From: Providencia hangzhouensis
Lineage (GTDB): Bacteria; Pseudomonadota; Gammaproteobacteria; Enterobacterales; Enterobacteriaceae
Direction of reading: 5' to 3'
Length of the DNA: 64,000 bases
Assembly: GCF_029193595.2 (NCBI RefSeq)
Contig: NZ_CP135052.1
Coordinates: 1,736,001-1,800,000 of the forward strand
The notes under the pieces are model-generated. The model was not told the DNA's origin and did no database searches. It was given only the letters and a program-made list of their open reading frames with translations. Positions 1 to 64,000 of the stretch are shown here, in pieces. A program made the translations under genes and the position numbers. Every line of letters begins with the position of its first letter. The first letter of the stretch is position 1.

Positions 1-2
1 AG

Positions 3-482
3 CAAGATAACAGCACAACCCCCGTTGAATTGCCGGCTTCAACAGAGATAGTCTCAACGGATACAGCGCCTGTTACACAGGAAAATACACTTGAATTACA
101 AGGCCAAGAGCCCGTATTAACGGCTGACTCTGTTACAGAGCCAGTTAGAACAATTCCATTACCGAATGCACCACAATCTTCAGTTGCATTAGACAGAACA
201 CAAAATACAGAAACGACTGAACCTGTTGCAGTGAGTAGCCAAGCTCTGGTCTTGAATTTTACTGGGCAGTGTTGGTTAGAAATTCGTGATGCGAATAATA
301 AAATTTTATTCAGTGGTACCAAAAATAATGGGGATAAGCTGGAACTTGATGGTCCGCAACCTTATCGTCTGAATATTGGTGCGCCGGCGAATGTGACGGT
401 ACAGTTCCAAGGTAACGCTGTTGATTTAAGCCGTTTTATTAAAGCGAAACGTCCAGCAAAATTGAAGTTACCTGAAGCCTAA
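3..482 (+). CDS. rodZ: RodZ, C-terminal part (cut by window start)
   Basis: The frame is open from the first bases of the window to the TAA at 480-482, so this is the 3' end of a longer gene. The visible part has a Thr/Pro/Val/Glu-rich, low-complexity stretch of about 75 residues followed by a compact beta domain (TGQCWLEIRDANNKILFSG, then a PYRLNIGAP segment), which matches the periplasmic linker and C-terminal domain of the cytoskeletal protein RodZ. RodZ links MreB to the elongation machinery. Its position directly before ispG is the E. coli order. The N-terminal HTH and membrane segment lie outside the window. Confidence 0.88.
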   Translation, partial: QDNSTTPVELPASTEIVSTDTAPVTQENTLELQGQEPVLTADSVTEPVRTIPLPNAPQSSVALDRTQNTETTEPVAVSSQALVLNFTGQCWLEIRDANNKILFSGTKNNGDKLELDGPQPYRLNIGAPANVTVQFQGNAVDLSRFIKAKRPAKLKLPEA

Positions 483-591
483 AAACAAATAGGCAAAAAG
501 AAGCAAACTATATCCGAAAACATCTTTTTTGATAGGCTATGGTTTGCTTTCTTGTGTATAGTTGAGCGTATAAAAATAATCGTTAAAACTA

Positions 592-645
592 TACCACGGT
601 AACAAAGAGTACTATAGGCACAAAAAGTACCACGGTAACAAAGAG
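592..645 (+). repeat. 18-bp direct repeat in the rodZ-ispG spacer
   Basis: The sequence taccacggtaacaaagag occurs at 592-609 and again, without mismatch, at 628-645, with 18 bases between the copies. The second copy ends about 30 bases before the ispG start, so both lie in the ispG leader. Function is unknown. It could be a small local duplication or a pair of binding sites. Confidence 0.7.
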
Positions 646-674
646 CACATGGACGTTCGGAGAATTAAACCAAA

Positions 675-1793
675 ATGCATAATGAATCACCGATAAAAAG
701 ACGTAAATCCACCCGTATTAATGTAGGTAGCGTACCTGTAGGCGATGGTGCTCCTATCGCTGTCCAGTCAATGACCAATACCCGTACAACTGATGTCGAA
801 GCCACAGTTCGCCAAATAAAATCCCTTGAGCGCGTGGGTGTTGATATCGTGCGTGTTTCTGTTCCTACCATGGATGCTGCTGAAGCATTTAAATTGATTA
901 AACAGCAAGTTAGCGTTCCACTGGTGGCTGATATCCATTTTGACTATCGTATTGCATTAAAAGTCGCAGAGTACGGTGTTGATTGCTTGCGTATTAACCC
1001 AGGTAATATTGGTAGTGAAGAAAGAATTCGCCAAGTTGTTGATTGCGCACGCCATTACAATATTCCTATTCGTATTGGGGTCAATGGCGGTTCCCTTGAA
1101 AAAGACATTCAAGAGAAGTACGGAGAACCAACACCTGAAGCCTTAGTTGAGTCGGCAATGCGCCATGTGGACATCTTAGATAGGCTGAATTTCGACCAAT
1201 TCAAAGTCAGTGTAAAAGCTTCTGATGTATTTTTAGCTGTCGGCTCTTACCGTTTATTAGCAAATAAAATTGATCAACCTCTGCATTTAGGTATTACAGA
1301 GGCGGGTGGCGCACGTGCAGGCTCCGTAAAATCAGCGATTGGCTTAGGAATGTTACTGTCTGAAGGTATCGGTGATACTCTGCGTATTTCTTTGGCTGCA
1401 GACCCTGTTGAAGAAGTTAAAGTCGGTTTTGATATTTTAAAATCACTGCGTATTCGTTCGCGTGGCATTAATTTTATTGCTTGTCCAACCTGCTCACGGC
1501 AAGAATTTGATGTGATAGGCACGGTGAATGAGTTAGAACAGCGCTTAGAAGATATCATTACGCCAATGGATGTGTCGATTATTGGTTGTGTGGTCAACGG
1601 CCCCGGTGAAGCGGAAGTTTCTACGCTAGGTGTTGCAGGCGCAAAAACCAAGAGTGGTTTCTATGAAGACGGTAAACGTCAAAAAGAGCGCTTTGATAAT
1701 GACAACATCATCGACCAATTAGAGGCTAAAATTCGAGCAAAAGCAGCGATGATGGATGAAAGCAAGCGGATTGAAGTCAACTTAAAAGATTAA
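675..1793 (+). CDS. ispG: 4-hydroxy-3-methylbut-2-enyl diphosphate synthase (IspG/GcpE)
   Basis: IspG converts methylerythritol cyclodiphosphate to HMBPP in the non-mevalonate isoprenoid pathway in the cytoplasm, using a [4Fe-4S] cluster. The 372-residue length is that of the enterobacterial enzyme. The TIM-barrel half opens with [20 protein letters not shown]; the cluster-binding cysteines sit in IACPTCSR (two Cys) and [13 protein letters not shown] (third Cys). A CGGAGAA ribosome site lies 10 bases before the ATG. It follows rodZ as in E. coli. No irregularity is seen. Confidence 0.97.
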
Positions 1794-1809
1794 TTTTGTG
1801 TATTCTAAT

Positions 1810-1836
1810 GCCAAGCGACTCATAGAGTCGTTTGGC
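1810..1836 (+). other. Stable hairpin in the ispG-hisS spacer
   Basis: Twelve bases at 1810-1821 pair with 1825-1836 (one G-T wobble) around a three-base loop. No run of T follows, so it is not a typical intrinsic terminator. In E. coli the small RNA SroE comes from the same ispG-hisS spacer; whether this hairpin belongs to an SroE homologue cannot be judged by eye. Confidence 0.5.
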
Positions 1837-2012
1837 GTATTTAGAACAAACGCTATATCAATTATCCGCATTTTTTTCTAAAATCGGTCGCTCACCGTAC
1901 AAATTAACAGATAAATCCCGATTAGTATCAGTAATTGGTGTTTGTTGATTGAACCAGATGATATTTCGCTCTTATAATCAAACTAATGTAATTCTGAAAA
2001 TAGAGAAATAAA

Positions 2013-3290
2013 GTGGGAAAAAATATCCAAGCCATTCGCGGCATGAATGATTACTTGCCAGCTGACACGCGTGTATGGCAGAAAATCGAGGCAACATTAA
2101 AAAATATTTTACAGGGTTATGGTTTTAGTGAAATTCGTACCCCGATTGTAGAGCAGACCCCGCTATTTCGCAGAGCGATAGGTGAAGTGACGGATGTCGT
2201 TGAAAAAGAAATGTACACTTTCAATGACCGTAACGATGAAAGTCTGACATTACGCCCTGAAAATACCGCAGGTTGTGTACGTGCAGGTATTGAGCATGGT
2301 TTGCTGTACAATCAGGAACAGCGTTTGTGGTATTTAGGCCCAATGTTCCGTTATGAGCGCCCACAAAAAGGTCGTTATCGTCAATTTCACCAGTTAGGGG
2401 CTGAAGTTTTTGGTCTTGCAGGCCCTGATATCGATGCTGAAGTTATTTTAATGACAGCGCGCTGGTGGAAAGCGTTAGGAATTAGTGAGCATGTAACATT
2501 AGAGCTGAACTCGATTGGTTCATTAGAAGCGCGTGCTAATTACCGTGAGGCTTTAGTTGCTTTCTTAGAACAGCATAAAGATAAGCTGGATGAAGACTGC
2601 AAACGCCGGATGTACACAAATCCTTTACGTGTTTTGGACTCAAAAAATCAAGAAATTCAGGCTTTATTGAATGATGCACCTGAACTGTTTGATTACCTTG
2701 ATGTCGAATCACGTGAGCACTTTGATGGCTTATGCAAGTTGTTAGAAGCTGCTGGGGTTCAATACCGCGTAAATCAACGTTTAGTTCGTGGTCTTGACTA
2801 CTATAACCGTACTGTTTTTGAGTGGGTAACCACGGCGCTGGGTTCACAAGGCACAGTTTGTGCGGGTGGCCGTTATGATGGCCTAGTTGAACAATTAGGC
2901 GGTCGCGCAACACCTGCGGTTGGTTTTGCCATGGGTATGGAACGCATGGTGTTATTAGTCCAAGAAGTGAATCCTGAATTTACAGCGGATGCTTCAGTCG
3001 CTGACGTTTATCTCGCTTCCTTTGGCGAAAATAGCCAACAAGCAGCGATATTAGTGGCTGAAAAAGTCCGTGATGCACTACCAACACTACGGTTAATGAC
3101 TAACCACGGTGGTGGTAACTTCAAGAAACAGTTAGCAAGAGCGGACAAACAAGGCGCTAAAATTGCACTGATCTTGGGGGAAGATGAAATTAAAAATAAC
3201 CAAGTCACAGTGAAAGACTTACGTACTGGCGTACAAGAAACTATTTCGCAGCAACTTATGGCGTCACGCATCGCCGAATTATTAGGTTAA
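2013..3290 (+). CDS. hisS: Histidyl-tRNA synthetase
   Basis: Class II aminoacyl-tRNA synthetase that charges tRNA-His. The 425 residues match the family. The N-terminus [12 protein letters not shown], motif 2 ([21 protein letters not shown]), the histidine A motif [15 protein letters not shown] and motif 3 ([11 protein letters not shown]) are all visible, followed by the C-terminal anticodon-binding domain from about residue 330. The start is GTG at 2013, because [13 protein letters not shown] is the conserved N-terminus. It heads a tight run hisS-yfgM-bamB with 10- and 20-base gaps. Confidence 0.97.
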
Positions 3291-3300
3291 GGAGAGACAA

Positions 3301-3924
3301 GTGGAAGTCTATACAAACGAAAATGATCAAGTCGATGCGATTAAACGCTTTTTTGCGAATAATGGCGTGGCATTAGTTATTGGTCTCGTCATTGGCGTTG
3401 GTGGTGTATTTGGTTGGAACTACTGGCAGTCCCATAAAACCAATGTACTGCAAGAAAGTGCACAAAAATTTGAAACAGTAAACGCCCAATTACGTTCGGG
3501 TTCAGATCAGGCTATTGCTGCGGCGCAAAAATTCGCGGCTGAAACTGACGACGTATACAGTGCGATGATGGGTTTAGAGCTTGCGCAAATTGCAGTGGAT
3601 AAAGGTGATTTAGCTAACGCACAAACTGCATTGACCAATGCATTAACCAAAGCAAAAACTGTGGATATGCAAGATTTAATTAACTTGCGTTTAGCACGAG
3701 TACAATTGGCTCAAGGTAATGCTGATGGCGCGATAGCGTCAGTGGCAAATATTAAAAGTAAGTCATGGCAAGCAACGGCACAGGATGTCCGTGGCGATGC
3801 CTTACTCCACAAGGGTGATAAAGCAGGCGCAAAAGCCGCTTACACTCAGGGGTTAGAAAGTGAAGGCTCTCAATCTATTAGAGGTATTTTGACTCTGAAG
3901 TTGAACAACGTATCTAATTCATAA
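3301..3924 (+). CDS. yfgM: YfgM, SecYEG ancillary subunit
   Basis: A 207-residue inner-membrane protein: a short cytoplasmic N-terminus, one membrane segment at about residues 22-41 (ALVIGLVIGVGGVFGWNYW) and a periplasmic TPR-like alpha-helical domain rich in Ala. YfgM associates with SecYEG and the chaperone PpiD and helps periplasmic delivery of exported proteins. The GTG start at 3301 follows an AAGGAGAGACAA ribosome site that overlaps the hisS stop region. The gene lies between hisS and bamB, as in E. coli. Confidence 0.93.
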   Translation: MEVYTNENDQVDAIKRFFANNGVALVIGLVIGVGGVFGWNYWQSHKTNVLQESAQKFETVNAQLRSGSDQAIAAAQKFAAETDDVYSAMMGLELAQIAVDKGDLANAQTALTNALTKAKTVDMQDLINLRLARVQLAQGNADGAIASVANIKSKSWQATAQDVRGDALLHKGDKAGAKAAYTQGLESEGSQSIRGILTLKLNNVSNS

Positions 3925-3944
3925 GAAGAAAGGAAACGACAAAC

Positions 3945-5117
3945 ATGCAGTTGCGCAAAACACTTTTAGTTGGCCTAGTCGCTTCAGCTTTACTTGCCGG
4001 TTGTTCCAGCGAAACTGATTCTATTATTATGGCGCCACTTCCACAGGTTGAAAATCAATTCACCCCATCAATTGTTTGGGATAAATCTGTTGGAAATGGT
4101 GTTGAACAATTTTATTCTGAATTATCACCGGTTTGGGATGGCTCAGCCGTTTATGCAGCAGACCGAAAAGGTTTAGTTAAAGCCTTTGAACTCGACAGTG
4201 GTAAAGAACTATGGTCGGTAGATTTATCTAAACGAACGGGTTTTCTTTCTGCTAATTTATCTGCATTATTATCCGGTGGTTTAACTGTTGATGGCGACAA
4301 AATCTTTGTGGGTACTGAGCGTGGAACAGTTATCGCTCTTAACAAAGAAGATGGTCAAGTCGCTTGGGATGTCGAAGTTGCAGGTGAAGCCCTTTCTAAA
4401 CCTGTAGTGAGTAATGACCTTGTTGTTATTCATACCAGTAATGGTCAACTGCAAGCTTTAGACGTCAATAGCGGGGAAATCAAGTGGACTGTTAACATGG
4501 ATACCCCATCGTTGTCATTACGTGGTGAATCTGCTCCAGCAGTTGCCTTTGGTGCTGCGATTGTGGGGGGGGATAACGGTCGTGTCAGTGCAGTGTTATT
4601 GTCTCAAGGCCAATTAATTTGGCAGCAACGCATTTCGCAAGTGACCAGTTCGACAGAAATCGGCCGCTTAAACGATGTCGATATGACACCAATTATTGAT
4701 GACGGCAAAGTGTATGCGATTGCTTATAATGGCACATTGGCAGCACTGGATATGCGTTCAGGTCAAATCCTATGGAAACGTGAACTGGGCTCAATCAATG
4801 ATATGGTAATGTCAGGTGAAAACCTGTACCTCGTTGACCAAAGTGACCGCGTATTGTCTGTTCGTAAAAGCGATGGTGTGACGCTGTGGACACAGGAAGA
4901 CTTACTAAACCGCGGGTTATCTGCACCAGAAATGTATAATGGCTATCTTGTTGTCGGTGACAAAGAAGGTTATCTGCATTGGTTAGACATGAGTACGGGT
5001 GGGTTTGTTGCACAAAACAAATTAAACAGCTCTGGTATTCACAGTCGCCCAGTGGTTGCAAGTGATAAACTAATGGTTCAGACAAAAAACGGAACAGTTT
5101 ACCTGTTAACACGTTAA
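3945..5117 (+). CDS. bamB: Outer-membrane assembly lipoprotein BamB
   Basis: Lipoprotein of the BAM complex, which inserts beta-barrel proteins into the outer membrane. The lipobox LLAGC places the acylated Cys near residue 20. The rest is an eight-bladed PQQ-like beta-propeller, recognisable from repeated blades of the form G-x-(I/V)-x-W and ALDxxxGxxxW (for example AFELDSGKELWSVD and ALDMRSGQILWKRE). The 390-residue length agrees with E. coli. An AGAAAGGA ribosome site precedes the ATG. It is cotranscribed with hisS-yfgM and followed by a strong terminator at 5151-5186. Confidence 0.96.
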   Translation: MQLRKTLLVGLVASALLAGCSSETDSIIMAPLPQVENQFTPSIVWDKSVGNGVEQFYSELSPVWDGSAVYAADRKGLVKAFELDSGKELWSVDLSKRTGFLSANLSALLSGGLTVDGDKIFVGTERGTVIALNKEDGQVAWDVEVAGEALSKPVVSNDLVVIHTSNGQLQALDVNSGEIKWTVNMDTPSLSLRGESAPAVAFGAAIVGGDNGRVSAVLLSQGQLIWQQRISQVTSSTEIGRLNDVDMTPIIDDGKVYAIAYNGTLAALDMRSGQILWKRELGSINDMVMSGENLYLVDQSDRVLSVRKSDGVTLWTQEDLLNRGLSAPEMYNGYLVVGDKEGYLHWLDMSTGGFVAQNKLNSSGIHSRPVVASDKLMVQTKNGTVYLLTR

Positions 5118-5150
5118 TTTTCTGACAAACCGCCAATTTATCGATAAAAT

Positions 5151-5186
5151 CAACGGTTCCTGAACACAGGAGCCGTTTCGTTTTTT
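5151..5186 (+). terminator. Intrinsic terminator after bamB
   Basis: An 11-bp stem (5151-5161 with 5166-5176, one wobble) with an AACA loop is followed by a T-rich stretch at 5177-5190. It separates the hisS-yfgM-bamB transcript from der. Confidence 0.85.
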
Positions 5187-5246
5187 GTTTTCTGAGTTAA
5201 AGCCTCAGAATTCCTTTAGTTAATAAAAGTTGTGAGGCATCTAAGA

Positions 5247-6725
5247 ATGATACCCGTCGTAGCGCTGGTAGGGCGTCCAAACGTAGGAAAATCCACGTTA
5301 TTTAACCGTTTAACCCGTACCCGTGACGCATTAGTAGCGGACTTTCCCGGTCTGACTCGTGATCGCAAATATGGTCGTGCAGAAGTTGAAGGTCACGAAT
5401 TCATTATTATCGACACGGGTGGTATCGATGGGACTGAGGAAGGTGTAGAAACGCACATGGCCGCACAGTCCTTGCAAGCAATTGAAGAGGCAGATATTGT
5501 TCTGTTTATGGTCGATGCAAGAGCAGGGCTAATGCCTGCGGATGAAGGCATTGCCAAACATCTTCGTAGCCGCAAGAAAAAAACTTATTTAGTGGCAAAC
5601 AAAACAGATGGTATTGATGTCACAACAGCAATCGGGGATTTTTACTCTCTTGGTTTAGGGGAAATTCATCCTATCGCTGCATCACATGGCCGCGGTGTCA
5701 CTCAGTTAATAGAACAATCGTTAAAGCCTTTTGTTGCTGAAGATGAAGAAGAAGTCGAGCTGACCGAAGAAGAAGAAAATGCGGCATATTGGGCAGAGTT
5801 AGAAGCTCAAGGTGAGCTTGATGAAGACGAAGAAGATGACTTCGATCCAACAACATTACCGATTAAATTAGCCATCGTTGGTCGTCCGAATGTCGGTAAA
5901 TCGACATTAACCAACCGTATATTGGGTGAAGAAAGGGTTGTTGTGTTTGATATGCCAGGCACAACCCGTGACAGCATTTATATTCCAATGGAACGCGATG
6001 AGCGTGAATATATTCTAATTGACACGGCTGGTGTGCGTAAACGCGGTAAAGTTACTGAAACAGTCGAAAAATTCTCTGTAATTAAAACATTACAAGCGAT
6101 TGAAGATGCGAACGTCGTATTATTAGTTATCGATGCACGCGAAGGTATCTCAGACCAAGATTTATCTTTACTTGGTTTTATCCTCAATGCAGGTCGTTCA
6201 TTAGTTATTGCGGTTAATAAATGGGATGGTATGAAGCCCGAGGACCGCGAGCACGTGAAAGATATGCTTGAACTGCGTCTTGGTTTTGTTGATTTCGCAC
6301 GCATTCACTTTATTTCTGCATTGCATGGCAGTGGCGTGGGTAACCTATTTGAATCAGTGCAAGAAGCTTATGAATCTGCAACTCGTCGAGTGGGAACGGC
6401 ATTATTAACGCGCATCATGAAGATGGCAGAAGATGAGCACCAACCGCCGCTTATTCGTGGGCGCCGTGTTAAAATGAAATATGCCCATGCTGGGGGGCAT
6501 AACCCACCGATTGTTGTGATCCATGGTAACCAAGTCTCTGATTTACCAGACAGCTACAAACGTTATTTAATGAATTACTTCCGTCGTTCATTACAAGTGA
6601 TGGGAACGCCAATTCGAATTCTGTTTAAAGAGGGTGAAAACCCATATGCAGATAAGAAAAATAAGCTAACGCCAACTCAATTACGTAAGCGCAAGCGTTT
6701 AATGCAGCATTTGAAAAAACGTTAG
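5247..6725 (+). CDS. der: Ribosome assembly GTPase Der (EngA)
   Basis: Tandem GTPase needed for 50S subunit maturation. Two G domains are complete: G1 GRPNVGKST near residue 10 and again near 210; DTGG and DTAG G3 motifs; NKTD and NKWD G4 motifs. An acidic linker rich in Glu and Asp joins them and a KH-like domain ends the protein. The ATG at 5247 is chosen because [17 protein letters not shown] matches the family N-terminus and a GTGAGG site lies upstream; a GTG at 5232 would add five residues. Length is 492 residues. Confidence 0.96.
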
Positions 6726-6770
6726 TTAATAAGGCACTAATGTAGGTTTAGTTGACTGTATAAATGCATA

Positions 6771-6805
6771 AAGCCGTAACAAAACCATTATGTTACGGCT
6801 TTTTA
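6771..6805 (+). terminator. Intrinsic terminator after der
   Basis: A 10-bp perfect stem (AAGCCGTAAC at 6771-6780 with GTTACGGCTT at 6792-6801) is followed by TTTT. Confidence 0.85.
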
Positions 6806-6903
6806 ATATTATTTAGATTGATACTTTAAGAATAAATATCGCCCTTACGTTATCAAAATATATCATGACGGACAGGGGGAAGAATTAAAGATTGAGGGAA
6901 ATT

Positions 6904-7773
6904 ATGGACACTCGTTCTTCTACACGTTTAAACAAATATATTAGTGAAAGTGGTATTTGCTCAAGACGTGAAGCTGACCGTTATATTGAGCAGGGTAATG
7001 TATTTATTAATGGTAAGCGTGCAGGAATAGGCGACCAAGTTTTTTCTGGTGACGTGGTAAAAGTTAATGGGCAATTAATTGAGCCGCGTAATGAAGAAGA
7101 TTTAGTGTTAATCGCTCTGAATAAGCCAGTCGGTATTGTCAGTACGACAGAGAGTGGTGAAAAAGATAATATTGTTGATTATGTTAATCACAGTACCCGA
7201 ATTTTCCCAATTGGCCGCTTAGATAAAGACTCTCAAGGGTTGATTTTCCTCACAAACCATGGGGATTTGGTGAATAAAATTTTACGGGCAGGGAATTCCC
7301 ATGAAAAAGAATATTTAGTTACTGTCAATAAACCTGTTACAGATGAATTTATCCGTGGAATGGGGGCTGGAGTACCGATTCTTGGCACAATGACTAAAAA
7401 ATGTAAGGTTAAGAAAGAAGCTCCATTTGTTTTTAGAATTACTCTTGTGCAAGGGTTAAACCGTCAAATTCGTCGCATGTGTGAACACTTTGGTTTTGAA
7501 GTCACTAAACTTGAACGCGTTCGCATCATGAATGTTAGGTTGACTGGTATTCCTGTCGGGGAGTGGCGAGACTTAACAGATGATGAATTAATTGAATTAT
7601 TTGATATGATGGAAAAATCTGAGTCAGATATTAAACCGAAAAAAACACAGAAATCAGTTTCTGCTAATAAAGGTAATACAAAGCAAGCATCGCCAAGTAA
7701 ACCCAAAGTAAAAACAGAAAACCCGACACGTAAAAAGTTTACACAACCAGGTAGAAAAAAGAAAAAACGTTAA
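6904..7773 (+). CDS. rluF: 23S rRNA pseudouridine(2604) synthase RluF
   Basis: RsuA-family pseudouridine synthase that modifies 23S rRNA. An S4-like RNA-binding domain comes first ([20 protein letters not shown]), then the catalytic domain with the active-site Asp in [15 protein letters not shown] and the motif [17 protein letters not shown] that distinguishes RluF. The tail after about residue 235 is Lys-rich and low complexity, as in E. coli RluF. ATG 6904 has GAGGGA at good spacing; a TTG at 6892 is the only upstream alternative. Length is 289 residues. Confidence 0.93.
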
Positions 7774-7894
7774 CGTGCAGGTTTAATGAATAAGGCTGAA
7801 TAAAAGAGTTGATTAATGCTCTTTATTATCGGCCTTTGTATTTTACAGAAAAATTAATTTCAAATGGTTTAATGCTATCTAGCGATATATTTTA

Positions 7895-9031
7895 TTACAG
7901 GTTTACTATCAGCCCAACATCTAACCAACTCTGTTGTGTTTTTTGCGCAATATTATCATCAAACAGTTTCTTAGCTGCACGGATCGTGGCATCAGCAAAT
8001 TCGATAAATGTCGCTTTTTTTGTCACTCTATTGTCAGACACTGCTTCCAGCCAAATTTTACCGGCGATATCCCACGTATAGCCACCAAGGCTCTTAGCTA
8101 ATAAGTAAAAGGCTCTATTTGGAATGCCTGAATTAATATGTACGCCGCCATTATCAACAAAAATAGGTAAATCTTGATATTGAGACATATGGCCAACTTG
8201 TGGATCTCTGACCTCATCAGAAAGATAATAAGCGTCGCCTGGATTTATCATCGAACGTAGGGCAGGTGCATTTATTTGGTCAATAAATAAATTTTCCCCA
8301 AGTAGCCAATTAGAGGTATTGGCTGTTTCATTATTTAAATATTGTTTGACCATAATCCCAAGTACATCTGCGACAGACTCATTAAGAGCACCAGACTGGA
8401 AAGAATATCTAAAATTAGCTTTTGAACTAATAAAACCATGAGCAAGTTCGTGAGCAATTATATCAATGTCGTTATAGAATGGGCCAAAAACGATTCCATC
8501 CCCGTCACCAAAGAAAATAGCTTGAGAATTCCAAAATGCGTTAGCGTAGTTTGTTCCATAATGAATAACCGCATTAATATCAGCAGAACAGCCAAAAATT
8601 TGGTCAATATTTAATTTTTCCTTGAAAAAGGTACGAATAACACCAATTGAATTAAATACTTGCCCAGCGGGTTTTGATGGTGCTTGAGTGTCTTCTTCGC
8701 ACATAATTACCGCATAGTCATCATGTGGCATATGACTATCTGGAGAAAGCCCTGAACGTTCACAAATTGGCAGGTCAGAATGCCAGTGATGTTTATGTGG
8801 AATAGGGCGCTGAGCATCACGAATAAAACGGTTATAGCGCTTTCCTGTCGTATCTATAGGGCAAGATGAAAGATTATTGCGATGAAATAATGCATCTTCA
8901 TGTGAATAGGTTCGGCTCATAATATCATTGATATGAGTGAGCGTTGATTTTAAGTCAGTATGACCTGCTTTAGTCACTAAATTGGCTAATAAGCAAGGTG
9001 AGAGTAAAGAACGGCCTAAAATTTGATTCAT
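7895..9031 (-). CDS. M4 (thermolysin-family) metalloprotease, protealysin-like
   Basis: Zinc endopeptidase of family M4. The zinc motif HELAH, the downstream ALNESVADVLG carrying the third zinc ligand Glu, and the transition-state His motif GGVHINSGIPNRAFY are all intact, so it should be active. The first 100 or so residues look like a short propeptide of the protealysin type rather than a long thermolysin pro-region; no signal peptide is evident. ATG 9031 is chosen because TGGAG lies seven bases upstream, giving 378 residues; longer reading to 9118 lacks a ribosome site. In Serratia, protealysin sits beside the inhibitor emfourin; no such gene is next to this one. Confidence 0.85.
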   Translation of the reverse strand: MNQILGRSLLSPCLLANLVTKAGHTDLKSTLTHINDIMSRTYSHEDALFHRNNLSSCPIDTTGKRYNRFIRDAQRPIPHKHHWHSDLPICERSGLSPDSHMPHDDYAVIMCEEDTQAPSKPAGQVFNSIGVIRTFFKEKLNIDQIFGCSADINAVIHYGTNYANAFWNSQAIFFGDGDGIVFGPFYNDIDIIAHELAHGFISSKANFRYSFQSGALNESVADVLGIMVKQYLNNETANTSNWLLGENLFIDQINAPALRSMINPGDAYYLSDEVRDPQVGHMSQYQDLPIFVDNGGVHINSGIPNRAFYLLAKSLGGYTWDIAGKIWLEAVSDNRVTKKATFIEFADATIRAAKKLFDDNIAQKTQQSWLDVGLIVNL

Positions 9032-9139
9032 ATTATAACTCCATTCAGTTGGGTGAAATGGAATCATAATCTGTTGTGATAATTTTGTAACTAGTTGATA
9101 TATAAGCTTTAAAATCAATTTCTGTTATTTTATATTAGA

Positions 9140-9166
9140 AAGGTAGAACGGTTATCTTTCTACCTT
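9140..9166 (-). terminator. Hairpin between hemF and the protease gene
   Basis: Nine perfect base pairs (AAGGTAGAA at 9140-9148 with TTCTACCTT at 9158-9166) lie just past the hemF stop. The T tract is weak, so termination is probable but not certain. Confidence 0.5.
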
Positions 9167-9189
9167 AATTTATAAACTAATGTTATTAA

Positions 9190-10107
9190 TTATGGCGAAA
9201 CCCACTCTTTATTTAGGATTAAAAATTCAGTATAGAGAGCAGCTTCTTGGCTATTAGGTTCAGGATGATAGTCGTATTCCCAGCGGACAAGTGGTGGCAT
9301 TGACATTAAAATTGATTCTGTTCGGCCTCCACTTTGTAAGCCAAATAATGTACCTCTGTCCCATACCAAATTGAATTCGACATAACGACCACGGCGATAT
9401 AATTGGAATTGACGCTCTCGTTCACCCCATGAATGATCTTTGCGTTTTTCAACAATCGGCACATAGGCATCTAAAAAGCCATTACCAACGGCTTGAGTGA
9501 AGTTAAAACAGGATTCAAAACCCCCTTGGTTAAGGTCATCATAAAATAGCCCACCCACACCACGAGGTTCATTTCTATGCTTCAGGAAAAAGTATTCATC
9601 ACACCAATTTTTATATTTAGGATAAACATCAGTACCATAAGGGCGGCATAAATCACGAGCAACAGTGTGCCAGTGGATGACATCTTCATGAAAGCCATAA
9701 AAAGGGGTTAAATCAAAACCGCCACCAAACCACCAAACAGGCTCGCAACCTTCTTTTTCAGCAATAAAGAAACGGACATTAGCATGGGTTGTCGGAATGT
9801 AAGGATTTAGAGGGTGAATGACGAGAGAGACGCCCATTGCTTGATAGCTACGACCAGCAAGTTCAGGGCGATGGGCTGAAGCAGATGCAGGTAATTTTTC
9901 TCCTTTAATATGAGAGAAATTAACCCCAGCTTGTTCAAATAATGCCCCTTTGGTTAATACTCGGCTACGACCCCCACCACCTTCAGAGCGTTCCCATGTT
10001 TGTTCTAGAAAAGTTTCCTTACCATCTAGCTCAGTGATTTTTTGACAAATAGCCTCTTGCAAGCTTTGCAAATAGGTTTTTACACGTTCAATATCTGGGT
10101 AATTCAT
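9190..10107 (-). CDS. hemF: Oxygen-dependent coproporphyrinogen III oxidase
   Basis: HemF oxidatively decarboxylates coproporphyrinogen III to protoporphyrinogen IX in aerobic haem synthesis. Family signatures are clear: [32 protein letters not shown], and [28 protein letters not shown] near the C-terminus. The 305-residue length is close to the E. coli protein (299). It is transcribed away from ypeA, as in E. coli where hemF and ypeA are neighbours. The ATG at 10107 gives the expected [13 protein letters not shown] start. Confidence 0.96.
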
Positions 10108-10243
10108 TGTTTTATAATAGAACCATAGGTAAAAAATAATGGTTAAAGTATACCCTTTTGCTCGAAGAAAGGCATATTGAATATTGATTGTGTGGCAAAA
10201 GCAGAGATAATGGCAGAAAGATTAGTTTAAGCAGGCAAATGAG

Positions 10244-10675
10244 ATGGAAATACGAGTCTTTCGACAAAGTGATTATGAAGACGTCCTGACATTATGGGAG
10301 CGTTGTTCTCTTAATGAATTTTCAGGGGATCCTGAACTCGATATTGAACGCAAATTACAGTGTGGAGCAGACTTATTTCTAGTGGCTGAAGTTGCCGGGG
10401 AAGTCGTTGGCACTATTATGGGGGGATATGATGGCATTCGTGGTACTGCTGTTTACCTTGCCGTTCACCCTGAATACCGTGGCCGTGGTATTGCGAATGC
10501 ATTAGTGAGTAGACTAGAAAAAAAGCTGATCGCCAGAGGCTGCGGAAGAATCGAGCTGTTAGTGAGTGAAGAATCTGATGCTGCTATCTGTATGTTTGAA
10601 AAAATGTTGTATGAAGAAGAACAACCTGAACGTTTAATTTATTCGAAAAAATTAACGCACGAAACGGATTTTTAA
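10244..10675 (+). CDS. ypeA: YpeA-type GNAT N-acetyltransferase
   Basis: A 143-residue GNAT-fold acetyltransferase. The acetyl-CoA binding loop is visible as [15 protein letters not shown], and the N-terminus [21 protein letters not shown] matches YpeA. The natural substrate is not established. It is divergent from hemF, the same neighbour as in E. coli. Confidence 0.9.
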
Positions 10676-10766
10676 GTTAATTGACTATTTATTTAACTAT
10701 TCATGGGAATGTTTTGATAAATAGATTGTCACAATATGCATTATGCGACTCATAAAAGAGGATGAT

Positions 10767-11372
10767 ATGTCCCAACATGCAAAGTTGAATAGAAATAATG
10801 GATTATCGCCGTTGTTGAAGGCTTCTCTACTCTGTGGAACAGTTCTGTTATCAGGGTGTGCGGGTGTGAAATTCTTTTCGCCATCGACTTGGTTTAGCGG
10901 CCCACTGGTGGTTTCTAGCTCAGGACTTGGTCAAGTGACTAGTTTTACACCAATGCAAGCGGATATCATTAAGAAACAACTTGATGACCGCTATACATTA
11001 CGCAGTGGTATGCAAATGGAAAATGGGGATGTGGTCACAATTTTCCAAGGAATGGATGATAATGAAGTAAAATTAGAAATAGTTGGCCCAGAGCACGGCT
11101 ATGTATCACGAATTATAGTGAGTGACCCCGATATTGCAACTGAATGGGGGCCAACAGTGGGTACTGAATTTAGTGAAATTTATCAAAAAGCATTCGGTAT
11201 TTGCGGTCTAGGCGAGCGAGTCAATGACGTTCCAACCATTGAATGTAATTCACCGCAATCAAGTAAAGTGGTTTACCGTTTTACAGGTAAATGGCAAGGG
11301 CCCGAAGATTTAATGCCTTCAGATGATGACCTGAAAACATGGAAAATCTCGCAAATTATTTGGCATAAATAA
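10767..11372 (+). CDS. yfeY: YfeY-like lipoprotein
   Basis: Predicted envelope lipoprotein, 201 residues. The leader contains LLCGTVLLSGC, a good lipobox, so the protein would be lipidated and exported. The body (SPSTWFSGPLVVSSSGLGQV and following) resembles YfeY, described in E. coli as a sigma-E-regulated lipoprotein of unknown function. ATG 10767 is preferred because AGAGGA precedes it; an in-frame ATG at 10743 would add eight residues without a ribosome site. It precedes yfeX, the E. coli order. Confidence 0.85.
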   Translation: MSQHAKLNRNNGLSPLLKASLLCGTVLLSGCAGVKFFSPSTWFSGPLVVSSSGLGQVTSFTPMQADIIKKQLDDRYTLRSGMQMENGDVVTIFQGMDDNEVKLEIVGPEHGYVSRIIVSDPDIATEWGPTVGTEFSEIYQKAFGICGLGERVNDVPTIECNSPQSSKVVYRFTGKWQGPEDLMPSDDDLKTWKISQIIWHK

Positions 11373-11614
11373 TCTCATTTCGTTAATAATATCGCCAGGG
11401 CTATCTATACTGGCGATATCTTTCCATTAGTGTTTCTTTTTCCTTGTTTTCAAAGAAATTTACCCTTTCTTAAATTTTCTTTCTTATAATAGACCGGAAA
11501 CCTATATTCCCTTGCGTTAAAACAAGGTGAACATCATAGCGATAAGATAAGATGTTAAAATCGCTTATATAAAAAATAGATTATATAACATATTCATTTT
11601 ACGAGGTTTACCGT

Positions 11615-12514
11615 ATGTCTCATTCTCAAAGTGGTATTTTGAAAGAACATAGCCGTTTTGGTATTTTTATTGAAGCGCAAGTGCAAGAGGGATCTCTGGA
11701 TGAAGTTAAGTCTGGATGTAAAAGCTTTGTCGAGGCTTTAACCAAATTACAAGCGCAATATCCAGATGATCGCCTTGGTGCAGTTATCGCGTTTGGCTCT
11801 GATATCTGGAAACAGCTCGGTAAGGCAAATACTGCTCCTGAATTGAAACCATTTCGCACTCTGGGTAAAGGGCTTGCTCCCGCCACTCAACGGGATATGT
11901 TTATTCATATTCAATCACTGCGCCACGATATTAATTTTTCTTTAGCACAAGCTGCTTTAAAAGCATTTGGTAAATCTATCTCTGTGGTTGAAGAAATTCA
12001 TGGCTTCCGTTGGGTAGATGACAGAGATTTAAGTGGTTTTATTGATGGAACAGAGAACCCGCAGGGGGAAGAAATTTCAGAGGTTACATTAATTGAAGAC
12101 GGTGAAGATAAAGGCGGAAGCTATGTTTTAGTCCAACGCTATGAACACGATTTACGAAAATGGGATCGTTTTTCGGAACATGAACAAGAAAAAATGATTG
12201 GCCGTACGAAAAAAGATAGCGTTGAATTAGATGAAGATGCGCGCAATGTCACCTCTCATGTCTCACGCGTGGTGATAGAAGAAGAGGGTGAAGAGCTTTC
12301 AGTCATGCGTCACAGCTTGCCATATGGTACAGCAAGCGGCAAACATGGCTTATTCTTTATCGCTTATTGTGCAAGGTTACACAATATTGAACAGCAGTTA
12401 CTCAGCATGTTTGGTGAAAAAGATGGCAAATACGATGATTTGCTGCGTATGACGAAAGCCGTTTCGGGGAGTTATTACTATGCTCCGTCGATTGAGACAT
12501 TGACGTCTCTTTGA
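11615..12514 (+). CDS. yfeX: DyP-type haem peroxidase YfeX
   Basis: Cytoplasmic dye-decolourising-type peroxidase, 299 residues. The distal haem motif GFIDGTENP with its catalytic Asp is present at about residues 140-150, the proximal His lies in NVTSHVSRVV, and the conserved Arg lies in VMRHSLPYG. YfeX has been linked to porphyrinogen oxidation and suggested haem handling; the true substrate is unsettled. ACGAGG lies before the ATG. Confidence 0.93.
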   Translation: MSHSQSGILKEHSRFGIFIEAQVQEGSLDEVKSGCKSFVEALTKLQAQYPDDRLGAVIAFGSDIWKQLGKANTAPELKPFRTLGKGLAPATQRDMFIHIQSLRHDINFSLAQAALKAFGKSISVVEEIHGFRWVDDRDLSGFIDGTENPQGEEISEVTLIEDGEDKGGSYVLVQRYEHDLRKWDRFSEHEQEKMIGRTKKDSVELDEDARNVTSHVSRVVIEEEGEELSVMRHSLPYGTASGKHGLFFIAYCARLHNIEQQLLSMFGEKDGKYDDLLRMTKAVSGSYYYAPSIETLTSL

Positions 12515-12522
12515 TCAATAAG

Positions 12523-12540
12523 TTGCCGCAAGGATGCGGC
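12523..12540. terminator. GC-rich hairpin between convergent yfeX and hicB
   Basis: GCCGC at 12525-12529 pairs with GCGGC at 12536-12540 around a short loop. The genes on either side converge. There is no clear T run, so it is a weak terminator candidate. Confidence 0.35.
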
Positions 12541-12579
12541 GATTGATAATTATTTATGTAATCTATTATTTTCAATGTA

Positions 12580-12993
12580 TTAATCGGTTTTTTTTAATTC
12601 TTTACGAGCTGCAGCAGCAATAAAACCACTACGGCTACCATATTCAGGATTAACCTTCACTAAAGCATCAATACGATGTAATAAACGATGCGGCAAGGTG
12701 ATATTAATACGCTCAGTACGGCCATCGTATTTATCCATATCGACATCCACAAATAACCATATCCCATGCGCATATTCAGGTTGTATTGGGTTCAATAGCG
12801 TTTGCTGAGATTTCGATAATGGGATCTCAAAGCCTTTTTCACTCAATAATTCAAAATGAGCATCAATTGCTGATTTTGCTTCTGCGTAAGCCTCTTCTAT
12901 ATTGCTGCCCGCGAATGTACATCCTTCAATATCAGGAAACCAGCCACTTGCGCTGCCATCATTATCAATTTCAATAAAGGCGGTATAAAGCAT
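12580..12993 (-). CDS. hicB: HicB antitoxin
   Basis: Antitoxin of a type II HicAB module, 137 residues. The N-terminal half has the HicB fold that caps the toxin (YTAFIEIDNDGSASGWFPDIEGC, with the usual WFPDIEGC motif); the C-terminal half has a ribbon-helix-helix type DNA-binding segment (RINITLPHRLLHRIDALV then SRSGFIAAAARKEL). ATG 12993 is chosen because TGGAG lies upstream and MLYTAFIEID matches the family start. It lies 49 bases after hicA in the same transcript and should repress the shared promoter. Confidence 0.93.
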   Translation of the reverse strand: MLYTAFIEIDNDGSASGWFPDIEGCTFAGSNIEEAYAEAKSAIDAHFELLSEKGFEIPLSKSQQTLLNPIQPEYAHGIWLFVDVDMDKYDGRTERINITLPHRLLHRIDALVKVNPEYGSRSGFIAAAARKELKKTD

Positions 12994-13042
12994 TAGGTTA
13001 TCTCCATTAAAGATAGCGCTCATGCGTGAACGCTTTTCTTAT

Positions 13043-13228
13043 TTAATGTTTTAGTTTCGCAGCCTTCAAAATGTGATTTAGTGTGCCTATCTTTAAATCT
13101 TTTTGTGGATGCGGAACAGTAATTACAATTGAAAAATGTGGGTGGGAAAACTGATGGTGACTTCCTTTTATTCTTTCAAGTTTCCAACCGTTTTTTTGCA
13201 GTATGTTTATCAGTTCCGAACTTTGCAC
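13043..13228 (-). CDS. hicA: HicA toxin (mRNA interferase)
   Basis: A 61-residue HicA toxin that cleaves mRNA when not bound by HicB. The dsRBD-like fold is recognised from SSELINILQKNGWKLERIKG followed by SHHQFSHP, where the first His of the GSHH motif is the catalytic residue, and the tail LNHILKAAKL. The start is GTG, supported by GGAGGG five bases upstream. The gene is intact and comes first in the operon, the usual HicAB order. Confidence 0.93.
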   Translation of the reverse strand: MQSSELINILQKNGWKLERIKGSHHQFSHPHFSIVITVPHPQKDLKIGTLNHILKAAKLKH

Positions 13229-13251
13229 GATCCCTCCATTTCGTTAACTGA

Positions 13252-13313
13252 TATACACATAATACACACTCTGAAGAGTGCTTACAATATTTAAAGTGTG
13301 TATTATGTGTATA
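13252..13313 (-). promoter_or_regulatory. hicAB promoter inside a 19-bp palindromic operator
   Basis: Two 19-base arms, 13252-13270 and 13295-13313, are perfect inverted repeats separated by 24 bases. On the minus strand a -35 TTGTAA lies in the spacer and, 17 bases on, a -10 TATTAT lies inside the hicA-proximal arm. The HicB DNA-binding domain is the natural ligand, so bound antitoxin would block the promoter directly. Confidence 0.8.
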
Positions 13314-13550
13314 AAAAAGAGAGAGGGGGAAAATGTTTAAGGTGTCTTTGCTTCGCTAAACTTAAAAATGAAACGCATTCATATCACTAACTAATTAAAA
13401 AATCAGTTAATTTTCCTGCTTATGACGTTCATTTCTTTGTTATTCTAATTTGATATATAAAAAGGTGATTGATAGCTACACAGTTATAACCAAAACATAT
13501 ACAGTGGTTCCAATGTCAGTCATTTGGGTTTAGTTACGAATAGGTGTGGA
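13314..13550 (+). promoter_or_regulatory. cysP leader and probable CysB-controlled promoter region
   Basis: The gap between the hicAB operator and cysP is AT-rich and holds no gene. A TTATAACCAAAA 12-mer at 13484-13495 recurs at 40267-40278 before the MetQ-like gene, and a related TTATAACGAAAT lies upstream of cysK near 22817. Assignment to CysB is inference from the gene downstream. Confidence 0.45.
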
Positions 13551-14573
13551 ATGAAAAAATCATTTTTGAAAAAAACAGCACTAGCGAGTTTGGCAACGGT
13601 ATCATTACTCGGAAGCTCACCATTAGTTGCAGCTGAACTGCTTAATAGCTCTTATGATATTGCCCGTGAATTATTTGTGGCGTTGAACCCTTCATTTGAA
13701 AAACAATGGAATGAAGCCCACCCTGACGACAAACTCACAATTAAACAATCACACGCCGGCTCATCAAAGCAAGCTCTGGCTATTTTACAAGGGCTGAAAG
13801 CGGATGTGGTGACCTATAACCAAGTCACGGACGTGCAAATTTTGCATGACAAAGGGAATTTGATCCCTGCAGACTGGCAAGCTCGCTTACCAAATAATAG
13901 CTCGCCTTATTATTCAACAATGGCGTTTTTAGTTCGTAAAGGAAACCCTAAAGGGATTAAAACGTGGGATGATTTAGTCCGTGAAGATGTTAAATTAATC
14001 TTCCCGAACCCAAAAACTTCAGGAAATGGCCGTTATACCTACCTTGCGGCATGGGGCGCTTTTAATCAAGAAAATAAAGATGATAAAGCAAAAACCCGTG
14101 AGCAAATGAAACAGTTTCTGAAAAATGTAGAAGTATTTGATACCGGTGGGCGTGGCGCGACGACGTCATTTATTGAACGGGGGCTCGGTGACGTCCTTAT
14201 TAGTTTTGAATCAGAAGTGAATAATATTCGCTCTCAGTATGGTGAATCAGACTACGAAGTTATTGTACCGCCGGTGGATATCTTAGCGGAATTTCCCGTC
14301 GCTTGGGTCGATAAAAATGTACAAAAAAATGGTACTGAAGATGTCGCTAAAGCTTACTTAAATTATCTCTATAGCCCACAGGCCCAAGAAATCATCACTC
14401 AGTACAATTATCGAGTGAATGACAAAGCGGTGATGAGTGCGAATAAGGATAAATTCCCAGAAACTCAGTTGTTTACGGTTGAATCACAATTTGAGAGCTG
14501 GCCAAAAGTAATGGACGTTCATTTTGCCACCGGTGGGGAATTTGACCAATTAATGGCTGAAGGGCGCCGTTAA
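13551..14573 (+). CDS. cysP: Thiosulfate/sulfate-binding periplasmic protein CysP
   Basis: Periplasmic receptor of the sulfate/thiosulfate ABC importer, 340 residues. A signal peptide (Lys-rich start, hydrophobic core, cleavage near [11 protein letters not shown]) precedes the mature protein. The core motifs [18 protein letters not shown] and [19 protein letters not shown] are those of CysP; the mature sequence follows E. coli CysP more closely than Sbp. ATG 13551 is preferred over 13524 because it starts the normal leader. The TAATG overlap with cysT shows translational coupling. It is the first gene of cysPTWA, expected to be under CysB control. Confidence 0.95.
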
Positions 14574-15403
14574 TGAATCGTTCAGGAAAGCGTTTTTTGC
14601 CAGGCTTTGGGCTAACGCTAGGTAGCAGCCTTTTTTATACCTGCTTGATTTTGCTATTACCCATGAGCGCTTTGGTGATCCAATTATCGGAAATGACATG
14701 GCAGCAATATTGGGCTGTCATTAGTTACCCGCAAGTGGTTGCCGCGTACAAAGTGACGTTACTGTCTGCATTAGTCGCAAGTTTGTTTAATGCGGTGTTT
14801 GGCATGTTATTAGCGTGGATTTTAACGCGTTATCGCTTTCCTGGGCGTTTGTTTTTAGATGGTTTAGTAGATTTACCCTTTGCATTACCTACTGCGGTAG
14901 CGGGGCTGACATTGGCAACCCTGTTTGCAACCTCGGGCTGGTATGGGCAATATCTGCACCAGTTTGATATTAAAGTCGTCAATACTTGGCTGGGAATTGC
15001 GGTTGCGATGGCTTTTACCAGTATTCCGTTTGTTGTGCGTACGGTTCAACCTGTGTTGGAAGAGCTAGGCCCTGAATACGAAGAAGCTGCTCAAACCCTA
15101 GGTGCGAGCCGTTGGCAAACTTTTCGTCGAGTGATACTGCCAGAGCTTTCACCGGCCTTATTAGCCGGAACGGTTTTGTCCTTTACACGGAGTTTAGGCG
15201 AGTTTGGTGCCATTATATTTATTGCGGGTAATATTGCGTGGCAAACCGAAGTTGTCTCATTAATGATTTTTAGTCAGCTACAGCAATTTGATTACCCGGC
15301 AGCCAGTGCTGTGGCCTCAGTTATTTTAGCGGTTTCATTGTTACTTCTATTTAGTGTTAATTTAGTACAAAGCCGCTTTGGTAAACGGTTGGGGGGCAAG
15401 TAA
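14573..15403 (+). CDS. cysT: Sulfate/thiosulfate ABC permease CysT (CysU)
   Basis: Inner-membrane permease of the CysPTWA importer, 276 residues with about six membrane segments. The cytoplasmic loop that contacts the ATPase, EEAAQTLGASRWQTFRRVILPEL, is intact (EAA motif). Start and stop codons overlap those of cysP and cysW (TAATG at both junctions), so the three are translated together. It would pair with CysW to form the channel. Confidence 0.95.
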   Translation: MNRSGKRFLPGFGLTLGSSLFYTCLILLLPMSALVIQLSEMTWQQYWAVISYPQVVAAYKVTLLSALVASLFNAVFGMLLAWILTRYRFPGRLFLDGLVDLPFALPTAVAGLTLATLFATSGWYGQYLHQFDIKVVNTWLGIAVAMAFTSIPFVVRTVQPVLEELGPEYEEAAQTLGASRWQTFRRVILPELSPALLAGTVLSFTRSLGEFGAIIFIAGNIAWQTEVVSLMIFSQLQQFDYPAASAVASVILAVSLLLLFSVNLVQSRFGKRLGGK

Positions 15404-16263
15404 TGGCGCAAATTACACCAATTCACACTACTAGCCGTACCCAAATTAACTGGGGGAAATGGCTACTAATTGCGATAGGTTTATTGTTTTCGTTTTTACT
15501 ATTAGTGATTCCAATTGTTTGGATATTTATTACTGCATTTCAAAAAGGGTTAGATGCCGTTTTACTGAATTTGGCAGACCCAGATATGCTACACGCTATT
15601 GGTTTAACAGTATTAATTGCTTTAATTACCGTTCCTGTAAATTTAGTTTTTGGCACCATGATGGCGTGGTTAGTGACACGGTTTCAATTTCCTGGTCGCC
15701 AATTATTACTCACCTTGGTAGATATCCCGTTTGCGGTTTCACCTGTTGTTGCGGGTTTGCTGTACTTACTTTTTTATGGCTCGAACAGCTGGTTTGGTGG
15801 GTGGCTTGAAGGTTTTGATATCCAGCTAATGTTTTCATGGCCAGGTATGGCGTTAGTGACCATTTTTGTAACGTGTCCATTTGTCGTACGTGAGTTAGTG
15901 CCCTTGATGTTAAGCCAAGGTAGCCAAGAAGATGAAGCCGCGGTGTTACTGGGAGCGTCAGGATGGAAGATGTTTTGGCGTGTGACATTGCCCAATATCC
16001 GCTGGGCATTATTGTATGGCGTGGTTTTAACTAACGCCCGTGCAATCGGTGAATTTGGTGCGGTTTCGGTGGTTTCAGGAGCTATTCGTGGTGAAACATA
16101 CACCTTGCCATTGCAAGTTGAATTATTGCATCAGGATTATAATACAGTAGGGGCGTTTACGGCCGCAGGGATCTTAGCACTGCTGGCAATTATCACCTTA
16201 ATACTTAAAAGCGCATTGCAGTGGCATTTAAGTCGCCAGCAATCTGAATCAGGAGTCCATTAA
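15403..16263 (+). CDS. cysW: Sulfate/thiosulfate ABC permease CysW
   Basis: Second permease subunit, 286 residues, about six membrane segments. The EAA loop reads EDEAAVLLGASGWKMFWRVTLPNIRWALLYG. It overlaps the cysT stop by TAATG and ends two bases before cysA. The composition and length are as in E. coli CysW (291). Confidence 0.95.
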   Translation: MAQITPIHTTSRTQINWGKWLLIAIGLLFSFLLLVIPIVWIFITAFQKGLDAVLLNLADPDMLHAIGLTVLIALITVPVNLVFGTMMAWLVTRFQFPGRQLLLTLVDIPFAVSPVVAGLLYLLFYGSNSWFGGWLEGFDIQLMFSWPGMALVTIFVTCPFVVRELVPLMLSQGSQEDEAAVLLGASGWKMFWRVTLPNIRWALLYGVVLTNARAIGEFGAVSVVSGAIRGETYTLPLQVELLHQDYNTVGAFTAAGILALLAIITLILKSALQWHLSRQQSESGVH

Positions 16264-16265
16264 TC

Positions 16266-17354
16266 ATGAGTATTGAAATTGAAAAAATCGGTAAGTTATT
16301 TGGTAAAACCCAAGTACTCAGCGATATTTCACTGGATATTGCATCGGGTGAAATGGTTGCCTTATTAGGGCCTTCCGGTTCAGGAAAAACAACCTTATTG
16401 CGGATTATTGCTGGGCTTGAACAACAAAGTCAGGGGTTATTGCGCTTTCATGGTCACGATGTTAGTAAAATCCATGCGAAAGATAGGCGTGTTGGCTTTG
16501 TATTTCAACACTATGCACTATTTCGCCACATGACAGTGTTTGATAATGTGGCATTTGGTTTAACGGTTTTACCCAGAAAGCAGCGCCCATCAGCTCAGGC
16601 TATTAAAGATAAAGTAACAAAATTGCTGGAAATGGTTCAACTCGCCCATCTGGCTTCACGTTACCCCGCGCAACTTTCAGGGGGGCAAAAACAGCGAGTG
16701 GCACTGGCAAGGGCTTTAGCCGTTGATCCACAAATTTTATTATTAGATGAACCTTTTGGTGCGCTTGACGCACAAGTGCGTATTGAATTACGCCGTTGGT
16801 TACGTCAATTACATGATGAATTAAAATTTACCAGTGTTTTTGTGACTCATGACCAAGAAGAAGCCATGGAAGTTGCAGACAGAGTGGTGGTGATGAGCCA
16901 AGGTCATATTGAGCAAGTTGGCACACCGAGCGATATTTGGCAGCGCCCAGAAACCCGTTTTGTGCTTGAATTCATGGGGGAAGTGAACCAAATTTCTGCC
17001 CACATCAAAGGTTCAACATTAAATATAGATGGCTATGAATTCCCCCTTAACCATACCAGTGTTCAACAAGGTGAAGTCGACGTATTTTTACGTCCCTGGG
17101 ATATCTCATTACAAGCTGAAGTGGATGAACAGCACCGTTTACCTGTTAGAATTACGGAATCGGGGCCAAGAGGGCATTTTTGGCAATTAACCGTTCAACC
17201 ATTAGGTTGGGGGAAAGAGCCTTTGTCAGTGATTTGGCAGTCCGAAAAAACGATACCAACGCGAGGTGAACGTTACTTTTTAGGTAGCCAGCAGGCAAAG
17301 ATCTATCAAGGAGATCAGGCGTTAATTTTCCCACAACTTGCTGAAAGTGCATGA
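16266..17354 (+). CDS. cysA: Sulfate/thiosulfate ABC ATPase CysA
   Basis: ATP-hydrolysing subunit that drives CysPTW. Walker A GPSGSGKTT, the Q loop, signature LSGGQKQRVALARAL, Walker B ILLLDEPFGALD and the switch His in VFVTHDQEEAMEVADR are all present. A C-terminal TOBE-like regulatory domain follows from about residue 240. Length is 362 residues. A hairpin at 17374-17404 follows, so in contrast to E. coli cysM may not be read from the same message. Confidence 0.95.
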   Translation: MSIEIEKIGKLFGKTQVLSDISLDIASGEMVALLGPSGSGKTTLLRIIAGLEQQSQGLLRFHGHDVSKIHAKDRRVGFVFQHYALFRHMTVFDNVAFGLTVLPRKQRPSAQAIKDKVTKLLEMVQLAHLASRYPAQLSGGQKQRVALARALAVDPQILLLDEPFGALDAQVRIELRRWLRQLHDELKFTSVFVTHDQEEAMEVADRVVVMSQGHIEQVGTPSDIWQRPETRFVLEFMGEVNQISAHIKGSTLNIDGYEFPLNHTSVQQGEVDVFLRPWDISLQAEVDEQHRLPVRITESGPRGHFWQLTVQPLGWGKEPLSVIWQSEKTIPTRGERYFLGSQQAKIYQGDQALIFPQLAESA

Positions 17355-17727
17355 ATATAAAACTCAATAACTTATAACACTAATAAATATATTATTGGTG
17401 TTATCTTTTCTATTACTTTCTAGGTATATGACCGATGATTAGACTTTATATTAAAAATATTTAGTCTATTTCCCCTTATGATCAAATCCACCATAACCAA
17501 TTGATATAAAAGATTTATTTATCATATTTTTATATGAAATATAACTGGTAATTCTATAAACTTATTGTAATATAATATATCAATTAGCTATATCAGAAAT
17601 AGTAATTAAGATAATCTATTTTTCTAATATTAATGTGAAGAGATTTCAATTTTCACATATCAATATTGGGGTAATATCTTATCTCTATTCTTTCTTATTT
17701 ATATATAAAAATTATAAGGATGGTAAA
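17355..17727 (+). other. AT-rich cysA-cysM gap
   Basis: About 370 bases without a gene. Apart from the terminator-like hairpin near its start it is very AT-rich. An open frame runs into cysM from 17635, but its first 31 codons have no homology to CysM and no ribosome site. A promoter for cysM is likely here. Confidence 0.5.
17374..17411 (+). terminator. Likely terminator after cysA
   Basis: A 13-bp stem (17374-17386 with 17392-17404, one wobble) is followed by CTTTTCT. The stem is AT-rich, so efficiency may be partial. Confidence 0.6.
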
Positions 17728-18612
17728 GTGTCGGCTCTGGAACAATTTATCGGTAATACCCCATTAGTAAAGCTTCAGCGTTTAACACAAGGGATTGAAG
17801 CTGAAATTTGGGTGAAACTTGAAGGTAATAACCCCGCAGGTTCAGTGAAAGATCGCGCGGCATTTTCAATGATTAATGAAGCGCAATTACGGGGTGAAAT
17901 TAAGCCAGGTGATACGCTAATTGAAGCAACTAGTGGAAATACAGGTATCGCGCTTGCGATGATAGCCGCAGTAAAAGGCTACAAACTGAAATTACTCATG
18001 CCAGATAACATGAGCAAAGAGCGGCAAGCTTCAATGCAAGCCTATGGTGCAGAACTCATTTTAGTGAGTACGGCTGTTGGTATGGAAGGTGCCCGCGATT
18101 TGGCTAAGGAAATGGAACAAAGAGGTGAGGGGAAAGTTTTAGACCAATTTAACAACCCTGATAACCCATTAGCTCATTTTAAAACAACAGGCCCTGAAAT
18201 ATGGCAGCAAACCAATGGTCGCATTACCCATTTTGTATCGAGTATGGGAACCACCGGGACCATTACCGGGGTAAGCCGCTATTTAAAATCCCAGTCAGAT
18301 GATGTCCATATTGTTGGGTTACAACCTGCGGAAAAAAGCCAAATTCCGGGTATTAGGCGTTGGTCACCAGGTTACTTACCCGGTATTTTTGATGGCTCAT
18401 TAGTTGATAGTGTACTGGATATAAACCAGCAAGAAGCTGAAGAGACTATGAGAGCTTTAGCTAAAGTTGAAGGCATCTTTTGTGGAGTGAGCTCGGGTGG
18501 AGCGGTTGCCGGTGCGTTAAAAGTGGCGAAAGCTAACCCTGGAGCGGTCATTGTGGCAGTAATTTGTGACCGAGGAGACCGTTATTTATCAACAGGTGTA
18601 TTTAATGAGTGA
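17728..18612 (+). CDS. cysM: Cysteine synthase B
   Basis: PLP enzyme that makes cysteine (or S-sulfocysteine from thiosulfate) from O-acetylserine, 294 residues. The PLP lysine lies in NPAGSVKDRAAF (Lys41, as in E. coli CysM), the substrate loop is [12 protein letters not shown], and the phosphate-cup GTTGTITGVSRYL follows. IPGIRRWSPGYLPGIFD is typical of CysM rather than CysK. The GTG at 17728 is chosen because TAAGGA is seven bases upstream and SALEQFIGNTPLVKLQ matches the family N-terminus; a longer reading from 17635 adds an AT-rich, unsupported extension. Confidence 0.93.
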   Translation: MSALEQFIGNTPLVKLQRLTQGIEAEIWVKLEGNNPAGSVKDRAAFSMINEAQLRGEIKPGDTLIEATSGNTGIALAMIAAVKGYKLKLLMPDNMSKERQASMQAYGAELILVSTAVGMEGARDLAKEMEQRGEGKVLDQFNNPDNPLAHFKTTGPEIWQQTNGRITHFVSSMGTTGTITGVSRYLKSQSDDVHIVGLQPAEKSQIPGIRRWSPGYLPGIFDGSLVDSVLDINQQEAEETMRALAKVEGIFCGVSSGGAVAGALKVAKANPGAVIVAVICDRGDRYLSTGVFNE

Positions 18613-18660
18613 GATAATTTAATGGCAAGTCTGTGCTCAATAAAAAATCCCCACAAATGA

Positions 18661-18694
18661 AAAACCATCAGGCAAGGCCTGATGGTTTTAACTA
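18661..18694. terminator. Bidirectional terminator between cysM and crr
   Basis: A perfect 13-bp stem (18661-18673 with 18677-18689) with an AAG loop is flanked by A and T runs, so it can end both cysM and the pts operon. Confidence 0.9.
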
Positions 18695-18710
18695 AATATT
18701 GGCAGTTAAG

Positions 18711-19220
18711 TTATTTCTTAATACGCATGATGACAGTTTCACCGACTGTCACTGAGCCTGTCAGTTTGTTTAGTTCTTTGATTTCGTCCATATTAGAAAT
18801 GACAACTGGCGTTAGAACAGATTTTGCTTTCTCTTCTAACAGCGCTAAATCAAACTCGATGATTAAGTCGCCTTTCTTCACAGTTTGGCCTTCTTCAGCG
18901 ATGCGTTTAAAGCCTTCACCTTTAAGTTCAACGGTATCAATACCGAAGTGAACAAATAGTTCTATACCATCATCTGATTCAATAGAAAACGCATGGTTAG
19001 TTTCAAATATTTTACCAATTGTACCGTCTACAGGGGCAACGATTTTGTTACCCGCGGGTTTAATCGCAATACCATCACCAACAATTTTTTCTGCGAACAC
19101 AACGTCTGGAACATCTTCAATATTGACAATCTCACCCGATAAAGGTGCGATAATTTCAATACTGCCACTGCTACTTTTGTCTTCCGAAACGAGTGATTTC
19201 AGTTTGTCAAACAGACCCAT
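18711..19220 (-). CDS. crr: Glucose-specific PTS enzyme IIA (EIIA-Glc)
   Basis: Soluble 169-residue phosphocarrier that passes phosphate from HPr to EIIBC-Glc and controls adenylate cyclase and inducer exclusion. The phosphorylated His90 is in [17 protein letters not shown], and the second active-site His is in [14 protein letters not shown] precedes the ATG. It is the last gene of ptsHI-crr, 48 bases after ptsI, and may also use promoters inside ptsI as in E. coli. Confidence 0.97.
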
Positions 19221-19268
19221 GGACCTTCTCCTAATCGTTTTATATGGGACCGAACTAATGTGCTGTTC

Positions 19269-20996
19269 TTAGCATAACGTTTTTTCTTGGATAAAGGTAT
19301 CTACAAGTTTCATCAATTCATCCGCTGTGGGTTGAGCAAGTGCTTGTTCAGCCAAAGCTTGGGTATCAGTAAAGCTCGCATTGCGAATTAACTTTTTGAT
19401 ACGCGGAATTGAAATCGCGCTCATACTAAATTCATCCAGCCCCATGCCAAGTAGCAATAAGGTTGCACGCTCATCTCCAGCTAACTCCCCACACATCCCA
19501 GTCCATTTACCTTCAGCGTGTGATGCATCGATCACTTGCTTAATTAAGTTTAGGACAGCAGGTGACATCGGGTTGTAAAGATGAGAAATCAGTTCATTAC
19601 CACGGTCGACCGCTAAAGTGTATTGAGTGAGATCGTTCGTCCCAATACTAAAGAAATCAACTTCTTTTGCCAAGTGGCGAGCAATAACAGCTGCGGCTGG
19701 TGTTTCAACCATCACACCGACTTCAATTGACTCGTCAAAAGCTTTACCTTCTTCACGTAACTGAGCTTTAAGCATTTCTAGCTCTGCTTTTAGTTCACGA
19801 ACTTCTTCAACGGAAATAACCATTGGGAACATAATACGCAGTTTACCAAATTTAGAGGCTCTTAAAATAGCTCTTAATTGTGAGTGTAAGATTTCTTTGC
19901 GATCAAGACAAATACGAATTGCACGCCAGCCGAGAAATGGGTTCTCTTCTTTTGGTAAATTCATATATGGCAGGTCTTTATCACCGCCGATATCCATTGT
20001 ACGGACAATAACGGCTTGGCTGCCCATTGCTTCTGCAACGGCTTTATAAGCTTGAAACTGTTCTTCTTCGGTAGGAAGAGAGTCTCTATCCATGAATAAA
20101 AACTCAGTACGATAGAGCCCAACGCCTTCTGCGCCATTGCGCTCTGCACCAGCGACATCACGTACAGTACCGATATTCGCACAAACTTCAACTTGATGAC
20201 CATCAAGGGTGATGGCAGGCAAATCTTTTAATTTTGCGAGCTCTTCTTTTTCTTGTAGATATTCATCACGGAAAGCTTTCAGTTTGTCGATTTCGGCTTC
20301 AGATGGGTTCAAGTGGATGGTGTTGTTGACACCATCTAATACAATGAAATCGCCATTTTTAATTTTGCTGGTGGCATCACTAGTTCCAACAATGGCAGGT
20401 AACTCAAGAGAACGCGCCATAATTGAGGTATGTGATGTACGGCCACCTAAATCAGTAATAAACCCTAATACTTTATCTAAATTTAGCTGTGCGGTTTCTG
20501 AAGGGGTTAAATCCGCAGCCACTAAAATAACTTCTTCGCTGATTGCACTTAAATCAACGATAGGAATATTTAAGATGTTTTTTAATAGACGTTTGCCAAT
20601 ATCACGCACGTCAGCGGCGCGTTCTTTAAGATATTCATCATCAAGGGATTCAAGCGCTTGAGCTTGATCTTCAATAACGGAATACGCAGCGGCATCTGCC
20701 GTTTTTTTATCGCCTTTGATTAAAGAGACAATTTCTTGTTCCAGCTCTTCATCTTCTAGCAGCATGATATGACCTTCAAAAATCTCAGCTTTTTCGGCTC
20801 CAAGATTTTTTTCGGCTTTCTCTTTAATCAAATTGAGTTGTTCGGCTGATTTGTTACGACCCTCAATAAAGCGAGCAATTTCTTTATCAACCTGATCGTC
20901 AGCAATTTTTTTTGTGCTAACAACGATAGGATCTTCTTTGAGGATTAAAGCCTGACCAAAAGCAAAACCCGGGGATACTAAAATTCCTGAAATCAT
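19269..20996 (-). CDS. ptsI: PTS enzyme I
   Basis: Phosphoenolpyruvate-protein phosphotransferase, 575 residues, the first step of the sugar PTS. The phospho-His (His189 in E. coli) is in [19 protein letters not shown]; the C-terminal PEP-binding barrel contains [18 protein letters not shown] and the catalytic Cys in [10 protein letters not shown]. Length equals E. coli EI. It lies downstream of ptsH and upstream of crr on the same strand. Confidence 0.97.
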
Positions 20997-21136
20997 AATA
21001 TTACCTTACTGCTGCTAGTGCTGGGAGTTCTGATGTTGCAGAGACGACAATGAATATAGCCGATTATACAAATGTCCCCGAATGACATCACTCAGGGACA
21101 TTGAATGAAATCAGTAAATGCTATTTTCGTGCGAAA

Positions 21137-21394
21137 TTATTCTAATTCGCCCATCAGTTTAACTAAATGTTCAACGGCTTCTTTTTCGTCTTCGCCTTCA
21201 GCAGAAATTGTCACAACTGTGCCTTGCGTTAGGCCTAAGGTTTGTAATTTAAACAAACTTTTTGCGCTAGCGGATTTGCCGCCAGAAATTAAAGAAATGT
21301 CGGAAGAGAATGCTTTTGCTTCTTTTACGAATTGAGCTGCAGGACGAGTATGTAGACCATTTGGTGCCGTAATAGTAACTTCTTGCTGAAACAT
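21137..21394 (-). CDS. ptsH: Phosphocarrier protein HPr
   Basis: An 85-residue carrier between enzyme I and all EIIA domains. His15 is in [18 protein letters not shown] and Ser46 in [13 protein letters not shown]. Length and sequence are those of enterobacterial HPr. First gene of ptsHI-crr; the 140-base spacer to ptsI is without another gene. A GAGGAAAT ribosome site precedes the ATG. Confidence 0.97.
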
Positions 21395-21690
21395 AGTATT
21401 TCCTCAATAACTTTCGTTTTTTTAATTACCCAGCCAATTGTAGATGAAATAGACTAGGTTTGCGTATAAGTTAGATTATTAACTTGAAAAAAGGTTTCCT
21501 ACTTTGTGCGGTATCAACCCTTTTTCTGTTTTTCTTGCGAACTCGATACTTTTTTCTCGTTGGCAAATTATTTTACTCGCCCTAGAGGTTGGCTAAAAAG
21601 TGATTAATTTCGAGGTGCAAAATAATTACTATGTTTAATACTAAACCCCGAATTATAAATCATCTCCATCCGTGCTAAAGTTTGATCTAT
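21395..21690 (-). promoter_or_regulatory. ptsH upstream region
   Basis: No gene is seen between ptsH and the cysK terminator. The DNA is AT-rich and should contain the pts promoters. I could not assign CRP or Mlc sites with confidence. Confidence 0.4.
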
Positions 21691-21694
21691 GCCA

Positions 21695-21724
21695 CAAAAA
21701 AAGCACCATTTAGGTACTTTTTTA
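21695..21724 (-). terminator. Terminator after cysK
   Basis: On the minus strand AAAAAAGTACC pairs with GGTGCTTTTTT around TAAAT (one wobble), ending in a T run, 22 bases past the cysK stop. Confidence 0.75.
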
Positions 21725-21746
21725 ACGATATTGTAACGAAGTTATG

Positions 21747-22700
21747 CTACTCAGCCGAGATGTCAGCAAACAGGGCTGTAGACAAATAACGCTCACCTGA
21801 AGAAGGTAAAATAACGACGATATTTTTACCTTTATAGGCAGGGTCTGCGGCAATTTTAGTGGCAGCAGCAATAGCAGCGCCTGATGAGATACCCGCAAGA
21901 ATACCTTCTTTTTCCATCAGCTCACGAGCCGTTTTGATGGCTTCGTCATCGCTGATTTGAATGACCTTATCGAGTAATTTTAAATCTAAGTTACCCGGAA
22001 TAAAACCAGCGCCGATCCCTTGTATTTTGTGAGGGCCCGGTTTAATTTCTTCGCCCGCTAAAGCTTGGGTAATAACAGGGGATGTTTCTGGTTCAACAGC
22101 CACGATAGTCACATCTTTGCCTTTGGTGTTTTTCAGGTATTTTGCAATCCCTGTAATCGTCCCGCCCGTACCAACACCTGCGACTACAACATCGACATTG
22201 CCGTCAGTATCTTCCCAAATTTCAGGCCCAGTGGTTTTTTCATGGATTTCAGGGTTTGCTGGGTTATTAAACTGTTGAAGTAATAAGTATTTTTTAGGGT
22301 TGCTATTCACTATTTCTTCAGCTTTAGCTATTGCACCTTTCATGCCTTTTGCCCCCTCAGTTAAAACGAGGTTGGCACCTAATGCTTTGAGTAGTTTACG
22401 GCGCTCAATACTCATGGTTTCAGGCATGGTTAACGTCAATTTATAACCTCTCGCCGCAGCGACATAGGCTAAAGCGATACCCGTATTTCCACTAGTTGGT
22501 TCAACTAATTCTTTGTCTTTGTTTAGGATACCTTTTTTCTCTGCATCCCAAATCATGTTAGCACCAATACGGCACTTAACACTGAAGCTTGGGTTGCGAG
22601 ATTCCACTTTTGCTAAAATATTGCCATTACCAAAATGTTTTAGGCGAACAAGAGGGGTGTGGCCAATGGTCAACGAGTTATCATCATAAATTTTGCTCAT
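21747..22700 (-). CDS. cysK: Cysteine synthase A
   Basis: O-acetylserine sulfhydrylase A, 317 residues; forms the cysteine synthase complex with CysE. Lys42 of [16 protein letters not shown] binds [21 protein letters not shown] and the phosphate cup [15 protein letters not shown] are typical, as is the [12 protein letters not shown] loop of CysK. Single-gene unit with its own terminator. The upstream region contains a TTATAAC motif also found before cysP. Confidence 0.96.
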
Positions 22701-22926
22701 GGGATATCCTTAAAAATCGGTTAGCCAGTAATGTAATCGGTATTAATTAAAAATAATGAGATGGATTCAACATACGTTAAGAACAAATTAATGCAAATAT
22801 GATTTGAGTATAAGCTTATAACGAAATGTTATTTTAGATCTAATAGTTCTAAGGAATAATTATAGTGTAACAATAATAAGTAAATAAAAGAGCGCAGGCG
22901 ATAAACCTGCGCAATGATTTAATAGA

Positions 22927-23691
22927 TTAGTAGCGTGCGTAACGCTCACGATACCTGTCGACCCACATCAATGTTGCACCACAAACTGCAACAGGCATGA
23001 TCACTAAGTTGACAAAAGGCACCATCATTAACAAGCTAATGACGCCACCAAATTGAACGTTTCTCATCCGCTCTTTGGCAAGCGCCTGCTTCATTTCGTT
23101 AAAGCCAACACGGTGGTTATCAAACGGGTAATCGCAATATTGGATTGACATCATCCAAGCACCAAATAAAAACCACAGTACGGGGGCGACTGTTTGGCCA
23201 ATACCGGGTATGAAAAATAGGATTAATAACCCAATAGCGCGAGGTAAGTAGTAACCGATTCGGACAAACTCGCGCTTTATCATACGAGGAACATCTTTTA
23301 ATAACTCAGCAACACCGGTATCTGGTGATGGTTTACCCGTTAACTCGGCTTCGAGTTTTTCTGATAACCAACCGTTAAAAGGTGCAGCGATAATATTAGC
23401 AACCGTACTAAAAAAATAGGTAAATACGAGCAAAATAGAGATAACAGCGATTGGCCAAATAACATAATCGAGCCATTGTAGCCAGTCAGGAACGTAACTC
23501 ATCACTTGGGCTATCCAGCCGCCAAGCTTTGTATATAACCACCAAAATGCGCCGCCTAAGAATAAAATATTGGCTAATAGGGGCAAAATAACAAAACGTT
23601 TAATACCGGGCCGAGTGATTAATCTCCAGCCTTGTGTAAAATAATAAAAACCAGAATGGTCTTTTTGTGTCGAAAATGTCGATTGGGTCAT
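22927..23691 (-). CDS. cysZ: Sulfate transporter CysZ
   Basis: Inner-membrane sulfate permease of the CysZ family, 254 residues. It has several hydrophobic segments (about residues 30-55, 68-95, 145-170, 205-230) and conserved loops [21 protein letters not shown] and [14 protein letters not shown]. It feeds sulfate to cysteine synthesis. Next to cysK and divergent from zipA, as in E. coli. Confidence 0.94.
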
Positions 23692-23909
23692 ACTTCTTGT
23701 TCTCTCCTTTTCGGTTGACCATGTATCATATAGATATGAAATTAGGCTGACTAGCCATTATTCGCTTAAAAAAGCAGCAAATGAAAGCGGAATATTCTCT
23801 TTCTTGTAAGAAAATCGTTCTGGGGGTTGCACTTAGAGCAATTGAGAAATAATCTTAAGGAAGTTTCCGCCGTGTTGGCATTATCATTCATCAACTAGAG
23901 ATAGCAGCG

Positions 23910-24893
23910 ATGCAGGATTTGCGTCTGATATTAGTGGTCGTAGGTGCGATAGCGATTGTCGCTTTATTACTGCATGGTTTATGGACCAGCCGTAAAGAGC
24001 GCTCAAAGTTATTTCGCGACAGACCCGTAAAACGTAGAAAAAACGATATGCAGGAGAATTCATCAGAATATGATGATTCTGCATTATTTACTGAAAATCA
24101 ACCGACTCAGCAGGCGCCTGTTCATCCCGCTGCGACTGAGCCTGTATATCCGGTAAAAAATGAGTCTCCAGTTGAGCCTAATATACAGCCAAAAGCATCG
24201 GTTGAACCTGACATTATTATGAACAAGGAGCCTGAGGCTAAATCGCCGGTTCATAATGAGCCTACGATGCATCAACGTACTGAACCCGTTCATGTACCCG
24301 AACAACTCACCATTAATATGAGTGAGGAAGTGATTGTTGAGCCAGCCACTGAAACTGTCGCTGAACCACATATTGATTCAACCAAATTGAGAGAAGAGCC
24401 TCAGCCGAGCACCTATGAACAAGAGACGCAGCATATTGAGAAGAAAGCTGAGCCGCAGGAAAATTCTGCTACAACAAGTAGCAAGGAGACAGTCCTGGTA
24501 CTTCACGTAGCCGCTTTGCAAGGGCAGGAACTTCAAGGTGAATTATTACTGCAAAGTATTTTACAAGCCGGTTTCCAATTCGGGGAAATGAAAATATTCC
24601 ACCGCCATGTGAACCCGTCTGGTACGGGGCCTGTTTTGTTTAGCTTAGCCAACATGGTGAAACCGGGCTCATTCGACCCAGAGACAATGGCTGATTTTAC
24701 TACCCCAGGGGTTTCCATGTTTATGATGGTCCCGTCTTACGGTGATGCAGGGCAAAACTTCAAATTGATGTTGCAAGCTGCTCAACGTATCGCATCAGAT
24801 GCGGGAGGGGTTGTTCTTGATGACGAACGCAAAATGCTGACACCTCAAAAAATAGAGGTGTATCATGCTCGAATTAGAAACACATTAAGTTAA
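23910..24893 (+). CDS. zipA: Cell division protein ZipA
   Basis: Bitopic inner-membrane protein that tethers FtsZ to the membrane. One N-terminal membrane segment (about residues 4-25), a short basic stretch, a Pro/Glu/Val-rich linker to about residue 190, then the C-terminal FtsZ-binding domain ([21 protein letters not shown] to the end). Length 327 is normal. It ends 58 bases before ligA with a terminator in between. Confidence 0.95.
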
Positions 24894-24907
24894 ATAAACG
24901 TTGAACA

Positions 24908-24934
24908 AAACCCCCATTAATTGGGGGTTTTTTA
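24908..24934 (+). terminator. Terminator between zipA and ligA
   Basis: A 9-bp perfect stem (AAACCCCCA with TGGGGGTTT) and a T run. It ends 17 bases before the ligA start. Confidence 0.85.
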
Positions 24935-24947
24935 TCTGTATGAGTGA

Positions 24948-26966
<2,019 letters not shown>

Positions 26967-26992
26967 TAGTGAACTATATTCAATTTGACTTA

Positions 26993-27024
26993 GTTGCCTA
27001 CGATCTCTGTAGGCAACAATTTTA
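26993..27024 (+). terminator. Terminator after ligA
   Basis: GTTGCCTAC (26993-27001) pairs perfectly with GTAGGCAAC (27009-27017), followed by AATTTTAT. Confidence 0.7.
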
Positions 27025-27163
27025 TACGCAGGTTGTTGTAAGTCTTAACTTAAATTCTCAGTAAAATTTCTGTGCAAAAAAAGCGAATGCTAGGAATTGT
27101 TATAGTTGAAACGTGATCCCCTTCTTCTTTTTGCAAAATACACCTAGTAAGCTTTCATATTAA

Positions 27164-27179
27164 TGTGACCTCTGTCTCA
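27164..27179 (+). promoter_or_regulatory. Candidate CRP site upstream of nupC
   Basis: TGTGA-CCTCTG-TCTCA matches the CRP half-sites at nine of ten key positions, about 65 bases before the nupC start. nupC of E. coli is controlled by CRP and CytR. Confidence 0.5.
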
Positions 27180-27244
27180 TTTAAATGTTGTCTATTACAT
27201 AGAATATGCACATAGACTGATTCTTAAATTTGTTGGAGTCGCAT

Positions 27245-28429
27245 ATGACCTCGATCCTGCATTTCGTTTTATCTTTAGTAGTAATTGCCGCTCTTGCCAT
27301 TTTAGCCAGTAGTAACCGTAGAGGAATCCGTCCTCGCTATGTTGTTCAACTACTGGTTATTCAAATTGCATTAGCTTATTTGTTCTTAAAATCGAATATT
27401 GGCGAATCTTTTGTTCTTGGTGTGGCAGGGGTATTTACTCACTTGCTAGGCTATGCAGCAGAAGGGACTAAATTTATTTTTGGTGGCATGATTGAAGGGA
27501 ACTTAGCGTTCTTCTTCTTACAAGTGTTATGCCCAATCATCTTTATTTCTGCGTTGATCGGGATCTTACAGCACGTCAAAATTCTCCCTATCGTGATCCG
27601 TATCATCGGTACCGTGTTATCGAAAGTGAATGGTATGGGTAAGTTAGAGTCTTTTAACGCAGTAAGTTCATTGTTACTGGGTCAGTCAGAAAACTTTATT
27701 GCGTATAAAGACCAATTGAACCGGATGTCAGACCGCAGAATGTACACCATGGCGGCAACTGCCATGTCAACGGTATCTATGTCTATCGTTGGGGCATACA
27801 TGACCATGTTAGAGCCGCGTTTTGTGGTCGCTGCATTGGTTCTAAATATGTTTGGTACTTTCGTCGTACTATCACTGATTAACCCGTATCCACCTGAAGG
27901 TGAAGAAGATATTCAAATGAGCAACCTGCACGAAGGGCAAAGCTTCTTTGAAATGTTAGGTGAATATATTCTTGCAGGGTTTAAAGTAGCGATTATCGTT
28001 TCAGCGATGTTGATTGGTTTTATTGCCCTCATTGCGATGATTAACGGTATTTTCTCAGCTGTATTCGGTATCGACTTCCAAACCATGTTAGGTTACGTAT
28101 TCTATCCATTTGCATGGATGCTCGGCATTCCTGCCGATGAAGCCTTACAGGTTGGTGGAATTATGGCAGTGAAAATGGTAACGAATGAATTCGTTGCGAT
28201 GGATGGCTTACAAGCGATTGCTGGTGGGTTATCTGAGCGTTCTGTTGGTATCTTGTCCGTATTCTTAGTTTCTTTCGCTAACTTCTCATCCATCGGTATT
28301 ATTGCAGGTGCGATTAAAGGTTTAGATGAGAAACAAGGTAATACCGTGGCTCGTTTCGGTTTAAAATTACTGTATGGTTCAACCTTAGTTAGCTTCTTAT
28401 CCGCAGCGGTTGTTGGGTTAGTTTTGTAA
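27245..28429 (+). CDS. nupC: Nucleoside/H+ symporter NupC
   Basis: Concentrative nucleoside transporter (CNT family) of the inner membrane, 394 residues with many membrane segments. Signature stretches: [62 protein letters not shown] and [14 protein letters not shown] 27245 follows TTGGAG; a TTG at 27230 only adds five residues. Single-gene unit with a terminator after it. Confidence 0.96.
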
Positions 28430-28453
28430 TCCACTAAAACATGTTAGATTAAG

Positions 28454-28483
28454 AAACGGCGTTCAAATGAGCGCCGTTTTTTA
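28454..28483 (+). terminator. Terminator after nupC
   Basis: An 11-bp stem (AAACGGCGTTC with GAGCGCCGTTT, one wobble), AAAT loop and a T run. Confidence 0.88.
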
Positions 28484-28509
28484 TGCTTTGATACGAAAGA
28501 GAAATAACA

Positions 28510-28725
28510 ATGGAAAAACAAGATCTCATTGATATGGCCAATACGTATATGCCATTTGGTAAATATAAAGGCTGTATATTAATTGATTTACCTGAAGAAT
28601 ATTTATTATGGTTCTATAAGAAAGGAGAGTTCCCTGCTGGACGTTTAGGGCAGTTAATGGAGATGACCCTAGGAATAAAAATAGAAGGCTTAGAAGGGCT
28701 GGTAAAGCCACTAAAGTGCAAGTAA
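28510..28725 (+). CDS. ypeB: YpeB-like DUF3820 protein
   Basis: A 71-residue protein of the DUF3820 family: MPFGKYKG, LIDLPEEYLLWF and GRLGQLMEMTLGIKIEGLE are the family core. Function is unknown; related domains occur in exonuclease-like contexts. AAGAGAAA lies before the ATG. It sits between nupC and the tRNA-Ala pair, near the position of ypeB close to gltX in E. coli. Confidence 0.88.
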   Translation: MEKQDLIDMANTYMPFGKYKGCILIDLPEEYLLWFYKKGEFPAGRLGQLMEMTLGIKIEGLEGLVKPLKCK

Positions 28726-28799
28726 TACAGGGTTAAGTAGATAGCTTTATATAGTTGGTGAAAAAGTAGAATAATAAATAAATGTGAGATAAATATGAT

Positions 28800-28875
<76 letters not shown>

Positions 28876-28917
28876 AATCGAAATGTTTTGTATTGTGCCA
28901 CCTAACAGGGAATTAGA

Positions 28918-28993
<76 letters not shown>

Positions 28994-29018
28994 AAACAAA
29001 ATCTTTTGGACGGGATGC

Positions 29019-29047
29019 ATCATATTCAAGCTAAGTTAGAGTGTCAA
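29019..29047 (-). promoter_or_regulatory. Promoter of the tRNA-Ala pair
   Basis: On the minus strand TTGACA (29042-29047) and TATGAT (29019-29024) are 17 bases apart, with a GC-rich stretch after the -10 as in stringently controlled stable-RNA promoters. Confidence 0.85.
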
Positions 29048-29169
29048 TAAAATAATCGGGTTTTAGGTTTAATTGCTGAAATATAGAACATTTTGCAATC
29101 AGTTGAGTGGAGAAGGGAGGATGAATCAGAGAATTGGCCCCCAATAAATTGAGGGCCAATAATATTAAA

Positions 29170-30591
29170 TTATTGAGCAGAAGCTTCACGTTCAGCGATA
29201 AACGCTAAGGCTTTCTCAATACGAGTGATAGAGCGAGCTTGACCGATAGCGTGAACGGTCACATCAAGGCCTGGAGACTGGCCAGCACCTGTCACAGCAA
29301 CACGTAAAGGCATACCCACTTTACCCATACCCACTTCTAATTCAGCGGCAGTTGCTTCGATGGCTTGATGAACATTCTCAGCCGTCCAATCAGTGATCGC
29401 AGCTAATTTATCTTTTACGACTTCTAAAGGCTGACGAGCAACAGGTCGCAAGTGTTTTTTCGCCGCATCAGCGTCAAATTCTTCGAAATCTTGGTAGAAA
29501 TAGTGGCAAGATTCCGCCATTTCTTTTAATGTTTTACAACGTTCACCAAGTAATTTGATTAGATCAACTAATTGAGGTCCTGTGCTGGTATCAATATTCT
29601 GTTGTTCAATATGCCATGCAAGATAGGTTGCAACTTCTTCTGCTGGTAATGAATTAATATAGTGGTGGTTTAACCATTGCAGTTTTTCAGTATTAAACGC
29701 GCTTGCTGACTTGCTGATAGCGTCAAGGCTGAAATACTCTTTCATTTCTTCAACAGTGAAAATCTCTTGGTCGCCATGAGACCAACCTAAACGCACAAGG
29801 TAGTTAAGAAGTGCTTGCGGCAAATAACCGTCATCACGATATTGCATAACACTAACCGCACCATGACGTTTTGATAGTTTTTTACCGTCATCACCTAGGA
29901 TCATCGAAACGTGAGCATACACAGGTACTGGTGCCCCTAATGCTTTTAGAATGTTGATTTGGCGAGGCGTGTTGTTGATATGGTCTTCACCACGAATAAC
30001 GTGGGTAATTTCCATATCCCAGTCATCAATAACCACACAGAAGTTGTAAGTTGGTGAACCATCAGTACGACGAATAATTAAATCGTCCAGCTCTTGGTTA
30101 CTAAATTCAATTGGCCCACGAATTTTGTCGTCAAAAATAACGGAACCTTCTTGTGGGTTACGGAAACGAACAACGTGCGGCTCATCAGGTGTATGGTTGT
30201 GTGCATGGTCACGGCAGCAGCCATCATAACGAGGCTTTTCATTATTTGCCATTTGCTCTTCACGTAACGCCTCTAAGCGCTCTTTCGAACAATAACAACG
30301 ATAAGCGGTACCCGCATCTAACATTTGGTCAATGACATCATTATAACGGTCAAAGCGTTTAGTTTGATAGTAAGGACCTTCATCCCAATTTAAATTCAAC
30401 CAGTTCATACCGTCCATAATGGCGTCGATAGCTTCCTGAGTTGAGCGTTCTAAGTCAGTATCTTCAATACGCAGGACAAATTCGCCCTGATTGTGGCGAC
30501 TAAATAACCAGGAATACAGAGCGGTACGTGCACCACCAACGTGTAAATAGCCAGTTGGGCTTGGTGCAAAACGGGTTTTGATTTTACTCAT
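29170..30591 (-). CDS. gltX: Glutamyl-tRNA synthetase
   Basis: Class I synthetase that charges tRNA-Glu, 473 residues. The HIGH-type motif is in [18 protein letters not shown] and the KMSKS-type motif is [10 protein letters not shown] Cys-rich zinc-type region ([16 protein letters not shown]) follows the nucleotide-binding half; the anticodon-binding helices fill the C-terminus. ATG 30591 is chosen since [14 protein letters not shown] is the conserved start; an upstream frame to 30666 has no family match. Confidence 0.97.
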
Positions 30592-30968
30592 CGAGATTGC
30601 CTTAATTGCAAAACATGTTTTTGAAGCGCTTATCTGTTTACTGTTTAGAAGACTAAAAACAGGCACAATTAACTTGATGGCGAGTTTGATGTTCTAAGCA
30701 GTGAAATGTCTAAGCATTGCTAAAATGTATATCTATTCTATCATCCTACAATGATTCCTCAATCAAGTTATCAGGATAGAAGACAAGAAATTAGTTTGTT
30801 TCGCCAAATTTGACATAAATAAATACGCTTTAAAAATAGTTTCTGTTTTTTTCTTAAAAGAATAAAGAGAAAATGATAGGTAATTGATTAAAAAGGCAGC
30901 TTTTCTGGTGAATATTGAAACATCTTGATTATTTTTGCAACGAACGAAAAAAATCTATTGAAAAAGCG

Positions 30969-30996
30969 TTGACTCAGAACTCAGTATCCCTATAAT
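30969..30996 (+). promoter_or_regulatory. Strong promoter of the Val/Lys tRNA array
   Basis: TTGACT (30969-30974) and a perfect TATAAT (30991-30996) with 16 bases between, followed by a GCACCTCC discriminator typical of stringent stable-RNA promoters. It lies 18 bases before the first tRNA-Val. The rest of the 423-base gltX-tRNA gap is AT-rich and shows no gene. Confidence 0.88.
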
Positions 30997-31014
30997 GCAC
31001 CTCCATCGACGACG

Positions 31015-31090
31015 GGGCGATTAGCTCAGTTGGTAGAGCACCTCCCTTACAAGGAGGGGGTCAGTGGTTCGAGCCCGCTATCGCCCACCA
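31015..31090 (+). tRNA. tRNA-Val (TAC), copy 1
   Basis: 76-base cloverleaf with encoded CCA; anticodon TAC in CCTTACAAG. Leader 31004-31014 and trailer 31091-31102 are nearly complementary and would extend the acceptor stem in the precursor. Confidence 0.98.
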
Positions 31091-31116
31091 CCGTTGACGA
31101 TGAAAAATAAATAATT

Positions 31117-31192
31117 GGGCGATTAGCTCAGTTGGTAGAGCACCTCCCTTACAAGGAGGGGGTCAGTGGTTCGAGCCCGCTATCGCCCACCA
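31117..31192 (+). tRNA. tRNA-Val (TAC), copy 2
   Basis: Identical to copy 1. Flanked by complementary AT arms: AATAAATAAT at 31106-31115 and ATTATTTATT at 31193-31202. Confidence 0.98.
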
Positions 31193-31226
31193 ATTATTTA
31201 TTATAATGTAGTATAAGTCATGAAGT

Positions 31227-31302
31227 GGGCGATTAGCTCAGTTGGTAGAGCACCTCCCTTACAAGGAGGGGGTCAGTGGTTCGAGCCCGCTATCGCCCAC
31301 CA
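31227..31302 (+). tRNA. tRNA-Val (TAC), copy 3
   Basis: Identical to copies 1 and 2. Flanked by ATGAAG (31220-31225) and CTTCAT (31303-31308). Confidence 0.98.
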
Positions 31303-31338
31303 CTTCATCAGTTATTTGCATTAAAACACAATTTAGAT

Positions 31339-31414
31339 GGGTCGTTAGCTCAGTCGGTAGAGCAGTTGACTTTTAATCAATTGGTCGCAGGTTCGAATCC
31401 TGCACGACCCACCA
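31339..31414 (+). tRNA. tRNA-Lys (TTT), copy 1
   Basis: 76-base cloverleaf with encoded CCA; anticodon TTT in CTTTTAATC. TTAGA before and TCTAA after the gene can pair. Confidence 0.98.
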
Positions 31415-31446
31415 TCTAAGCAGTAAAAAATCAGATCTTCCAAGAT

Positions 31447-31522
31447 GGGTCGTTAGCTCAGTCGGTAGAGCAGTTGACTTTTAATCAATTGGTCGCAGGT
31501 TCGAATCCTGCACGACCCACCA
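31447..31522 (+). tRNA. tRNA-Lys (TTT), copy 2
   Basis: Identical to copy 1. Its CCA end is immediately followed by the 142-bp repeat array that reuses the last 19 bases of this gene. Confidence 0.98.
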
Positions 31523-32090
31523 TCTCAAGCCATTCCCAAGCAAGTAATCCAATTTAACCGTCACCTAAGTAAACACTCAGTCGTTAAGCCGTACCTCGAC
31601 AAGCTGGTTGCAGGTTCAGCCCGTAGGGCAAATCCGAAGGATTTCAATCCTGCACGACCCACCATCTCAAGCCATTCCCAAGCAAGTAATCCAATTTAAC
31701 CGTCACCTAAGTAAACATTCAGTCGTTAAGCCAGACCTCGACAAGCTGGTTGCAGGTTCAGCCCGTAGGGCAAATCCGAAGGATTTCAATCCTGCACGAC
31801 CCACCATCTCAAGCCATTCCTAAGCAAATAATCCAATTTAACAATCACCTAAGTAAACATTCAGTCGTTAAGCCAGACCTCGACAAGCTGGTTGCAGGTT
31901 CAGCCCGTAGGGCAAATCCGAAGGATTTCAATCCTGCACGACCCACCATCTCAAGCCATTCCCAAGCAAGTAATCCAATTTAACCGTCACCTAAGTAAAC
32001 ACTCAGTCGTTAAGCCGTACCTCGACAAGCTGGTTGCAGGTTCAGCCCGTAGGGTAAATCCGAAGGATTTCAATCCTGCACGACCCACCA
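31523..32090 (+). repeat. Four tandem 142-bp units ending in the tRNA-Lys 3' end (rtT-like)
   Basis: Units at 31523-31664, 31665-31806, 31807-31948 and 31949-32090 are each exactly 142 bases and differ at only a few positions. Each ends with the same 19 bases as tRNA-Lys (AATCCTGCACGACCCACCA) and, further upstream, has a GCAGGTTC like the tRNA T arm. Between these lie two small hairpins (GCCC-GTA-GGGC and AAATCC-GAA-GGATTT), so each unit has an expanded T-arm-like structure. The layout mirrors rtT repeats of the E. coli tyrT operon, which carry the last 19 bases of tRNA-Tyr. The array should be transcribed with the tRNAs. Confidence 0.9.
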
Positions 32091-32165
32091 GCTCAAGCCA
32101 TTATCAAGCAAATAATCCAAACTAATACTTAGCTCAGTAAACACTTACTCACTAAATAATACACC
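32091..32165 (+). repeat. Decayed fifth repeat unit
   Basis: The sequence gctcaagccattatcaagca and what follows aligns with the first half of the 142-bp unit at roughly 70% identity, then the match fades and the tRNA-like end is missing. Confidence 0.65.
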
Positions 32166-32358
32166 TATTTTGTAAGTTGCATTTTCTAAGTAATATGATA
32201 AGAACTTAGAGAATTATCGGCTACACAGCCCGCCTAATATGTAAAATAATTCAAGATGTACTTTGAAAGCCACTTAGTTTTTATGTCTATATTCCAATAT
32301 GGCATTAGCAGGATATATTTTAAAATATAATGACGTCATTTAAGCATAAATGAATGGC

Positions 32359-32402
32359 TAATTACTCTTCCATAGAATGGACGAGTAATTATCATTTTTT
32401 AT
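32359..32402 (+). terminator. Strong terminator downstream of the repeat array
   Basis: A 14-bp stem with one mismatch (32359-32373 with 32377-32391), an AGA triloop, and a T run at 32395-32400. It is the first strong terminator after the tRNA promoter, so the whole tRNA-repeat message may end here. Confidence 0.85.
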
Positions 32403-33232
32403 AAATAGCTTTCATTATATCGTAAATATAAAAATCTGTAATTTAGCTATAAATGCTTAAATTGTGTTTATTTTTAAAATTTTGTATTATCCTTCATCCT
32501 AAAAAAACAGAAACAAGTGGAATCAAAAACAGACTGTCGATGAAAGTTATTTTTCATAATTTTGTGATATTCATCTAGTAAAATGAATAATAAGCTTTCT
32601 TAACGTTATGGTTTTGTTATGTTTGGTACTTGTAGATAATAAATCCATTTCTTGCTACTTTAAAAATTTAGTAATTTACTAATTGTAACAGTTTAACTGG
32701 CTTTTTAACGTACTGATATTTTGTCGAATTAGAGAGTTTTAGAGATAAAATTGACTGTTTTTACCATTTTTTACATAAAAGTATCATTTATACTGGGTTT
32801 ATCACTTTTTATCGAGTTTAATTGTATCAATAACATTAATATTGTTACAGTGTTAAATAATTCTATTTATTTCCTTTATTTTTAGGTTATACATCGGCTA
32901 TATAGGTCTTTTTTAGATGAATATTCCAAGGGTTTAGGCATATCCTCTGGAATATTACTATGCAGTGATACACACGTTGCGTGTAACTTTGTGATATTAA
33001 AGTATTATTTTGATTTTAATACGGAAATGTATAGCGTGAAATACTTTGTTACATAGTTGCAATGTCAATTTAGGACTAGTTGAAACTAATTATAAGGGTA
33101 GTATATCATTCTGTTAGATATATGCTGAATCGTCTGTAGCATTATCAATGTTATACACATAAATATAAAAAATAAAATATGTAGATAATTATCTGCTAAT
33201 TTTTATTTCCTTAAATATAAATTGAAGCGAGA
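32403..33232. other. Long AT-rich region without a gene
   Basis: About 830 bases with no plausible reading frame on either strand. Visible structure is limited to short inverted repeats: AATATTCCA (32920-32928) with TGGAATATT (32948-32956), and ACACG-TTG-CGTGT (32972-32984). It may be the control region of the MrpJ-like gene downstream or hold an unrecognised small RNA. Confidence 0.5.
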
Positions 33233-33238
33233 ATGTTT

Positions 33239-33532
33239 ATGAACACGAAATATCCTGTCGCTTGTGCAGTTGGACAAAAAATAAAAGCCCTTAGAAGAGC
33301 TCAAGGCTTTACTGTTTTTCAGTTAGCTAAAGAGATAGATATAAGTGAACAGCAGCTATTTCGTTACGAGCGTGGTGTGAATCGTATCGATATAGATTGT
33401 CTAGTTCGAGTATTAAAAGTTTTAGACGTTAACATGGGTGAGTTTTTTAGTGAAGTCCTGCAAGAGGATACTCAAGTAGATGAGAGCACGGGTAATCAGG
33501 GGTTTGAAAGCTCTGCATATACTCTGGTGTAA
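33239..33532 (+). CDS. MrpJ-like HTH (Xre-type) regulator
   Basis: A 97-residue protein with a Cro/C1-type helix-turn-helix at about residues 12-65 (GQKIKALRRAQGFTVFQLAKE, ISEQQLFRYERGVNRID). This QQxxRYERGxNxI pattern is shared with MrpJ-family proteins of Proteus and Providencia, which end fimbrial operons and repress motility genes. No fimbrial gene is near, so this is a stand-alone copy. ATG 33239 is slightly favoured by spacing to AGCGAG; ATG 33233 in the same frame adds two residues. The assignment to MrpJ rests on my reading of the HTH only. Confidence 0.75.
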   Translation: MNTKYPVACAVGQKIKALRRAQGFTVFQLAKEIDISEQQLFRYERGVNRIDIDCLVRVLKVLDVNMGEFFSEVLQEDTQVDESTGNQGFESSAYTLV

Positions 33533-33674
33533 CTAAATATCTATATTGTTTTAGAATGAAACGTAATTCGCTTTAATTCTTAATTGTTTCAATTAGGAAC
33601 ATAAATTAAATATACCTGCTATTTATAGCTTAAAATGACAATAGCTGTTTTTATCTTATGTTTCATTAAAGAAC

Positions 33675-33706
33675 AAATAAAAGCCCGAAAGGGCTTTTAT
33701 TTTTGT
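33675..33706. terminator. Bidirectional terminator between the HTH gene and the antiporter gene
   Basis: A perfect 12-bp stem (33675-33686 with 33691-33702) with a GAAA tetraloop; A run on the left and T run on the right serve both converging genes. Confidence 0.92.
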
Positions 33707-33780
33707 ATCCTTAAAATAATTATTACTTAAGATTTTACTCAATATCTAAGAAAAATATTGGGTAAGATATTTATGCTCTG

Positions 33781-35505
33781 TTAACCTTCCTGCTCTTTGA
33801 TTGGCTCTAATATTACGGTTACGATACGTGTGCCTATCATCTCTCCAATTCTTAATTGCAGTTGATCTAATTTTATGATGGTATCTTGCAAAGGTTCCGA
33901 TATAGAAGCGTAAATAAATTGGTTAAGAGTCCTTTCATCACTATTATCAATTTGGATACCATAAGATGAGTAGATCTCATTTAATCGAGTCGTTCCTTTT
34001 AGACTTAGCCCTGTATCGGGAAGTTCAATAGGAGTGTGTTCAGAGATGTTTTTTTCTGAAAAAAGGCGTTCAAGAAAAATACGATTTTCAGGTTTAAGAA
34101 CAACGAATAAATGGTCTTCAGCATGAAAGGTAGTTGAACCCCTTGGAGGTAAAACACTTTTTTCACGCGTAATCATTGCAATGACAGTTTGGTCAGGTAA
34201 TGCAAGTTGTGATAATCGGCGACCCACTGCAGAGCAATCCTCTCCTAATGTATATTCCACTAAATCTGCGTCTATTTGTTCTACTGCGGTAATATCTAAA
34301 GTGGCCGCAGGGATCAATGGAGGTGGCTGCATTAAATTTAATTTACGTGCAACGTAAGGCAAGGTTGAGCCTTGTAAGGTTGCTGAAATTAATACCACAA
34401 AGAAAACCACGTCAAAAATTAAATGGGCATTAGGTAGCCCGTAGATAAACGGGAAAATAGCAAGAATAATAGGAACAGAGCCACGTAACCCTACCCAAGA
34501 AATTAATGTTATTTCAGGTTTAGGGAAACCAAATAATTTTAGAACAGGTATTACAGCCAATGGCCTCGCGATAAACGTTAAGACCAGAGCAATAATTAAG
34601 CCTTCAAGCCAGACTTCAATAAGAGAACTTGGGTTGACAAGTAACCCTAGCATAACGAACATGATAATTTGGCTTAGCCATGCTAATCCATCATGGAACA
34701 AAAATGTATTGCGTTGAAAAACAAACCGATGATTACCAATCACAACACCAGTGACAAAAATAGATAAAAACCCACTGCCTTCTAAATTACTGGCGAGACC
34801 GAAAGATAGTAGTCCACATGCAGCGACAAGCACAGGATACAAACCAGTAGCTAATAGCTTAATCTTATTGATAATTTTGACTGAAACCCAGCCAACGCTC
34901 AAGCCAACAACAGTACCTATTCCCATTTGGCTAAAAAACAGCAGAATTAATTCACTACCTGAAGCTTGTGGGTTCATTAAAAGTTGTAATAAACCAACAG
35001 TTAAAAATATGGCCGTAGGGTCATTTGTTGCACTTTCTATTTCTAAAGTGGATTGCAATCGTTCATTTAAATAGATCCCCGCGTTGCGCAGTAAGGAAAA
35101 AACGGCGGCGGCATCGGTAGAACCTACTATAGCGCCTAGTAATAGCCCTTCAAGCAGAGGAACGCCGAGAATATAGGCAGCAGCGAGACCTGTCACACCT
35201 GCGGTGACAAGAACGCCTAATGTTGCTAGTGTAAAAGATGGTTTCCAAACTAGACGAATTGATTTTACTGATGTTTGTAGACCCCCATCAAATAAAATTA
35301 AAGCAAGGGCGAGAGAACCAACGGCATAGGAAACATTCACGTTATCAAATGTAATCTTACCTATCCCGTCTTCGCCTGCTAACATGCCAATAAACAAAAA
35401 CATGACTAGCATAGGTAAACCGAGCCTAGCAGACAATTTGCTAGAGAAAATTCCCAAAAGAATGAGTATAGAAATCAATAAAATGAGTTGTTCAATAGTT
35501 GGCAT
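33781..35505 (-). CDS. cvrA: NhaP2/CvrA-type K+(Na+)/H+ antiporter
   Basis: CPA1-family cation/proton antiporter of the inner membrane, 574 residues. About 12 membrane segments occupy residues 1-390 with the signatures LFDGGLQTS, GAIVGSTDAAAVFSLL, LEIESATNDPTAIFL and ISWVGLRGSVPIILA. A cytoplasmic TrkA-C domain (about 400-490) and a C-terminal CorC/HlyC-like region follow, as in E. coli CvrA. Start 35505 gives the family-like MPTIEQLILLIS; no strong ribosome site is seen there, and an upstream ATG at 35547 is possible. The exact ion is inferred. Confidence 0.88.
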   Translation of the reverse strand: MPTIEQLILLISILILLGIFSSKLSARLGLPMLVMFLFIGMLAGEDGIGKITFDNVNVSYAVGSLALALILFDGGLQTSVKSIRLVWKPSFTLATLGVLVTAGVTGLAAAYILGVPLLEGLLLGAIVGSTDAAAVFSLLRNAGIYLNERLQSTLEIESATNDPTAIFLTVGLLQLLMNPQASGSELILLFFSQMGIGTVVGLSVGWVSVKIINKIKLLATGLYPVLVAACGLLSFGLASNLEGSGFLSIFVTGVVIGNHRFVFQRNTFLFHDGLAWLSQIIMFVMLGLLVNPSSLIEVWLEGLIIALVLTFIARPLAVIPVLKLFGFPKPEITLISWVGLRGSVPIILAIFPFIYGLPNAHLIFDVVFFVVLISATLQGSTLPYVARKLNLMQPPPLIPAATLDITAVEQIDADLVEYTLGEDCSAVGRRLSQLALPDQTVIAMITREKSVLPPRGSTTFHAEDHLFVVLKPENRIFLERLFSEKNISEHTPIELPDTGLSLKGTTRLNEIYSSYGIQIDNSDERTLNQFIYASISEPLQDTIIKLDQLQLRIGEMIGTRIVTVILEPIKEQEG

Positions 35506-35869
35506 AATCAGTTTAATCTGTAAGTGAATAAAACGCTGACGATGCATCGTAAAGCGCGCGTAGAAAGCAAAAAATGAAAAAACAGCAAGACGACTAAATA
35601 TACATAGAGAATAGATTATTTTAGCGAAAAGCTGATAATATCCATTAAAAAGTATATCTACATGATTATAATATAAATAAATTTAAATAATTTGATTATT
35701 TATCGCATTTTTTATTATTAAAGTGAGTTAAATCACGTAAAAAAACGATAAATTTGAATAAGTAAGCACCGCAGTTCACTTTATTTTTAATTTTTTAACT
35801 AAAGATAATTTTGAAATGAGGGACATAAGCATTGAGGGGGAAAATAGGCACTTATAAAGTAAGGTAAAA
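35506..35869. other. Gap between the antiporter and the ABC operon terminator
   Basis: AT-rich, with no supported gene; should include the antiporter promoter. No recognisable regulatory site was found. Confidence 0.4.
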
Positions 35870-35873
35870 GATA

Positions 35874-35899
35874 GAAGGCCGAATATTCTTTCGACCTTC
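35874..35899 (-). terminator. Terminator of the CMD-FMO-metNI-like operon
   Basis: On the minus strand GAAGGTCGAA pairs with TTCGGCCTTC (one wobble), followed by TATCTTTTACC. It begins nine bases after the permease stop. Confidence 0.6.
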
Positions 35900-35908
35900 A
35901 CCATCTAA

Positions 35909-36577
35909 TTAATGGTAGCGCGCTTTTTTAGCTAAATAGTCACCAATAAATTGCATGCCTTGTACTATAATTACCAATGTAACAACGGTGATAGCCATTG
36001 CGACATTATCAAAACGTTGGTAGCCGTAGTTTAGAGCTAAGTCACCAACGCCACCACCACCAACGGCCCCTGCCATCGCGGTTGCACCGACTAAAGTAAT
36101 ACTTGCAGCGGTTAAACTTAAAATTAATGATGACTTTGCTTCTGGTAAAATAAAATGCCAAACAATTTGCCAATTAGTCGCTCCCATAGAATCAGCCGCT
36201 TCAATAATACCCGAATGTACACTGAGTAATGAATTTTCAACTAAGCGTGCGGTATAGGGCGCAATAAAAATGACTAATGGCACTATTGCTGCAGTTGTTC
36301 CTATTGAAGTTCCCACCATAAAGCGTGTGAGAGGGATCATAGCAACTAATAAGATGATAAAAGGCAGTGAGCGAATAATATTAATAATCGGGTTCACTAT
36401 ACGATAAATACATTTATTTTCCCAAATACCGTCTGGTCTCGTTACAACAAGTACGATACCTAATAAGATCCCAAATATAGAACCTAATACGAGCGCAACG
36501 CTAACCATCGTAAAAGTTTCTGACATCGCTAATAAAAACTGTTTAGTTGTTAAAGCGGTTTCGAATAATTGTGTCAT
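35909..36577 (-). CDS. MetI-type ABC permease
   Basis: A 222-residue permease of the methionine-uptake (MUT) ABC family with about five membrane segments. The EAA loop is IIEAADSMGATNWQIVWHFILPEAKSSL and the motif TAMAGAVGGGGVGDLALNYGYQRF is diagnostic of MetI. It overlaps the ATPase gene by four bases (ATGA). Because the operon also encodes a flavin monooxygenase and a CMD protein, the substrate may be an organosulfur compound other than methionine; that is inference. Confidence 0.9.
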   Translation of the reverse strand: MTQLFETALTTKQFLLAMSETFTMVSVALVLGSIFGILLGIVLVVTRPDGIWENKCIYRIVNPIINIIRSLPFIILLVAMIPLTRFMVGTSIGTTAAIVPLVIFIAPYTARLVENSLLSVHSGIIEAADSMGATNWQIVWHFILPEAKSSLILSLTAASITLVGATAMAGAVGGGGVGDLALNYGYQRFDNVAMAITVVTLVIIVQGMQFIGDYLAKKARYH

Positions 36578-37587
36578 AGTGCCCCCTTATTAACTGCAAC
36601 TCCACGTTGGCGAAGAAAAGAAACGGCATCTTCAATTTTTTCTTTATCACCAATAAATTGGACAAACATACTGCCTAGCACGACACCACTAATTTCTTTC
36701 ATATTGGCAAACAAAATATTTATTTTGACAATTTCTTTCAGTATTAACTCATTAACAACAGGTTGTTGCGCAGAGGACCCTAAAAATTCAAGACGATAAA
36801 CATCTTGTTGGTGTTCTAAGTTATGTAGAACGCGTTCTGGAATTTCTTCATTTAACACTGTCCCTACAAATTTTCTGGTTGTGTCTTGATGCGGATTTGC
36901 AAAAATATCAAGTACAGTTCCTTCTTCGACAATTTTTCCTGATTCCATAACGGCTACACGGTTACAGATTTCTTCAATGACTTCCATTTCATGAGTTACG
37001 AGCAAGATAGTAATATTTTGCTCTTGATTGATTTTTTTTAATAATTGCAAAATTGAGCGAGTTGTTTGTGGGTCAAGGGCTGAAGTGGCTTCATCACATA
37101 ACAAAATTTGTGGGTTATTGATCAAAGCACGAGCAATACCAACACGCTGCTTTTGCCCACCGGATAGCTGCCCAGGGTATTGGTGTTTTTTATCGCTAAG
37201 TTCGACATATTCAAGAATGCTATCAACTCGCCGAGTGATTTCTTGTTTATCGACACCTGAAAGTAATAAGGGCATCGCAATATTTTGAGCAACAGTTTTA
37301 GTTTCTAGCAAATTGAAATGCTGGAAAATCATACCAATGCTTTTTTTATGTGAACGAGTTTCTGCAGGAGTATGTTCAGCAATATTTTGGCCATTAATAA
37401 TAACTGCCCCACTGGTTGGTTTTTCTAATTGATTAACCAAACGAATAAGTGAACTTTTACCAGCCCCGCTATAACCAATAAACCCAAAGATATCACCTTT
37501 ATTGATATGCAAATTAATGTCTTGCAATGCAACTAAAGACTGCCCATCTTTTTCATAGACTTTTTGAATGTTTTGAAAGGTAATCAT
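36574..37587 (-). CDS. MetN-type ABC ATPase
   Basis: ATPase of the importer, 337 residues. Walker A GYSGAGKSS, signature LSGGQKQRVGIARAL, Walker B ILLCDEATSALD and switch His TILLVTHEMEVIEEI are complete. The C-terminal 90 residues look like the NIL domain that binds methionine in MetN and shuts off transport. It starts three bases after the monooxygenase stop, so the genes are translationally close. Confidence 0.9.
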   Translation of the reverse strand: MITFQNIQKVYEKDGQSLVALQDINLHINKGDIFGFIGYSGAGKSSLIRLVNQLEKPTSGAVIINGQNIAEHTPAETRSHKKSIGMIFQHFNLLETKTVAQNIAMPLLLSGVDKQEITRRVDSILEYVELSDKKHQYPGQLSGGQKQRVGIARALINNPQILLCDEATSALDPQTTRSILQLLKKINQEQNITILLVTHEMEVIEEICNRVAVMESGKIVEEGTVLDIFANPHQDTTRKFVGTVLNEEIPERVLHNLEHQQDVYRLEFLGSSAQQPVVNELILKEIVKINILFANMKEISGVVLGSMFVQFIGDKEKIEDAVSFLRQRGVAVNKGAL

Positions 37588-37590
37588 AAT

Positions 37591-39051
37591 CTACTCTACA
37601 CTATCAGCTAATTTCACACGTTCTGAAGGCGGTACAGCGGGTTGCCACTCATCCCCCAATAATTCAGCTTCTTGGCTATTTTTGACTTGCTCAAGGTGTT
37701 GTTCTTGATGACTCAAGTACAATTGAGCTGCAATATGGTCAGCCAATCGTTCTGCCCCAATATTCGTTCCAGGGATTAACCCTATGACCGGGCCCATACT
37801 AAGCGATGCACTTAAGTTAAAACAATATAACTGATTGATTTTTAATGTGTCTGACTTGTTTTTAGCTTGAAATTCAAAATGATTACCTAAATAAGGGTGT
37901 GAAGCTAACTCTGCATTTTCTTCATGAATGGATGGCGTGTATGCATCCCCCCATGTTTTAACTAGCGGAGATAATTGATGAAAAGCGCTGTGTTTGGACC
38001 AATTAATCCGATAGCCAGTTGCCAAGATTAAATAATCTAATACGAATTTGTCTGTCGTTGTTGTGACATGCAATTTTTTATTTTTCAATTCAATAAATTT
38101 AACTTGGGTATTGAAATTGAAATAAGCATTTTTATGGCGAGAAACTCTCAACGTGCTGCCATGGGGAGCTGGCGTTTTGGCTTTGGCAACATAATCGGTG
38201 TAATGCCACTTCTGAGCATCTGTAAAATAGGCATACGCATTGGTAAATCCTGCACTTCCAGCAACTTTTCCTCGATTTACTCGGGGCATGTCGCTAGCAC
38301 GAATTAAAATTTCAACCGAATTAGCACCATTTTCTAATGCCGTTGCTGAGCTATCCATAGCGCCGGCACTATAACCAACAACACCAATGTCTAAGCCTTT
38401 AAAACGACGATAGTCAGTACCTGCATATGAATGTTCCCAATAGGTCGTTGGGATATCATTCATAAAACTAGGGATATTAGCTTCACTAAAAGACTCCATA
38501 CCCGTCGATAAAATAACATGTTGCGCTTGATAACTGACCGTTCCTTCTGGGGTATCAAAAATTAATTCACGGTAGTTATCGTTTAATTGCACATCCACTA
38601 ACCGATATTGATTAAGCACATAGGGTTCTGTCATGGTTTTATACCATTGCAAGTATTCTCCCCACTGCAAACGTGGGATTTTATCGAGTTCATCCCATTT
38701 TTGAATGCCAAACTGGGCTTTAAACCAAGCCTGAAAAGTTAAAGAGGGGGATGCAAGCGCAGGGCCAACCACATGTTTTGGGGAACGTAGTGTTTCCATT
38801 AGTGCAGGGGTTTGCCATGGGCCTTCTTTGCCGGCAGGGGCTTGATCGAAAACAATCGCGTTGATACCGCGTAATTTCAGGGCGAATGCTGCTGTAATAC
38901 CTGACATACCCGCACCAATGATAGCGACATCAACAACTTGGTTTTCAGGGTTATTTTTTGATAATGACCAAGACGTTATTGGTAAATTTAGATACTGCAA
39001 ATCTTGTTTTATTTGCGCTTCTAATGCCTCTAAACCCATAATCAGTTCCAT
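37591..39051 (-). CDS. FAD/NAD(P)H-dependent monooxygenase-like oxidoreductase
   Basis: A 486-residue flavoprotein. An N-terminal FAD-binding Rossmann motif (VAIIGAGMSGITAAFALKLRG), a central NAD(P)H motif (DIGVVGYSAGAMDSSATAL) and an ILATGYRI motif near residue 350 place it with flavin-containing/Baeyer-Villiger-like monooxygenases. AAGGAG lies seven bases before ATG 39051. It lies between the CMD gene and metN-like gene in one operon, so it probably oxidises the imported substrate. The substrate is unknown. Confidence 0.82.
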   Translation of the reverse strand: MELIMGLEALEAQIKQDLQYLNLPITSWSLSKNNPENQVVDVAIIGAGMSGITAAFALKLRGINAIVFDQAPAGKEGPWQTPALMETLRSPKHVVGPALASPSLTFQAWFKAQFGIQKWDELDKIPRLQWGEYLQWYKTMTEPYVLNQYRLVDVQLNDNYRELIFDTPEGTVSYQAQHVILSTGMESFSEANIPSFMNDIPTTYWEHSYAGTDYRRFKGLDIGVVGYSAGAMDSSATALENGANSVEILIRASDMPRVNRGKVAGSAGFTNAYAYFTDAQKWHYTDYVAKAKTPAPHGSTLRVSRHKNAYFNFNTQVKFIELKNKKLHVTTTTDKFVLDYLILATGYRINWSKHSAFHQLSPLVKTWGDAYTPSIHEENAELASHPYLGNHFEFQAKNKSDTLKINQLYCFNLSASLSMGPVIGLIPGTNIGAERLADHIAAQLYLSHQEQHLEQVKNSQEAELLGDEWQPAVPPSERVKLADSVE

Positions 39052-39055
39052 TGAA

Positions 39056-40180
39056 TTACTCCTTACCTTCTACTATTTCAAAGGGTTCACCCAGCGATAA
39101 CATCAAGCGGTTTGCCCATGAAAAGAAGGCCGTCGATTGAACTAAATCGAGTAATTCAAGTTCAGATAAGCCCAAAGTTTGTAGTGTTTTTATTTGTGGT
39201 GCTGTGGCTTGGATAGGGGTTGCAGACAAGGATGCGACTAAGTCTGTGATGGCTAACAATCTGTCATCAAAGCCTTCAGCAAGAATTGAACCGGTCGCAG
39301 TGGCTAATAGCTTATCGACATCAGTGCGTCGTTCTTTTGCATACTGACTGGCTTTTCTTGCATGAACAGAAGCGCAATAAATGCAGCCATTAACTTTACT
39401 CGTTACCGCCGCAGCGAATTCCCGCTCCCAACGAGGTAGCCCTTCAGTGGTGTAAAATACCCCACGGTCAACTAAGGTTCGTAATTCTAAAATTTTGCTT
39501 TGATGTGCGAGTAGTAAAAAATATTCAGAGTTTAATTGGCCAAATTTTTTCATAACCTGAGCTTCTTCAACAGACAATGTCTTCGTATCCCTTGCTGAAA
39601 TCCAAGCTTCCCATCCTAAGTTATCTTGTGTAAAAGCGGTTGGAGAAGAGTTCCCTTTTCGGGTTAATAGTTGATGGTTCCATTTACCAGCCACAACTTT
39701 GGACGAATTACTTGTAAGGCTGCTATTATCTGTCAGTAAAAGGATCCCTTCGATTAGCCGAGCTTGATAGGTGACATAAGTTATTAATTGGGCAAGTAAA
39801 ATGATGTCACTCTCTTGCCAACCTTGTTCAGTTAATGCAGCAATTAATTGGTAATGGGTGTCTTTAGGTGATTGCGTTAAAATTTGCAGATATTCTTTTG
39901 CTGTGGAAAGTGGTTGGGTAAGAGGTTCATCAGGAATTGAGTCTATTAATTGCAAATAAAATTCAGCGAGACGGGGACTTCCCGTTATTTTCGCGACTTC
40001 ATGAGCAAAATAATATTTCACATCATTTGTGAGAAGTGTCGATGGCGTAGAAAAAATAGCTTCAAATACGGCTTGAGTATTTTCAGTCGCGACTGAGCGT
40101 TCATGGCGAATTTTAGCTAGATTGGAATCTGGTGTTAAATTAGTTAAATAATTAATTACATCATTATAGGAAATAGTCAT
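39056..40180 (-). CDS. CMD/AhpD-type alkylhydroperoxidase-like protein
   Basis: A 374-residue protein whose C-terminal half has the carboxymuconolactone decarboxylase fold with the redox motif CIYCASVHARKA (CxxC with His three on), as in AhpD. The N-terminal half looks like a second, Cys-free CMD domain. Such proteins are often encoded beside MetNI-type transporters and flavin monooxygenases. It is first in the minus-strand operon, four bases from the next gene. ATG 40180 has GTGAG seven bases upstream. Function beyond redox chemistry is not known. Confidence 0.78.
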   Translation of the reverse strand: MTISYNDVINYLTNLTPDSNLAKIRHERSVATENTQAVFEAIFSTPSTLLTNDVKYYFAHEVAKITGSPRLAEFYLQLIDSIPDEPLTQPLSTAKEYLQILTQSPKDTHYQLIAALTEQGWQESDIILLAQLITYVTYQARLIEGILLLTDNSSLTSNSSKVVAGKWNHQLLTRKGNSSPTAFTQDNLGWEAWISARDTKTLSVEEAQVMKKFGQLNSEYFLLLAHQSKILELRTLVDRGVFYTTEGLPRWEREFAAAVTSKVNGCIYCASVHARKASQYAKERRTDVDKLLATATGSILAEGFDDRLLAITDLVASLSATPIQATAPQIKTLQTLGLSELELLDLVQSTAFFSWANRLMLSLGEPFEIVEGKE

Positions 40181-40266
40181 AAAGCAACTCACTTTTTTTA
40201 AACGTTTTTATCTCCTTCATTACATATCAATCACATCACTAATCGAACGATCTATTTGTTATATAT

Positions 40267-40278
40267 TTATAACCAAAA
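40267..40278. promoter_or_regulatory. TTATAAC motif in the divergent CMD/MetQ-like promoter region
   Basis: TTATAACCAAAA is identical to 13484-13495 upstream of cysP. A second TATAAC lies near 40317. No MetJ box (AGACGTCT-like) was seen here. Shared control with cys genes is a hypothesis. Confidence 0.35.
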
Positions 40279-40392
40279 AGAATTACAAGTGACTCTTATA
40301 TTACTTTTGTATTAAGTTATAACGATATAGTCTAAGTTGTGCTCTTTAATTATGATTATACTGCCCAAAATATCTTTACAGGGTTGTTACAT

Positions 40393-41235
40393 ATGTTAAA
40401 ACAAAAAATAATAGGTTTATCTTTAATTACTACTGCTTTAGTTGTGTTGGCTGGGTGTGGCGATAATAGTGAAAAAGATAATCCTAATAAAAAACAAATT
40501 ACAATAGGCTTTGGTGTTGGCAATTATATTGACCAAGTGGATAAAGGTATTGTACCGATTTTAGAAAAAAAAGGTTATACCGTTAATTTACGCCAATTTT
40601 CACAGAATAGGCAAATAAACCCTGCTTTTGAAGAAGGCTCTATTGATGCTTCTGTAAATCAAAGCCGTGCCTATATGGAGGCTTATAACAAAAAAAATAA
40701 TATTAACATGGTGGCATTGACAGACTCACCGAGTGCGCCTCAAAGCCTGCGGTCAAATAAACATAAAACGCTGGATGATGTGAAAGATGGTATGATTGTT
40801 GCGTTATCTAATGACCCCGTTAATGCAGAGCGTGGCGCTAGGATCCTGGAAAAGTTAGGTTGGATTACAATTAAGCCTGATGTGAGTACATTAAGTTTTA
40901 GTGTTAATGATATCTCCCCAAATGAATATAACTTAGATATTCGAGAAACCGATGCGGCTCAAGGGTTGCGATTATTAGATGATGTTGATTTTGTTGTTGT
41001 GAATGGTAACTATGTGGCAAGTGCTGGCCAACGTATTGCTGATGGTTTAGTTGTAGAAAACTCACCGCTAGAGCATCGCGTTATTGTGACTGTCATGCAA
41101 AAAGACCTAGATGCTCAGTGGGCAAAAGATTTGAAAGAAGCTTTTGAATCTAAAGAGTATGCAGATTATATTCGTTCTCAGCGTATTTATGATGGTTTTA
41201 TTGAACCTGACAGCTGGAACAAATACCCTAAATAA
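40393..41235 (+). CDS. MetQ-like substrate-binding lipoprotein
   Basis: NlpA/MetQ-family lipoprotein, 280 residues, the receptor for the MetNI-type importer encoded divergently 200 bases away. Lipobox LVVLAGCGD gives a lipidated Cys near residue 20. The body begins KKQITIGFGVGNYIDQVDKGI and has the family pattern INPAFEEGSIDASVNQSRAYM, where classical MetQ has a LN-x-G-x-(I/L)DANxFQH stretch; the differing residues there suggest another ligand. Followed by a strong terminator. Confidence 0.85.
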   Translation: MLKQKIIGLSLITTALVVLAGCGDNSEKDNPNKKQITIGFGVGNYIDQVDKGIVPILEKKGYTVNLRQFSQNRQINPAFEEGSIDASVNQSRAYMEAYNKKNNINMVALTDSPSAPQSLRSNKHKTLDDVKDGMIVALSNDPVNAERGARILEKLGWITIKPDVSTLSFSVNDISPNEYNLDIRETDAAQGLRLLDDVDFVVVNGNYVASAGQRIADGLVVENSPLEHRVIVTVMQKDLDAQWAKDLKEAFESKEYADYIRSQRIYDGFIEPDSWNKYPK

Positions 41236-41271
41236 AATCCTAGTCTATTTTTTTATTATTAATATTATGTT

Positions 41272-41303
41272 AACCACTAATTTTTATTAATTAGTGGTTT
41301 TTT
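41272..41303 (+). terminator. Terminator after the MetQ-like gene
   Basis: A perfect 11-bp stem (AACCACTAATT with AATTAGTGGTT), six-base loop and T run. Confidence 0.88.
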
Positions 41304-41463
41304 GCTATAAAAGATAAATATCTTACTGATTTAATATGAAAAAGATTCGTGTTGAATTTGTAGACAACAGGATGTTTTTTCGTTATTTAATAGGTTAGGA
41401 AAGGCATTATAAAAATAGTCTGTAGATAATTTTATTTAGAAAATAGAACTGACAGGGGAAAAT

Positions 41464-42201
41464 ATGAGCAATGAATTAATTGATGCATTTAATGTAATAA
41501 AATCTAAAAAATGGGTTGATTTGACACATAGCTTCGATAAAGACTCACCGCATTTTTTTATGTTTGACTCTGCTGAGTTTAAAACATTATTTGGCTATCC
41601 AGAAGGTTTCTTTGCACAGCAATTTACATTTCCAGGACAATATGGCACCCATATTGATGCTCCCTGTCATTTCGTTGAAGGGAAACGTTATTTACATGAG
41701 CTTGAATTAAAAGAACTTGTTCTGCCATTGATTGTTATTGACCAGTCTGAAAGGGCAAAAGAAGATCCTAATTTTGCATTTTCTCTTGATGATGTCCTTA
41801 ATTTTGAAGCGAAATATGGCCGAATTGAATCAGGGAGTTTTGTTGCATTACGTACTGACTGGAGTAAACGTTGGCCATCACAAGAGCTGATGGATAATAA
41901 AGATGACGAGGGCAATAACCAAATACCGGGTTGGGGAATGGATGCACTTAAATTTTTATTTGAAGAACGCGGAATAAAAGCGATTGGCCATGAAACATTT
42001 GATACTGATGCAGCAAAAGATTTTCGAAAAAATAATGCGTTACTTGGTGAGTATTATGTATTAGAACAGGATACATACCAAGTTGAATTACTGGCTAATT
42101 TGGACCAAGTCCCCACTCGTGGTGCTGTAATTTTTAATATTGTTGCTAAACCAAACAATGCTAGTGGTTTTCCTGTTCGTTCTTTTGCAATACTGCCATA
42201 G
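41464..42201 (+). CDS. Cyclase-family (kynurenine formamidase-like) hydrolase
   Basis: A 245-residue member of the metal-dependent cyclase family (Pfam Cyclase). The metal-binding signature is GQYGTHIDAPCHF, preceded by WVDLTHSFDKDSPHF; a second conserved segment is KAIGHETFDTDAA. Relatives include kynurenine formamidase and isatin hydrolase; the substrate here is not known. AGGGG precedes the ATG. It is a separate unit from metQ-like, but its position next to this import/oxidation locus could mean a shared pathway. Confidence 0.82.
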   Translation: MSNELIDAFNVIKSKKWVDLTHSFDKDSPHFFMFDSAEFKTLFGYPEGFFAQQFTFPGQYGTHIDAPCHFVEGKRYLHELELKELVLPLIVIDQSERAKEDPNFAFSLDDVLNFEAKYGRIESGSFVALRTDWSKRWPSQELMDNKDDEGNNQIPGWGMDALKFLFEERGIKAIGHETFDTDAAKDFRKNNALLGEYYVLEQDTYQVELLANLDQVPTRGAVIFNIVAKPNNASGFPVRSFAILP

Positions 42202-42216
42202 AATTTATAATTATAA

Positions 42217-42244
42217 CCAATCTGCTAATGTAATAGCAGATTGG
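42217..42244. terminator. Hairpin between converging cyclase and carrier genes
   Basis: A perfect 11-bp stem (CCAATCTGCTA with TAGCAGATTGG), six-base loop. T runs are weak on both sides. Confidence 0.5.
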
Positions 42245-42253
42245 CTAAAACGA

Positions 42254-43489
42254 CTATAAAGCAAATAAAATCCATGCAGCAGCTAATAACATACACAAGA
42301 GTGCTACAACTCCCCCTGATTTAGAAAACTCACCAAAAGAAATTTTCACGCCATATGCCGCTGATTGTTCGACCACAATAATGCCAGCAAGACTACCGAA
42401 AACCAGTAAGTTGCTTGAAAAACCAGAACCCAAAACGAGAGCGGCTCCTAACGAATCGGCATTACCTTCAGGTGTTAAGAAGGGAACGAGTAACATGACT
42501 GAAGGGTTGTTTCCAACGATAGTACTTAGAACACCAGTAACTAAAAATAGGGCTAATGGATTGTTGAGATCCACACCATAGCTTCGCAAATCAGTTAATA
42601 ATTGCTGAGGAAGACCTGTGGCGGCAAAAGCGGCATTGACGACAAATAATCCCATGATGAGTAATAAAAGATTGCCATCGACGAGTTTAAGCATATCACT
42701 CGAGGCAATGGATCTATTTAATAATAAAAATCCAGCAGCCGTTAACGCTATAAGTTCTTTAGGAATATCTGTCACAATAAAGGTAATGATAACTGCGAAA
42801 GTAATAACGCCAGCTTTTGCTGTTTCCCATACATTTAATGTTTCTTGGGTGGTTTTAGGGGGAGTTGATAGCGCATTTTCTTTAGTCAAATACCAACGAT
42901 TACGATATAACCAAACAAGTACCAACCATGTTAATGGTAAGGAAAGCAGGGCTGGTATTGCAGACGCCTGTAATAAGCCAACAAACGAGATATCGAGTCC
43001 TTGCGCTGCGATCATATTCTGTGGGCTACCAATTAATGAGCCCGCCGCTCCGTTATTAGCTGCGAAACAAAAGCCAAGCAAAAAAGGAATTGGGTTTAAA
43101 CCGCGAGATAAACTAATTGATACTAATAATGGTGTCATAGCGACAACAACAACATCATTCGTGAGCAATGCAGAAAGAAAGCCGCCGACAAGAATTAAAA
43201 CAGCCAGTAATATTGGTGGGGAAACTTTTAGCATGGCTACCCGGTTTGCGGTCCAGCTATAAAAACCAGAAACAACGAAAGAAGCAGAAACGACCATAAG
43301 CCCAAATAACATACCAATAGTTCGGTAATCAATAGCATTCCATGCATGGGGAGGGGTAATACTATCGATAGCCATCATAGCTAAAGCACCAATAACCGCA
43401 GCGCCAGTTCTATCAACTTTGAAGCCAGGTAGCTTACCAAAGCCCATCGCAATATAAACCAAAAGAAAAACAATAACGGTTAACGTCAT
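42254..43489 (-). CDS. ArsB/NhaD/SLC13-type ion transporter
   Basis: Inner-membrane carrier of the IT superfamily, 411 residues with about ten to eleven membrane segments. Twin motifs LLTNDVVVVAMTPLLV and IVGNNPSVMLLVPFL are the inverted-repeat substrate hairpins of ArsB/CitM-like proteins, and NNGAAGSLIGSPQNMIAAQ is a third conserved stretch. The ion or acid carried is unknown. ATG 43489 is chosen; a GTG three codons earlier at 43498 is possible. It is transcribed away from mtlA. Confidence 0.78.
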   Translation of the reverse strand: MTLTVIVFLLVYIAMGFGKLPGFKVDRTGAAVIGALAMMAIDSITPPHAWNAIDYRTIGMLFGLMVVSASFVVSGFYSWTANRVAMLKVSPPILLAVLILVGGFLSALLTNDVVVVAMTPLLVSISLSRGLNPIPFLLGFCFAANNGAAGSLIGSPQNMIAAQGLDISFVGLLQASAIPALLSLPLTWLVLVWLYRNRWYLTKENALSTPPKTTQETLNVWETAKAGVITFAVIITFIVTDIPKELIALTAAGFLLLNRSIASSDMLKLVDGNLLLLIMGLFVVNAAFAATGLPQQLLTDLRSYGVDLNNPLALFLVTGVLSTIVGNNPSVMLLVPFLTPEGNADSLGAALVLGSGFSSNLLVFGSLAGIIVVEQSAAYGVKISFGEFSKSGGVVALLCMLLAAAWILFAL

Positions 43490-44035
43490 GATGTTCACAT
43501 TTTAATTAAGAAAATTAGAGGTAATTTATCGGTGAACACCTGACGAAGCAAGGCTAAATAATGTATTGATAATAATGCGTTGCTGTTGATTCTATTTAAG
43601 ACTATCTCAAAAAGACAGTGGCTATAATGAAATAGAAAATACGTTTAGTAATTTTATTACAAAATTGAGAAATGATCTGTGCGGATGAGAAAATGTTGGC
43701 AGTTCACTGGGTAGAAAAAGATAAATAGAAAATAAATCGTGATGGTTGTCACTAATTTAAGATAAATTGAGATTTTTATTTTGTGATTCAAATCACGAAA
43801 AAAGGTTTTTTAGTGCAAAAAAAGAGCAATGTAATTTAGTAACACGATTTTTTTGTGATCTTTGTCAATATAAAGATGGGGTAAGTAGGGGGTGGATGGT
43901 GATGATGGTCACAAAAAGGCCCGCGTGGTGCGAATCTGATCAAGCTCATGCTAGAGTGAAAGTGTTGAAAAAATCACAGACGTTATTTGGCGATAACGTT
44001 ACAACTTTATCATTTTCGTACCACGGGGTTCTGTC
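43490..44035 (+). promoter_or_regulatory. mtlA control region with several CRP-like sites
   Basis: A 546-base gap. Candidate CRP sites: CGTGA-TGGTTG-TCACT (43738-43753), TGTGA-TTCAAA-TCACG (43782-43797, the strongest), TGTGA-TCTTTG-TCAAT (43854-43869) and GGTGA-TGATGG-TCACA (43898-43913). E. coli mtlA also has several CRP sites. A 91-codon open frame here covers these sites, lacks a ribosome site, and is not taken as a gene. Confidence 0.65.
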
Positions 44036-45985
44036 ATGGTAACATCAAATATCAAATTAAAGGTACAGAATTTTGGGCGTTTCCTCAGTAATATGGTTAT
44101 GCCTAATATCGGTGCCTTTATCGCTTGGGGATTAATAACGGCGTTATTCATCCCAACTGGCTGGTGGCCTAATGAGACATTAGCTCAACTTGTTGGCCCT
44201 ATGATCACTTATTTATTACCACTATTAATCGGTTATACTGGTGGCCGTTTAGTTGGTGGAGAGCGGGGCGGAATAGTCGGCGCAATAACAACAATGGGGG
44301 TAATTGTTGGTGCTGACATGCCAATGTTTATGGGGGCAATGATTGCTGGCCCATTAGGCGGATATGCAATAAAACGTTTTGATTTGTGGATAGAAGGCAA
44401 AGTTAAAACAGGTTTTGAAATGTTGGTGAATAATTTTTCCTCCGGCATTATCGGCATGTTATTAGTCATTTTGGCTTATTTAGCTATTGGGCCTCTTGTT
44501 GCGGGGCTATCCAAAATATTGGCAGCAGGCGTGAATGTGATGGTGGAGAATAATTTACTTCCACTCACGTCTATTTTTGTTGAGCCCGCCAAGATATTAT
44601 TTCTAAATAACGCGATTAACCACGGTATTTTCTCACCCTTAGGTATTCAACAAGCGACTGAAACTGGCGCATCTATTTTCTTTCTTATTGAAGCCAACCC
44701 TGGACCGGGTTTAGGTGTTTTACTTGCTTACATGTTTTTTGGTAAAGGAAATGCGAAGCAATCTGCACCAGGAGCCGCAATTATTCACTTTTTTGGTGGG
44801 ATACATGAGATTTATTTCCCCTATGTCTTAATGAACCCTCGGTTAATTCTTGCAGTTATTCTGGGTGGGATGACAGGAGTGTTTGTTATGAACCTTTTTC
44901 ATGCTGGGTTAGTCTCTCCTGCATCACCGGGTTCAATATTTGCAGTTCTGCTGATGACGCCTAAGTCATCATTGGTCGGTGTGATTTTATCAGTCACCAG
45001 TGCGACGTTAGTTTCCTTTATTGTTTCCGCGATTTTATTAAAGAAAACTCGCATAGGTGATGATGATGAGCTCGAAAATGCTACGAAAAAAATGCGTAAT
45101 ATGAAATCGCAATCAAAATCATCGGCAGCAGTAGAAATCAATCAAAATACCTCTGTTAATTTAGCAGAAGTACGCAACATTATTGTAGCTTGTGATGCAG
45201 GAATGGGTTCTAGTGCCATGGGAGCAGGGGTATTAGCTAAAAAGGTGCGTGATGCGGGCTTATTAGGAATTTCTGTTACGAACATGGCAATTAACGACCT
45301 GCCGGATAACGTTGATATTGTGATAACGCATAAAGATTTAACACAAAGAGCGAAAACATTTGCACCAAATGCAATGCATATATCGTTGACTAATTTCCTA
45401 GATAGCCAAACGTATAATGATCTTGTAACAAACTTAATAGCTAAAAAAAATCCTAAAGCAGCAAATGATGGACGACTGATTAAACAAACGATTATTGCAG
45501 CAAATGATGAATCCTATGAAATGGAAGATCATGATGATGCGATATTTACATTGAGTGCAAAGCATATTCATTTAAACCTATCTGCACAGAATAAAATGCA
45601 AGCCATTCAATTTGCGGGGCAAAAATTAGTTGAGGGTGGCTATGTTGAGCCTGACTATATTGAGGCGATGTTAGCTCGCGAAAAACTGACTTCAACCTAT
45701 CTAGGTGAATCTATTGCTGTTCCTCATGGCACCATAGAAGCAAAAGATCGAGTATTAAAAACTGGCATTGTTATTTGCCAATATCCTGAAGGCGTACAAT
45801 TTGGTGAAGAACCTGATGAAATTGCCCGCTTAGTTATTGGTATTGCAGCACAAAATAATGAGCACATTGAAGTTATCACACGAATTACTTCCGCTTTAGA
45901 TGAAGATGGGGTTATTGAGCGTTTATGTGAAACCCAAGATGTTCAGGAAGTACTCGAAATTTTAGCGTCTCAAAGTGCAGCATGA
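44036..45985 (+). CDS. mtlA: Mannitol-specific PTS enzyme IICBA
   Basis: Transports and phosphorylates D-mannitol to mannitol-1-phosphate, 649 residues. The IIC membrane domain covers about 1-345 ([50 protein letters not shown]). The IIB domain starts near 375 with its phospho-Cys in [16 protein letters not shown]. The IIA domain starts near 510 with its phospho-His in [15 protein letters not shown]. All three phosphorylation sites are intact. It receives phosphate from HPr (21.1 kb). First gene of mtlADR behind several CRP-like sites. Confidence 0.97.
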
Positions 45986-45996
45986 GGAGAATAATA

Positions 45997-47157
45997 ATGA
46001 AAGTCATTCATTTTGGTGCAGGAAATATAGGCCGCGGTTTTATTGGTAAATTATTAGCAGACGCAAATTCACAAGTAACTTTTACTGATGTCAATCAGCC
46101 ATTAATTGACCAATTAGCACATCAACAATCTTATAATGTTCATGTTGTTGGTCAGGAAAATCGTATTGAGAAAGTCCAACACATTCACGCTGTTAATAGT
46201 AATGACCCTAAAACGATAGAGTTTATTGCAACAGCAGATATGCTTACAACAGCAGTCGGGCCACAGGTGCTGGAAAAAATTGCCTCAACGATAGCTAAAG
46301 GCATTATTCATAGAAAATCGTTGGGAAATAACCAGCCGCTCAATATTATTGCATGTGAAAATATGGTAAGAGGAACTAGCCAACTAAAGCAACATGTATT
46401 GGCTCAATTGCCTGAAGAGTTGCATCAATGGGTTGAGCAGCATATTGGCTTTGTAGACTCCGCAGTTGACCGTATTGTTCCTCCGATGGATGCAGCGAAT
46501 GATGACCCGCTTGACGTTACTGTCGAATCCTTTAGTGAGTGGATTGTTGACCAGACACAATTTGTTGGTGATATTCCTATTATCAATGGAATGGAATTAA
46601 CGGATAACCTAATGGCATTTGTTGAACGCAAACTATTTACGTTAAATACAGGCCATGCGATGACAGCGTATTTGGGACAATTATATGGATACCAAACAAT
46701 TAGTGAGTCAATTGGGGATTTGAGGATCCATACTGTTGTTAAATCGGCTATGCAAGAAAGTGGACAAGTTTTAATTCAACGTTATGGCTTTGATTCACAA
46801 ATACATAATCAATACATAGATAAAATACTAAGTCGCTTTGCAAACCCATATTTAAAAGATGATGTTAGTCGAGTAGGGCGACAGCCTATGAGAAAGTTAA
46901 GTTCTAATGATCGCTTAATTAAGCCGTTGTTAGGCACATTTGAATACCAATTACCAAATGAAAATCTGATCATAGGAATTGCTGCCGCATTGCATTTCAG
47001 ATGTGAAGCTGATCCTCAAGCAAATGAAATGGCAAAGTTAATTGCTGACAAAGGTATATATCAAGCGGTTGTTGAGCTTTGTGGGTTAGAGCAATATCCC
47101 GAGGTTGTTGATAGAATCTGTTCCCAATACCAGTTATTGATATTGAGTAACAAGTGA
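45997..47157 (+). CDS. mtlD: Mannitol-1-phosphate 5-dehydrogenase
   Basis: NAD+-dependent conversion of mannitol-1-phosphate to fructose-6-phosphate, 386 residues. The N-terminal Rossmann motif is [17 protein letters not shown]; the long-chain dehydrogenase signature appears at GHAMTAYLG with the catalytic Lys region upstream ([11 protein letters not shown]). ATG 45997 has GAGGAG eight bases upstream; an ATG at 45982, overlapping the mtlA stop, is less likely. Second gene of the mannitol operon. Confidence 0.96.
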
Positions 47158-47193
47158 TATTACGGATAATAGATTGATTAATTGAGGTTCAGT

Positions 47194-47243
47194 CACTTTA
47201 TGGCTATCTACAGTATGATAGTAAGTAGTATAGCTATAAAGTG
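47194..47243 (+). other. Long hairpin between mtlD and mtlR
   Basis: CACTTTATGGCTAT (47194-47207) is complementary, with one mismatch, to ATAGCTATAAAGTG (47230-47243). It sits just before the mtlR ribosome site. No T run follows. It may lower mtlR expression relative to mtlD. Confidence 0.55.
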
Positions 47244-47258
47244 ATAAAAGAAGCTAAT

Positions 47259-47789
47259 ATGGAAAATAAACAAAACATTGAAAATCAGATTCTTGAGCGG
47301 TTAAATCAACGGCCGGAAGTAAATTTATTTGTTCAAGAGGTCGTTCTTTTAATTTCACAAGCTATTGATAAATTAATGTTAAAAGTTTTTAGAAAGGATG
47401 ATTATGCGGTAAAATATGCAGTTGAACCACTTTTAACTGGAAATGGGCCATTAGGAGAGTTATCGGTTCGTTTGAAACTTCTATTTGCATTAGGGGCGAT
47501 TTCTCGTGAAACCTATGAAGATATAGAATTATTTCTTGCTTTGAATGAATCGTTATCAGCAGAAAATTTAAATATAAATTTTACAGATGATGAAATTTTA
47601 GGCAGTATTAAAATGCTTCATTGTATGGAACCTTTACCAGAAATGATGAGATTCAATCAACCAGAGGATCTTGTCGATAACCAATTAATTGAATTGCAAA
47701 AACACCGTTTTCAACAAATGATAAAATCATCGTTAGTATTATCTGTAACTGCTTTAATTACCCAAATTATAGAAACCGATGTATTTTAA
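47259..47789 (+). CDS. mtlR: Mannitol operon repressor MtlR
   Basis: A 176-residue all-helical regulator of the MltR family, which lowers expression of the mannitol operon. The family core is visible: LLTGNGPLGELSVRLKLLFALGAISRETYEDIELFLALNE (first part to about residue 105). It lacks a classical HTH, as usual. ATG 47259 follows AAAGAAG; a GTG at 47241 is the alternative. Third gene of mtlADR. Confidence 0.93.
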   Translation: MENKQNIENQILERLNQRPEVNLFVQEVVLLISQAIDKLMLKVFRKDDYAVKYAVEPLLTGNGPLGELSVRLKLLFALGAISRETYEDIELFLALNESLSAENLNINFTDDEILGSIKMLHCMEPLPEMMRFNQPEDLVDNQLIELQKHRFQQMIKSSLVLSVTALITQIIETDVF

Positions 47790-47886
47790 AATTGTAAACT
47801 CAATTCTCTGATATTTTATTGTTTACTTATCAAAGTAAATATGTATGAAATAATGCTTTATTATCCGACTATCAATAGAATATAGA

Positions 47887-48309
47887 ATGAATATTATTGT
47901 TGCACATGAAATCACCACTGAAGATAAAGAAGAACTACTTGCAGGGTTACGTAGTTTTAATATCCAATATTTGAATGCAGAACGTTTTAGTGAGTTAGGC
48001 GTTTATTTTAAAAATGACTCTGGTGTTATGCTTGGTGGATTACTGGCTTCTGTAAAGGCAAATTGGCTTTGTATCGATTTTTTATGGGTAAGTGAGGACG
48101 CCAGAAAAACGGGATTAGGCAGTAAATTGATGTATACCGCTGAACGAGAAGCAATAAAATCAGGGTGTATTCATAGTTTAGTAGATACATTCAGTTTTCA
48201 AGCCTTACCCTTTTATGAAAAATTAGGATATGTAAAACAAATGTCCTTGCCTGATTTCCCAGAGACAGGCATGGAAAGGCATTATCTCACTAAAACTGAA
48301 TTATCATAA
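47887..48309 (+). CDS. GNAT acetyltransferase
   Basis: A 140-residue GNAT-fold protein. The acetyl-CoA loop is [19 protein letters not shown], followed by the [18 protein letters not shown] strand-helix typical of the group that acts on small molecules or antibiotics-like amines. The substrate is unknown. No recognised partner; part of the accessory stretch between mtlR and tRNA-Arg. Confidence 0.8.
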
Positions 48310-48404
48310 TCATATTTACTGCATTTAATCTGCTGTAAGTTGACATTGTTGTTATCATTTAAATTTATTTTGTGCGGCTAGCATTTGATACACGAAGAGA
48401 AGAT

Positions 48405-48911
48405 ATGAAAGTTTGTATTATAGGAACATCTGGAGCAGGGAAGACGACGTTATCTGCCAAGTTATCTGATGAATTTAACACGCCCGTGTATGGTTATGAT
48501 GAGATTTATTGGGATAAAACTCAGCAGGAATATATCAAAAATCCTCAACCTATTATTAACGCCTTAGTTTCAGCGATAACGTCTAAAACGGAATGGATAG
48601 TTGAAGGTGCTTACGATAGGCGTTTAATACCATTTTTTAACGATTGTACGCTGATTATTCGCTTAATTATACCTTATCGTATTTGTGTCTTTAGAATTGT
48701 AAAACGATACCTTTCATCGAAATTTACAACAATGGGGCCTAAAGAAACGCTTTTTAATATGATTGAACTGCTACGCTTTGCAAAGCAATTTGATAAGAGA
48801 CTTGATGATTTCTTTGCTAAAAATCCTTTATTTGCATCTAAAGTCATCATCATAGATAACTCCGAACAATGTATTGATACGATAAAAAAACATTTAGAGC
48901 AAATAAAATAA
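48405..48911 (+). CDS. P-loop kinase-like protein (topology-modulation/adenylate-kinase-like)
   Basis: A 168-residue P-loop NTPase. Walker A is GTSGAGKTTLSAKL at residues 7-20, followed by YDEIYWD and a GAYDRRLIPFFNDCTLIIRL stretch, the pattern of AAA_18/'DNA topology modulation' kinases. Function is unknown. ATG 48405 is preferred because GAAGAGA lies upstream; an open frame from 48372 adds eleven unrelated residues. Confidence 0.75.
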   Translation: MKVCIIGTSGAGKTTLSAKLSDEFNTPVYGYDEIYWDKTQQEYIKNPQPIINALVSAITSKTEWIVEGAYDRRLIPFFNDCTLIIRLIIPYRICVFRIVKRYLSSKFTTMGPKETLFNMIELLRFAKQFDKRLDDFFAKNPLFASKVIIIDNSEQCIDTIKKHLEQIK

Positions 48912-49140
48912 ATAGAGTTGGTTTACTACCAAGCACCTGCCTTTATAACTAATCTTTGCGATAATTTTATTTAAGATGATTAAGTTTGGGTTACTACCAA
49001 CCGAGGCTTATGCGAACACAGCGTTTGTGTCTATGGTACTTCTTATTTTCTTAATGTTTAGATATTGTTTGATTGCTGATCTGAACTTACAAACTTATAT
49101 AGGTCTAAAACTTAATATAAGTGTAAATATGAGGTATGAC

Positions 49141-49311
49141 ATGAGGCTGTTTATAATAGTTTTTGCAGTAATGCTTTCCGCTTGTGCATCTTCTGGGCGT
49201 GAGTTAAGTAAAGAAAATCCTAAAGATGACCCTTACGTTGATAGCACATTAAACAGTATTAAAGCTGGTCAGAATATTCAAATAGAGCGGAAAATGCGAC
49301 GAGGATATTAA
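49141..49311 (+). CDS. Small lipoprotein (56 residues)
   Basis: A short predicted lipoprotein. The leader MRLFIIVFAVMLSACASSG has a clear lipobox with Cys at residue 15; only about 42 hydrophilic residues follow. TGAGG is six bases before ATG 49141. A longer frame from 48976 exists but its first part has no ribosome site and would bury the lipoprotein signal. I do not recognise the family. Confidence 0.65.
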   Translation: MRLFIIVFAVMLSACASSGRELSKENPKDDPYVDSTLNSIKAGQNIQIERKMRRGY

Positions 49312-49337
49312 TCTAGCAATAGAATAATTAATAATAA

Positions 49338-49580
49338 ACTAAGAAGTCTGCCTATGAAGTGCCTTCTACTAATCGTTGGGCAACTAATTACTGGGGGGCA
49401 TTTCATCGTTATAAATTTTTCTTTTTGGCGATTTAGTATTTTAAAAGCCAAGACATAGGGCCGTTGTTGACATATGAAGATACAAACCTTAGGTATCGGT
49501 TAATTCGTATGCTTTTTTTGTGTCTTGCTGTTTCGATTTGGCTTGTATTTCGCTTTATAGGGGGGATTGAGTATGAGTAG
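49338..49580 (+). pseudogene. Possible broken small membrane-protein gene
   Basis: One reading frame runs from 49338 to a TAG at 49578-49580 with a single internal TAG at 49434-49436. The first part reads TKKSAYEVPSTNRWATNYWG then AFHRYKFFFLAI; the second YFKSQDIGPLLTYEDTNLRY then RLIRMLFLCLAVSIWLVFRF. Both parts look like protein rather than random frame and carry hydrophobic segments. A GGGGGG and ATG of a second aborted frame overlap the end. It sits right after the 3' end of tRNA-Arg, a common integration site, and may be an island remnant. Confidence 0.35.
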
Positions 49581-49641
49581 TAGACATGACTAGCTTGATG
49601 AGGTTTTTGTTTAGGTGGGAATAGCTGGGTTTAGCTTGCTG

Positions 49642-49716
49642 TGGTGTCCCCTGCAGGAATCGAACCTGCAACTAGCCCTTAGGAGGGGCTCGTTATATCC
49701 ATTTAACTAAGGGGAC
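49642..49716 (-). tRNA. argW: tRNA-Arg (CCT)
   Basis: 75-base cloverleaf with encoded CCA; the anticodon loop in CCCCTCCTAAGGGC gives anticodon CCT. It resembles E. coli argW closely, a known integration site for phages and islands. No duplicated att fragment of its 3' end was noticed in this window. Confidence 0.96.
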
Positions 49717-50071
49717 TTTTGGAGTCATAATTATGACAGCGAAGGCATTTTACTGTTCAGGTCTAATTGAATCAAGTTGTTACGGGCAAATAATCTAATT
49801 TATCTTCCATAAATGTTTTTTTGACTATTTTTTACTCTAAAATAGGGTGATTATCATTTCCATAATTAAGGGAAGCGAGCATTTCTGCTTTGTACTAATT
49901 GTTCAATTTTCTTATAATAAGAATATGATTAAATGGCGTATAATTAATCCTTAAGGTAATTAAATAACTCAAAAGGATTAACATAATTCTTTTTTTAGCC
50001 TTACTATAAGCAAAACAGTTATTACAGTGGAAAGTACCGTAGTGGAACGGTGCAGGGAATGGAGAAATGTT

Positions 50072-50824
50072 ATGAAGTTTCGCATGACGGGCGTTTTTCT
50101 GGCAGGGGTGCTAATTGCAGGTTGTGCAAGTAGCATTGATCCAGAAACACATGAGCGTTCAGACCCCTTAGAAGGGTTCAACCGAGCAATGTTTAATTTC
50201 AACTATAACGTCCTCGACCCTTATGTGTTAAGGCCAGTCGCTGTTGCTTGGAATGATTATGTCCCGATGCCTGCCCGTAATGGATTAACCAATTTTTTTG
50301 TTAACCTTGAAGAACCTGCAAGTATGTTGAATAGCTTTTTGCGGGGTGAAGTCACTCAAGGTTTCAAACATTTTAACCGCTTTTTCCTTAATACCGTCTT
50401 TGGTATGGGGGGACTCATTGATGTTGCATCAATGGCTAATCCTCAGCTAGTTAAAGAAGAACCTAAACGCTTTGGTAATACATTGGGTTATTACGATGTG
50501 GGCTATGGCCCCTATGTGGTACTGCCAGGATATGGTAGCGCAACACCGAGGGAACAAGGGGGGGACTTAGTTGATGATTTATATCCAATGCTAAGCTATC
50601 TCACATTCTGGATGTCAGCGGGTAAATGGGCACTGGAAGGAATTGAAACTCGAGCAAGGTTATTAGATTCAGATGGATTACTGAAAAACTCTTCAGACCC
50701 GTACTTAATGATGCGAGAAGCCTATTTCCAACGTAATGACTTTTTATCAAGTGGTGGTGCGTTAAAAGCAACAGAAAACCCAAATGCAGCAGCGATTGAA
50801 GACCAACTTGATTCGATAGATTAG
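50072..50824 (+). CDS. mlaA: Outer-membrane lipid asymmetry lipoprotein MlaA (VacJ)
   Basis: Outer-membrane lipoprotein that removes misplaced phospholipids from the outer leaflet and passes them to MlaC. Lipobox VLIAGCASS; then the conserved DPLEGFNRAMFNFN, NFFVNLEEP, FGNTLGYYDVGYGPYVVLP and GYGSATPR segments. 250 residues, as expected. ATG 50072 has GGAG seven bases upstream; the open frame to 50027 is an upstream extension. Next to fadL, as in E. coli. Confidence 0.96.
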   Translation: MKFRMTGVFLAGVLIAGCASSIDPETHERSDPLEGFNRAMFNFNYNVLDPYVLRPVAVAWNDYVPMPARNGLTNFFVNLEEPASMLNSFLRGEVTQGFKHFNRFFLNTVFGMGGLIDVASMANPQLVKEEPKRFGNTLGYYDVGYGPYVVLPGYGSATPREQGGDLVDDLYPMLSYLTFWMSAGKWALEGIETRARLLDSDGLLKNSSDPYLMMREAYFQRNDFLSSGGALKATENPNAAAIEDQLDSID

Positions 50825-50846
50825 TATATTGAATTGTTTTGGAAGG

Positions 50847-50889
50847 TTTATCACTCTCTTGTATACGAATGATACTAGAGAGTGATAAA
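50847..50889. other. Hairpin after mlaA
   Basis: A perfect 13-bp stem (TTTATCACTCTCT at 50847-50859 with 50877-50889) continued by four inner pairs. Neither side has the T run of an intrinsic terminator; perhaps an RNA-stabilising end shared by mlaA and the small ORF opposite. Confidence 0.5.
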
Positions 50890-50896
50890 TAAAAAG

Positions 50897-50992
50897 CTAA
50901 TCATTGTCTCGCTTTCCTCGTTGAGAGATGGTGTCAATTAAGGCTATTACCCCTAATACACCAATAAAACCGACAGTAAACAGTGTTCCCAT
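50897..50992 (-). CDS. 31-residue predicted small membrane protein
   Basis: A short frame with an excellent ribosome site (AGGAGG four bases before ATG 50992) and stop TAG at 50897-50899. It encodes MGTLFTVGFIGVLGVIALID followed by TISQRGKRDND: one hydrophobic helix and a charged, basic C-terminal tail, the usual design of small bacterial membrane proteins with the tail in the cytoplasm. It lies in the mlaA-fadL gap. I do not recognise a named family; the evidence is the ribosome site and the amphipathic layout. Confidence 0.65.
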   Translation of the reverse strand: MGTLFTVGFIGVLGVIALIDTISQRGKRDND

Positions 50993-51002
50993 AAAGCCTC
51001 CT

Positions 51003-51351
51003 AAGTTTTAGTCATTGTTGCCTCTTTTACATGCCTTTCGGCTTTAGCCAATAATAGAATATAGCGTGATTAATACAGTTTGATGAAAAAGCCATACATA
51101 TTAGTGGATATCATCAGTATAAAATATGCTATTAGGTTGTACTTGCAAATAAGAACATTCAGAGAATGAATGGTAATCTAATGAAATATAAAGCGATTTA
51201 TCTTAAAAATGCGATAGTGTGTATTTTATAAAGAAATGATGAGGTGAACCCATGTGCTTAACATTTAATTTACATATGATGCGGGTTAGGGTCAAGAAAA
51301 TTTATGTTAAGTTTTGAAAATTAGTGGGATGAGATAGTTGAAGTTGAAAAT
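51003..51351. other. Gap between the small ORF and the fadL terminator
   Basis: About 350 bases of AT-rich DNA. No supported gene; it should hold the promoter of the 31-residue ORF. Confidence 0.4.
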
Positions 51352-51379
51352 AGTATCAGGGAGGGAGCTCCCTGATACT
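51348..51379 (-). terminator. Terminator after fadL
   Basis: A perfect 12-bp stem (AGTATCAGGGAG with CTCCCTGATACT) with a four-base loop, followed on the minus strand by ATTTTC. Confidence 0.75.
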
Positions 51380-51394
51380 TAAAAATTCAATTAA

Positions 51395-52690
51395 TTAAAA
51401 TGTATAGTTGAAGTTTACGCCGTATAACCAAGCAGAACCTTCAGATTTGAAGCGAGTTGTTGTGCTTGGGTCACCTTCTTTTAACATTTCATTGATATTA
51501 ACCTTCTTGCCATGCATATAAGCAATACCCACATCAACAGAAGTGTTTTCATTGAATGCGTAAGTTGAGCCCGCACTTAACCAGTAGCGATCTTGGTCAG
51601 GTATAGAAATTGAGCGGTACTCTGCACGAACAGGCGTTTGGTCGTAGGCGATACCGGTACGGAATGTCCAGTTGTCGTCATAGAAATAAGTGGTACCCAA
51701 AGCTAAACGCCAAGCATCTTTGAAATGCTCAGGTTTATGGAATAGCTCTTTGCCATCACTTTTTTGATAAGCGGTTAGCTCTTTAAATTCACTCCAGCCA
51801 GTATAGGCAACGCTGTAATGTAGAGCCCACTTAGGCGCAACTTTATGATATCCAGAGAATTCCCAGATATCCGGCAAATTAAGGTCCAACGTGCCTTTAA
51901 CGGTTTCTCCGCCCATTGGATTAAGAGGTTTCAGCAGAGGATGTTTTGGAATGTCATTAGTATATTTGCCATTTTCAAATTTAACTTTAACTTTTGAACG
52001 GTATGTGAAGCTTAAGCGGTTGTCTTGGTTGATTTCATATAAAAGACCCGCATTCCAGCCATAGCCCCAATCATCACCTTCTAATTTAGCTGCTGTTGTG
52101 CTTGATGTCACACCGAAAGGCGCCAATTGTTTTGCACTTACTCCTAAGTGGCGAGTGATCTCGGCATCAGCATAGACTGCATTAACGCCTAAGCCGAAAC
52201 TAAAATTATCATTTAACCGATAGGCGCCGCTTAGATTTAAGTTAACCGTTTTTAAATCTGTTTTTCCGCCAACAGGCCCACCAGCATAATTTTTAGGGAA
52301 ATCGGTGGCTAAACCAAAGTTGGTAGTCATTGATGTACCAACCGCCCATTTATCATTGACAGGAAAGATAAAGTGAGCGTTAGGAACAAGAGCATTTGGT
52401 GCGATATTGTTCGAAGTAAATATATCGTTATCACGCCCTTTAATATCAACACTTGGATCAATATAAACAGCACCAATAGAAAGAGAAGGGCGATCAAACA
52501 ACATCATGGCAGCAGGGTTTCGGCTTCCCTCACTTGCGTTGTCGCCCATCGCACCAGCCCCCGAAAACGCGCGTCCCAGTGCGGATGTAGAATATTCATT
52601 AAGCAAAAAACCAGCCGCGCCTGCGTTGGATGATACAATTGCCACTGCTATTGCTAAAGCTGATCTAGAGAACAGGTTTTTCTGGTTCAT
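51395..52690 (-). CDS. fadL: Long-chain fatty acid outer-membrane transporter FadL
   Basis: A 14-stranded outer-membrane barrel that imports long-chain fatty acids, 431 residues. The signal peptide ends near SSNAGAAGF; the mature N-terminus [20 protein letters not shown] is the plug region, and the protein ends in aromatic [11 protein letters not shown], the usual barrel C-terminus. ATG 52690 is chosen for the signal peptide; the frame stays open upstream to 52873 without merit. Two FadR-like sites lie just upstream. Confidence 0.95.
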
Positions 52691-52774
52691 GACCAAAACC
52701 CTCTTATGTTTTATTTTGAATAAAGCGACTTCTATCGCAAGAAGCGCAGAATTGTAGGGTCCCTTGCCGCTATG

Positions 52775-52815
52775 ACAAATCAGACCAGTTACTAGAGTAT
52801 AGGTCTGACCACCTG
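52775..52815 (-). promoter_or_regulatory. Two FadR-like operators upstream of fadL
   Basis: On the minus strand AACTGGTCTGATTTGTC (52775-52791) and AGGTGGTCAGACCTATA (52799-52815) resemble the FadR pattern AGCTGGTCCGAYNTNTT; the second is close to the known E. coli fadL site. FadR would repress fadL when no acyl-CoA is present. Confidence 0.65.
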
Positions 52816-53043
52816 ATATGTTGCAAGCTTGTTTTGCAGTTATTGTGACTTTGTTTTCAAAAATGCGACACATTTAACAAAATGGCAACATAAACTGACG
52901 AATTGGGAGCAATAAGTATACGAATACGGGGTAAGATCAAACTTATGTTTAATTATTAGCGATATATTTTGATACACACTAGTTTTTAGCACTTTTTCAG
53001 CGTTATGATAGCAGCTTAACAGTTTGTTTATTTGGAGAGTAAG

Positions 53044-53340
53044 ATGACTGATGCGATTAACCGTTGTAGCGCGGATGAAACCGCAGCCTGCTGCTGTGTA
53101 GATGTGGGAACAGTATTGGATAATAAAGACTGTACTGCTTCGTATCAGCATGTTTTTGCTACACAAGGTGAAGCAGAAACCATGTTGAAAACACTCACAG
53201 AGAAAGCAAAATCTGTTGAGTCAGACCCTTGTGTAATAACCCATTCTATCAAGTCTGTAGAGGGTGGAGTTGAGCTGACGGCTGAGTTTAGTTTTAGCTG
53301 TGAAGCTGAAAGCCTGATTTTTCAATTAGGCCTTCGTTAA
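53044..53340 (+). CDS. yfcZ: YfcZ/YiiS-family protein
   Basis: A 98-residue protein of unknown function. The Cys-rich N-terminus (RCSADETAACCCVDVGTVLD), the TASYQHVFA stretch and the ending SCEAESLIFQLGLR match YfcZ. ATG 53044 follows GGAGAGTAAG. It lies between fadL and fadI as in E. coli. Confidence 0.9.
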   Translation: MTDAINRCSADETAACCCVDVGTVLDNKDCTASYQHVFATQGEAETMLKTLTEKAKSVESDPCVITHSIKSVEGGVELTAEFSFSCEAESLIFQLGLR

Positions 53341-53537
53341 TCAAACGATTGAATTTACTCTGATTTGCCTTTTATCACTAAAACGATGGTGTGATTAACG
53401 TTCAGTGGTAAAAGGCTTCCTTTATCTTTTCACTTTCTTCTATTGCAAATCGCTGTGTTTTTACTCTAAGTTGCGTACCTGCTCGCATTTTTTATTAATA
53501 CCCATTGATAATTGTGAATTTTATGTTAACAATCATT

Positions 53538-53553
53538 ACAGGTCAGACCTCTT
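53538..53553 (+). promoter_or_regulatory. FadR-like operator upstream of fadI
   Basis: ACAGGTCAGACCTCTT fits most positions of the FadR operator pattern; it is 60 bases before fadI. Control of fadIJ by FadR is known in E. coli. Confidence 0.5.
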
Positions 53554-53612
53554 TGTCCGCTTAGTGAGTTAGTTAACTATAATTTTCATTTTTGCTTTTA
53601 GCAGGAGCGACC

Positions 53613-54932
53613 ATGAATCAATATCTCCACCATGGTGAAAATACAGATAAAACAAAAGAAAGGATCGCCATTGTCAGTGGTCTACGCTTGCCTTTTGCAA
53701 AGCAATCTACGGCATATGCAGGAATTCCAGCCGTCGATTTAGGTAAAGCAGTCGTTGCTGAATTATTAGCCCGCAGTGATTTAGACAAAAACCTTATTGA
53801 GCAACTGGTATTTGGGCAAGTAGTACAAATGCCTGAAGCGCCGAATATTGCGCGGGAAATTGTTCTTGGAACAGGTATGAGTGTCTCAACAGATGCCTAT
53901 AGTGTATCAAGAGCCTGTGCGACAAGTTTTCAAGCAATTGTTAACGTTGCTCAAAGTATGATGGTAGGTGATATTTCTATCGGTATTGCTGGCGGGGCCG
54001 ATTCATCTTCTGTGCTTCCTATTGGCGTATCAAAAAAATTGGCCGAGACATTATTAGCATTAAGTAAAGCGAAGTCTGTTGGGCAAAAATTATCCCTGTT
54101 AACGAAATTACGCCTGAAGGATTTAGCGCCAGTCGCACCAGGCGTTGCGGAATATTCTACAGGGCTGCGTATGGGCGATACCGCAGAGCAAATGGCGAAA
54201 AGTTATCAAATTAGCCGAGCCCAGCAAGATGAACTCGCCCATCGTTCGCATATATTAGCGACAAAAGCGTGGGAAAATGGTGCTTTAAATAATGAAGTTA
54301 TGACTGCGTATATGCCTCCCTTTAAGCAAGCATTTTCCCAAGATAACAATGTACGAACAAACTCAGTATTATCATCTTATGCGAAATTAAAACCTGCCTT
54401 TGACCGTAAACACGGTAGTGTTACCGCCGCAAACAGTACTCCGCTGACCGATGGCGCCGCAGCAGTGTTGATGATGACAGAATCTCGTGCGAAATCGTTG
54501 GGTTATACACCGTTAGGCTACATTCGAAGCTATGCGTTTTCAGCGATAGACGTATGGGAAGATATGCTATTAGGGCCTTCTTATGCCACACCACTCGCAT
54601 TAAAACGTGCAGGGCTATCGTTGCAAGACTTATCCCTGATTGATATGCATGAGGCCTTTGCTGCGCAAACGCTCGCTAATTTACACATGTTTGGTAGCCG
54701 TAAATTCGCTCAGGAGAAACTGGGAATGGATAACGCAATTGGCGAAGTGGATATGGCTAAATTTAACGTCTTAGGCGGTTCTATCGCTTATGGGCACCCA
54801 TTTGCGGCTACAGGCGCACGAATGGTGACTCAAACCCTAAATGAATTGCGCAGACGGGGTGGTGGTTTTGGTTTAACAACAGCTTGTGCTGCGGGTGGTT
54901 TAGGTGCAGCTATGATCTTAGAGGTGGAATAA
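53613..54932 (+). CDS. fadI: 3-ketoacyl-CoA thiolase FadI
   Basis: Thiolase subunit of the second (anaerobic) fatty acid oxidation complex, 439 residues. The acyl-accepting Cys is in [15 protein letters not shown]; the His and second Cys are in [30 protein letters not shown] and [16 protein letters not shown] 53613 has AGGAG at five bases. The TAATG overlap couples it to fadJ. Confidence 0.95.
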
Positions 54933-57154
54933 TGGCTCAAAATTCTGCTACAGAAGTTGCAAGAGAAACAACACAACAGGCTTTTAGCTTAGAAATTTAT
55001 GGCGAAAACGTGGGGGTGATTTTCATTGATGTTCCCAATGAAAAAGTCAATACATTAAAAGCTGAGTTTGCGGAGCAATTCCTTGCGATTTTACAGCAAG
55101 CGCAGTCTACCTCTGGCCTGAAAGGGTTAGTTATTACCTCAGGGAAAAAAGATAATTTTATTGCAGGTGCGGACATTAGCATGATCGCTGGCTGTGAAAA
55201 TAAAGCCCAAGCCAGTGAGTTGTCAAAAGCAGGCCATGTATTATTTGATAAAATCGATAATTACCCCTTGCCTATTATTGCTGCGATACATGGTGCGTGT
55301 TTAGGGGGTGGGCTAGAGCTTGCTTTAGCATGTCATGCACGAGTTTGTTCAAATGATAATAAAACGAAATTAGGCTTACCCGAAGTACAATTGGGATTGT
55401 TACCCGGTTCCGGAGGAACGCAGCGTTTACCTAGGTTGATCGGCATTCCACATGCATTGGATTTAATGCTGACAGGTCGTCAGTTAAAAGCCAAACAGGC
55501 GCTGAAATTAGGGTTGGTTGATGATGTGGTTCCTGAGTCTATTTTACTCGACGTTGCAGTTAAAATGGTGAAAAAAGGGGGCGTTCAGCGTCCTGCTATT
55601 CATTGGCAACAGCGCTTATTAAGCAGCAAATTACTTCGCAATAAAGTGTTCGATAGCGCCAAACAAAAAGCACTCAGCAAAACCAAAGGCCATTACCCAG
55701 CCCCTGAAAAAATTATTCATGTTGTGAAAACAGGAATGAATAAAGGGTTGCAAGCCGGTTATGCAGAAGAAGCGAAAGCCTTTGGTGAGCTTGTGATGAC
55801 ACCAGAGTCTGCTGCATTACGTAATTTATTTTTTGCGGTTACTGCGTTAAAAAATGAAACGGGTGCACAAGCAACACCCTTGAAGATTAATCAAGTTGGT
55901 GTGCTTGGTGGCGGGTTGATGGGGGGCGGAATTGCTTATGTCACGGCTTTTCAAGGTAAATTACCCGTTCGTATTAAAGATATTTCAGACAAAGGTGTTA
56001 CCCAAGCCTTGCGCTATAGCTGGGATCTGCTGACTCAGCGAGTTATCAAGCGGCGGTTATTAGCTCGAGAGCGTGCAGCCGTTATGGCTAGAGTATCAGG
56101 CACATTAAGTTATCAAGGTCTTGAAAACGCTAATGTTATTATTGAGGCGGTATTTGAAGATTTAGCACTAAAACAAAAAATGGTTGCTGAAGTTGAAAAG
56201 ATGTCGAAACAACAAGCCATTTTTGCTTCTAATACATCATCTTTACCTATTCACCAAATTGCACAGAATGCGACCCATCCTGAAAAAGTTATTGGCTTAC
56301 ACTATTTTAGTCCAGTGGATAAAATGCCGCTGGTTGAAGTCATCCCTCATCAACACACCGATGAAACAACGATTGCAACTGTTGTTGCTTTGGCAAAACG
56401 CCAAGGCAAAACAGCGATTGTTGTAGGGGATGATGCAGGTTTCTATGTAAATCGTATTTTAGCGCCATTCTTATGTGAAGCCGCCCGATGCCTTGTTGAA
56501 GGTGAATCAATAGAGCATATTGACCGTGCTTTAGTTGAATTTGGCTTCCCTGTCGGGCCTTTTAATCTATTAGACGAAGTCGGTATTGATGTAGGGACTA
56601 AAATTTTACCGATTTTAGTTGAGCGTTTTGGTGAGCGTTTTAAAGCCCCTGATTTACTCGATAAAGTCGTTAAAGATGACCGAAAAGGGAAGAAAAACGG
56701 CAAAGGTTTTTATGAATATGGTCATCACACAAATAAGTTGTGGTTTTGGAAAAAAGCCAATAAACGTCAAGTTGATAAAACCATTTATTCACTGATTGGC
56801 GTAGTTCCCAACAATACACTAACTAAAGCGGATATTGCACAGCGGTGCGTTATGATGATGCTTAACGAAGCTGCCCGTTGTCTTGATGAAAATATCATTA
56901 AAAGTGCGCGTGATGGGGATGTGGGGGCGGTATTTGGTATCGGTTTCCCGCCTTTCTTTGGTGGCCCATTCAGGTATATGGATAGCTTGGGGATTGCAAA
57001 AACCGTGGAAACCCTGAATAACCTCGCTGTGAAATATGGTGATAAATTCGAGCCTTGTGAATTGCTATGTAACATGGCAGAAAATAATCAAACCTTTTTT
57101 TCTGCAAATGCAGAAGATGAGGTTAACGCAACAAAACTAAGTAACGAACAATAA
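54932..57154 (+). CDS. fadJ: Fatty acid oxidation multifunctional enzyme FadJ
   Basis: 740-residue fusion of enoyl-CoA hydratase and 3-hydroxyacyl-CoA dehydrogenase. The hydratase part has the oxyanion loop [17 protein letters not shown] and catalytic Glu in [20 protein letters not shown]. The dehydrogenase part starts with NAD motif [15 protein letters not shown] (about residue 328) and carries the catalytic His in [17 protein letters not shown]. It is slightly longer than E. coli FadJ. Overlaps fadI by TAATG. Confidence 0.96.
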
Positions 57155-57210
57155 TGGCATAGCAGGGTAGACTATTAGCCGATGGTTGTTTGATTCAATA
57201 AAACTAGTCA

Positions 57211-57251
57211 AGGCCTGATGCCAAATATATTCTTGGTTATCAGGCTTTTTT
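57211..57251 (+). terminator. Terminator after fadJ
   Basis: GCCTGAT (57213-57219) pairs with ATCAGGC (57239-57245), with further CCAA/TTGG pairing inside, followed by a T run. The rest of the 345-base gap to sixA shows no gene. Confidence 0.75.
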
Positions 57252-57499
57252 AAGTAAAGTTCGCATGATTAGAATAAATAATTATATTATCTTTAACTGA
57301 TTGATAATAAATAGCAAACTTTAGCCCACAACATAGCCAGCTAAAGAAACATACATAAAAATCTACCCAAATCATTTTCTTTGTTGGTCATTTCATGCAG
57401 AATCACATTTCACCCCAACTGATGGTTACTTTTACAACAATTATCTTAACAACAAAAGAATAACCACCTTAATAAGGTAGGTTACTCAGATGGTGGATT

Positions 57500-57982
57500 A
57501 TGCAAGTTTACATTATGCGTCACGGTGATGCAGCGATACAAGCGCCTAGCGATGCTGAGCGCCCATTGACTCAAAAGGGAAAAGACGACTCAGTATTAAT
57601 GGCTCAATGGTTACAGAACCAAGGTATTAAGATTGATTCGGTGTTAGTAAGCCCTTATTTAAGAGCCGAACAAACTAGGCAGGTTGTGAGTCAATACCTT
57701 GATTTGCCAGCAAAGTCGGAAATTTTAGGGCAATTAACACCTGGAGGGAATGCTGAATTTGTGGCTGATCATATTCGAGACCTTGCTGTGCTAGGTGCAA
57801 ATGCGATATTAGTTGTATCTCATTTACCGCTGGTTGGTTATTTAGTATCGGAGCTGTGCCCACATAAAGAACCACCTATGTTCACCACATCAACAGTTGC
57901 ATGCGTAGATATTGATGTGGCTCATCAGAAAAGTCATTTCGAATGGATGTTGAGCCCATCACAATTGCTGTTTGCTAAATAA
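57500..57982 (+). CDS. sixA: Phosphohistidine phosphatase SixA
   Basis: A 160-residue histidine phosphatase. The catalytic RHG motif is MQVYIMRHGDAA (His8); the second His is in ILVVSHLPLVGYL. In E. coli SixA acts on the nitrogen PTS phosphocarrier NPr and earlier was described for ArcB. Located after fadIJ, as in E. coli. Confidence 0.93.
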   Translation: MQVYIMRHGDAAIQAPSDAERPLTQKGKDDSVLMAQWLQNQGIKIDSVLVSPYLRAEQTRQVVSQYLDLPAKSEILGQLTPGGNAEFVADHIRDLAVLGANAILVVSHLPLVGYLVSELCPHKEPPMFTTSTVACVDIDVAHQKSHFEWMLSPSQLLFAK

Positions 57983-58001
57983 TACAGAACAGTATGAGCG
58001 C

Positions 58002-58544
58002 TTAACGGCGAGCGCTCTCTGCAGTTTCAATAAGTAGTAATAAGGCAGCATTACCACCCCATTCTTTAGGTGCTTGGTGAAAAGCAATAATATCAGGATG
58101 TTGGGCAAGCCATAGTGGTGTTTGCTGCTTTAAAACATGCTTGCCATGGCCGTGCATAATGCAGGCACAATAGACATTTTCACGCTTACAGGCCGCAATA
58201 AGCGCGCCAATTTCTTGTTTTGCTTCCATTTGTGTTAAGCCATGTAAATCTAAAAATAGCTCGGGAACGTAGTCACCCCGACGAAGTTTCTTTAATTCAT
58301 AAGGGTTGGCTTCTGGCCTTAAATAACGTGTAGGCCCTTCATTTTCAAGTTGAGGCTGGAATTCATCTGAAAAATAAAAAGAGGCGTCAACCTGTTCTTG
58401 CATGACTTTTTTATTTGATGCTTGTGTCACTTTGGCACGTACAGGTGCGTGCAGGACTTGGTCCTGACGGATTTTTTTTGCTCCATTAATGGCTTCTTTG
58501 AAAAGACGAATATCTTCATCTTCTAGACCAAATTTTTTTTTCAT
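58002..58544 (-). CDS. smrB: Ribosome-rescue endonuclease SmrB
   Basis: A 180-residue Smr-domain protein. The N-terminal extension binds the collided ribosome; the Smr domain has [16 protein letters not shown] with the DLHG motif and the C-terminal [12 protein letters not shown]. SmrB cleaves mRNA between collided ribosomes in E. coli. Convergent with sixA, 19 bases apart. In E. coli prmB and aroC follow on the other side; here the hut genes begin. Confidence 0.93.
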
Positions 58545-58670
58545 AATTTTAGTAATGTATTTTTGTGATTAATTTTTCTGGTTGCTAGTGTAACTCATTT
58601 TTAATGAATGGTGATAATCGTAGATTGTTCGCGTGAAGTAACATTTTTATAACCTTTTTACAGGTAAGCA

Positions 58671-58708
58671 TTGACAAAAGGGGACTTGCTAGTCTAATTG
58701 TATATACA
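58671..58708 (+). promoter_or_regulatory. hutI promoter with HutC-type operator
   Basis: TTGACA (58671-58676) and CTAATT (58694-58699) are 17 bases apart. The palindrome TGTATATACA (58699-58708) overlaps the end of the -10. The same palindrome stands before hutU. It fits the TGTA-N2-TACA core reported for HutC. Confidence 0.7.
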
Positions 58709-58768
58709 TATCTATACTATTTATTAATACAATGATTAAAACTGAATTCAATAACAATAGGAAAAACG

Positions 58769-60007
58769 ATGGTATTCAAAACACACTCACAAGATATCGT
58801 TTGGCGTAATGGCCGTATTGCCACTATGGACCCAGAACTATCGGTCCCTTATGGACTTGTTGAACACCATGATTTAGTTGTCCGTGATAATAAAATAGTT
58901 GCAATTGTTCCTTCTCGGGAAGTTGAATTAAATGACTGCCAGGTTATTGATGTCAAAGGTAAATTAATAACGCCCGGATTAATTGATTGCCATACACATT
59001 TAGTTTTTGGCGGTGACCGTGCTTCTGAATGGGAACAGAGAATGAATGGGGTTTCTTATGAAACCATTAGTTCTCAAGGTGGTGGAATTAATTCTACTGT
59101 GCGTGAAACTCGCAAGATGAGCGAGAACGAATTGTTTGAACGAGCTAAACCAAGGCTCGAAGCATTAATTCGAGAAGGCGTGACAAGTATTGAAATGAAA
59201 TCAGGTTATGGGCTTGACTATGAAAATGAAGAAAAACAATTACAAGTCGCGAAACAGTTATCTGCACAATATCCTATTTCAGTCAGTTCAACCCTGCTTT
59301 CCGCTCACACTGTCCCCGTTGAATATAAAGATAGACCTGATGAATACATTGATTTGATTTGCCAAAAAATCATGCCTGAATTATGGGAAAAAGGCCTGTT
59401 TGAGGCGGTAGATGTTTTCTGTGAAAGTGTAGGGTTTTCCCTTTCTCAAAGTGAAAAATTATTTTCAGCGGCTCAGAAATTAGGGATCCCAGTGAAAGGG
59501 CATGTGGAGCAGTTATCAAACTTAGGTGGGAGCGAGTTGGTTGCTCGTTACAAAGGTTTGTCAGTTGACCATATTGAATATCTAGACCTAGAAGGGATTA
59601 AAGCACTTAAAGCGAGTGGAACGGTTGCAGTTTTATTACCGGGAGCATTTTATTTTTTACGGGAAACCAAGTTACCGCCAATTGAGCTGTTGCGGGAACA
59701 CAATGTTCCTATGGCAGTTTCAACGGATTTTAACCCGGGCACCAGTCCTTTTGCCTCATTACGTATTATTATGAATATGGCGGCCGTCCTATTTAAGCTG
59801 ACACCGGAGGAGATATGGGCAGGCGTGACACGTAACGCTGCAAAGGCGTTAGGCCGTGAAAATAGCCATGGGCAATTGAAAACGGGCTTTGTTGCTGATT
59901 TTGTTGTGTGGAATGCGCAAGAGCCTGTCGAAATGATTTATGAACAAGGGAGTAATCCATTGTTCATTAGAGTGCATGAAGGCAAAATTACCCATCGAAA
60001 CGGGTGA
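58769..60007 (+). CDS. hutI: Imidazolonepropionase
   Basis: Third enzyme of histidine degradation: hydrolyses imidazolone propionate to formiminoglutamate. 412 residues, amidohydrolase superfamily. Metal ligands are seen in [22 protein letters not shown], and the Asp in [19 protein letters not shown] is a further family stretch. AATAGGA precedes the ATG. Own promoter with a HutC-type operator. Confidence 0.96.
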
Positions 60008-60277
60008 TATATGTGACCCGCAGTTCTAGCTACGAAAATAACAATAATTAATAGTGGTAAATGATGTTGTTTGCCGCAATTTACCCTAAATATTTTCTGT
60101 TTTTTGTTTGTTTTTATTAAAATTACATCGTTTAATTATGTGAATGCTTAATAATTAAGCATGATGTTTTTATTCGCGACTGTCAGGATAAAAAATGTCC
60201 GATAGCACTAAGGTCGTGTTGTATGCTATCCAATGAATAGCATATTAATACTTAAGATTTTAATCATTAAATTGGAA

Positions 60278-61015
60278 ATGACTGTGACAGCCGATAAAAA
60301 GGATAAACAGGGGGCACCGCTCCCACTCTATTTGCAAGTAAAACAATCGATAATTGAAAAGATCCATACGGCAGAGTGGAAGGCAAATGACCGTATTCCA
60401 TCTGAGTCTGAGCTCGTGACACAGTTTCAATGTAGCCGGATGACCGCTAACCGAGCACTACGTGAATTAACGGCTGAAGGGTTATTGGTTCGCTTGCAAG
60501 GTGTGGGAACGTTTGTGGCTGAGCCAAAGGGGCAATCCGCACTATTTGAAATACACAGTATTGAAGCCGAAATACTGGCAAGAAACCATAAATACAGTTG
60601 CAGGATCATTAAACTCGAAGAAATACAAGCGTCTCCAGCGCTCGCAAATGAATTAAATATCAGCCCAGATAGCGCCGTGTTTCATTCTATTATTGTACAT
60701 TTAGAAAATGATGTCCCTGTACAAATTGAAGACAGATATGTCAATGCCTTAGCAGCACCTGACTATTTAAAGCAAAATTTTTCATCGATTACACCGCATG
60801 ATTATTTGTCTCAAGTCGCTCCTTTAACACAAGGGGAGCATATTGTTGAGGCCGTAGAGGCAGATGAGCGCTCAGCGAGGTTATTGCAAATTACCATAGG
60901 TGCATCTTGTTTGTTAATTACAAGGCGTACTTGGTCCCAGTCTTTCACGGTGACAAGTACCAAACTATTGTTTCCTGGTCACCGCTATAAGCTTAAAGGT
61001 AGTTTCACGTCATAA
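60278..61015 (+). CDS. hutC: Histidine utilisation repressor HutC
   Basis: GntR/HutC-family repressor, 245 residues, that senses urocanate. The N-terminal winged HTH is PLYLQVKQSIIEKIHTAEW to GVGTFVAEPK; the C-terminal UTRA ligand domain runs from about residue 95, with FHSIIVHLENDVPVQIEDRY typical of HutC. It is 270 bases after hutI, with no hutG between. The start is uncertain: ATG 60278 is closest to the family start, GTG 60284 has better spacing to GGA. Confidence 0.9.
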   Translation: MTVTADKKDKQGAPLPLYLQVKQSIIEKIHTAEWKANDRIPSESELVTQFQCSRMTANRALRELTAEGLLVRLQGVGTFVAEPKGQSALFEIHSIEAEILARNHKYSCRIIKLEEIQASPALANELNISPDSAVFHSIIVHLENDVPVQIEDRYVNALAAPDYLKQNFSSITPHDYLSQVAPLTQGEHIVEAVEADERSARLLQITIGASCLLITRRTWSQSFTVTSTKLLFPGHRYKLKGSFTS

Positions 61016-61269
61016 GTTATTTCTCCACGTAAAAGTATGGGCGGAATGATATACAACATATTTTCCGCTTATCGTATCGAGTGATTTCCTTTCATACCCA
61101 TTTCGTGTGAATTTATTGTGAATTAAATGTGATCCAACAAGCATATTTAGAATAAAAAACACACACAAAAATATCAGGTTCATTTTATATCCAATTGTTT
61201 TATTTGAATAAAAATATTTTTATATCATATTTTTTTAATCTTTATGTTAAAAGATTGATTGATCGTACA

Positions 61270-61279
61270 TGTATATACA
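61270..61279 (+). promoter_or_regulatory. HutC-type operator before hutU
   Basis: TGTATATACA, identical to the palindrome before hutI, lies 68 bases upstream of the hutU start in an otherwise AT-rich 322-base gap. That gap shows no gene. Confidence 0.7.
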
Positions 61280-61337
61280 ACTATATCTATAAGAACAATA
61301 AAAGGTAGCTAATGGACAGATAAAAGAGGGTATATAA

Positions 61338-63017
61338 GTGACAGCACTGAATAATAAATATCGAAATATCGAAATTAGGGCGCCGCGGGGAAACACATTA
61401 AATGCCAAAAGTTGGCTGACAGAAGCCCCATTACGCATGTTAATGAATAACCTTGATCCTGATGTTGCAGAAAATCCTCATGAATTAGTGGTCTATGGCG
61501 GTATCGGGCGTGCAGCACGTAATTGGCAATGCTATGACCAAATTGTTGAGTCCTTAAAACAACTCGAGAGTGATGAAACACTGCTGGTTCAGTCAGGTAA
61601 GCCCGTCGGTGTTTTCAAAACCCATGCAAATGCTCCACGTGTTTTAATTGCTAACTCAAATATAGTGCCACATTGGGCAAACTGGGAGCATTTCAATGAG
61701 TTGGATGCGAAAGGCCTCGCCATGTACGGGCAAATGACGGCAGGTAGCTGGATTTATATCGGTAGCCAAGGCATTGTTCAAGGAACGTATGAAACCTTTG
61801 TGGAAGCCGCTCGTCAGCACTTTAATGGTGATTTAACCGGGCGTTGGGTATTGACTGCAGGTTTGGGTGGAATGGGGGGAGCGCAACCTCTTGCTGCAAC
61901 ATTGGCTGGTGCATGCTCATTGAATATTGAGTGCCAGCAAAGCCGTATTGATTTCCGTTTAAGAACTCACTATGTGGATGAACAAGCGGCCGACCTTGAT
62001 GATGCATTAGCGCGTCTTAAAAAATATACATCGGAAGGAAAAGCCATTTCTATTGCACTGTGTGCCAATGCCGCTGAAATTCTGCCTGAGCTTGTCAAAC
62101 GTGGTGTAAAACCGGATATGGTGACCGATCAGACAAGTGCTCATGACCCGCTAAATGGTTATTTGCCAATTGGGATGAGCTGGGAAGAGTACCGTGAGCG
62201 CAGTGTCCAAGAGCCCCAAGCCACCGCGTTGGCAGCGAAAAAATCCATGGCTGAACATGTTAAAGCCATGTTAGCGTTCAAACAACAAGGCATTCCTACG
62301 TTTGATTATGGGAACAATATTCGCCAAATGGCGTTGGAAATGGGCGTAGAGAATGCGTTTGATTTCCCTGGTTTTGTGCCTGCTTATATTCGCCCACTAT
62401 TTTGCCGCGGTGTTGGCCCATTCCGCTGGGTCGCGTTATCAGGGGATCCTGAAGATATCTATAAAACCGATGCGAAAGTGAAAGAGCTGCTACCGGATGA
62501 TAAGCATTTACATCGCTGGTTGGATATGGCTCGTGAACGTATTAGCTTCCAAGGCTTGCCAGCACGTATTTGTTGGGTAGGGCTTGGGGACCGCGCTAAA
62601 TTAGGTTTAGCATTCAATGAGATGGTAAGAAGCGGTGAGGTTTCGGCCCCGATTGTTATTGGTCGTGACCATCTGGATTCAGGTTCAGTGGCCAGCCCAA
62701 ACCGTGAAACAGAATCCATGAAAGATGGCTCTGATGCCGTTTCAGACTGGCCGTTACTCAATGCGTTATTAAATACAGCCAGTGGTGCGACGTGGGTATC
62801 TTTACATCACGGTGGTGGCGTAGGTATGGGCTTCTCTCAGCACTCTGGGGTAGTGATTGTGTGTGATGGAACGGATGAAGCAGCAGAGCGTATTGCCCGA
62901 GTGTTGCACAATGACCCGGCAACCGGTGTCATGCGCCATGCCGATGCGGGCTATGACATCGCTATCGCATGTGCGCAGGAAAAAAATCTTAATTTACCAA
63001 TGATTAAAACACGTTAA
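61338..63017 (+). CDS. hutU: Urocanate hydratase
   Basis: Second step of histidine degradation; converts urocanate to imidazolone propionate using tightly bound NAD+. 559 residues. Clear landmarks: [55 protein letters not shown] (NAD loop), [16 protein letters not shown] and the [19 protein letters not shown] active-site region. GTG start at 61338 with AGAGGG at seven bases. hutH follows 8 bases later. Confidence 0.97.
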
Positions 63018-63025
63018 GGAGTGCC

Positions 63026-64000
63026 ATGATGACTAAGTTAACCATTCACCCAGGAAAAATGACACTCGAAGACCTCCGCATTGTTTTCCAACAGGCAGTA
63101 ACAGTGGTACTGGATAAACGCGCTCACGCGGCTATTGAAAAAAGCGTTGCAACGGTCAATAAAATTATTGAAGAAGATAGAACCGCTTACGGTATCAATA
63201 CAGGTTTTGGTTTGCTTGCCAATACCCGCATTGCAACTAAAGATTTGCAATCATTACAACGCTCTATTGTGATGTCTCATGCTGCGGGTGTTGGCGAGCC
63301 GTTAGATGACGACCTCGTGCGTTTAATCATGGTGCTCAAAATTAATAGTTTAGCTCGTGGTTTCTCGGGTATTCGTCTTGAAGTCATTAATGCCTTGATT
63401 GCATTAGTGAATGCGCAAGTTTATCCATTTATTCCTGCGAAGGGTTCTGTGGGAGCTTCTGGCGACTTAGCGCCATTAGCACATATGAGCCTAATTCTGT
63501 TAGGAGAAGGGAAAGCCCGCTATGAAGGCAAATGGATTTCAGCGAAAAAAGCGTTAGAAAAAGCAGGGTTGACCCCGCTAAAATTGGAAGCTAAAGAAGG
63601 CTTAGCCCTATTAAACGGTACGCAAACCTCCACGGCTTTCGCGTTGAAAGGGTTATTTGAAGCAGAAAAATTGCTGTTATCTGGTATTGTTTGTGGTGCG
63701 CTTAGTGTTGAAGCCACACTGGGCTCTCGTAAACCGTTCGATGCACGCGTGCAAGAGGTTCGAGGGCAAAAAGGGCAAATTGATGTTGCGGCGATGTTCC
63801 GTGATGTTTTATCACCGACCAGTGAGTTGGCGAAGTCCCATGAGAACTGCGTGAAAGTGCAAGACCCTTATTCACTACGTTGTCAGCCACAAGTGATGGG
63901 GGCTTGTTTAACCCAAATTCGCCAAGCCGCTGAAGTGATTTTAATTGAATCAAATGCCGTGTCGGATAACCCGCTAGTCTTTACCGATAATGGCGATATT
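63026..64000 (+). CDS. hutH: Histidine ammonia-lyase, N-terminal part (cut by window end)
   Basis: First step of histidine degradation: histidine to urocanate and ammonia. The frame runs from ATG 63026 (AAGGAG five bases upstream) to the window end, 325 codons of an expected 500-515. The MIO cofactor tripeptide Ala-Ser-Gly is in [25 protein letters not shown] and [12 protein letters not shown] are also intact. Cotranscribed with hutU. Confidence 0.96.

Follow-up and report, generated by a model that had tools for sequence, protein, structure and literature searches.

What are the tandem repeats that follow the last tRNA gene of an operon in Providencia hangzhouensis, each ending like the tRNA before it, and are they a new kind of element or a form of a known one? 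The array occupies positions 31523-32090 of the window, by which is meant the whole stretch of 64,000 nucleotides that was analysed. Its layout recalls the rtT repeats of the Escherichia coli tyrT operon, in which every unit closes with the final 19 nt of its host tRNA and whose function has been an open question for decades. The original prediction called the array rtT-like and offered decoys, a small RNA or a recombination relic as possible roles. As judged from sequence comparison, it is well supported that the array is real and conserved in kind, and that it is an RtT-derived, tRNA-chimeric variant, i.e., a new form of a known element.

The tRNA-Lys operon and its repeat array

The operon at 31015-31522 has the order Val-Val-Val-Lys-Lys, with three tRNA-Val and two tRNA-Lys(UUU) genes identified by ARAGORN. 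The features of the locus are as follows.

30969..30996, + strand: promoter-like site TTGACT-16 nt-TATAAT upstream of the tRNA operon, matching the consensus at 11 of 12 positions
31015-31090, 31117-31192 and 31227-31302, + strand: three tRNA-Val(UAC) genes (ARAGORN, Rfam tRNA)
31339..31414, + strand: tRNA-Lys(UUU) copy 1 (ARAGORN; Rfam 79.2 bits)
31447..31522, + strand: tRNA-Lys(UUU) copy 2 (ARAGORN; Rfam 79.2 bits), the gene whose 3′ end recurs in units 1-4
31523..31664, + strand: unit 1, 99.9 bits with model R1, which was built from short units of this kind and whose unit scores are not independent
31665..31806, + strand: unit 2, with the plan of unit 1 (R1, likewise not independent, 99.9 bits)
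31807..31948, + strand: unit 3, with the plan of unit 1 (R1, likewise not independent, 99.9 bits)
31949..32090, + strand: unit 4, with the plan of unit 1 (R1, likewise not independent, 99.3 bits)
32091..32165, + strand: decayed fifth unit, which keeps linker-like sequence (20 C and 5 G in 75 nt) but has neither the core nor the tRNA end
32358..32400, + strand: AT-rich hairpin (~32358-32390) followed by T6, a possible transcript end

The promoter-like site is a putative promoter; the region around it contains 21 such sites against 8.9 expected. The strong terminator predicted downstream is doubtful: two consensus scans found none 3′ of the array, and both missed the AT-rich hairpin there, which folds at -14.8 kcal/mol (32356-32400) and ends in T6. 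About 1 kb of AT-rich sequence (32166-33232) separates the array from an ORF of 99 aa (33233-33532) whose product, on visual inspection, looks like a small HTH protein. Three overlapping + strand ORFs at 31608-32125 (71-77 aa, TTG starts) are a product of the 142-nt period and were not considered genes.

Anatomy of the repeat unit

The array has a period of 142 with 4.3 copies and 96% matches, and in-register copies recur every 142 nt from 31504. As originally described, all four 142-bp units carry the last 19 bases of tRNA-Lys; the match is exact and no longer than 19 nt in each, and the fifth unit is indeed decayed, consisting of linker-like sequence only. Each unit runs from a C-rich linker through a degenerate copy of tRNA-Lys nt 11-56 and a pair of T-loop hairpins to the exact tRNA-Lys 3′ end. 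In unit 1, these parts lie at 31523-31575 (linker), 31576-31617 (degenerate tRNA-Lys), 31618-31645 (a 28-nt T-loop insert with hairpins at 31619-31629 and 31630-31644) and 31646-31664 (3′ end). The two-hairpin insert sits where the tRNA T-loop has its G. The tRNA-Lys-like body scores 36 against tRNA-Lys nt 11-56 in units 1 and 4, where the best shuffles give 25 and 26 and none of 500 reaches the score, and 31 in units 2 and 3, which one of 500 shuffles reaches. No unit was called a tRNA by ARAGORN or Rfam tRNA, so none counts as a functional tRNA. The statement that the body differs from that of the tyrT repeats is incomplete, as the body is partly degenerate tRNA-Lys and also holds the remnant of the RtT hairpins.

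Kinship with RtT

The suggested search with the Rfam family RtT (RF00391) gave no match in the window at the gathering score, in 31300-32700 at E up to 10, or genome-wide. In the relaxed search of 31300-32700, tRNAs were recovered along with matches below threshold, for example YrlA across the tandem tRNAs, and these were set aside.

The relationship becomes visible in congeners. RtT occurs at tRNA-Lys in the same slot in 10 of 23 Providencia genomes, with a best score of 107.3 bits against a gathering score of 45; the matches of one of the genomes, G002, are all below the cut-off, as are 17 of the 68 RtT matches overall. In one array (L048), RtT-type units of 171 nt and short units of 102 nt alternate. 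Short units of two congeners (L080, L074) are identical to RtT of a third locus (L076) at 46 of 49 positions, and at 27 of 28 once the last 19 nt are excluded, in a comparison of six short units with six RtT units picked by hand. The window's own unit agrees with RtT at 22 of 26 positions outside the tRNA end, with a score of 26 against a shuffled maximum of 24 (0 of 200 shuffles reach it). The two T-loop hairpins are the counterparts of the final two hairpins in the RtT comb, as seen in L076 and others; the short unit has these two only and not the full comb. Because RtT holds the same slot in congeners, the two unit types alternate in one array and the hairpin stretch is identical at 27 of 28 positions, the array is read as an RtT-derived variant and not as a new kind of element. 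These comparisons point to common descent of short units and RtT, with a weaker direct similarity for the window's own unit, and the label rtT-like is right and names an actual relationship. Very probably, then, the units of the array are shortened RtT-tRNA chimeras that lie within the 3′ trailer of the Val-Val-Val-Lys-Lys operon of Providencia.

The direction of this change was addressed with a gltX tree, a quick single-gene tree of 24 rows, including two long outgroup rows, on which unit types were assigned by hand; G018 has no row, and G020 and G021 have no type. The short form is confined to a clade of 16 rows (SH-aLRT 98), and the sister group of six rows (93) comprises four genomes with RtT only, one with neither type and one unjudged. 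Since RtT also follows tRNA-Lys outside Providencia, this tree makes RtT more likely than the short form to be ancestral.

Distribution in Providencia and its relatives

The same genome carries a second array at its other tRNA-Lys(UUU) cluster (G000:C1:3339653-3340308, - strand), with four full units and one truncated unit. The truncated unit of this array (locus L040, G000:C1:3338400-3341300) has been reduced to 86 nt via an internal deletion. A survey of the stretches around the 77 tRNAs listed for this genome, forming 36 loci including both arrays, found tRNA 3′-end fragments at the two tRNA-Lys(UUU) clusters and none at the 34 other loci, including those of tRNA-Lys(CUU) and tRNA-Tyr. Likewise, model R1 found, besides functional tRNAs, the array at both tRNA-Lys(UUU) clusters only.

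Beyond this genome, a pattern scan of named genomes returned ten stretches, in Providencia rettgeri (three strains), P. vermicola, P. rustigianii and one Chimaeribacter coloradensis. When R1 was run with strict filters against 295 genomes of the family, scores above 60 bits occurred, among the matches listed, only in the four Providencia genomes included; a real tRNA-Lys scores 38.4 bits, and the best listed genome outside the genus 43.7 bits. In the closer comparison of 23 Providencia genomes, the short form was found in 15, at 25 loci, and short units or RtT in 20, five of which have both. Neither unit type was seen at the two loci examined in G009, and G020 (no locus fetched) and G021 (masked stretches) were left out. 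An assembly artefact is unlikely because congeners in separate assemblies have such arrays.

Several other repeats were observed at the loci inspected. A regular-expression search found 12 tRNA-Lys pseudogenes with T-loop hairpins among functional tRNA-Lys genes, in nine loci (L041, L042, L045, L048, L052, L062, L073, L077 and L079). At L044, in a congener, a series of CAAGTT/CAAGTG hexamers resembling a microsatellite has expanded an RtT-like unit, between the last tRNA-Lys (end 852) and a fragment at 1202-1217, to 365 nt. In another family of the order, L091 (G045, ~1174-2692) holds tRNA-Lys/tRNA-Val pairs in near-identical 266-bp tandem repeats, an amplification of whole tRNA pairs and not of fragments. 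Finally, L124 (G050) has repeats, with fragment ends at 2558, 2758, 2842 and 3042, that finish in the tRNA-Ala 3′ end to within 1-2 mismatches; their bodies are unlike RtT, and they may have arisen separately as tRNA-end repeats.

RtT behind other tRNAs

The original prediction regarded the host tRNA as a point of difference from tyrT. The host is indeed tRNA-Lys and not tRNA-Tyr, but this is not special, as the 68 RtT matches, found in 20 of 60 genomes and all downstream of a tRNA, lie behind tRNAs for Lys (39), Tyr (14), Ser (9), Arg (3), Pro (2) and Glu (1). In 47 of the 68, the last 18 nt are identical to the 3′ end of the closest tRNA upstream, the remainder having 1-12 mismatches, and over all 68 the mean number of end mismatches is 1.5 to the own host versus 7.1 to other hosts. 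In the one E. coli genome examined, an annotated RtT sRNA lies behind tRNA-Lys at the orthologous gltX-Val-Val-Val-Lys locus. Of 5426 E. coli genomes, 4793 have a match to a tRNA-Lys RtT query from another genus, with coverage of at least 80% in 3206. A passage of PMC4986893 describes RtT as arising from many E. coli tRNA operons, and one of PMC2658671 mentions a 175-bp rtT copy-number difference between Salmonella genomes. A search of the open-licence PMC literature found neither the copying of host ends across six tRNA kinds nor a paper on tRNA-Lys RtT arrays in Providencia.

Complementarity between the 5′ strand of RtT and the host 3′ end was considered as further support and dropped, being uneven over hosts. 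In a set of 55 of the 68 elements, those with at most three mismatches to the host end, a first version gave 6.93 for own versus 5.02 for other hosts; Arg, Glu and Pro were not above the control, and the 60-nt window missed the strand in Arg. A wider window with Watson-Crick pairs only gave 6.36 versus 4.32 for the same 55, with Glu at 4.00 versus 4.00 and Pro at 6.00 versus 5.60.

Recombination and what has been kept

Could the array simply be neutral debris, produced without function by unequal crossing-over at tRNA 3′ ends and gene conversion with neighbouring tRNA genes? The recombination history of the array is clear, as judged from how its copies resemble one another. Among 61 units from 21 hand-picked loci (54 linkers of at least 15 nt; L056, L074, L080 and L081 lie outside the set), units of the same array are on average 0.965 identical, those from different arrays of a single genome 0.870 and those from different genomes 0.736; the corresponding linker values are 0.937, 0.750 and 0.525. 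Such a gradient is what debris would give. The same holds for copy number, since P. rettgeri YPR31, a close strain whose GltX is 99% identical, carries a single full unit where the window has four, and five at the second locus, where the window's genome has four plus the truncated one. The 86-nt unit of the second array and the absence of both unit types at the two loci of G009 also fit this explanation.

Debris would, however, not be expected to show compensatory changes in both T-loop hairpins. In 40 distinct cores, out of 65 short units of the genus, the named core structure is paired in 96.2% of cells, while structures shifted by 1-3 columns are paired in just 14-44%. Double changes were counted in 58 cells versus 18.1 (sd 2.9) in shuffles, none of 500 reaching this number. 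The T-stem is paired in 97.0% of cells and scarcely varies. The relatedness of the cores is left in throughout these counts, and the pairs with a double change (6 versus 5.1) and the pair types (15 versus 15.1) do not exceed the shuffles. Folding of single units is less distinctive: the centroid structures of units 2 and 3 are tRNA-like, with an acceptor helix, an arm and a T-stem around both hairpins, but their minimum-energy structure differs and is 0.5 kcal/mol lower, and whole units fold no better than shuffles (z -0.6 to -1.4), though the core of unit 1 folds somewhat better (z -1.97). Taken together, the covariation provides good, though not final, evidence for a selected RNA structure in the core.

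Unexpected for debris are also the retention of C over G in linkers that drift to 0.525 identity and the presence of RtT or short units in 20 of 23 Providencia genomes. Hence, debris alone is an unlikely explanation, and the earlier suggestion of a recombination relic was right about recombination, while the hairpins and the linker composition are conserved more than a plain relic would predict.

Linkers and transcript ends

The linkers of the window's array contain 14-17 C and 3-5 G in 54 nt, and linker 1 (31523-31576; 17 C, 5 G) folds at 0 kcal/mol. C exceeds G in all 54 linkers of the identity set despite a mean identity of 0.525 between genomes. In a set of 65 short-unit linkers (25 loci, 15 genomes), 671 C and 224 G were counted, a single locus having a negative C-G mean (-0.143), and 15 Providencia RtT linkers contain 196 C and 38 G. 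In the 87 spacers that separate functional tRNAs at these loci, 399 C and 382 G were counted; the spacers are also unstructured, and the linkers are distinguished by their C-over-G bias only. Per-locus rank tests of this bias gave p values of 1.6e-6 and 1.6e-5 for loci that are not independent. C exceeds G in the 60 nt past the last 3′ end at 33 of 34 loci, and 200-260 nt further on at 20 of 39 loci.

The termination of tyrT is Rho-dependent. The Tyr RtT linkers show a weaker bias (187 C, 125 G). A scan of 57 of the 68 RtT linkers, with 11 dropped for having no earlier tRNA end in reach or being shorter than 25 nt, revealed intrinsic terminators in 2 of 2 Pro, 8 of 9 Ser and 8 of 10 non-Providencia Lys linkers, against a background of 4 in 1000 windows. 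None was found in the linkers of 13 Tyr, 1 Glu and 22 Providencia Lys RtT elements or of 63 short units. The stop thus seems to vary with the host, Tyr and Providencia Lys units having a C-rich linker and the others mostly an intrinsic terminator. The window's linkers have the sequence properties of Rho terminators, i.e., they are C-rich, G-poor, unstructured and free of intrinsic terminators. From the C bias of the linkers and this pattern of stop types among RtT hosts, we infer termination of the Rho type for the window's array.

A proposed origin and mechanism

These observations can be combined into one explanation, an RtT-derived tRNA chimera that serves as a transcript-end cassette, which as a whole we regard as evenly poised between right and wrong. 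A copy of tRNA-Lys and a copy of RtT would have recombined at the common GGTTC of the T-arm; the hybrid would then have spread to both tRNA-Lys(UUU) loci, displacing full RtT, and been homogenised by unequal crossing-over and gene conversion. RNA polymerase would run past the last tRNA-Lys until the C-rich, G-poor linkers load Rho, and transcription would end within the array. RNase P cleaves T-stem/acceptor minihelices. The tRNA-like core with its mature-type 3′ end could be a substrate for tRNA 3′-trimming enzymes and perhaps for RNase P, and the read-through RNA would be cut to tRNA and small unit-length RNAs. Such a serial cassette, coupling a Rho-type stop to tRNA-like trimming, is plausible and testable; with transcription, Rho use and processing all read from the DNA, the mechanism remains tentative and falls somewhat short of an even bet.

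Alternatively, the products could matter more than the stop, with released unit-length RNAs occupying tRNA 3′-processing enzymes, CCA-recognising proteins or Hfq-type partners and thereby tuning the starvation response. The exact 19-nt tRNA end in every unit and the paired T-stem (97.0% of cells) would suit such a source of small RNAs or decoys, and a passage of PMC4986893 presents RtT as an RNA that is liberated from the transcripts of tRNA operons and has a role when amino acids are limiting. However, copy number varies freely, gene conversion can equally give an exact tRNA end, and one E. coli screen table in PMC4606813 lists deletion or overexpression of RttR, the RtT sRNA of E. coli, as without effect, making this role improbable. 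A non-autonomous mobile element, comparable to a miniature integrative element, that inserts at the tRNA T-loop or 3′ end and duplicates the target sequence might explain RtT behind six tRNA kinds with the exact 18-nt host end in 47 of 68, but is very improbable, as the array had no match in 72,556 plasmid and 50,697 phage records and fragments occur at just 2 of the 36 tRNA loci of this genome.

It could further be speculated that RtT and the short tRNA chimeras descended from it belong to a single class of transcript-end cassettes templated by tRNAs, a generalisation that is doubtful at present. Each element of such a class would rebuild the T-stem and 3′ end of its upstream tRNA and pair a T-loop hairpin comb with a stop signal, Rho-type or intrinsic. 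Transfer RNA operons would then end in repeated stop-and-trim modules, and Providencia would display one module under replacement by a tRNA-RtT hybrid. The orthologous tRNA-Lys loci of this one genus offer a natural series, from full RtT through mixed arrays to the hybrid in one or several units, and to none seen in G009. This series separates what is kept (T-stem, hairpins, CCA end and C-rich linker) from what drifts (sequence, unit length and copy number). It also makes the rtT question testable, as one can ask whether Rho is loaded at the linkers and whether the 3′ end is determined by the core.

Comparison with known systems

BIME/REP elements share with the array that they are palindromic extragenic repeats; they are, however, spread upstream of genes, whereas the array is found in this genome at the two tRNA-Lys(UUU) clusters only. 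According to a passage of PMC2965389, certain attenuator-like BIME elements look like rtT, and BIMEs may function in termination. The tRNA-Lys pseudogenes of the genus share with the units a tRNA-Lys-like 5′ part, GGTTGCAGGTTC and the two T-loop hairpins. They differ in keeping more of the tRNA 5′ part and lying between functional tRNA genes, and in those inspected the last 3′ bases have decayed. RtT (RF00391) likewise forms tandem arrays in the trailer of tRNA operons, every unit closing with the 19 nt found at the 3′ end of its host tRNA. Compared to RtT, the array lacks the first hairpins of the comb and has degenerate tRNA-Lys as its 5′ part, a 142-nt unit and tRNA-Lys as its host.
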